IMG/VR virus record: IMGVR_UViG_3300036785_000268
Location: 1-26,657 of that record
Origin: a virus
Length of the DNA: 26,657 bases
Reading direction: 5' to 3' (one strand)
Part shown: positions 1-26,657 of the stretch, one piece after another
How the letters are laid out: every line of letters begins with the position of its first letter
Numbering within the stretch: position 1 is the stretch's first letter
Translations under genes and position numbers: made by a program
Notes under the pieces: generated by a model
The model's input: the letters and a program-made list of their open reading frames with translations, nothing else
What the model was told of the DNA's origin: nothing
Databases searched by the model: none

Positions 1-330
1 GGTGCCGAACAGGCTGTGCGTGCCGGCACCAGCCACGAACACCACGTTGCCGCTCACATCCCAGTCGCCCGCCGTCAACGCCAGCGACACGACGTTGGTC
101 AAGGCGCCGGTGGCGAGCGTCACGCTACCGCTCGCGGTCATGTATTCGCCGATCTGGCCGGGCGTGGCGTCCGAGCCGTCAGTGACGCCGTCCTTAATGA
201 CCGTGAGCCGGTCGGCGACGCTCTGGTGGTATTCCGTCCATGCCTGCGAATGCTGCTGCCCCGACGCATAGTCCACGATCGGCGGATCATAGAATGGTGG
301 ATCGACGACTCTCGGCGGCGCCGACGCCAT
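1..330 (-). CDS. Phage tail-associated protein, 3' end missing
   Basis: Reading leftward from an ATG at 330, the frame stays open for 110 codons to the window edge, so only the N-terminal part is present. The start overlaps the stop of the gp10-like gene as TGATG, which indicates translational coupling. The N-terminus is rich in proline and tyrosine (PPRVVDPPFYDPPIVDY). It is followed by a short helical stretch and then by a beta-rich part with TPGQIGEYMTASGSV and TAGDWDVSGNVVF. I recognise that style from phage tail-fibre and tail-appendage proteins, but I cannot name a family. Its position after the tail hub and fibre genes supports a tail role. The length and C-terminus are unknown. Confidence 0.7.
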   Translation of the reverse strand, partial: MASAPPRVVDPPFYDPPIVDYASGQQHSQAWTEYHQSVADRLTVIKDGVTDGSDATPGQIGEYMTASGSVTLATGALTNVVSLALTAGDWDVSGNVVFVAGAGTHSLFGT

Positions 331-1829
331 CAGGCATTGCCCCCGACAATGTCGGCATCCAGGGCATAGAAGCGCGTAAGCCCGTGTGTGGTCATGCGGA
401 AAGTCCGCTGCCGGAACGAGCCAAGGCGCGTGGTATAGACGCGATGCCGGTAATCGCCTGGTGCGCCGGCCGACATGGTGCGTGATGGCCCCCAGGTCCG
501 CGCCCCGTCGTCGGACCACTCCAGCAGCACCGGGCCGGGCGACTCGGCGCCACCTGACTCCATCTCGATCTCGACCCGCGCGCAGAACGCGCGATAGGTG
601 CCGGCCCACAGCGGTGGTGTAGTGGCCTGGCGGATGGTGACGACGCCGGCATCGGATGCCGCCATGGCGAGCGTATAGATAGCACCGGTCGTGCGATCGC
701 CGAGCAGATGGATGGAGTTGTTGTCCACCGCCGCGGTTGCCGCCTGCCACGGCCCGGTGCCGTCCGTACTGGTCGAGCGTTCGTGCCAATTGCCGGTAGC
801 CACGTCATACACCAGCGTCCGGTGATCCGCAGTCGTCAGGCAGTAGAACCAATGCCCACGGAACGGATGAGTGAGCGCATACAGGCCCACCGTGTTGGTG
901 CCGATGATCGCCTCGATGGCATGGGTGCTGACGCGCAGCGGCGTGTAGCCGTTGGAGCGATACACCAGGCCGTCGATGCCGAGCCAGAACACCGACTGAT
1001 CGGCACGACAGACCGACATCGGCGAGGAGGTGCCGATCGGCACCACGCCGCCCGAGGCACGTCGGAACGGAAAGAACGAAATCGTGCCGCCCGTCTCCAA
1101 CCCCGAGGAGCCGGCATCATACCAGACCTCGAAGCCGGCCTCGCCGAGCGTCCAGAGCTGGCCGCGATGGCTGATCACGCGGCGGATGACGTTCGGCAAT
1201 CCGTCGCTGAACGCGAAGTCGAGCGCATCGAAGGCGGTTGGATCGAGCAGCTTAGAGAGGAAGAATTGAGCCGTGTTGCCGGTCGCCGAAAAACAGAAAT
1301 AGCCGTCCACGTAGGCCACGCTGGACGCGCCGGGAAAAGCCGGGTCGGTGATCTGGTTCAACGGCGTCCCGACATCGTTGGAGCAGGTGTAGGCATTCGG
1401 CGGCACACAGACGACGCAGGCAGTTGGGCCGGCCGCGATGGTGACAAAGCTGTTCCATGTGCCGGTGCCGGCATCAGCGCTACCGATCGCCCCGAGATCC
1501 TCGGTTGTCACGCCACCGGCCACCGGAAACGACAGGCGGTAGAAGTGCGTGCCGCTGGCGATATAGACGCGGCCGGACATGTCGTCGTTCATCGCGAGGA
1601 TCGGCCCGGTGCCGACCGGGCTGGCGCCTCCCGCGGCTGCGTTCCATGCCTGGAGCGATGGCGATGAGACCAGCAGGGCAGGCGTGCGTGCGTCGTCCGG
1701 CGCCTTCTCAGCCATCACGTTTATGAGGCGCTTGGCCGACAGCGGCAGCGACGGGTGGTCATAAAGTTCCAACGGGAACGGAATGCGCCGCATGCCGGTC
1801 TGCGGCTGCGCGGCCGTAGTCTGCGACAT
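330..1829 (-). CDS. P22 gp10-like packaged DNA stabilisation (tail hub) protein
   Basis: This 499-residue protein matches the layout of P22 gp10 (about 470 aa), which forms the tail hub that plugs the portal after packaging and carries the needle. Visible features are a short N-terminal leader with YDHPSLPLSAKRLINVMAE, the usual entry into this family. Then come repeated beta-strand blades such as VIRRVISHRGQLWTLGEAG and FEVWYDAGSS, and a late LVYDVATGNWHER blade. The C-terminal part has RTWGPSRTMSAG and RLGSFRQRTFRM, as in the final beta domain of gp10. It is coupled by TGATG overlaps to the S74 tail spike upstream and to the truncated gene downstream. Identification rests on pattern similarity, not on a search. 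Confidence 0.8.
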   Translation of the reverse strand: MSQTTAAQPQTGMRRIPFPLELYDHPSLPLSAKRLINVMAEKAPDDARTPALLVSSPSLQAWNAAAGGASPVGTGPILAMNDDMSGRVYIASGTHFYRLSFPVAGGVTTEDLGAIGSADAGTGTWNSFVTIAAGPTACVVCVPPNAYTCSNDVGTPLNQITDPAFPGASSVAYVDGYFCFSATGNTAQFFLSKLLDPTAFDALDFAFSDGLPNVIRRVISHRGQLWTLGEAGFEVWYDAGSSGLETGGTISFFPFRRASGGVVPIGTSSPMSVCRADQSVFWLGIDGLVYRSNGYTPLRVSTHAIEAIIGTNTVGLYALTHPFRGHWFYCLTTADHRTLVYDVATGNWHERSTSTDGTGPWQAATAAVDNNSIHLLGDRTTGAIYTLAMAASDAGVVTIRQATTPPLWAGTYRAFCARVEIEMESGGAESPGPVLLEWSDDGARTWGPSRTMSAGAPGDYRHRVYTTRLGSFRQRTFRMTTHGLTRFYALDADIVGGNA

Positions 1830-2899
1830 CAGGCAGCGCCCTCCAGCGCCGCGACGCGATCGGTCAGCGAGGCAATCAGCGCGTTGAGTTCCTTGATGGC
1901 ATTGACGCTGATGGCGGTAATCGTCTCGCTGGTCAGGCCAAGCATGGGCTCCGTCGAGTCGAGCCCGCCCGTGCCATCACGCATCGGGATGCCAGCCTGC
2001 CACACTGCCTCCGGCACGACCGGTTGCACGTCCTGGGCGACGAAGCCGATTTCCTCCGCTGCCCCTGTTGTCGGGTCCACTCGCGTAAAGGAGACCGGCT
2101 CCAGCTGCAACACCTCGGCAAGTCCCTTAGATGTCGGCACGATATTCTGCTTCACGCGCCTGTCCGAGCTGTTGACATAGGCGCCATTGCCGCCAACGCT
2201 CGATTGCGGATTGAAGCAGAAGTCATCCGACGCCCGCATGACCCACAGCGGCCCATTGCTGACGACATACTGCAGGGTTCCATCGGTGGTGCCGGCAGTC
2301 GTCGAGTGGTCCAGGTAAAAGTTCGACCGGAACGAGAAGATGCGGCCGGCGCCGCCCAGCCCGAATCCGAACTGACCGTCTGGCACTGAGGTTTGCCAGA
2401 ATGCCGCGGCCTCGACGACGCCATGCACATTGAGCGCATTGCTGCTCCCGTCCAGACGCATCTGCGTGCCGCTCGGGTTCACCCACGACCGGTGGCCACC
2501 GCTCGCCGTCCACAGGGAATACCAGTTCGCGCTGTCCTGGGCGACATGATTGCCGCTGCTGTCGAGCGAGAAGTTCCACTCGTAACCGTTGGTCGGATTG
2601 ATGAACAGCGAGTTGCAATAGACGTTGGCGCTGGCCGTGACGTTTCCCGCGATTGATACACTGCCGGTGAGGGCGCCACCGGTAAGCGGCAGCACACGTT
2701 GCCAGGCCGCGTTCATCCGGCCATAGGCATTGGAATCGCTCGGCGCGTCCGCCGCAATACCGCCAGCGGACACATAGTTCTTCAGGGCCAGCGCGGTAAA
2801 CCTGCCGGTGCCGGACTTCTCGCACACCACGGAGCTGGTGTCGGTGACCGAGCCGAGGTCGGGCAGATCAACAACGCGGATGCCGGCGGTTCCGGACAT
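1829..2899 (-). CDS. Tail fibre/tailspike with C-terminal S74 intramolecular chaperone
   Basis: The 356-residue protein starts with MSGTAGIRVVDLPDLGSV, a typical fibre N-terminus. Residues 50-66 carry the motif DAPSDSNAYGRMNAAW, which also occurs in the collagen-like fibre encoded at 4849-6618. The middle is beta-rich. Residues 244-253 read SSDRRVKQNI, the hallmark of the peptidase S74 (endosialidase-type) chaperone domain. It is followed by the expected GFVAQDVQPVVPEAV segment and a C-terminal helix ending in ALIASLTDRVAALEGAA. In known members this domain trimerises, folds the fibre and then cuts itself off at the conserved Ser. The mature spike here would therefore end near residue 244. 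Host receptor and any enzymatic activity cannot be read from the sequence. Confidence 0.85.
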   Translation of the reverse strand: MSGTAGIRVVDLPDLGSVTDTSSVVCEKSGTGRFTALALKNYVSAGGIAADAPSDSNAYGRMNAAWQRVLPLTGGALTGSVSIAGNVTASANVYCNSLFINPTNGYEWNFSLDSSGNHVAQDSANWYSLWTASGGHRSWVNPSGTQMRLDGSSNALNVHGVVEAAAFWQTSVPDGQFGFGLGGAGRIFSFRSNFYLDHSTTAGTTDGTLQYVVSNGPLWVMRASDDFCFNPQSSVGGNGAYVNSSDRRVKQNIVPTSKGLAEVLQLEPVSFTRVDPTTGAAEEIGFVAQDVQPVVPEAVWQAGIPMRDGTGGLDSTEPMLGLTSETITAISVNAIKELNALIASLTDRVAALEGAA

Positions 2900-2902
2900 G
2901 GT

Positions 2903-3466
2903 TCAGGTCTCCAGTACGAGCAGGGTGTCGGAAGCGAGGATCGGCGTGTAATCGTCGGTCATCAGCGCGAAGCCGGGCGGTGCCGCGATCGGCACGTACG
3001 GCGGCGGCACGTAGAGCGGCGTGCCTTGGAAGAACGGCGCGATGAAGTTGATGAAACCCTCAGCTAGCACTGACGATTTCTCGCCCTGGTTCCACAGCAC
3101 CAGGATTGCCCAGCCACAGCGTGGCGGGAAGTTGTAGAAGGTGCCGGTCGGCAGATAAAAGTCCCAGCTGCCGACTGCATCGGCTGGCACGCCGGGAACC
3201 GATTGCAGCATGGTGCCGCGCGCCAGCCCTGGGGCACCGTAGTCCCGCCACGTGCTCGCGATGCACTGATCATTCCAGATCACCAGTTGCGCGGCTGGGC
3301 CGTTGGGGTCGGTGGTGGAGAGTTCCAGCGCCGGGGCGCCTGGTGTGTCGTCATAGACGACGGAGGCGCGCAGCGTGAGGCTCTCGGCCATGGACAGCAC
3401 GATGTCACGGCGCGACAACTGGACCGGCGACGTGCGTAGATACGGCAGCACGAATGTCTGGTGCAT
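2903..3466 (-). CDS. Tail-associated structural protein of unknown family
   Basis: This 187-residue ORF starts at an ATG preceded by GAGG about ten bases upstream, at the end of the previous gene. The sequence is beta-rich, with YDDTPGAPALELSTTDPNG, VIWNDQCIAS and GSWDFYLPTGTFYNFPPR. It ends with a proline-rich linker (LYVPPPYVPIAAPPG) and a short tail. There is no signal peptide or membrane helix. It lies between two tail-fibre genes and overlaps neither, with gaps of 3 and 12 bases. I do not recognise a named family. By context it is a tail appendage or fibre-adaptor component. Confidence 0.65.
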   Translation of the reverse strand: MHQTFVLPYLRTSPVQLSRRDIVLSMAESLTLRASVVYDDTPGAPALELSTTDPNGPAAQLVIWNDQCIASTWRDYGAPGLARGTMLQSVPGVPADAVGSWDFYLPTGTFYNFPPRCGWAILVLWNQGEKSSVLAEGFINFIAPFFQGTPLYVPPPYVPIAAPPGFALMTDDYTPILASDTLLVLET

Positions 3467-3478
3467 ATTATGCCGGCC

Positions 3479-4213
3479 TCACATGATCAGGCTCTGCCGC
3501 GGCCCGGCGGTGGCGACGACTGGCGGCAATGATCCAGCGAGTGCATCAAAAATGGCCTCACCAGATATCACTGCCCCGAACGCGTTGGTGAGGGCGCTGC
3601 CGTGGGTAAATGTCGCGGCGCTCTGCACGGCAGTAACGCCACGCCCGTCCAGCGCACAAACGGCATTCCAAGTCCCTCCACCGTTGGATGCGCCGATAAT
3701 CCGCGTGAAGCCCGAGGCGGGTGTGCCGCCGCCGGTTATCGCGCCGGTAATGAACAACAGCAGGTCGTCCGTGCTGGATGTGCTGATACCGGTGAAGACC
3801 GGCGTCCATGAGTTGGTCGGCGCGGATTGTGCGGCTGGCAGACTGGCGTTGATGTCAAATGGGGCGGCAGGGACCGCACACCCAGAGACGACAGTCAGAA
3901 CCGCGATGGCGTCATCATAAGCCCCGGTCATATTAACGGTGACGGTGTAGCCTGCCAGTGTCCCGGTGCCATGTGCCCACCACAACTCAAGCCCGCCGGT
4001 CGTGCTGCTGTTTGATCGTTTACGCAGCGCCCAGGTCACGCCGGCACTGGTCACAGAGGATACGGTTGCCGCAGCTCCGGCCGCCGCGTGTTCGTTATAG
4101 ATCGCCGCCACGAGGATATAGTCGGTCTGGCTGGTATGGACGCTCGGTATAGTGAAGGATGCGACATTCGTCCCCTGTCCGATCGCGACCTCGTTTGCGA
4201 TGGGGGCCGCCAT
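3479..4213 (-). CDS. Tail-associated beta-rich protein
   Basis: The protein has 244 residues and starts one base after the stop of the upstream gene (TAG, one base, ATG), so translation is probably coupled. It opens with MAAPIANEVAIGQGTN and carries alternating beta strands rich in Thr, Ser and Val, for example TSQTDYILVAAIYNEH, GLELWWAHGTGTLAGYTV and DDLLLFITGAITGGGTP. The pattern resembles a jelly-roll or Ig-like carbohydrate-contacting domain seen in phage appendages. No catalytic motif stands out. It belongs to the tail cluster by position. The exact role is unknown. Confidence 0.65.
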   Translation of the reverse strand: MAAPIANEVAIGQGTNVASFTIPSVHTSQTDYILVAAIYNEHAAAGAAATVSSVTSAGVTWALRKRSNSSTTGGLELWWAHGTGTLAGYTVTVNMTGAYDDAIAVLTVVSGCAVPAAPFDINASLPAAQSAPTNSWTPVFTGISTSSTDDLLLFITGAITGGGTPASGFTRIIGASNGGGTWNAVCALDGRGVTAVQSAATFTHGSALTNAFGAVISGEAIFDALAGSLPPVVATAGPRQSLIM

Positions 4214-4214
4214 C

Positions 4215-4664
4215 CTAGCTCCAGGTCACGTTGAGGCTCAGCAGCGCGTCGGTGGGCGAGCCGGTGGCCGCGGTGATCACCACGCCGATCCGCTGGCCCG
4301 CCGTGAAGGTGTTGGCCGCTGTTGCGGTCGCCGTGGCCGGCGTTGCGCTGCTGACCGCGACCGCGCCGAGGCCGGTTACCGAGGTCGTCACGATCTGCAC
4401 GTTGGCGGTAAACGAACCGGCCCCGGTGAAGTAGGTCATAGAGTTGATCGTGCCGTTGTAGGGCGCGTCGTAGACGAAGTACACCGTGTCGTTGACCACG
4501 ACCGCCGGGTTGTCCCAGGCGAGTTGCATGCGGGCGGCGTTGCGCTGCGTGATGCCGCCGCTGCCCAGCGCGATCCACTTGGCGGCGTCCCACTGGAGAA
4601 CGGCGCCGCCTGGCAGGCTGAAGTTCTGGCCCGTGGTGGGCGAGTTTGGCAGGTCTAGCGCCAA
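4215..4664 (-). CDS. Small tail fibre protein
   Basis: The reading frame gives 149 residues. The start is a TTG at 4664, preceded by GGAGTG about nine bases upstream; no better in-frame start exists before the conserved N-terminus. Residues 3-32 hold the motif LPNSPTTGQNFSLPG...LQWDAAKWI, a short beta module common at the N-termini of phage fibre and fibre-assembly proteins. The remainder is Thr/Ala/Val-rich beta sequence with VNDTVYFVYDAPYNGTINS and ends in LLSLNVTWS. It sits directly upstream of, and is likely translated with, the 3479-4213 gene. It probably contributes to a fibre tip or collar. Confidence 0.65.
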   Translation of the reverse strand: MALDLPNSPTTGQNFSLPGGAVLQWDAAKWIALGSGGITQRNAARMQLAWDNPAVVVNDTVYFVYDAPYNGTINSMTYFTGAGSFTANVQIVTTSVTGLGAVAVSSATPATATATAANTFTAGQRIGVVITAATGSPTDALLSLNVTWS

Positions 4665-4723
4665 GTATTGACACTCCGGGTCCGATGGCTGTGAGTCGTC
4701 GGTGCTAAAAGCGGGAGGAGGCG

Positions 4724-4825
4724 ATGGCGGTGCTGTCGATCGTGCTGCTTGGGCTCGCGATACTGATCGCCCTATGCGTGGTGCCGTTCGCGCTGCTGGC
4801 TGCCATCAGCGCATTACGCGGCTAA
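4724..4825 (+). CDS. 33-residue single-helix membrane peptide, opposite strand
   Basis: A rightward ORF of 33 codons begins at ATG 4724, directly after a strong ribosome binding site (GGGAGGAGG, four bases before the ATG), and ends at TAA 4823-4825. The product starts MAVLSIVLLGLAILIALCV and is one hydrophobic helix followed by a short LRG tail. It lies in the gap between two leftward tail genes, so it needs its own transcript. A perfect TTGACA is present at 4668-4673, but I see no good -10 box at the right distance. It could be a holin-like or toxin-like peptide or a chance ORF. The ribosome binding site is the main support. Confidence 0.4.
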   Translation: MAVLSIVLLGLAILIALCVVPFALLAAISALRG

Positions 4826-4848
4826 GGGGACGGCCCTACTGGTGAACC

Positions 4849-6618
4849 TCACAGATCCGCCGATGCGGCGATGGTGGCGTTGCTCACGACAGAGCCGGCC
4901 GCTGTCGAGAGACACTGGAACACCAGATGACCGACATAATAAACCACACCAGTGAATGCTGAGCCGTTGGAATATGCCGCGTTGGAGATCACCACGGCCG
5001 GAACTGCCCGCATCCGTGGTATAGCAAAATCCGCATAGACGTTGACCGAGCCTGCGCCCGCATAGCCAGTGCATCGGACGCCGTCGTAGGTCTGAAAGAA
5101 CCGCAGGCAGTTGGCATAATCCATTGCCGCGCTCTGACGCTCGAACTGCGTCGCCACCGATCCCGGCTCCAGTTGCACCGTGCTGAGCGTGCCGGTGTTG
5201 AACTCGACCGTGATCGTTGTAGCCGCCGGCAGTCCAGTCACCGTCACCGGAGAGGCGGCATAGCTGCCGGCATTGACTCGCCCCTGTGCGGTGCCTGTCC
5301 ATGACAGCGTGTAGGTGCCGCCCTCAACGTCCAGTAGATCAACAATCTGCTGTAACGTGCCGGCGGTGATGGTGATGGTGGTCGAGGGGTAGGTCTGGGT
5401 GAACGTGTAGGTGCAGCCTCCAGCGCCGGCCTTCCATCGGTCATGCGCGTATGCTGCCGCAGCAAGCGCGGTGCCGCTCACATAGGTGCGCTGATTGATC
5501 CTGAAGCCGCCGTTGTGCAGCCGGTTGCGCCCGACATCGTTGAGCGCCGGCGCCACTGCCGCTGTGACCGAGGCGGGTGTCGCCGCCTGCGTCCAGCCAT
5601 TGGCGTGCCGGCCGTAGGTGTTGGCGTCGTTCGGCGCGTCGCCGATGCCGGCCGCCTGCGAGGATGCCGGCACCCACTGACTACTGTTCGGGTCGACATA
5701 CCAGAGATACATCTGGCCGCCGACGCTGTCCCACCACTGCTGGCCGGAGGTCGGTGAAGCCGGCGGCGTGTCGCTGACGGTGACCGCAGCACCGCCGCCG
5801 CTCGCCGGATGCACATGGTCCGCGCGCGCCCAGGTCGTGCCGGTGCCCACCGCTGCCGTTCCCTCGATCAGCGGCAGCGTGGTAGAGGCAACCGGCACTG
5901 AGCTCGTCAGCGCATAAGGTGCGAGCGTGCTCGTCCAGTCGGTGATGTCGCTATGCGTCAGTACCACTGTGCCGGTGCGCGTGGCCACGCTCTGCACTGG
6001 CGCTGCTGTGGCGGCATTGGTCCAGCCGGCATTGCGGCGGGCGTAATAGACGCTGTCACTCGGCGCGTCAGGAATGCCGGCCGATCCCGCCTTGCTGTCG
6101 ACGTAACCCTTGGTCGCCGCCTGCAACGTCGTGGTCGGGCTGCCGGGCAGCGTCACCGTGCCGGTGAACGTCGGGTTGGCGATCGGCGCATACGGCGCCA
6201 GCGACGTGGTCCAGTCGGTGATATCGCTGTGCGTCAGCGTCACCGTGCCGACGCGGCCCGCCACGCTCTGCACCGGCGCTGCCGCCGCCGCGCCTTTGCT
6301 ATCGACAAAGCCCAGCGGGTTGTTGGCCGGGTAGCGGTTGATATCGCTCGGATGGATGTGGTCGCCCCGGCTGTACACCTCATCCGTGCCGACCGCCGCC
6401 GTGCCGTCCATAAGCGGCAGGGTCGTGGATGGCCCTGCGCCTCCAGCTGGTCCAGGCGGTCCCGGCGGCCCGCGCCAGTCCTCACCGGTCGGATCAGGTG
6501 GCACGTCCGGCGGCTGGATGTAGCCGTCGAACGGCAGATCATCGTCGATCAGCAGCGGCGGATCGCCCGTCGTTGCCGGCGTGGCGAATACTAGGTCGTC
6601 GGTGCCCGAGCTTGCCAT
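4849..6618 (-). CDS. Collagen-like tail fibre protein with duplicated modules
   Basis: This 589-residue fibre starts at ATG 6618, sharing one base with the stop of the adaptor gene (TGATG). Residues 50-64 form a short collagen-type stretch (GPPGPPGPAGGAGPS). Two modules are duplicated: STTLPL...DHIHPS at 64-91 and again at 245-272, and APVQSV...LAPYA at 114-144 and 206-236. The DAPSDS/DAPNDA motif with a following Tyr and NAGW or NGW occurs twice. The last 170 residues hold an NRLHNGGFRINQRT...YAHDRW entry and an ATQFERQSAAMDYANCLRFF exit. That is the familiar lectin-like C-terminal domain of prophage fibres. It is probably a trimeric fibre that contacts the host surface. Confidence 0.8.
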   Translation of the reverse strand: MASSGTDDLVFATPATTGDPPLLIDDDLPFDGYIQPPDVPPDPTGEDWRGPPGPPGPAGGAGPSTTLPLMDGTAAVGTDEVYSRGDHIHPSDINRYPANNPLGFVDSKGAAAAAPVQSVAGRVGTVTLTHSDITDWTTSLAPYAPIANPTFTGTVTLPGSPTTTLQAATKGYVDSKAGSAGIPDAPSDSVYYARRNAGWTNAATAAPVQSVATRTGTVVLTHSDITDWTSTLAPYALTSSVPVASTTLPLIEGTAAVGTGTTWARADHVHPASGGGAAVTVSDTPPASPTSGQQWWDSVGGQMYLWYVDPNSSQWVPASSQAAGIGDAPNDANTYGRHANGWTQAATPASVTAAVAPALNDVGRNRLHNGGFRINQRTYVSGTALAAAAYAHDRWKAGAGGCTYTFTQTYPSTTITITAGTLQQIVDLLDVEGGTYTLSWTGTAQGRVNAGSYAASPVTVTGLPAATTITVEFNTGTLSTVQLEPGSVATQFERQSAAMDYANCLRFFQTYDGVRCTGYAGAGSVNVYADFAIPRMRAVPAVVISNAAYSNGSAFTGVVYYVGHLVFQCLSTAAGSVVSNATIAASADL

Positions 6619-7262
6619 CAGAAATACGTCGCCTGAACGGTCTCGCCGCTCGTGCCAAGTGCGATCATGCGCGCCAGCGACACGGTGGCCGCTGCGGCTG
6701 CTGCCGGATCGGCCTGACCACCGAATGATGGCGCTAGCAGGTTGGCCGCGAGCATCATGTAGGCCGTGCCAGCTGCCTCCGGGATGTCCTGGCTCGTCCA
6801 TCTGACCAGCCCGCGCATCGACAGGTCGTTATGCACTGCCATCACCGCGTCCTCGGCCTCGTCCGGCGCCTGCATCACCATCGCGACCTTGCGCACGCGG
6901 CCTTCCCACATCGCCTGCAATGCCGGTTCGACCTGCTTGCCGAACGCCGAGGCGGCATTCATCGCGGCGAGCCGCGCGTATTCCTCGCTCACCGCCTGCG
7001 GCACGGCGGTCACTGCCCAGCGCACATTGGCCTGCGCCACCAGTGCGTCATGCACCGCGTTGACGTGGGCGAGTGCCAGCGCCTGATCGGTGGCCGATGG
7101 CGTTTCGTCTGAGGCGATGACGCCGAGCATGATCAGCGCGTTGGTAGCGAGCGTGGAGGACGAGATGGTGGTCGCCAGCGGCGGGCGGTCGGCGACGGGC
7201 ACCACGGCCACGCCGAGGCGGCGTAGCGCCATTTCTCCAAGAGTTGCCACTGAGACAGTCAC
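6618..7262 (-). CDS. Probable head-tail adaptor (P22 gp4-like position), internal repeat
   Basis: The 214-residue, mostly helical protein lies between the capsid region and the fibres. The GTG start at 7262 gives the full frame; an alternative ATG follows GGAGAA about ten codons later. It contains ALAHVNAVHDALVAQANVRW followed by VSEEYARLAAMNAASAFGKQ. A second, weaker copy of the same pattern runs AVHNDLSMRGLVRWTSQDIP then AAGTAYMMLAANLLAPSFGGQ. This suggests an internal duplication of a helical unit. Alanine-rich helical adaptors that join portal and tail occupy this place in P22-like phages (gp4). I infer that role from position and fold type; the sequence does not prove it. Confidence 0.6.
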   Translation of the reverse strand: MTVSVATLGEMALRRLGVAVVPVADRPPLATTISSSTLATNALIMLGVIASDETPSATDQALALAHVNAVHDALVAQANVRWAVTAVPQAVSEEYARLAAMNAASAFGKQVEPALQAMWEGRVRKVAMVMQAPDEAEDAVMAVHNDLSMRGLVRWTSQDIPEAAGTAYMMLAANLLAPSFGGQADPAAAAAATVSLARMIALGTSGETVQATYF

Positions 7263-7276
7263 AACACGGTCCCGGC

Positions 7277-7306
7277 GGTCGCCCAGGATTGGACCCCTGG
7301 ACGACC
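7277..7306 (-). promoter_or_regulatory. Strong RNA hairpin before the adaptor gene
   Basis: An 11-base-pair stem (GGTCGTCCAGG with CCTGGGCGACC, one G-U pair) with an 8-base loop lies between the 28-codon ORF and the start of the adaptor gene. It has no U-run on either strand, so it does not look like an intrinsic terminator. It may influence processing or stability of the late message or initiation of the adaptor. Confidence 0.45.
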
Positions 7307-7311
7307 CCGTC

Positions 7312-7398
7312 CTACCGCTTCACACTGATGCGCACCTGGACTTTCACCAGAATGCGCACCAATATGCGTGGCAGGAACTCGCGATGGATCGCCTCCAT
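7312..7398 (-). CDS. 28-residue basic peptide
   Basis: Leftward ATG at 7398 is preceded by a strong GGAGG seven bases upstream, and the frame ends at TAG 7312-7314. The product is basic and amphipathic (MEAIHREFLPRILVRILVK, then VQVRISVKR). Most of its codons (21 of 27 by hand count) end in G or C, as expected for a real gene in this genome. The overlapping alternative of 68 codons at 7259-7465 has GTGA overlaps at both ends but poor third-position GC in its second half. I prefer the short frame, without certainty. Function unknown. Confidence 0.4.
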   Translation of the reverse strand: MEAIHREFLPRILVRILVKVQVRISVKR

Positions 7399-7412
7399 CC
7401 TCGTTCCTCCGG

Positions 7413-7443
7413 AACGCCGGCGGGACCATTCCCTGCCGGCGTT
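7413..7443. promoter_or_regulatory. Long inverted repeat downstream of the Gln/Ala-rich gene
   Basis: Arms AACGCCGGC and GCCGGCGTT (9 bases each) enclose a second short stem GGGA/TCCC with one bulged base and a CCAT loop. On the plus strand it is followed by TTTTCC, so it could act as a weak rightward terminator. In the leftward late transcript it is a stable hairpin between the 7462-7929 gene and the next ribosome binding site. Confidence 0.5.
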
Positions 7444-7461
7444 TTCCGTTTACCACGTCGC

Positions 7462-7929
7462 TCACTTATGCGCCGCCTGTGCGCCACCTTCCCGCGGCGG
7501 CGGCGGTTGGATCGGCACATCGGCTGGCTCGGTGATGAGCCCGGCGGCGAGGCTGGAGACGCGCGAGGCCGCACCCGCGCCAGGCGCGGCATGGGCAGCC
7601 GCGATCTGCTCGTTCGCTTTCGCCTGCGCGTCCAGTGCCGCCTGCCGTGCCTTACGCGCCTCTATCGACGGCGGTGGCCCTGACGGTGCCACCGGATCGA
7701 GCCCGAGCGCGATCAAGTGGGCATCGCGTGCCGCGGTGTTCTCCTCGATGGTCGGAGCTGCGCCGCCCCGTGCACCGAGCGAGCCATCCCCGTTGTAGTC
7801 GAGGATGATCTGCGCGCCGATCGAACCGAACGCCTGGGTCTCCCTCGCCTCGGCTGCCTGCTGCTCCTGGCGTTGCCGATCGCGCTCCTGTTCGTGCTGC
7901 TGGTGCTGGTTGTGTGGCTCTTGTGCCAT
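7462..7929 (-). CDS. Gln/Ala-rich phage protein of unknown function
   Basis: The 155-residue product begins at an ATG with AGGAG well placed upstream. The N-terminal 30 residues are charged and Gln-rich (MAQEPHNQHQQHEQERDRQ) and probably a helix. A small globular motif follows (AFGSIGAQIILDYNGDGSLG), then a long Ala/Glu-rich region with SIEARKARQAALDAQAKAN, and a proline-rich C-terminus (PIQPPPPREGGAQAAHK). The DYNGDGSLG stretch resembles a calcium-binding loop, but one motif alone is not proof. It is a late gene between the PEP-CTERM protein and the adaptor. It may be a minor head or internal virion protein. I do not recognise a family. Confidence 0.6.
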   Translation of the reverse strand: MAQEPHNQHQQHEQERDRQRQEQQAAEARETQAFGSIGAQIILDYNGDGSLGARGGAAPTIEENTAARDAHLIALGLDPVAPSGPPPSIEARKARQAALDAQAKANEQIAAAHAAPGAGAASRVSSLAAGLITEPADVPIQPPPPREGGAQAAHK

Positions 7930-7942
7930 GTGTTGTCTCCTT

Positions 7943-8491
7943 TCAGGTCCGGCGTGTGGGACGCTTCACCAACGCGATTCCGAGCATGCCGACGCCGAGC
8001 AGCGCCAAACCGGCCGGCTCCGAGGCGGGCACGCCCTGCACCGTGCTGCTGAACGAACCACTGGCCACGCCGGTCGCTTGGTTGACGGTCAATTCAAGCA
8101 GGCCGGCGGTGGGCGCGAAGCCGGTCAGCGTCAGCAATGCGGTGTCGTTGAGGCTCAGGTCGTTGCCGACAAGCGACGGCGGATCGACCTGACTAGTGAG
8201 ACTGACCGTCGCTGTCACGCCATTGTTCATCGCCACGAACAGGTTGCTGATGTTGGTAAACGGCGAAAACTCCAGCGGCGTATTCACCGTGACGCAACCG
8301 ACGCAGGTTCCGAGTGCCGTGTAGGCGCCGGTGCCGTTCACCAGATTGGCGGTTGGCGAGAACGTGACGTTGACGCCGTTGAACGTCGCGTTGCCGACCA
8401 CGTTGAGCGTATCGCCGGGTCCGATCTGCGGCAGCGCGACAGCAGGACCGGCGAGCAACAGTGCTGCGCCGGCAAGTAGGAAGGCTCTCAT
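7943..8491 (-). CDS. Secreted protein with PEP-CTERM-type sorting signal
   Basis: The start at ATG 8491 follows AGGAG by eight bases. Further in-frame upstream codons lie inside the capsid gene and are not used. Residues 1-20 form a signal peptide (MRAFLLAGAALLLAGPAVAL). The body is a Thr/Asn/Val-rich beta protein with FNGVNVTFSPTANLVNGTG and a Cys pair CVGC. The last 29 residues, VPASEPAGLALLGVGMLG then IALVKRPTRRT, give the motif-helix-basic tail architecture of PEP-CTERM proteins. Those are processed by an exosortase in the host membrane and sent to the surface or matrix. A capsid protein needs no export signal, yet the gene sits directly after the major capsid gene. I infer a host-surface function made late in infection or in the lysogen. 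Confidence 0.8.
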   Translation of the reverse strand: MRAFLLAGAALLLAGPAVALPQIGPGDTLNVVGNATFNGVNVTFSPTANLVNGTGAYTALGTCVGCVTVNTPLEFSPFTNISNLFVAMNNGVTATVSLTSQVDPPSLVGNDLSLNDTALLTLTGFAPTAGLLELTVNQATGVASGSFSSTVQGVPASEPAGLALLGVGMLGIALVKRPTRRT

Positions 8492-8507
8492 GGGGTGACT
8501 CCTTGTG

Positions 8508-9617
8508 TTACGCGTCGGCGACGGCGGTGGTGAAGATTGTAAATATGCCATTGTCGACCGGCTTGGTTGTATCCACGGTGGGATCAACGCCGAACCGCAG
8601 CTTGCCGATGCCACGGATTTCCTGGATGCCAACGCCGTGCATGTAGCCATAATCGCGGGTGTTGGTTGTCGACTTCATCCGCTGTGCCCAGGCGCAGCCA
8701 AGAGCCTGTGCGCCGCACAGGAACGAGGCCGCGACATCGATGCCGCCGGCGCCAGCCCCGGTGATGACACCGAGTTCCGGTATCTCGCGGATGATGATGC
8801 CGTCGTAAATCAGATCACCGCCGGTAAACAGCGGGTTGTCGCTGCCGCGGTTCCACGCGTACTGCAAGGCGTTGGTGATCGTCGTATCGAGCAGCAGATC
8901 GCGGAACACGAGGCTCGGCATGAAGCAGACGAACCATTCCTCGTCGTCGTTGACGGTGATCGGCCGGATGCGTGGGTTGGCGGTACGTGCCATGCGCTTT
9001 GCCAGGGTGAGGATCGCGGCGCTCATGCGATCGCCTGGCGAGGCCAGGGTGAGCAGTGCGGTGGCCATGACGCCGCTCACCGCGTTGGCCTTCTGGTGGC
9101 CGAACAAGACCCTATCGGCGTTATTCACCATCCAGGCGTTGCGCTGTGCGGCGGTCGCTGCGCCGTAGCTGACCTGCACGTTGCCGTCCGCGGTCATCGC
9201 CCCGAGCGAGGTGATGATGTCGGAGCGCATTTTCTCCAGTTCCCAGGTCATCAGCGCCTCGCGCGCTGCTTCCCTGAGATCGACCACGGACTTCTGCTCG
9301 TCCCAGTCGCTGACCGCGACCGCGTGCCGGAAGGCACTGACCACGAGGTTCAGCGAGCGGAGGTTGAGGATTTCCTCGTTGCCCTCTAGGATAGTATTCC
9401 CAGTTACCCCAGCTCCGACGAGCCTCCGCATGGCCGGGAACACGACGGTATCGCCAGCCTTGCGGGTTAAATCCTCCCGTACTTGTATTAGGGAGCCGGT
9501 AGACGTTCCCATATATTTTGAGAATTGATTCCTGCGAACGTACTCGCTAAAGAAATCAGAATCCCATATTAACGGAGTTAACCCGGCTCTAGCCGGGGTA
9601 ACGTTCATGTCCGCCAT
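8508..9617 (-). CDS. Major capsid protein, N4 gp56 family
   Basis: This 369-residue protein begins MADMNVTPARAGLTPLIWDS and starts at an ATG with AGGAA eight bases upstream. It shows the N4-gp56 capsid pattern: an N-terminal arm with FFSEYVRRNQFSKYMG, a GDTVVFPAMRRLVGAG segment, and HAVAVSDWDEQKSVVDLREA. A WFVCFMPSLVFRDLL core follows, and late motifs such as IREIPELGVITGAGAGG, FLCGAQALGCAWAQ and DYGYMHGVGIQEIRG. It would form the icosahedral shell with the scaffold encoded at 10613-11509. Between scaffold and capsid, about 1 kb of rightward genes has been inserted. Good confidence in the family. Confidence 0.88.
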   Translation of the reverse strand: MADMNVTPARAGLTPLIWDSDFFSEYVRRNQFSKYMGTSTGSLIQVREDLTRKAGDTVVFPAMRRLVGAGVTGNTILEGNEEILNLRSLNLVVSAFRHAVAVSDWDEQKSVVDLREAAREALMTWELEKMRSDIITSLGAMTADGNVQVSYGAATAAQRNAWMVNNADRVLFGHQKANAVSGVMATALLTLASPGDRMSAAILTLAKRMARTANPRIRPITVNDDEEWFVCFMPSLVFRDLLLDTTITNALQYAWNRGSDNPLFTGGDLIYDGIIIREIPELGVITGAGAGGIDVAASFLCGAQALGCAWAQRMKSTTNTRDYGYMHGVGIQEIRGIGKLRFGVDPTVDTTKPVDNGIFTIFTTAVADA

Positions 9618-9664
9618 GACTTTATTCCTGCCACTGAGGTTGAGGGGTTGCGTTTCGTTTCGGC

Positions 9665-9750
9665 AACGCCCGTAACCTCGGCGGCAGGAAACGCCCGATT
9701 TAGACAGCCCGGCGGCGGCTCAAAACGCCCGAAATTGCCTCGGCGGCAGG
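9665..9750. repeat. Direct repeats in the capsid leader region
   Basis: The unit CCTCGGCGGCAGG occurs at 9676-9688 and 9738-9750. Each copy is preceded by an AACGCCCG element (at 9665 and 9724), and a further AAACGCCCGA follows the first copy at 9689. The rest of 9618-9835 holds no gene. The repeats lie in the leader of the major capsid message and could bind a protein or fold. Confidence 0.6.
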
Positions 9751-9772
9751 CTGCGAACTGTGGTAGTTAGAC

Positions 9773-9806
9773 GGGGCTGGATGCCGGTCGCACGGCACCA
9801 AGCCCC
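9773..9806. promoter_or_regulatory. Long imperfect hairpin upstream of the HNH-AP2 gene
   Basis: Arms GGGGCT and AGCCCC enclose an inner stem TGCCG/CGGCA, joined by a 3-base step with a single mismatch. Neither strand has a U-run after it. A second small stem, CTGCT/AGCAG at 9817-9832, covers part of the AGGAG ribosome binding site of the endonuclease gene. Confidence 0.45.
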
Positions 9807-9835
9807 TGGCCAATCACTGCTGTTAGGAGCAGATC

Positions 9836-10414
9836 ATGGTTAAGCAATCCCTAGGCGGGCGTCCGACCGCAGAGCAAGTCCGAGAACTGCTCCGCTACGA
9901 TCCAGACACCGGCCAATTCCGGCGACGCTACAACGCGGGTGACGGCAAGCATGTCGGCCGAACCGGCGAGAATGTCGGAACCGTTGCCAGAACCGGCGGA
10001 ACGCAAAAGGCATATGTTGTCATCGCCCTTGGCACCATATCGCAGCGGCGTCTTGACGCTGGCGGCTTCCGAAAGCGCGCCTACAAGGCCCATCAGCTTG
10101 CGTGGCTCTACACCTACGGCTGGTGGCCGCTTGACGAAATCGATCACGTCAACGGCGATGGAACCGACAATCGCCTTGCCAACCTGCGAATTGCGTCCTC
10201 TTCCGAGAACGGTATGAACAGCAAGCGCAGAGTCGATAACAAGTCGGGCTTTAGGGGCATCACTTGGTCGAAGCGTAGTCAGCGATGGCTCGTACACATC
10301 GGACACAACGGCAAGACCCTTCATCTCGGCTTGTTCGACACGATTGATGAAGCCAAGGCTGTGCGAGAGGAAGCCGCCAGTCGCTTGCATGGGGAGTTTG
10401 CCCGCCATGAGTGA
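9836..10414 (+). CDS. HNH homing endonuclease with AP2 DNA-binding domain
   Basis: The 192-residue product starts at ATG 9836 after AGGAG seven bases upstream. The HNH_3-type core covers about residues 83-128: AHQLAWLYTYGWWP with His86, then DEIDHVNGDGTDNR with Asp103-His104 and Asn112, and LANLRIASSSENGMN. Residues 138-190 are an AP2-type domain (GFRGITWSKRSQRW, LFDTIDEAKAVREEAA), the usual target-reading part of these free-standing endonucleases. The gene is rightward, opposite to the late operon, and lies between scaffold and capsid genes. That is consistent with insertion by homing. The small stem over its ribosome binding site resembles the way some phage homing genes are kept quiet. Confidence 0.88.
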   Translation: MVKQSLGGRPTAEQVRELLRYDPDTGQFRRRYNAGDGKHVGRTGENVGTVARTGGTQKAYVVIALGTISQRRLDAGGFRKRAYKAHQLAWLYTYGWWPLDEIDHVNGDGTDNRLANLRIASSSENGMNSKRRVDNKSGFRGITWSKRSQRWLVHIGHNGKTLHLGLFDTIDEAKAVREEAASRLHGEFARHE

Positions 10415-10616
10415 CCAACCATTCCTGCCCCCGCCTGTACCGCTGATGTCTGCGGTCAAGGCGCGCAACCTCGCCCGCGAGTGCCAGGGCATGGCGAACC
10501 ACCTGCGAGAGTCCGGCGATACCGGCACGGCGCGCATCCTGGAGCAGCGCAGTGCTTGGTGGATGGCATACGCGATAGCCCTATCCCAGATCCCGCCCGG
10601 TCGCATCGACGACTAG
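10407..10616 (+). CDS. Small protein downstream of the HNH-AP2 gene
   Basis: This 69-residue ORF starts at ATG 10407 and overlaps the end of the endonuclease gene by 8 bases, so it is co-translated with it. It starts MSDQPFLPPPVPLMSAVKA, continues with a helical part RNLARECQGMANHLRE and ARILEQRSAWWMAYAIALSQ, and ends in GRIDD. The gene stops in the same CTAG (10613-10616) that stops the convergent scaffold gene: TAG read on both strands. I do not know the family. It is a passenger of the homing cassette, or an older gene displaced with it. Confidence 0.6.
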   Translation: MSDQPFLPPPVPLMSAVKARNLARECQGMANHLRESGDTGTARILEQRSAWWMAYAIALSQIPPGRIDD

Positions 10617-11509
10617 TGTGCCCGCCGGTCAGGCCGGCGCAGGATGTCGTCCATGCTAGGCGGACCTGTAAATGTTGGCTGCGAGCGTCCTGCGACGCTG
10701 CGCGCATTGGCGAGGCTTGGCGCCATGCCGGCCACCGGCGATGGCCGCAGCGCGCCGTTGCCAGCAGGCTGCAACTGCGCCGCTTCTGCCTCCCACTTGG
10801 CGCGCAACTCGGCCTCGACGCGCGACCGGAACGCCGCCGGGTCATCGCCGATCTCGGCGCGCTGGCGCATCCGATCCATCTCGCGCGCCATCCATCCATA
10901 GGGGTTCGGCTGGTTGTAGAGTTTGCCCCACAACGACTGATCTTTGTCGGCGTGCTGTTTGAACTCGGCGACATACTCGCGCAGCTTGTCCTCGCCGATC
11001 TTGTCGGTGATGAACGCCTCGCTGAGATTGAGCCGCTCGTTCAGCAACTCGCGCTGCCGGACCACCTCCTGATAACGCAGATAGCCGTAGAGGTCGGTCT
11101 GCGGATCGGGCATCGGCGGTAGCTGGAACTGCGGCGGCGGCTGTGGCTGCGGTGCGGGCGCCTGCTGGGCGCGCTTGAACTCCTCGAGCTGCTGCGCGAG
11201 CAAGTCCGCCTTGGCCTTCTCGGCGGCGGCCTTGGACTTCCAGTCGTTGCGGACCTTCTCCAGCGCGGAGAACGGCACGGTGCGGTTGTCGCCGCCCTGG
11301 ACGTGCTGAAGCGCCTCGTCCTCCGGCTCGGGCTCCGACTCCTTGGCCTCACGCGCCGGCTTTTCCGGGGTGCTGGGCGGCTTCGGCTCCCCGGCCGGTG
11401 GTTCGGGCGCGGGCAGCGGCTCGGGCGCCTGTGGCGCGTCCTGGGGCGCTTGTGAAGGCTCCTGCGCTCCTGTCGCCAGGAACGAGTCCAGTGCTGGATT
11501 GTCTGCCAT
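10613..11509 (-). CDS. Phage scaffolding-type protein
   Basis: The 298-residue protein has the composition expected for a capsid scaffold. Residues 1-70 are a disordered, Pro/Glu-rich N-terminus (PEPLPAPEPPAGEPKPP). A coiled-coil segment follows, with FSALEKVRNDWKSKAAAEKA and LLAQQLEEFKRAQQ. Then comes a Gln/Pro linker and a helical C-terminal half with LYGYLRYQEVVRQRELLNER and DKIGEDKLREYVAEFKQ. It is encoded directly after the portal and ahead of the capsid gene, the standard scaffold position. Sequence in this class is poorly conserved, so position and composition carry the call. It shares a CTAG stop with the convergent gene. Confidence 0.7.
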   Translation of the reverse strand: MADNPALDSFLATGAQEPSQAPQDAPQAPEPLPAPEPPAGEPKPPSTPEKPAREAKESEPEPEDEALQHVQGGDNRTVPFSALEKVRNDWKSKAAAEKAKADLLAQQLEEFKRAQQAPAPQPQPPPQFQLPPMPDPQTDLYGYLRYQEVVRQRELLNERLNLSEAFITDKIGEDKLREYVAEFKQHADKDQSLWGKLYNQPNPYGWMAREMDRMRQRAEIGDDPAAFRSRVEAELRAKWEAEAAQLQPAGNGALRPSPVAGMAPSLANARSVAGRSQPTFTGPPSMDDILRRPDRRAH

Positions 11510-11527
11510 GATGGTCCTGTAGAGGGG

Positions 11528-13729
11528 CTACTGCCCCGTGGTTTGTCCCGGCTGCGGGATTGGCGTGCGGATCAGCCGATTCGTGGTGACCGCCGTATTC
11601 GCCGCCTGGTGCAGCGTATTCACCGTATTCGCCTGGTTCTCGCCGATCTGGTGCGGCACCTGTGCCGCCTTCATCTGCTGCAACGCCGCATCCGCCTGCG
11701 TCTTGCGGATGTTGGCGTGCTTTTGCGCCAGGTCGGCGATGTGATGCGCCAACGCCACATCCGGCGTCATCTGCTCGGGATTGTCCGGCGCACCCGGTGG
11801 ATTGTCCGGTGCGACGTTCGGCTGGCCATACGGATCGGCGCTAAAGTCCGCGTGGATGTCATGCACGCCGCGCGCCGCATTCACCTTGCGCTCATTGGCC
11901 AGCGCGAAGTTCGCCGCCGCGGTGCCCGTGTCCTTCTGTATCCCCGCCTGCACCTTCTGCGTCTGAAGCTGCGCCGCCTGCTGGCCCATCTGCTGCTGCT
12001 GCTGCTGGTGCTGCTTCATTCTTTCCAATATCGCGTCTTTGTCGCGCAGCGAGCTCGCCGCAATCAGCACGTCGCCCGGTATCAAGCCGGGTTGCAGGCT
12101 CGCCAACTGCACCAGCGTCTGGAACGTCTCGGCTTGAAGCGCCGGCACGTCCTGGCCCTCGGCCACCGTGATGTCCACGTCTAAGTCCGTGATGTCGTTC
12201 TGAATGCCGACGACCTGCGTCAGCCGCGGATCGCCGGGCTGGATCTGCAACTGCTGCATCGCCATCGCGCGCTGCTGCATCGGCATTTCCGCCAGCTTGT
12301 CCTGCAAGGTGATCGGCCGGTTGATCCCCACCCAGCGCGTATCCTGCAGGTCATCCGTCACCCGCACCCATTTCCCCGCCGTCCAGTATTCCCGCGCGGC
12401 CATCCAGCACATCTCGTAGACGCGCCTGCTCCACATGCGCAGGCTATCCGCCAGCGGCTCGTTCTGCGTCGCGCCGCCCGCCTGCTGCGCCAGGATGGCG
12501 CGTCCGCTCAGTTCGCGCGGATCGGTCCCTGACATGGCCGCATTCGGCCCGGACAGCTGCATCTCCTGCACAGCGTGCTGCAACAGCTGAAACTGCCCCG
12601 CCGCCATGTTGGCGCCGTCCGCCACCTCGAACTTCATGCCCGGCATGATCTCGACGTAGCCGTCCGGCCGCGCGACCTCGCGACGCGCCTTGTCCACGTC
12701 CGTGACGGCGCCCTTCTCGGCGATCACTTGATGCACGCTCATCTGGTGGATCGCCTTGGAGAACGCCTTGTTGATCATATCCTGGGGGCTGATCAGGTCA
12801 CGAACCATTCCGTATCTGGTATTATCCAGATCGGTGTAGCTGCTTTGCAGGATCAGCGCGCAGGCGCTCTTGCCGTGCCGATCCTTGAACCGCGACTGCT
12901 GCGGCTCGACCAGGTAGCCGCTGCGTGTGTAGGTGGCACTCCACCAGGTGCCACGCTCCGACCAGTGGCACTGCACCACACGGCACCGCGTGCGCTGCGT
13001 GTCGGTCCACGTCATATAACTCGGCCGGTCGGCATACTGCGTCGCATCGTGATCGGTGAACGAGGTGTCAATCACGTCCTGGGCGCGAGCATCGGGGTAT
13101 GTTTCGTATAACTGATCGCGATCCATCCAGATCACGATCCCCTTGTAGCGCGCATCGAGGAAATCGTCCTGCCGGGAGTGCGGATCATACCAGATGCGAT
13201 CCCACGGCACCTGCGTCAGCGTGATCGTCGCGCCGCCCTGGCCGTCGTCCTCGAGCCCGACTTCAGCCCCGCCAAATCCCTCCACCAGCATCTCGTTGAA
13301 GACGGACGAGCGCAGCACCTGGAAATCATTATCATCGGCGATATAGCGCAGTGCCTGCGTTGCGGCATCGGCCCTGTCGTCCTCGACCGGCGTTCGCGGG
13401 AACGCCTTGGGATCGGTGCGCGCCTTGCGTTCCAAGCCGCACAGTAGGTCGATCTTGCGCCGGCAGTAGTTGAACGTGATGGGCGGCTGGCCGCGGGCGT
13501 TCAGCACGCCGAGTTCCTCGCCGGTCCACTGTTCGCCGTTGACATACATCCGGCAGTTCTCGGATGATTCGCGCGCATCCTGGCTAGCGCGCTCGGCTTC
13601 CTCGAACCAGCGGATCAGCCTAACGTGTTGCTCGTTGAGGTCGCGCGGAAACTCCGCGCCGTCGCCGTTGTATTCAGCGACAGCAGCCGGCCAGTCATTA
13701 CGACGGAGGGTTACTGCGGTGTCGGACAT
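11528..13729 (-). CDS. P22-like portal protein
   Basis: At 733 residues this matches the P22 portal family (about 725 aa), a dodecameric ring at the packaging vertex. Early motifs are LIRWFEEAERASQDARE, YVNGEQWTGEELGVLNARG and ITFNYCRRKIDLLCGLERK. The core follows with PWDRIWYDPHSRQDDFLDAR and KGIVIWMDRDQLYETYPDA, and the DLISPQDMINKAFSKAIHQ segment typical of this family. The C-terminal barrel region is helical and Gln-rich, with a short polyglutamine run encoded by CTG/CAG repeats near 11990-12008. It starts at ATG 13729 with only a weak ribosome binding site (GGGGAC). A rightward ORF overlaps its first 11 bases. Confidence 0.9.
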   Translation of the reverse strand: MSDTAVTLRRNDWPAAVAEYNGDGAEFPRDLNEQHVRLIRWFEEAERASQDARESSENCRMYVNGEQWTGEELGVLNARGQPPITFNYCRRKIDLLCGLERKARTDPKAFPRTPVEDDRADAATQALRYIADDNDFQVLRSSVFNEMLVEGFGGAEVGLEDDGQGGATITLTQVPWDRIWYDPHSRQDDFLDARYKGIVIWMDRDQLYETYPDARAQDVIDTSFTDHDATQYADRPSYMTWTDTQRTRCRVVQCHWSERGTWWSATYTRSGYLVEPQQSRFKDRHGKSACALILQSSYTDLDNTRYGMVRDLISPQDMINKAFSKAIHQMSVHQVIAEKGAVTDVDKARREVARPDGYVEIMPGMKFEVADGANMAAGQFQLLQHAVQEMQLSGPNAAMSGTDPRELSGRAILAQQAGGATQNEPLADSLRMWSRRVYEMCWMAAREYWTAGKWVRVTDDLQDTRWVGINRPITLQDKLAEMPMQQRAMAMQQLQIQPGDPRLTQVVGIQNDITDLDVDITVAEGQDVPALQAETFQTLVQLASLQPGLIPGDVLIAASSLRDKDAILERMKQHQQQQQQMGQQAAQLQTQKVQAGIQKDTGTAAANFALANERKVNAARGVHDIHADFSADPYGQPNVAPDNPPGAPDNPEQMTPDVALAHHIADLAQKHANIRKTQADAALQQMKAAQVPHQIGENQANTVNTLHQAANTAVTTNRLIRTPIPQPGQTTGQ

Positions 13730-13922
13730 AGAGGTCCCCGACGAGTTCTGGCAGACGATCGGCGCTCAGCAGGCGCACGAGCTTCTAACCGTCAGACACG
13801 GCATACTAACACGCGAACAGATCAAGTTGCTGTGCAGACTTTTGAAGCGAACGGGCGAATTGCCGCACGCGATGATAGTTCACTACAGCAGGGTCAGATA
13901 CGCCCGAGCAACAACAGAATGA
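13719..13922 (+). CDS. Small rightward ORF overlapping the portal start
   Basis: A GTG at 13719 follows GGAGGG by eight bases, one of the best ribosome binding sites in the window. It opens a 67-codon frame ending at TGA 13920-13922. The product begins MSDIEVPDEFWQTIGAQQA, continues HELLTVRHGILTREQIKLL with CRLLKRTGELPHAMIVHYS, and looks like a compact helical protein. It overlaps the portal start by 11 bases head-to-head and the membrane-protein gene end tail-to-tail. The strand below it has no good ORF between 13730 and 13893. The region is lower in GC than its neighbours. Function unknown; possibly an acquired gene. Confidence 0.45.
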   Translation: MSDIEVPDEFWQTIGAQQAHELLTVRHGILTREQIKLLCRLLKRTGELPHAMIVHYSRVRYARATTE

Positions 13923-14067
13923 GCAGGATCAGCACCACGATACCAAGCCCGCCGATGCCGTAGCCGTAATACGGGTATGTGCCGTAGTAGCCGCCGCGCC
14001 AGCCCCAGCCGCCACCAAGTAAAACAATAACGACAAGGACAACTAACAGGATAGCTAAGGGCGACAT
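13894..14067 (-). CDS. Small two-helix membrane protein (DUF3309-like)
   Basis: The ORF gives 57 residues from ATG 14067, with AGAGGGA upstream and a 13-base overlap with the end of the HNH gene. The layout is a first helix MSPLAILLVVLVVIVLLGG, a Gly/Tyr/Trp-rich loop (WGWRGGYYGTYPYYGYG), and a second helix LGIVVLILLILLLLGRI. This matches the small DUF3309-type proteins common in proteobacteria. Two short helices joined by an aromatic loop would also fit a holin, and no other lysis gene is seen here. The role is inferred only. It is read in the late operon just before the portal gene. Confidence 0.65.
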   Translation of the reverse strand: MSPLAILLVVLVVIVLLGGGWGWRGGYYGTYPYYGYGIGGLGIVVLILLILLLLGRI

Positions 14068-14687
14068 TGCTGCTTCCCTCTCTTTGCTAACTTCGCCTGT
14101 CGTATTGCTTCTAGGTGCGCCGCGCTCTTTGGTCTGCCCGCGATTGCTCGCATTTCCGGTGACCGGTTGCGCTCGATGAGCATCGCACGGATCTTGGCCG
14201 CATGTTCGGGTGACTTTGGGCGCGATACCACGGCGCGCATCTCTTCCGATCGATTGCGCTCCGCTGTGACGGCCCTCATTTCCGGCGATCGGTTACGGTC
14301 TGCTGTTATGGCCCGCATCTGAGGAGACCGGTTTCGGACCAGCAGGACCTTAGGAAGGTCTCCACGCAGCACATTGACACTGTGACTTACAGCTTCCACG
14401 TGATCCGGATTAACACAGCAACGCACGCGGCAAATGTGGTCCAGCTCCATACCTTCGGGGATGTCTCCGTACTTCAATGCGTAGGCGACCCTGTGCGCTG
14501 CGATGCGCCTCCCACCGATCATGACCTGCGCGTATCCTCCGTCAGTCACGCTGCCGCTCCAAGCCCAACAGCCGCTAAGCGGGATGGGATGACAACGCTC
14601 GAATAGCCAGTCGAGCGTGATTACTCGCGGATTGTGGGCGGCCATGACTGCATCCATTCCAGGGATGCCCCGAGTATAGCCCATCAT
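14055..14687 (-). CDS. HNH endonuclease with NUMOD3-like tandem repeats
   Basis: This 210-residue protein has an HNH_3-type core with AHRVAYALKYGDIPEGM (His65) and ELDHICRVRCCVNPDHVE (His84, Cys91, Asn93, His96). The C-terminal half is a run of 13-residue repeats of the form RNRSPEMRAVTAE at residues 118-156 and 172-184. They alternate with RPKSPEHAAKIRA and GRPKSAAHLEAIRQA, which look like NUMOD3 DNA-contact motifs. The ATG at 14687 has no clear ribosome binding site; Met11 and Met15 are alternatives. It is read in the same direction as the late operon and sits between two very small genes. The 3' end overlaps the membrane-protein start. Confidence 0.85.
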   Translation of the reverse strand: MMGYTRGIPGMDAVMAAHNPRVITLDWLFERCHPIPLSGCWAWSGSVTDGGYAQVMIGGRRIAAHRVAYALKYGDIPEGMELDHICRVRCCVNPDHVEAVSHSVNVLRGDLPKVLLVRNRSPQMRAITADRNRSPEMRAVTAERNRSEEMRAVVSRPKSPEHAAKIRAMLIERNRSPEMRAIAGRPKSAAHLEAIRQAKLAKRGKQQCRP

Positions 14688-14705
14688 CGTTCTGTAACGG
14701 AACTA

Positions 14706-14750
14706 TTAAGCAATCAGCAGTACGACAACGATCAGGGTGATGGGGCTCAT
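14706..14750 (-). CDS. 14-residue membrane peptide, possible gene stub
   Basis: An ATG at 14750 overlaps the upstream stop as ATGA and reads MSPITLIVVVLLIA before a TAA. The start resembles that of the two-helix protein at 13894-14067 (MSPLAILLVVLVV). It may be the remnant of a second copy that lost its 3' part, perhaps when the HNH gene was inserted. As a gene in its own right it is doubtful. Confidence 0.3.
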   Translation of the reverse strand: MSPITLIVVVLLIA

Positions 14751-14938
14751 GGCGGGTTCTTGTGCCGCTGTGCGCGCGTCATCTGGCCGCGTGCGGTGCC
14801 TTGCTTGGTGGCCTTCAGCGTGCCTTTCTTCAGATCACCGGCCTTCTGCAGGCTAGCCACCGCGATCGGATAGGCGCTGCTTTCCTTGACGCCACGCGCT
14901 TTGATGCGGCTCACTGCCTTATCGAGGATAGCCGGCAT
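14747..14938 (-). CDS. Small basic phage protein
   Basis: The start is ATG 14938, preceded by GGAG eight bases upstream; a longer in-frame version would overlap the real upstream gene. The 63-residue product reads MPAILDKAVSRIKARGVKE, then SSAYPIAVASLQKAGDLKK and a basic tail GTARGQMTRAQRHKNPP. This short pattern (a helix, SSAYxIAxASLQKxGxLKKGT, then a lysine/arginine tail) recurs in phage genomes among small genes near the terminase. I know no experimentally defined role. A DNA- or capsid-binding accessory role is possible. Confidence 0.65.
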   Translation of the reverse strand: MPAILDKAVSRIKARGVKESSAYPIAVASLQKAGDLKKGTLKATKQGTARGQMTRAQRHKNPP

Positions 14939-14943
14939 TCTGA

Positions 14944-15111
14944 TTACTCCAACATAGGCCATCGACTGAAGCGCCAGCGGTGATAGCGCTGTAAATGCAG
15001 CGGCTTCATCTTCAGCCGCTTGGCGTAGTGCCGCCGACACCGCAAGTGCTGACACAGCGAACCGAGCACCCGATGTCGCCCGCGCACTGTCCAAACGCGC
15101 TTGATCTTCAC
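14944..15111 (-). CDS. 55-residue highly basic protein
   Basis: A GTG at 15111 overlaps the preceding stop as GTGA, and the frame ends at TAA 14944-14946, five bases before the next start. The product is extremely basic and aromatic (VKIKRVWTVRGRHRVLGSL, then CRRHYAKRLKMKPLHLQRY and HRWRFSRWPMLE). The 4-base overlap is the same coupling seen at most junctions in this genome, which supports the frame. The strong charge suggests binding to nucleic acid or to the negatively charged capsid interior. Family unknown. Confidence 0.55.
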   Translation of the reverse strand: MKIKRVWTVRGRHRVLGSLCQHLRCRRHYAKRLKMKPLHLQRYHRWRFSRWPMLE

Positions 15112-15323
15112 ACGTCGCTGCCAGGTCCGGGCCGCGTCTTGAACGCCGGCTCTCGCGGCACGCTGCGCTTGTTCACCGATGCGCCGGGGCTAGTCTTGTA
15201 TGCCGGCTCGGATGCAGGGGTGCTCATGTTGCCCGGCATCAGTTGGCGACCAACAGTCCTTGGCGGAATCGATCCTGGCATGAACTTACCGGGAATTGCT
15301 GCTTCACGTGGAACTCGTGCCAT
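15108..15323 (-). CDS. Small Pro/Arg-rich phage protein
   Basis: The start at ATG 15323 follows AGGAGG six bases upstream; the upstream codons of the longer frame overlap the 42-residue gene. The 71-residue product is MARVPREAAIPGKFMPGSI, then PPRTVGRQLMPGN and a related pair of segments SEPAYKTSPGASVNK and REPAFKTRPGPGSDV. The EPAYKTSPG/EPAFKTRPG repeat suggests an extended, low-complexity chain. It has no membrane helix or catalytic motif. It lies in a coupled block of small genes between terminase and portal. Function unknown. Confidence 0.6.
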   Translation of the reverse strand: MARVPREAAIPGKFMPGSIPPRTVGRQLMPGNMSTPASEPAYKTSPGASVNKRSVPREPAFKTRPGPGSDV

Positions 15324-15336
15324 GGTTAGCCTCCTG

Positions 15337-15465
15337 TCATTTGCCGCGTGGCGCGCCTGACTTGCGTGTCGGCTGCGGCTTCTTCGCATCACGTTCCATC
15401 TGCGCCATCATGCTAGCGGCCCGCGGCCCTTTGATGACCGTGACAGACTTCGGCTTACGCGCCAT
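15337..15465 (-). CDS. 42-residue basic phage protein
   Basis: ATG 15465 is preceded by AAGGAGGA, and TGA ends the frame at 15337-15339, 13 bases before the next start. The product is MARKPKSVTVIKGPRAASM, then MAQMERDAKKPQPTRKSGA and PRGK. It is lysine/arginine-rich with a short central helix. The strong ribosome binding site and its fit between two well-supported genes make it a real small gene. Function unknown. Confidence 0.6.
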   Translation of the reverse strand: MARKPKSVTVIKGPRAASMMAQMERDAKKPQPTRKSGAPRGK

Positions 15466-15466
15466 G

Positions 15467-15664
15467 TCAGTCCTCCTTCTGGATCATCGGCACCTGCTTG
15501 CGCGCGGCCTGCATGGCGTCACCGAGCCACTCGCGCAGCCATTCGCGCTCGACCGTGTATCCGTTGCGCTTGGCACTCGCCAGCATCTGGTCGGCCCAGC
15601 TGTCGAGGTCGGCCTCGACTGTGCGCTGGAACTCGGCGCCGCTCATCGGTGGTTCTTCGGTCAT
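15467..15664 (-). CDS. Small helical phage protein
   Basis: The 65-residue ORF begins with an ATGA overlap to the upstream gene at 15661-15664. It reads MTEEPPMSGAEFQRTVEAD, LDSWADQMLASAKRNGYTV and EREWLREWLGDAMQAARKQ, and appears to be two amphipathic helices. It is encoded right after the terminase block, where small packaging accessory genes are common. I do not recognise a family. Confidence 0.6.
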   Translation of the reverse strand: MTEEPPMSGAEFQRTVEADLDSWADQMLASAKRNGYTVEREWLREWLGDAMQAARKQVPMIQKED

Positions 15665-15849
15665 GGCGTACGAATGCGGATCGAGGCGCCTGGCATGGGC
15701 GCGCGTGGGTCGTATTGCTGTATGTGGTCCATCATTTCCTTGAATACCGTCAGAACGCGAGCCGTAAAGGCCGCCTCGGCGTTGTCGCGCTCCAGCCTGC
15801 GTCTGATCCTGCGCCGAGCATTGGCTTGGCGCCTTGCGTCGTCGGTCAT
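15661..15849 (-). CDS. Small basic helical phage protein
   Basis: The start at ATG 15849 overlaps the terminase stop as ATGA; the in-frame Met four codons upstream is less likely. The 62-residue product begins MTDDARRQANARRRIRRRL, continues with NAEAAFTARVLTVFKEMMD, and ends PGASIRIRTP. The Arg-rich N-terminal helix could bind DNA or RNA. It is co-translated with the large terminase. Function unknown. Confidence 0.6.
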   Translation of the reverse strand: MTDDARRQANARRRIRRRLERDNAEAAFTARVLTVFKEMMDHIQQYDPRAPMPGASIRIRTP

Positions 15850-17273
15850 GCTATGCGCCATCCTCGCGGCTCCTCGGCCTGTGCGGCGCGCGCAAACGCC
15901 GCGTCCCAGCTATCACGCACCACGACCGGCGGCGCGTCCTGCACAAACGGCCGGCTGAGGCACGCATAGCGCAGCGCATCCGGCGCGTGGTCCTCCATGT
16001 CGGTATCGACATCCTCCGGCCGCGCATCGTCGTGCTGCAGCGCTGGCAGCGTGCGGATGATGTCGCGGCAGGTCGAGAACAGCAGCAGCATCGGCCGCTC
16101 GTCAGCATCGCCCACCAGCCGTGAGCGCACCTGATCCCAGCCGCCCATGGCGCCACGCTGTGGCACGCGCTTGTTGTCTGCCGGGCGGAATATCACGCCT
16201 GCCATGCTCATGCGCTGCGCGATGCTCGGGCCGCCGTCCTCGGCGAACATCGCAGGATCGGCCACGCCGACCAGGTGACCGTCATCCACTTCGCGGTCGC
16301 GGATGCCGGCGGCGACGGCTTCGGCGGTGAGCTTCAATCCGACATTCGGCTCGCCGGGTCGCATGCCGTACCACTCGCGGTAAAGCACGAGTGCACCGCG
16401 GGCGATGCTGGCTATGCTGCCGTCGGACACGGCCCACCACTGGCAGCAGAACGGGCGGGCGCTGCCCCAGTCGAAGCTGCGGAAGCGTGCCCAGTGCTCG
16501 GGCAACTCGCGCGGCGCGATGACGTGGCGCTCCATGCTGAACTCGGGGAAGAACGCGCCGGACACCACGCTCCAGTCGCCTTCGAGCCAGGCGCGCACCA
16601 ATTCGGGCGAGCCGCTGGCCTTGAGGCGCTGAACATAGTCCGGGCCGAGGTATGCGTTGTCACTGACGCGGCTCGGAATGTAGATACGCTCCAGCCCGGT
16701 CTGCTCGTCGCGGATGACCTCCCAGCCTTGCGGCGCAGGATCGATGTAGCGTGCCCGCACCCATTGGTGCCCTGCGCCACCCGGATTGCCGGTCATACGA
16801 ATGCCGACCGGCACACCAGCACCACTGCGCAACGTTGCCATGAGCTTCATGATCGGAACCGGTGACGGGAAATTGCCGATTTCCTCGCAGTATATACGGG
16901 TGTAGTTATGGCCCTGATACTGCTCGGCGTCGGGATCGCGCTCGAGGTAGGCGAAGGTGATCCGCGCGCCGTTCGGCATCACGATGCGCAGTGGCGAGTA
17001 TGTCGCGGTCGCGCCTACCTTTGTGTATACAGCGCGGGCTTGCTCGAACAGATCGAGCAGTTCGATGCGGGTGCGTCGGATCATGAGGCCGACAGCGTTT
17101 TCACCGTATTGATCGCTGTGCAGAGCCCAGTCGCCGATCACGCCCCAGGATTTCCCACCGCCTCTGGCCCCGCCGAAGAACACCTCGAACAGCGGGCAGT
17201 TGACGAACATCTCCTGCGGGCCTGGCTGTGGCTCCCACGCGGTGATGCGACTATCACTTGTGAACGTCAGCAT
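15846..17273 (-). CDS. Terminase large subunit
   Basis: This 475-residue packaging ATPase-nuclease shows all expected parts. The Walker A loop is GGARGGGKS at residues 34-42. Walker B is RIYCEEIG at about 126-133, with the catalytic Glu pair. A coupling motif MTGNPGGAG follows at 160-168. The RNase H-like nuclease has its first acid in SFDWGS (Asp268), then ADPAMF (Asp339) and DHAPDALRYA (Asp428, Asp432). The protein cuts concatemeric DNA and drives it through the portal. It overlaps the small subunit gene by 20 bases. It belongs to the Terminase_6 type family by general pattern. Whether packaging is headful or site-specific cannot be told here. Confidence 0.93.
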   Translation of the reverse strand: MLTFTSDSRITAWEPQPGPQEMFVNCPLFEVFFGGARGGGKSWGVIGDWALHSDQYGENAVGLMIRRTRIELLDLFEQARAVYTKVGATATYSPLRIVMPNGARITFAYLERDPDAEQYQGHNYTRIYCEEIGNFPSPVPIMKLMATLRSGAGVPVGIRMTGNPGGAGHQWVRARYIDPAPQGWEVIRDEQTGLERIYIPSRVSDNAYLGPDYVQRLKASGSPELVRAWLEGDWSVVSGAFFPEFSMERHVIAPRELPEHWARFRSFDWGSARPFCCQWWAVSDGSIASIARGALVLYREWYGMRPGEPNVGLKLTAEAVAAGIRDREVDDGHLVGVADPAMFAEDGGPSIAQRMSMAGVIFRPADNKRVPQRGAMGGWDQVRSRLVGDADERPMLLLFSTCRDIIRTLPALQHDDARPEDVDTDMEDHAPDALRYACLSRPFVQDAPPVVVRDSWDAAFARAAQAEEPRGWRIA

Positions 17274-17622
17274 CGATCACCCGCTGCGGGCGTAATTTGA
17301 GCCATTCCTCGACCGAATTGACGGGCGATGGGCCACGAATGACGTAGCCGGGGGTATCTTCGCCGGATGTTGGCGCGGCATTTGGTACTTTGCCCCAGCC
17401 GCGATCGAGCAGGATCGACGCAGCGGTGACAGCGACGCGGCTGTCCTCGTCGCTGAGTGCCAGCACGAGGCGCTCAACGGCTTGCGGCGTGTGTTCGCGG
17501 CATATCGATTCGATACCGCGAGGACGGCCGCCCGGATTGCCGGATTGGCCTTTGATCCAGCCCTTTCCGTTACCTGAGCCGCGAGCTCGGTAGATTTCTG
17601 GTTCCTGTGAGCTGTCGCTCAT
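17254..17622 (-). CDS. Terminase small subunit-like (DUF5681) protein
   Basis: The start at ATG 17622 overlaps the NusG-like gene as ATGA. The 122-residue product carries WIKGQSGNPGGRPRG at about residues 22-36, the signature of DUF5681 proteins, which sit next to large terminase genes in many alphaproteobacterial phages. After this comes a helical segment (SICREHTPQAVERLVLALS, VAVTAASILLDRGWGK) that would contact DNA or form the ring, then a Pro-rich tail with NSVEEWLKLRPQR. Small terminases recognise the packaging start. Position and motif agree; function is inferred. Confidence 0.75.
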   Translation of the reverse strand: MSDSSQEPEIYRARGSGNGKGWIKGQSGNPGGRPRGIESICREHTPQAVERLVLALSDEDSRVAVTAASILLDRGWGKVPNAAPTSGEDTPGYVIRGPSPVNSVEEWLKLRPQRVIDADVHK

Positions 17623-18206
17623 GAGCGCTCCGAGAGCCACGCGACGGGTGCCTGAACCTGGCGCAGTGCGCCGAACAGGAGCACGGCGAGGGTAGCGGTA
17701 TCGCGGTGGGTGGCGAGGACCACGGCTGGATGGCCTCGTAGCGGGCCTAGGGCGAGGCTACACGGCGCTCCAGGCGTCCAGGCGGCATCGGTGTGCGTCC
17801 AGGCGCCCAAAGCCATCCTGACGGCCTCCAAGGCGTCGGAAGAGGCATACTGTATCTGGCTACCACATTTGACCAGATCGCGGACGCCTGGAGTGTCGCG
17901 GATGGGCGACCAGGAGGCTTGCGAGGCGTCGAAGGCGACGAACAGGTAACGCGGGAAGGCTGGGACTTCGACGCGGTGGCGCATGGAGCGGATGACGGGG
18001 TCGCGGCGGAAGGCGACGGTGAGCGGGAGGAAGGTGGTGTAGCCCTGGCGGCGCAGGCCCTGCTCTGCCCAGCGCTCGGCTTGTGGGTGGGTGTAGCAGC
18101 AGGCCCAGCGAGGAATGCTGTGGCACGGCGCGTCATTTCGCTCCTGGCGAGATGTGGCCGTTATGCGACTACCTAACCGCACGGCGGGTTGTGCGTCAAG
18201 CGGCAT
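17619..18206 (-). CDS. NusG/RfaH-like transcription antiterminator
   Basis: Residues 33-115 of the frame form a NusG N-terminal (NGN) domain: RWACCYTHPQAERWAEQGL, then QGYTTFLPLTV and the conserved VPAFPRYLFVAFD, then a PGVRDLVKCG strand. Residues 145-187 resemble a KOW domain (GAPCSLALGPLRGHPAVVL). NusG paralogues such as RfaH ride on RNA polymerase and let it pass terminators. The gene stands at the head of the terminase and virion operon, coupled by ATGA. That fits a late-gene antiterminator. The annotated start at 18206 is weak: no ribosome binding site and rare codons up to about residue 22. A strong AGGAG-ATG at 18136 is in another frame, so the true start is unsettled. Confidence 0.75.
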   Translation of the reverse strand: MPLDAQPAVRLGSRITATSRQERNDAPCHSIPRWACCYTHPQAERWAEQGLRRQGYTTFLPLTVAFRRDPVIRSMRHRVEVPAFPRYLFVAFDASQASWSPIRDTPGVRDLVKCGSQIQYASSDALEAVRMALGAWTHTDAAWTPGAPCSLALGPLRGHPAVVLATHRDTATLAVLLFGALRQVQAPVAWLSERS

Positions 18207-18211
18207 GGTGG

Positions 18212-18228
18212 CGCATGCCTGCCATGCG
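18212..18228. repeat. Inverted repeat between divergent transcripts
   Basis: CGCATG and CATGCG face each other across a 5-base loop, just before the rightward promoter candidate and upstream of the NusG-like gene start region. It could be an operator. No T-run follows on either strand. Confidence 0.4.
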
Positions 18229-18238
18229 TGAGTAACGC

Positions 18239-18267
18239 TTGATCTGTGACATCACGGATGGCATATT
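18239..18267 (+). promoter_or_regulatory. Promoter candidate for the rightward small-gene cassette
   Basis: TTGATC at 18239-18244 and CATATT at 18262-18267 are separated by 17 bases, each matching four of six sigma-70 consensus positions. A short dyad GTGACATCAC lies in the spacer. The first gene starts at 18301, behind a GGAG. The site fits, since the cassette runs against its surroundings. Confidence 0.5.
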
Positions 18268-18300
18268 GTGGTCATCGAAACACGGAACGGAGTGACGCAG

Positions 18301-18474
18301 ATGACCAAGAGCAGCCTGATCAGCCAGATCAACGAACTGAACGCCTCGATCGCAGCGATCAACCATGGTTTCCACGCCAACCCGCCAAAGGGCTTTGATC
18401 ATCGGCTGGTGCTGATCGAGACCAAGACGGCGCGGATTGCGAACCTGATGTTTTGGCTGGAGCGGGCGGCCTGA
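18301..18474 (+). CDS. Small helical protein, first gene of rightward cassette
   Basis: The ATG at 18301 has GGAG eight bases upstream; the longer frame from 18268 starts too near the promoter. The 57-residue product is MTKSSLISQINELNASIAA, then INHGFHANPPKGFDHRLVL and IETKTARIANLMFWLERAA. It is two helices separated by a His/Pro-containing turn. The stop codon lies in the loop of a 6-base-pair hairpin at 18466-18481. No family is recognised. By its genome position it may be a regulator of the host or of the early-late switch. Confidence 0.6.
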   Translation: MTKSSLISQINELNASIAAINHGFHANPPKGFDHRLVLIETKTARIANLMFWLERAA

Positions 18475-18481
18475 GGGCCGC
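18466..18481 (+). promoter_or_regulatory. Hairpin across the stop codon of cassette gene 1
   Basis: GCGGCC and GGCCGC form a perfect stem with the loop TGAG, which contains the stop codon. The same design recurs at the end of the next gene. There is no U-run, so a classical terminator is unlikely. Confidence 0.5.
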
Positions 18482-18513
18482 TTCCCAGCAACGCAACGAA
18501 CGGAGACACGGAC

Positions 18514-18771
18514 ATGGCAAAGCGAGTTTGGAAAGAGAAGGTTTACCCGCTGGAGACGCAGATTCACCTTCAGCGCGGCTATGTGGCGCAGCATGAGAAC
18601 GCGCTGGCACAGGCGCAGACGACGGCCAAACAACCGCTTGGTTTTGGCGGCTATGTCCGGTCGGCCGCCGAGATCGAGCAACTCGTGCAGATTGTGGCGC
18701 TGCGCGAGCGTGATCTGGCTGCGGCGCGACAGAAGTTGGCCGAGCTTGAGGCGCAGCAAGCGGCGGCCTGA
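18514..18771 (+). CDS. Coiled-coil-type small protein, second gene of rightward cassette
   Basis: ATG 18514 follows GGAG, and the frame has 85 codons. The product begins MAKRVWKEKVYPLETQIHL and has a long charged helix in which VQIVALRERDLAAARQKLAE is followed by LEAQQAAA. A middle loop reads TTAKQPLGFGGYVRSAA. The helices look able to pair in a coiled coil. The stop sits inside a hairpin at 18762-18779. Family and role unknown. Confidence 0.65.
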   Translation: MAKRVWKEKVYPLETQIHLQRGYVAQHENALAQAQTTAKQPLGFGGYVRSAAEIEQLVQIVALRERDLAAARQKLAELEAQQAAA

Positions 18772-18779
18772 GCGCCGCC
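18762..18779 (+). promoter_or_regulatory. Hairpin across the stop codon of cassette gene 2
   Basis: GGCGGC and GCCGCC enclose the loop CTGAGC, which contains the TGA stop. This repeats the arrangement at 18466-18481. Confidence 0.5.
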
Positions 18780-18804
18780 TGACCCCGAGCAAGGAGCAAC
18801 GACG

Positions 18805-19044
18805 ATGGCGGAACCGGATCTGGGGCTGTTGCAGGCGATGGTGCAGCGGGTGCTGGACAAGCTCAGCGAGCACGACACCTGGCAGGTGGAGACCAGCAAG
18901 CGGCTGGTGGCGATCGAACGGCACATTGCGGCGGTGCGGCGTGACGCGGTGCTGGACGCGGAGAACGTGACCAACGTCGAGGAGCGGCTGGACACGCTGG
19001 GCGAGCGTGTGGCGCGGATCGAGCGCCGGCTGGAGTTTTCCTGA
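18805..19044 (+). CDS. Coiled-coil protein, third gene of rightward cassette
   Basis: The 79-residue product starts at ATG 18805 behind AAGGAG and begins MAEPDLGLLQAMVQRVLDK. Nearly the whole chain is a regular heptad helix, with HDTWQVETSKRLVAIERHI and NVEERLDTLGERVARIERRL. Short coiled-coil proteins of this type are common in phages as oligomerising or bridging factors, but no specific family is evident. It overlaps the next gene as TGATG, so both are read from one message. Confidence 0.7.
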   Translation: MAEPDLGLLQAMVQRVLDKLSEHDTWQVETSKRLVAIERHIAAVRRDAVLDAENVTNVEERLDTLGERVARIERRLEFS

Positions 19045-19229
19045 TGCCAACCCCGCGGCTGAACCCGGAGCGGCCCCAGACGGCCGCTGAGCGCCAGCAG
19101 CGGGCGCGTGAGCGGGCGGCTCGGGAGCGAGCCGTGGCGGTGGAGGCGCTGGTGCGGATAGCGGCCGAGGCGCGGACGCTTGCCGAGGCGCAGCGGCTGG
19201 CGATCGAGGCGCTGGAGCTGGTGCCGTGA
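19044..19229 (+). CDS. Arg/Glu/Ala-rich helical protein, fourth gene of rightward cassette
   Basis: The start at ATG 19044 shares a base with the previous stop. The 61-residue product is MPTPRLNPERPQTAAERQQ followed by a continuous charged helix (RARERAARERAVAVEALVR, TLAEAQRLAIEALELVP). It ends against a leftward ORF. It may form a complex with the coiled-coil protein made from the same message. Function unknown. Confidence 0.6.
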   Translation: MPTPRLNPERPQTAAERQQRARERAARERAVAVEALVRIAAEARTLAEAQRLAIEALELVP

Positions 19230-19362
19230 CTGGGCATCGGCGGCACGCCGGCGGCACCGGGAGGGAGACGGCGGTGAGGCGGCAGCGCTGGCACTGCCAG
19301 CCGCGATCGCCGTTGGGCGCGGTGACCTGGTGCCAGTCGTGCTCGTCTGGTGCCGTGATCAT
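19222..19362 (-). other. Start of a zinc-ribbon-like leftward ORF without a nearby stop
   Basis: An ATG at 19362 overlaps the stop of the upstream gene as ATGA. It reads MITAPDEHDWHQVTAPNGD, then GWQCQRCRLTAVSLPVPPA and CRRCPVTAPAPAP. The two CxxC pairs suggest a small zinc ribbon. The zinc part ends just where the rightward cassette begins. Past that point the frame stays open to 18196, but this is only the antisense of the cassette genes. The natural 3' end of the gene may have been removed when the cassette arrived. The end coordinate given is where convincing sequence stops. Confidence 0.4.
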
Positions 19363-19847
19363 GCGGCGCTCCGGTCGGCGGCGGTGGCGACAATCGCCCA
19401 GGCATCGGGGGCGTACTGGCGCAGCAGGCTGAGGGTGTGAGCGCGCCAGTCGGTGATGTCGGGGCGTGATAGCGAACCGTCCGGCTCGCGGAGCGGCGCG
19501 AAGCCCTCGGCCTCGCGGGCGTGCCAATAGGCGAGCCACTTCCGCTCCTCGGGGCTGAGCACCACCACATCGTCGCGGATCGGCACGACGTTATCGCGTC
19601 GGGGCTGTGGCGTCTCAGCTGGCAGTGAGCGAAGCAGCGCAACGATCTCGCCGTATGTGGGGAGGTATTTGCACTCGGCCGCGACGTGCTCCAGCGAGCG
19701 ATGGGAGAACGTCTCGTCGGTAAACCGGCTGGCCAGCATTGGCGCGAAGTCGGCCACGAAGTCGCGGGCATCCTCGACCGAGATGCGGCTTGCACAGAGC
19801 CGACCGAGCGATGCCAGCCATTGCTCGACAAGAACGAGATTAGCCAT
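19359..19847 (-). CDS. Replication accessory-type protein
   Basis: The 162-residue protein overlaps the preceding replication-type gene by 8 bases and begins MANLVLVEQWLASLGRLCA. It is helical, with DARDFVADFAPMLASRFTD, EHVAAECKYLPTYGEIVAL and a C-terminal WRAHTLSLLRQYAPDAWAI. A short protein that follows an HTH replication protein is often a helicase loader or a DnaB-interacting factor, and the YLPTYGEIVALL segment resembles ones I associate with such proteins. That role is inference from context. No ATPase motif is present. Confidence 0.55.
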   Translation of the reverse strand: MANLVLVEQWLASLGRLCASRISVEDARDFVADFAPMLASRFTDETFSHRSLEHVAAECKYLPTYGEIVALLRSLPAETPQPRRDNVVPIRDDVVVLSPEERKWLAYWHAREAEGFAPLREPDGSLSRPDITDWRAHTLSLLRQYAPDAWAIVATAADRSAA

Positions 19848-20574
19848 GGTTCAGCCTCCCGAACGCGATTTCTTCGGCAGTGGCATCGACCACGACGGCG
19901 CCTCCCCAGCGCTCCCGGATGACCGCATTGAAGGCTGCGCTTCCCCTCGGGTTGGTGCCGTTGCTGCGCGGATTGGTGCCAGCAGCTCTGGGGTTGGTGC
20001 CAAGGGCGCGGAGGTTGGTGCCGGTTTCTCTAGGCGAATGAGATTGAAAATCGGCGCGCGCTCGGCCGGGGTCCCCGCTCGGCGGGGTGGCGTCCCCACT
20101 CGGTGGGGACCTACGGGGGGACTTACTTTCTTTCTCTGACTCTACCTCTAGATTCTTAGCTTTAACCTCCCCGTTATCTGACCCGTTAAGAGGGGGGTTA
20201 ACCCCCCTTAGGCTCGGATTGCCTCCCTTCTTTCCGTTCTCTCGTGCAATTTCAGCCTCTTGCGCGTCTCGGACCATACGGCGACAGAAGATTGTCCCAT
20301 TTTCTGAACGCGAGAAGACGCCAGCTTCCTCAAGCTCATCGTGAAACCGTTTTGCATCAGCAACACGGCAGTTCGCGTTCACAGCCATCTGCTTCAAGGT
20401 CGCCGGCTTTCCGTTGAACGTTAGATGGCCTACCGGATCGCCCCCGTGCATGGCAGCCAGACACTCAAGCCAGAAGCCCCTGGCACCCAGGCTGCACGAG
20501 CGCAACGCAACATCCTTCTGCCAGTCCTGCCAGCAGAACTTCGACCAGTGATGGCCGTTGCCGTTGCCGCTCAT
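19840..20574 (-). CDS. Replication initiator-type HTH protein with heptad repeats
   Basis: The 244-residue product begins MSGNGNGHHWSKFCWQDWQ. The N-terminal 110 residues, with DVALRSCSLGARGFWLECL, HLTFNGKPATLKQMAVNAN and ELEEAGVFSRSENGTIFCR, have the winged-helix layout of phage replication proteins of the DnaD/DUF1376-like kind. The middle is a disordered, charged linker. Residues 185-212 contain four tandem 7-residue units GTNLRAL, GTNPRAA, GTNPRSN, GTNPRGS. The C-terminus (ERWGGAVVVDATAEEIAFG) is a small conserved-looking patch. It probably binds the phage origin or loads the helicase with the next gene product. The ATGA overlap at 20571-20574 couples it to the upstream gene. Confidence 0.65.
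   Translation of the reverse strand: MSGNGNGHHWSKFCWQDWQKDVALRSCSLGARGFWLECLAAMHGGDPVGHLTFNGKPATLKQMAVNANCRVADAKRFHDELEEAGVFSRSENGTIFCRRMVRDAQEAEIARENGKKGGNPSLRGVNPPLNGSDNGEVKAKNLEVESEKESKSPRRSPPSGDATPPSGDPGRARADFQSHSPRETGTNLRALGTNPRAAGTNPRSNGTNPRGSAAFNAVIRERWGGAVVVDATAEEIAFGRLNHG
19939..20022 (-). repeat. Four 21-base tandem repeats in the replication protein gene
   Basis: Four consecutive units encode GTNxRxx in frame, with the core GGNACCAA conserved and the other positions varied. Such in-frame repeats are prone to gain or loss. They could also be an iteron-like protein binding array lying in the gene, as in lambdoid O genes. I cannot tell which. Confidence 0.6.
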
Positions 20575-20801
20575 GCCGCAATCTCCCTGATCTGGGTGTG
20601 CATACCGGCGCAGGCCGTGGTGAACGCGCCCGCGTCCTGCAGCACGCCGAGGTGACGCGTGACCTGGCCGGGGCTGACACCCAGCGCCGCCGCCATGGTT
20701 CGGTGCGGCGGCATGGGCAGCCCGGCCGCGTGGCGGGCCTCCACGATGGCCAGCAGGGCGCGGCGCACAACGATGCCGCGCAGGATATTCGGATGGGTCA
20801 T
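20571..20801 (-). CDS. Winged-helix DNA-binding protein
   Basis: The 76-residue product starts at ATG 20801, where GAGGTG lies five bases upstream. It holds one winged-HTH domain: RRALLAIVEARHAAGLPMP, HRTMAAALGVSPGQVTRHL and GVLQDAGAFTT. The frame also extends upstream to an ATG at 20972 that overlaps the previous stop as ATGA, giving 133 residues. The additional 57 codons are unusually rich in rare codons such as ATA, AGG and GTA, so I favour the shorter form. Its ribosome binding site is buried in a strong hairpin. It is probably a regulator of, or partner for, replication. Confidence 0.6.
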   Translation of the reverse strand: MTHPNILRGIVVRRALLAIVEARHAAGLPMPPHRTMAAALGVSPGQVTRHLGVLQDAGAFTTACAGMHTQIREIAA

Positions 20802-20803
20802 AG

Positions 20804-20837
20804 GCACACCTCGCTTGTCAGGCATTTCGAGGTGCGC
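20804..20837 (-). promoter_or_regulatory. Hairpin that hides the ribosome binding site of the winged-HTH gene
   Basis: On the leftward RNA, GCGCACCUCG pairs with CGAGGUGUGC over ten base pairs (one G-U) with a 14-base loop. The downstream arm includes GAGGUG, the ribosome binding site for the start at 20801. Translation would need the stem to be opened, for instance by ribosomes arriving from the longer 20972 frame. Confidence 0.6.
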
Positions 20838-20968
20838 TACAGAGGGGCTGTTCAGGTCCCTCTCTCGCGCAGCCCCAAGCTGCCGGTTCCAAAAGTTACA
20901 GTCGCCGCTCGGTTCCCGCCGGGCGGCGTCGCTGTATATGCACGAGATTCGCGCGGGGTGCCAGCGGG

Positions 20969-21520
20969 TCATGCCGCCGGCTCCAGGTCGAGCCGCTGCT
21001 GAATGCGCTGAAGCTGCGCCACCAGCACAAACCGCGACTTGCGCCAGTACACCATCCCACCGTAATTGACGCCCTTACGATCCTCGTTGCTGCCGAACTC
21101 GTCGTCTGGCTTGACCTTGACGACACGCAGCGCCAGCAACTCGCCCGTCAGGTGCTCCAGTATCAGCAGCCACACCGGAATGCTGGTGTCACGCTCAACG
21201 TCGCAATACTGGCGCCAATCCAATCGTCCCAGGCCATGCACAAGCGCATGGCCCAGCTTGTAACACTCGACCGCCTGCGTCTTGTGCTTTACCTCGACAA
21301 ACATCTGTGGCCGCGACTTGCCGCTGAAGTCGAGCGCCTGAAAGTCCGGCAGGATGAGGTTGCAGCGCGCCCCCATCAGCATGGGTGCGCCCATGCCGTC
21401 ATAGTTGCGGATGGTGCATAGACGCAGCACAGCCCAGCCGCGGCCCTTCAGCCATTGCTCAACGGTCTGCTCGCCTTCGGTGCCGAATACCTGTGCTCTT
21501 GAACCTTCGATATAGGCCAT
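20969..21520 (-). CDS. PD-(D/E)XK-type nuclease
   Basis: This 183-residue protein has an N-terminal helix with GTEGEQTVEQWLKGRGW (Glu17) and the core LILPDFQALDFSG (Asp59) followed by MFVEVKHKT (Glu76, Lys78). Those are the acid-acid-Lys set of the PD-(D/E)XK nuclease fold, seen in resolvases, RecB-like nucleases and restriction enzymes. The rest contains HALVHGLGRLDWRQYCDVE and a small C-terminal region. In phages such proteins often act in recombination or repair. The gene sits with two methyltransferases and a VRR-NUC nuclease, so it may also take part in DNA defence or recognition. It starts at an ATG nine bases after the Dam-type gene. Confidence 0.7.
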   Translation of the reverse strand: MAYIEGSRAQVFGTEGEQTVEQWLKGRGWAVLRLCTIRNYDGMGAPMLMGARCNLILPDFQALDFSGKSRPQMFVEVKHKTQAVECYKLGHALVHGLGRLDWRQYCDVERDTSIPVWLLILEHLTGELLALRVVKVKPDDEFGSNEDRKGVNYGGMVYWRKSRFVLVAQLQRIQQRLDLEPAA

Positions 21521-21529
21521 CTCAGCACC

Positions 21530-22393
21530 TCATCTGATAAAGCCGAACGCACCGAACACGGAACGAAACTCCGTTCTGCGGTCACCAAAATAGAAAAACG
21601 CCTGACCTTGCGTTGGTGGGCCAGATGCGCCGACGAACGAAATGCGCCCGCGCGTAAAGCACAGCAGCGCGGCCTGCGCCTGCGCCTCGTGAAACCATGC
21701 TGTGTCGGTATAGTTGTGCGTCAGCATTACCGCCTGCTCGACGCTGCCCTCAGTAAATTCGCTGATGAGCTTGCGGACGAAATTAGACATCAGTGGCTGC
21801 GCATAGGGCGGGTTCAGCCACACCCGGCCATGCCACGACAAACGCAGGCCATCGTCCTGTGCGGTGTAGTATTGCGCGGCCTGCACCGTGCTCTGCGCGG
21901 CAATGTGCGTCGCCGGGTCGAGATCGATGCCGCCCATCACCTCGCGCGCTGCCTCGATGTAGCGCTCGGGCGTGTACCACTCGTATTCGCCGGTGTTGAC
22001 GCGGTGGCTTTCCTCGACCTCCAGGCCGGCCTTACGATACGCCACCTGACGCAGCCGCTCCCGGTAAACATCAGGCTTCGCAAGGCTGGTTCGCCAGCGA
22101 GAGACCTGCTGGTGGGTGACACCTATATCCCGCTCGGCATCCGCCACGAAATGGCCACGTGCTGCGCTATTTGCTCGCTGGCCTTTCTCACGAACGCCTT
22201 CGGGACTGTCCCACCAGCCGACGAACCGCTGCTGCTCGTCCACCTTCGCGTCGATGGCTTCCGCGAGTAGCGGCCAGTCGTGCAACTTGCCGGCAAACTC
22301 GATGATGGCGTCGAGTTTCGCCTGCCGGGTGCGGAACTGTTGCGGCTCAAACGGACCGATATCGCGCGGCAGAACGGGGCCAATCTCGTTCAT
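21530..22393 (-). CDS. Phage DNA N6-adenine methyltransferase (Dam-type)
   Basis: The 287-residue protein has an N-terminal helical part with a possible HTH (RDIGVTHQQVSRWRTSLAK). The methyltransferase domain follows, with EWYTPERYIEAAREVMGG, IDLDPAT and the catalytic VWLNPPY (NPPY, residues 194-197). It ends ISFVGASGPPTQGQAFFYFG and FRSVFGAFGFIR. That order, with WYTP and IDLDPA before NPPY, is typical of the phage Dam family (PF05869), which methylates adenine to mask phage DNA or to alter gene expression. The HTH-like N-terminal addition is larger than in minimal members. It is coupled to the VRR-NUC gene by an ATGA overlap. Confidence 0.88.
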   Translation of the reverse strand: MNEIGPVLPRDIGPFEPQQFRTRQAKLDAIIEFAGKLHDWPLLAEAIDAKVDEQQRFVGWWDSPEGVREKGQRANSAARGHFVADAERDIGVTHQQVSRWRTSLAKPDVYRERLRQVAYRKAGLEVEESHRVNTGEYEWYTPERYIEAAREVMGGIDLDPATHIAAQSTVQAAQYYTAQDDGLRLSWHGRVWLNPPYAQPLMSNFVRKLISEFTEGSVEQAVMLTHNYTDTAWFHEAQAQAALLCFTRGRISFVGASGPPTQGQAFFYFGDRRTEFRSVFGAFGFIR

Positions 22394-22809
22394 GCCGCGA
22401 TCCTCACCCGTTTCTTACGCGGTATGTTCCACTCGTCGAGACAGGCCAGCACCTCGCCCTCGTCGCGCGCCACGCCGATGCGGCAGCCCGACAGCAGCAA
22501 CGTCGCAGCCATCGTGCGCTGGTCGCCGTCCAACACGCCGTCACGACGCTTCAGCTCCAGCCAGAAGGCCCTGCCCTGGTACAGCACCACCATGTCGAAG
22601 ATGCCGCTCGGAATGCCGCGGCCGGTGCGCAGGCCCAGCGTCGCGTAATCGCCAGTGGCGTGATCGATCGCGAACCAGGTGACGCCGGCGTCGGAGATCC
22701 TGCCTTCGGGGCCGAGCTCGAGGCGCAGCACGCCGGCCACGGTGCGCTGGATGCTGGCCTCCGGCACGACCGGCCCGGTGAGCGCGAAGCGGGGATGGCG
22801 CGTGCTCAT
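22390..22809 (-). CDS. VRR-NUC domain nuclease
   Basis: The 139-residue protein is a single VRR-NUC domain with its full set of residues: an N-terminal PEASIQRTVAGVLR (Glu17, Gln21), RGIPSGIFDMVVL (Asp72), FWLELKRRDG (Glu85, Lys87) and DQRTMAATLLLSG (Gln97). Stand-alone phage VRR-NUC proteins are structure-specific nucleases related to FAN1 and Holliday junction resolvases. A C-terminal basic tail (RKKRVRIAA) may hold DNA. The start overlaps the upstream stop as ATGA. It probably works in replication or repair with the PD-(D/E)XK nuclease encoded nearby. Confidence 0.85.
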   Translation of the reverse strand: MSTRHPRFALTGPVVPEASIQRTVAGVLRLELGPEGRISDAGVTWFAIDHATGDYATLGLRTGRGIPSGIFDMVVLYQGRAFWLELKRRDGVLDGDQRTMAATLLLSGCRIGVARDEGEVLACLDEWNIPRKKRVRIAA

Positions 22810-23036
22810 GCCGTCACCTTGCCGGCTGGCCTGCTGGAGATCAGCGCCGCACCGTCGGACTGGATGTCAATCTGGCCGCCCGGCCAGACAACCGCCAGCG
22901 CGGTACCGCCTTCACCGCGCACCGTGATGCTGCGCTTCAGCCGTGCTGCATCCCGCCTGGCCTGCGCCAGCATGGCCTCGATATCCCGCTTGGCTTCGGC
23001 CAGCTTCGCCTCGATGTTATCCGCGCGCGCTACCAC
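22806..23036 (-). CDS. Small protein with N-terminal coiled coil
   Basis: The GTG at 23036 overlaps the upstream stop by 7 bases and gives 76 residues. The first half is a charged helix (VARADNIEAKLAEAKRDIE, AMLAQARRDAARLKRSI). The second half is a small beta segment VRGEGGTALAVVWPGGQID and IQSDGAALISSRPAG. No family is recognised. It may be an adaptor for the nuclease or methyltransferase neighbours, with which it is co-translated. Confidence 0.6.
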   Translation of the reverse strand: MVARADNIEAKLAEAKRDIEAMLAQARRDAARLKRSITVRGEGGTALAVVWPGGQIDIQSDGAALISSRPAGKVTA

Positions 23037-23308
23037 GTCAGATCCCCGCTCTTGAACGGCTGCGCGGTGGTGCGCTCGGCCCGCGCCGCGGCACATTCGG
23101 CCCGCAACGTGGCCCGCGCGGCGGCAGCATCCTCCGCCATCACCCGCACCAGCCGGCGCTCACGGCACACGCCGCGCTCCTGCACCTTGTGCAGCACCGC
23201 GCTCGCCGTGCGGTCCAGCGCCGCGGCGATGTCCGCCAGCCGCATGCCGCCGGCATACCAGCGCAGCGCGTCACGGACCTCCGCAGCAGTCCAGGGCCGC
23301 CCGTTCAT
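23030..23308 (-). CDS. HTH (GcrA/Myb-like) DNA-binding protein
   Basis: The start at ATG 23308 overlaps the methyltransferase stop as ATGA. The 92-residue product has a compact HTH, RPWTAAEVRDALRWYAGGM then LADIAAALDRTASAVLHKV. The W-T-x-x-E-V start and the IAAALxRTxxAVxxKV recognition helix are those of SANT/GcrA-like domains. A basic, alanine-rich helix follows (VRVMAEDAAAARATLRAE) and the end is FKSGDLTW. It might regulate phage genes or direct a methyltransferase. It differs from the second GcrA-like protein at 25682-26131, which has a Cys/His tail. Confidence 0.65.
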   Translation of the reverse strand: MNGRPWTAAEVRDALRWYAGGMRLADIAAALDRTASAVLHKVQERGVCRERRLVRVMAEDAAAARATLRAECAAARAERTTAQPFKSGDLTW

Positions 23309-25080
23309 TCGGCTGCCTCCGCGAGCCACGCCAGCAGCGGCGCATCGTCCACCACGCGGGCGTCAGCCATCGCGCCATACGCCGGGTTCAGCTCGATGCC
23401 GATCGCGTCGCGCTGCAGGCGGTCACAGACGAGGGCCACGGTCCCCGCGCCCATGAATGGATCGAGAACGACACAAGGACGGACCTCGGCGTCGCACGCA
23501 CAGCCAGGGGACCAGCCGGTGGTGCGCACGTCATTCGTACCGCGTGGCACCCCATCCCAGCCGTTGCTGGCGTCCATCGGCTTCTGATTGAACGCGCCTT
23601 TAATGCCCTTCGCCAACGATACATCGGGCTGCGGCACGAATGTCTTCTCTGTCTGCCTTCGCCACGGCGCGCCGCACTGCGCGCAGCAGCCGCGCTCCGA
23701 CGTGCCGGCACGGATGCACCGTTCAACGAGTGCCGTAGGCATGGTGGCAAAGTGTGAGCCTGGGAAAGCCTGCGTCGGAATTGACCAGACATTCCGTAGG
23801 TTTCTCGTTTGTATTCCGTCACGGAATGATGTATCTATCTCGTTATGACCAAGCTTGAACTCGCCTACATCGCCGGCATTATTGATGCCGATGGCTCGAT
23901 CTCTATTAGCTACGACAAGGAACCCATCAGCAAAGGCAGATCGCCACGCTTCTCTGAGATGGTCGCCATCCGGCAATGCGACCCGGAGGCTATTCAACTC
24001 ATCCAAAAACTGTTCGGCGGTAATATCAGGATCGGTAAACCTACCACTCTGCGCGGCCGCCTGACTTATGACTGGGCCGCCACCAACCTCAAGGCAAGAG
24101 CTTTCATCCGAGCCATCTATCCGTTTCTGCGTGTCAAGCGGAAACAGGCTGATTTGGTCCTGCGTCTTGGCAAGATCAAAGATCATGGACGCTATGCGAA
24201 CACCTATCTTGCGGACGCGGCTGTCCCAGGATTCGGCGGCACAAGGATGATCAGACGCAGGTATGTGAAGCCGGAAGTCATCGCCGAATGTAAGGCGCTT
24301 GTCCTCGAAGTCAGACTTCTGACCGACTCGCGCTTGCGTAACCCGTTCGGCGACGGCGACGGCATCATAGAAATATCTAGCTGACTTCGTGAGCATAAAC
24401 ACATGCTCATGCGCCGACGTTGGCCGATCAGTACATGACTCAGGCATCGGGTTCGGCTTGGCCCAGATGATGTCAGACCGTAACCACCACCCGTCGGCCT
24501 GCAACGCGAGCGCCAGCCGCGCCGGCATCATCAGCAGGTTCTTGGCCGGCAATGAGCGATCGACCCGGCGCTCTGCATTAACGAACCGAGACGGCTGAGA
24601 GCGCGCGTTCTGCCAGCCGTCCGTGAAGTCGCGCATCCGCTCTCCACTGTTACCGCCGCTGTAGCTATCCCCCATATTGACCCAGCACACGCCATCGGGG
24701 CGCAGCACACGGCGCACCTCCCGGAACACCCCCACCATCGTGGCGAGGTATTCGTCCGGCGTGCGCTCCAGCCCGATCTGCCGGTCAATGCGCCGCGCAC
24801 CGCACTTGCCGCAGATGTCGCGGAACGGCGTCGCCTGTGCGCCGACGCTGCGGTGGTGCGTTTCCTCGCTCCTGCCCCCGGTCGATGCGCCTAGCGTGCT
24901 GGACTTGAAGCCGCCCATCTGGCCGCTATGCCCACACGCCGCGTCGCCGCCTTCCCACGTGCCGGTCTGGTAGTCCCTCAAACCAAAGTAGGGAGGAGAG
25001 GTAACAACACAATGCACGCTGGCATCCGGCAGGCTGGGCAGGATGTCGCGTGCGTCGCCGTGCAGCAGCTTCGTGCTCAC
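23305..25080 (-). CDS. Beta-class DNA methyltransferase containing an antisense homing gene
   Basis: The start is GTG 25080 in a GTGA overlap; codons further upstream are antisense to another gene. The 591-residue frame has the catalytic TSPPY motif at residues 27-31 (VVTSPPYFGLRDY). Cys clusters (ICGKCG, CCAQCG, CACD) may bind zinc. Then come DGWWLRSDIIWAKPNPMPE and HEHVFMLTKSARYFYDA. The SAM-binding loop DPFMGAGTV at about 540-548 and AIGIELNPAY are near the end. Motif IV before motif I marks beta-class N4-cytosine or N6-adenine enzymes. Residues about 246-418 correspond to the antisense of a homing endonuclease gene, with no stop codon. The typical family has only a short variable loop there, followed by a segment such as RNLRNVWSIPTQAFPGSHFA. 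Confidence 0.85.
   Translation of the reverse strand: MSTKLLHGDARDILPSLPDASVHCVVTSPPYFGLRDYQTGTWEGGDAACGHSGQMGGFKSSTLGASTGGRSEETHHRSVGAQATPFRDICGKCGARRIDRQIGLERTPDEYLATMVGVFREVRRVLRPDGVCWVNMGDSYSGGNSGERMRDFTDGWQNARSQPSRFVNAERRVDRSLPAKNLLMMPARLALALQADGWWLRSDIIWAKPNPMPESCTDRPTSAHEHVFMLTKSARYFYDAVAVAERVTQARVGQKSDFEDKRLTFGDDFRLHIPASDHPCAAESWDSRVRKIGVRIASMIFDLAKTQDQISLFPLDTQKRIDGSDESSCLEVGGGPVISQAAAQSGRFTDPDITAEQFLDELNSLRVALPDGDHLREAWRSAFADGFLVVANRDRAIGINNAGDVGEFKLGHNEIDTSFRDGIQTRNLRNVWSIPTQAFPGSHFATMPTALVERCIRAGTSERGCCAQCGAPWRRQTEKTFVPQPDVSLAKGIKGAFNQKPMDASNGWDGVPRGTNDVRTTGWSPGCACDAEVRPCVVLDPFMGAGTVALVCDRLQRDAIGIELNPAYGAMADARVVDDAPLLAWLAEAAE
23813..23827. repeat. 15-base palindrome beside the homing endonuclease gene
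   Basis: ATTCCGTCACGGAAT is a perfect dyad around one central base, 17 bases before the endonuclease ATG. Another ATTCCGT lies at 23791. It falls at the edge between inserted and conserved methyltransferase sequence and could mark the insertion junction, a cut site or a repressor site. Confidence 0.55.
23845..24384 (+). CDS. LAGLIDADG homing endonuclease, antisense within methyltransferase
   Basis: This 179-residue rightward ORF carries one LAGLIDADG motif, LELAYIAGIIDADGSISI at residues 3-20, so it would act as a homodimer. The rest fits the family: MVAIRQCDPEAIQLIQKLFG, RGRLTYDWAATNLKARAF, AIYPFLRVKRKQADLVL. The gene lies completely inside the leftward methyltransferase frame, and its last 14 or so codons are antisense to the conserved FYDAVAVAE segment. 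No clear ribosome binding site precedes the ATG. GC content is visibly lower than in flanking genes, a sign of recent transfer. It presumably cuts methyltransferase alleles that lack the insert. Confidence 0.88.
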   Translation: MTKLELAYIAGIIDADGSISISYDKEPISKGRSPRFSEMVAIRQCDPEAIQLIQKLFGGNIRIGKPTTLRGRLTYDWAATNLKARAFIRAIYPFLRVKRKQADLVLRLGKIKDHGRYANTYLADAAVPGFGGTRMIRRRYVKPEVIAECKALVLEVRLLTDSRLRNPFGDGDGIIEISS

Positions 25081-25685
25081 GGTGCCGCCTCCGCTGCAAT
25101 CGCCAGCAGCAGGTCGCGAAACGCCGGCGGCGTCGCGTTTCTGATCTCGGTCTTTCGCTTCCCGCCAGCCATCGCGACCAGCCCGACGCGCCGCGCCTTC
25201 TCGTAGCCGTGCCGCTCCAGCATCACCGGATCGAGCCGCTGCTCGCCCTCGCCCCAGCGCAGCGCCGGCGGCTCGCACCCGACCGCGTAGAGCCAAGATG
25301 CCTTGCGCGCAGAATGGCCGTAGAAGCCCTGCTCGACGCGGCAGCACCAGCCGCCACTCACATCCATCTGCCACCCCTCAGGCGGCGGCCAGGGCAGCCC
25401 ATGGGCCTGCCACGCATGGCTGTAGGCGGGATGCTCCAGCACACCGCCCCAGCGCCGCACCGCGGCCAGTGCAGCAGCGAAACAGCCACCATCGTCGCCA
25501 AGCGTGCGCGTGTGCGGAGCAGCCGGACCACCATGGGCGAAACGGCCCCAGCGTTGACATGGCGGATGCGCCACGACTGGCCACGGCCCGTCATAGCGGC
25601 GCGCGTCGCGTTCCTCCGGCCACAGATCCACGCCGTCGATCCCGGCATAGACGCCATCGCGTTGCACGTAGAGCGCGGCGATCAC
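25077..25685 (-). CDS. PPC-motif protein, possible methyltransferase relative
   Basis: The GTG at 25685 overlaps the GcrA-like stop as GTGA and fits the natural N-terminus VIAALYVQRDGVYAGIDGVD. The 202-residue product contains VVAHPPCQRWGRFAHGG, a loop resembling the PPCQ active site of C5-cytosine methyltransferases. It is followed by RWGGVLEHPAYSHAWQA and a WCCRVEQGFYGHSARKASWL segment. The usual SAM-binding FxGxG entry is missing. I know the HPPCxxWG family from phages as uncharacterised proteins. Placed next to a true methyltransferase, it may modify DNA or nucleotides or may be a degenerate paralogue. Confidence 0.6.
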   Translation of the reverse strand: MIAALYVQRDGVYAGIDGVDLWPEERDARRYDGPWPVVAHPPCQRWGRFAHGGPAAPHTRTLGDDGGCFAAALAAVRRWGGVLEHPAYSHAWQAHGLPWPPPEGWQMDVSGGWCCRVEQGFYGHSARKASWLYAVGCEPPALRWGEGEQRLDPVMLERHGYEKARRVGLVAMAGGKRKTEIRNATPPAFRDLLLAIAAEAAP

Positions 25686-26131
25686 AGCCCGGCCTCCATG
25701 CGCCGTGGCGGGCGCACCCAGACGCGGGCCTGGTGGTCCGAGCACCATGAGGAGTGCTGCGCTGTCGGGCAGCCGCACATGCGCAGCGGGCGCTGGGTCT
25801 CGATCCACTGGCAGCGGCGATGCGCCGGAACCGGCACAGGGGCGGCCCTGGGAGCCGCTACAGCGGGCGGGGAATTTGGTGCGGGTTCAGGTGGAGCGGC
25901 GGGCTCGGCCGCCTCCCGGCGTGGCCTGGGGTTCCGCGTGCCCGTCTTGCGGCCACCCGTGGGCGGCTTGGGGTGCGGCCCCCAGCCGTGGCGCTTGGCA
26001 TAGCCGACGATCGCATCGCTCGTGGTGCCGACCGCGCGGCCGATGTCCGCTGTGGACGCGCCGGCCTGCCACAGCTCACGGGCACGGGCCACGCTGGTCT
26101 CGGTCGCCCAGGGCGCGGTCGTCGGGTTCAC
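25682..26131 (-). CDS. GcrA-like cell-cycle regulator
   Basis: The start is GTG 26131 in a GTGA overlap with the Cro-like gene. The 149-residue protein has an N-terminal HTH, TETSVARARELWQAGAS with TADIGRAVGTTSDAIVGYA. It ends in a Cys/His cluster CQWIETQRPLRMCGC with WCSDHQARVWVRPP. A proline-rich linker separates them. This HTH-linker-Cys/His layout is that of GcrA, the alphaproteobacterial regulator that acts with sigma-70 at methylated GANTC promoters. The gene supports an alphaproteobacterial host. A phage copy could redirect host or phage promoters. It differs from chromosomal GcrA in its long linker. Confidence 0.75.
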   Translation of the reverse strand: MNPTTAPWATETSVARARELWQAGASTADIGRAVGTTSDAIVGYAKRHGWGPHPKPPTGGRKTGTRNPRPRREAAEPAAPPEPAPNSPPAVAAPRAAPVPVPAHRRCQWIETQRPLRMCGCPTAQHSSWCSDHQARVWVRPPRRMEAGL

Positions 26132-26349
26132 GCCGCGCGGCCCGAACGCTTGGCCTGCACGCCAACAGGCTTGGTGCGGTCGAGATAATCAGCCGTCAGT
26201 TGTGGGGCGAGTGCCTGGATGCGGTGCCAGTGCTTCCACGGAATGCCGCGGGTCTTCCACTTGCGCACGGTGTCGTAGTTCAGCCGCAGCAGGCTTGCGA
26301 CCCGCTGCGTCCCCCCAAGCCCTTCGATAATGCCGGCATGCCGGTTCAT
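26128..26349 (-). CDS. Cro-like HTH repressor
   Basis: ATG 26349 gives a 73-residue protein; the in-frame TTG at 26388 is an alternative. It carries a Cro/YdaS-type HTH: IIEGLGGTQRVASLLRLNY followed by DTVRKWKTRGIPWKHWHRI. The G-G-x-Q-x-V-A and V-x-x-W-x-x-x-G-I-P pattern is the hallmark of these small lambdoid-style regulators. It is the first leftward gene behind the TATAAT box and the palindrome at 26424, opposite a CI-like gene. It likely controls the lysis-lysogeny or early-gene switch. Confidence 0.8.
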   Translation of the reverse strand: MNRHAGIIEGLGGTQRVASLLRLNYDTVRKWKTRGIPWKHWHRIQALAPQLTADYLDRTKPVGVQAKRSGRAA

Positions 26350-26423
26350 TGGACCGTCATCATGGCCGCCCAACCGTCCGAACGTCAAGTCCGGGAGCGC
26401 CTTGTCGGTTTTCCCCTAGCGGA

Positions 26424-26446
26424 GCGGACAAAAAGTCCGCATTATA
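26424..26446 (-). promoter_or_regulatory. Leftward early promoter with overlapping operator
   Basis: On the minus strand a perfect TATAAT (26446-26441) is followed directly by GCGGACTTTTTGTCCGC (26440-26424), a 6-5-6 palindrome that covers the expected transcription start. A weak TTAAGA lies 15 bases upstream as a -35 box. A repressor bound to the palindrome would block the promoter. Confidence 0.65.
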
Positions 26447-26451
26447 CCGAT

Positions 26452-26657
26452 ATGGTGCAGGTCTTAACCGAAGCTCACCGCCTCGCCGCCGAGATGGGAC
26501 AACGCCTGCAATGGGTGCGTGAGGCCATGGGCCTGACGACCACTCAGCTAGGCGCTGGAATTAACGTTGACGAGGCCATGATCCGTCATATCGAGAAGGG
26601 CAGGCGCGGTCCGTCTGTCCCGTTGATTGCGACGCTGTGTCACGTCCTGCGCATAAC
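26452..26657 (+). CDS. CI-like XRE-family repressor, 3' end missing
   Basis: A rightward frame runs to the window edge. From ATG 26452 it reads MVQVLTEAHRLAAEMGQRL, then the HTH_XRE stretch WVREAMGLTTTQLGAGINV and IRHIEKGRRGPSVPLIATL. The frame also opens at 26362, but the codons before 26452 contain the palindrome and the leftward promoter, so they are more likely non-coding. There is no clear ribosome binding site, so a leaderless or later start is possible. It is divergent from the Cro-like gene. Being truncated, any C-terminal cleavage or dimerisation domain is unseen. Confidence 0.7.
   Translation, partial: MVQVLTEAHRLAAEMGQRLQWVREAMGLTTTQLGAGINVDEAMIRHIEKGRRGPSVPLIATLCHVLRI

Follow-up and report, generated by a model that had tools for sequence, protein, structure and literature searches.

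A PEP-CTERM-type exported protein gene directly behind the major capsid gene of a probable soil phage

Introduction

Why would a tailed phage place, directly behind its major capsid gene, a gene whose product carries the terminal features of a protein sorted to the bacterial cell surface? In Bacteria, PEP-CTERM proteins carry signal peptides and co-occur with EpsH (PMC1569441). The window, that is the whole stretch of DNA analysed (26,657 nt), is a 26.7-kb fragment of a phage genome, and a preliminary description had singled out one of its genes as encoding such a protein. Here, the context of this gene, the architecture of its product, its homologues and its possible role in infection are considered.

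Gene position and transcription context

The gene and the neighbours relevant to its position are as follows:

7943..8491 (-): PEP-CTERM-type exported protein gene, 182 aa, stop included
8499..8503 (-): Shine-Dalgarno sequence AGGAG
8508..9617 (-): major capsid protein (MCP) gene, directly upstream (PF13252, E 1.6e-51; PHROG 334)
7462..7929 (-): gene without assigned function that flanks the variable junction opposite the capsid gene; directly behind the capsid gene in most relatives
6618..7262 (-): adaptor-position gene, the second conserved gene behind the junction (synteny with Pam5)

The product of 8508-9617(-) is a Phage_capsid_3 protein in Pfam and a major head protein in PHROG, and further neighbours of the PEP-CTERM gene encode a P22-type portal, a terminase, a head-closure protein and tail fibres (Pfam, PHROG). 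The gap between the MCP stop codon and the start of ORF 7943-8491(-) is 16 nt and AGGAG stands 7 nt ahead of the ATG, confirming the preliminary description on two points, namely that the gene directly follows the major capsid gene and that AGGAG precedes its start. Within positions 7400-10000, no sigma-70-like promoter was found on the strand of the gene and terminator-like matches were no more numerous than expected by chance. Furthermore, no sigma-54 site lies close to the PEP-CTERM gene, the window containing three in total vs 1.25 by chance. With its 16-nt gap, its own Shine-Dalgarno sequence and no promoter-like site nearby, ORF 7943-8491(-) reads as a member of the late operon. Most likely, the virus is a soil phage with a tail and a P22-type portal, and the gene an optional (moron-type) late gene.

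Architecture of the encoded protein

Three parts can be distinguished in the protein:

8435..8491 (-): predicted Sec signal peptide, residues 1-19, cleavage after AVA (A17/A19 invariant; hydropathy 2.15)
8033..8434 (-): mature core, residues 20-153, with an invariant CxxC (C63, C66); predicted small beta-sheet domain
7946..8032 (-): PEP-CTERM-like tail with EP motif (PASEP), hydrophobic helix and basic end (PF07589, residues 157-177)

The N terminus, MRAFLLAGAALLLAGPAVA-LPQ, contains a predicted signal peptide with a basic n-region, a hydrophobic stretch and an AVA cleavage site. Together with the invariance of A17 and A19 in 11 homologues, these features support the clean signal peptide claimed earlier and, by a heuristic and the conservation of both alanines, the protein begins as PEP-CTERM proteins do. 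The C terminus reads VPASEPAG-LALLGVGMLGIALV-KRPTRRT, in which a 16-residue hydrophobic stretch with a mean hydropathy of 2.35 is followed by KRPTRRT at the very end. The proposed arrangement of VPASEPAG, helix and basic tail is therefore present as an architecture, but its motif deviates, as the near-invariant Pro-Glu-Pro is S-E-P in the window copy (first P replaced by S) whereas most homologues have PEP. The PF07589 score of the 182-aa protein is below the cut-off (16.1 bits, E 0.013; cut-off 20.7), with 19.9 bits (E 4e-5) being reached in a six-frame search of the window record. Judged by its sequence, the window tail is a weak variant of the PEP-CTERM tail, and the replacement of PEP by PASEP and the missed Pfam cut-off imply that the window protein may be a poor exosortase substrate.

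In a two-ended test, a simple heuristic for both protein ends, ORF 7943-8491(-) was the only one of 104 window ORFs of at least 90 aa to pass (0.05 expected), and among 2,569 ORFs in 80 loci sharing the capsid protein the test was passed by its ortholog only (0.08 expected).

Core residues 20-153 have no match in Pfam, NCBIfam or PDB sequences. The NCBIfam subfamilies THxN and PepA were rejected as an identity, as their best scores are tail-derived and disappear when the core is searched alone (THxN vs the full 182-aa protein: 22.7 bits, cut-off 85). An earlier AlphaFold2 model was poor (pLDDT 38); a second, built with 11 sequences, reached a pLDDT of 70 (about 80 in the core) and predicts a small beta-sheet domain plus a C-terminal helix. 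A fold search with the second model returned middling barrel-like matches (Z < 8) and no functional lead, and these matches may just reflect a common arrangement. Foldseek matches to herpesvirus UL4 were discarded for their low TM-scores.

Homologues and selection on the core

Relatives of the 182-aa protein, here termed family A, occur in IMG/VR contigs. Eleven aligned homologues with 38-90% identity to the window protein keep the tripartite architecture. The residues invariant among them include A17, A19, C63, C66, E158, P159 and glycines of the helix, and residues 2-16 and the hydrophobic tail diverge with their character retained. The core of the window protein is 73-96% identical to that of six homologues. 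The tail motif is VPEP, APEP or TPEP in most homologues, VAEP in L011, VTEP in L203 and PASEP in the window, variants which mark the EP pair as the conserved part of the motif. With 23.8 bits, the closest relative, which is the ortholog carried by sister phage G001 (= L002/L007), exceeds the PF07589 cut-off of 20.7, and so does the distant homologue L196 (25.5 bits). Pairwise core dN/dS among seven copies is 0.06-0.36, values that are indications because dS is high in this comparison, and they point to purifying selection on the core.

Searches beyond IMG/VR returned no relatives. None of the 182-aa protein was found in the known phage and plasmid collections, where the core gave chance matches only at E up to 10, and no copy was detected in 84,980 species genomes of Bacteria and Archaea by two pattern scans, which reach close relatives only.

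The position of the family gene differs between phages. In L008 and L009, genes for tail and internal virion proteins precede it. In L010, and similarly in L003 by inspection, it lies before the terminase and is followed by a GcrA-like HTH gene; in L010, a P22-coat capsid/P22-portal set adjoins. Homologues are also present in unrelated phages with a different or undetected capsid, such as L010. Four genomes hold two family-A copies 2-4 kb apart, among them L221 with frame breaks.

A variable junction behind the capsid gene

The junction was compared across 80 IMG/VR loci with the same capsid protein at 76-98%. In most of these, the capsid gene is followed by about 100-300 nt, the homologue of 7462-7929 and then the homologue of 6618-7262. 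The preliminary description had suggested looking for the same gene beside capsid genes in related phages; this search found it at the junction in one of the 80 loci (L021, sister phage G001), several of which have contigs that end ahead of the junction. Other genes occupy the site elsewhere, with identities assigned by Pfam for L045 and L044 and by inspection for the remaining loci:

HNH endonuclease gene (over a dozen loci): L025, L034-L037, L044, L049, L053, L057, L065, L074, L078, L081, L096, L097, L099
GDSL-lipase-like gene: L045, L084, with L046 listed alongside

Since the junction is mostly empty or filled with HNH or GDSL-lipase genes, it is, across the loci compared, a variable insertion site at which the PEP gene is optional cargo.

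Endonuclease genes and introns were also noted in the window and its relatives. A LAGLIDADG endonuclease ORF (PF00961; 23845-24384(+)) is embedded in antisense orientation in an open N6/N4 methyltransferase ORF (23305-25374(-)), and the relative in L008 has no sequence matching this stretch. HNH_3 endonuclease genes are found at 9836-10414(+) and 14055-14687(-); the former runs opposite to the late genes and also encodes an AP2-like domain. Group I introns (Rfam RF00028) occur at two different places in the major capsid gene of relatives (L044:6954-7173, L041:3677-3899 and L043:400-613).

Other PEP-CTERM genes in viral contigs

A strict degenerate pattern, VPEPA-x-LALLG-x-GL, with its position within the ORF left free, matched in 53 viral contigs, and each of the 53 matches fell at the C terminus of an ORF, with a basic tail in nearly all cases and a signal-like start in nearly all complete ones. 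In at least 21 of the 53 contigs, terminase, portal or capsid genes belong to the window's clade; the PEP-CTERM genes there mostly differ in core, with about 212 or 240 aa, and in location, for example between portal and scaffold. The cores of these other families have no NCBIfam match, and alike signal peptides, MK(R/H)..L..IVAGA.FFH, are found on different cores. Core families were labelled by sequence inspection; the similarity of the tails makes automatic clustering loose. PF07589 scores in 6 of 80 capsid-clade records (4 of 9 of those of at least 40 kb) and in 1 of 39 records found via the L010 terminase. Over all searches, about 80 distinct contigs were obtained, a lower bound given the strict patterns.

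Two further observations concern these phages. Two PEP-CTERM matches lie near each other in one phage record (G136:24540-25393 and G137:29168-30006), and a NusG-like gene (window 17619-18206(-)) recurs in many PEP-bearing phages.

We see about an even chance that several soil-phage groups, mostly integrase-free, systematically use host-exosortase substrates as late exported effectors, built on several unrelated cores with sorting ends that resemble each other, and at times encoded twice in a genome.

Dependence on the host

None of 29 phage records encodes an exosortase (PF09721), so that a host exosortase would have to act on these proteins. With dozens of soil phage contigs carrying PEP-CTERM genes, the host sorting machine is probably used for surface placement. 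The earlier proposal of an exported PEP-CTERM protein, here in a phage late operon, is supported, and the 29 exosortase-free records indicate that it would depend on host exosortase.

Hints at the host differ between sources. GcrA is an alphaproteobacterial family, and GcrA-like genes are found among the neighbours; L196 is weakly similar to Roseomonas PEP-CTERM proteins (E 0.07); and the named phages with the closest capsids have Pseudanabaena as their host.

Proposed function and alternatives

The phage protein is read here, with a probability of roughly 0.6, as a late, exported, host-processed surface product, one that might mask a receptor or exopolysaccharide and exclude other phages. Late in infection, the protein would cross the inner membrane by Sec and be retained in the membrane by its C-terminal helix, whereupon host exosortase would cleave at the EP motif and hand the core over to the surface of the cell or to exopolysaccharide. 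More tentatively, the core might then alter the dying cell and its debris at their surface, with masking of a receptor or exopolysaccharide as the most likely outcome; released progeny would then not be lost to infected cells or fragments, and the altered surface might keep other phages out. Overexpression of PepA in a bacterium moves exopolysaccharide from the soluble to the bound fraction, which indicates that a PEP-CTERM protein can alter the cell surface (PMC9850573). For phages of mostly virulent appearance, a putative masking role requires the fewest assumptions; counting against a surface protein is that most phages with the same capsid do not have the PEP gene.

Different cores with similar signal peptides and tail ends, as if the sorting ends mattered most, would also be expected of an exosortase decoy, a bulk late protein that occupies the host exosortase, blocks maturation of host PEP-CTERM proteins, loosens the matrix and so lets progeny spread. 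The late operon position agrees with such a decoy, but in family A conservation is higher in the core than in the signal and tail regions. This suggests a role for the core itself outside the cell, and we consider a decoy unlikely. The purifying selection indicated for the core likewise argues against recent capture of a host gene that does nothing for the phage. Capture would be in line with PEP-CTERM proteins being typical of environmental bacteria (PMC1569441) and with the Roseomonas resemblance of L196; however, several divergent phage homologues exist, the gene is present repeatedly and at times twice per genome, and the species-genome scans gave no close copy, so that we consider capture very unlikely.

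The lysogenic conversion considered in the preliminary description, in which a prophage displays the protein on the lysogen, could draw on the tyrosine integrase found in two of 27 records and in two of the 20 near-full-length PEP-bearing ones. The other 18 of these 20 have none, nor do 8 of 9 near-full-length capsid-clade records or the window record (a fragment); six records are without a resolvase, and the gene stands in a late operon, leaving lysogenic conversion unsupported and quite improbable. A virion decoration or cement protein would be suggested by the Pseudanabaena phages Pam1 and Pam5, in which the capsid gene directly precedes the cement gene, and by the small beta-rich structure model. 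The likeness ends with gene position, as the window protein has export signals at both ends, and its gene is optional at a variable junction, absent from nearly all same-capsid phages and found, away from the capsid gene, in phages without the window's capsid. The gene is thus unlinked to the capsid, and we give a cement role hardly any credence.

Relation to known systems

Like bacterial PEP-CTERM/exosortase (EpsH) substrates (PMC1569441), the protein combines a signal peptide and a unique core without Pfam match with a C-terminal EP motif, a hydrophobic helix and a basic end. Unlike these, it is phage-encoded directly behind a capsid gene, has no sigma-54 site near and carries PASEP; the bacterial genes form single-gene operons behind a large intergenic region, which the phage gene does not. 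With PepA of floc formers (PMC9850573) it shares export signals and a presumed surface or exopolysaccharide destination, but the core is unrelated by profile and the NCBIfam match disappears once the tail is removed. No description of a phage-encoded PEP-CTERM protein was found in the literature searched, most subscription journals lying outside it, so that phage use of the host sorting system, earlier called little described, is apparently undescribed within that literature. The T5 Llp lipoprotein is a phage surface-modifying moron. As with Llp, the window protein is encoded by a phage, is predicted to be exported and would act on the host surface; it differs in carrying an exosortase tag instead of a lipobox and in its place in the late operon. 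The parts are of known kinds; their combination and recurrence in phages appear to be new.

Implications

In environmental Gram-negatives, PEP-CTERM proteins and exosortase are part of exopolysaccharide and surface biology, and most of these proteins have no known role. If soil phages do systematically deploy such substrates, these would make up a class of surface effectors with which phages hijack PEP-CTERM/exopolysaccharide sorting. As phages would keep their own substrates without an exosortase, the pathway would matter in phage-host conflict. In addition, phage PEP-CTERM proteins would offer compact natural substrates for exosortase work, and their genes would hint at exosortase-bearing hosts of uncultured soil phages.
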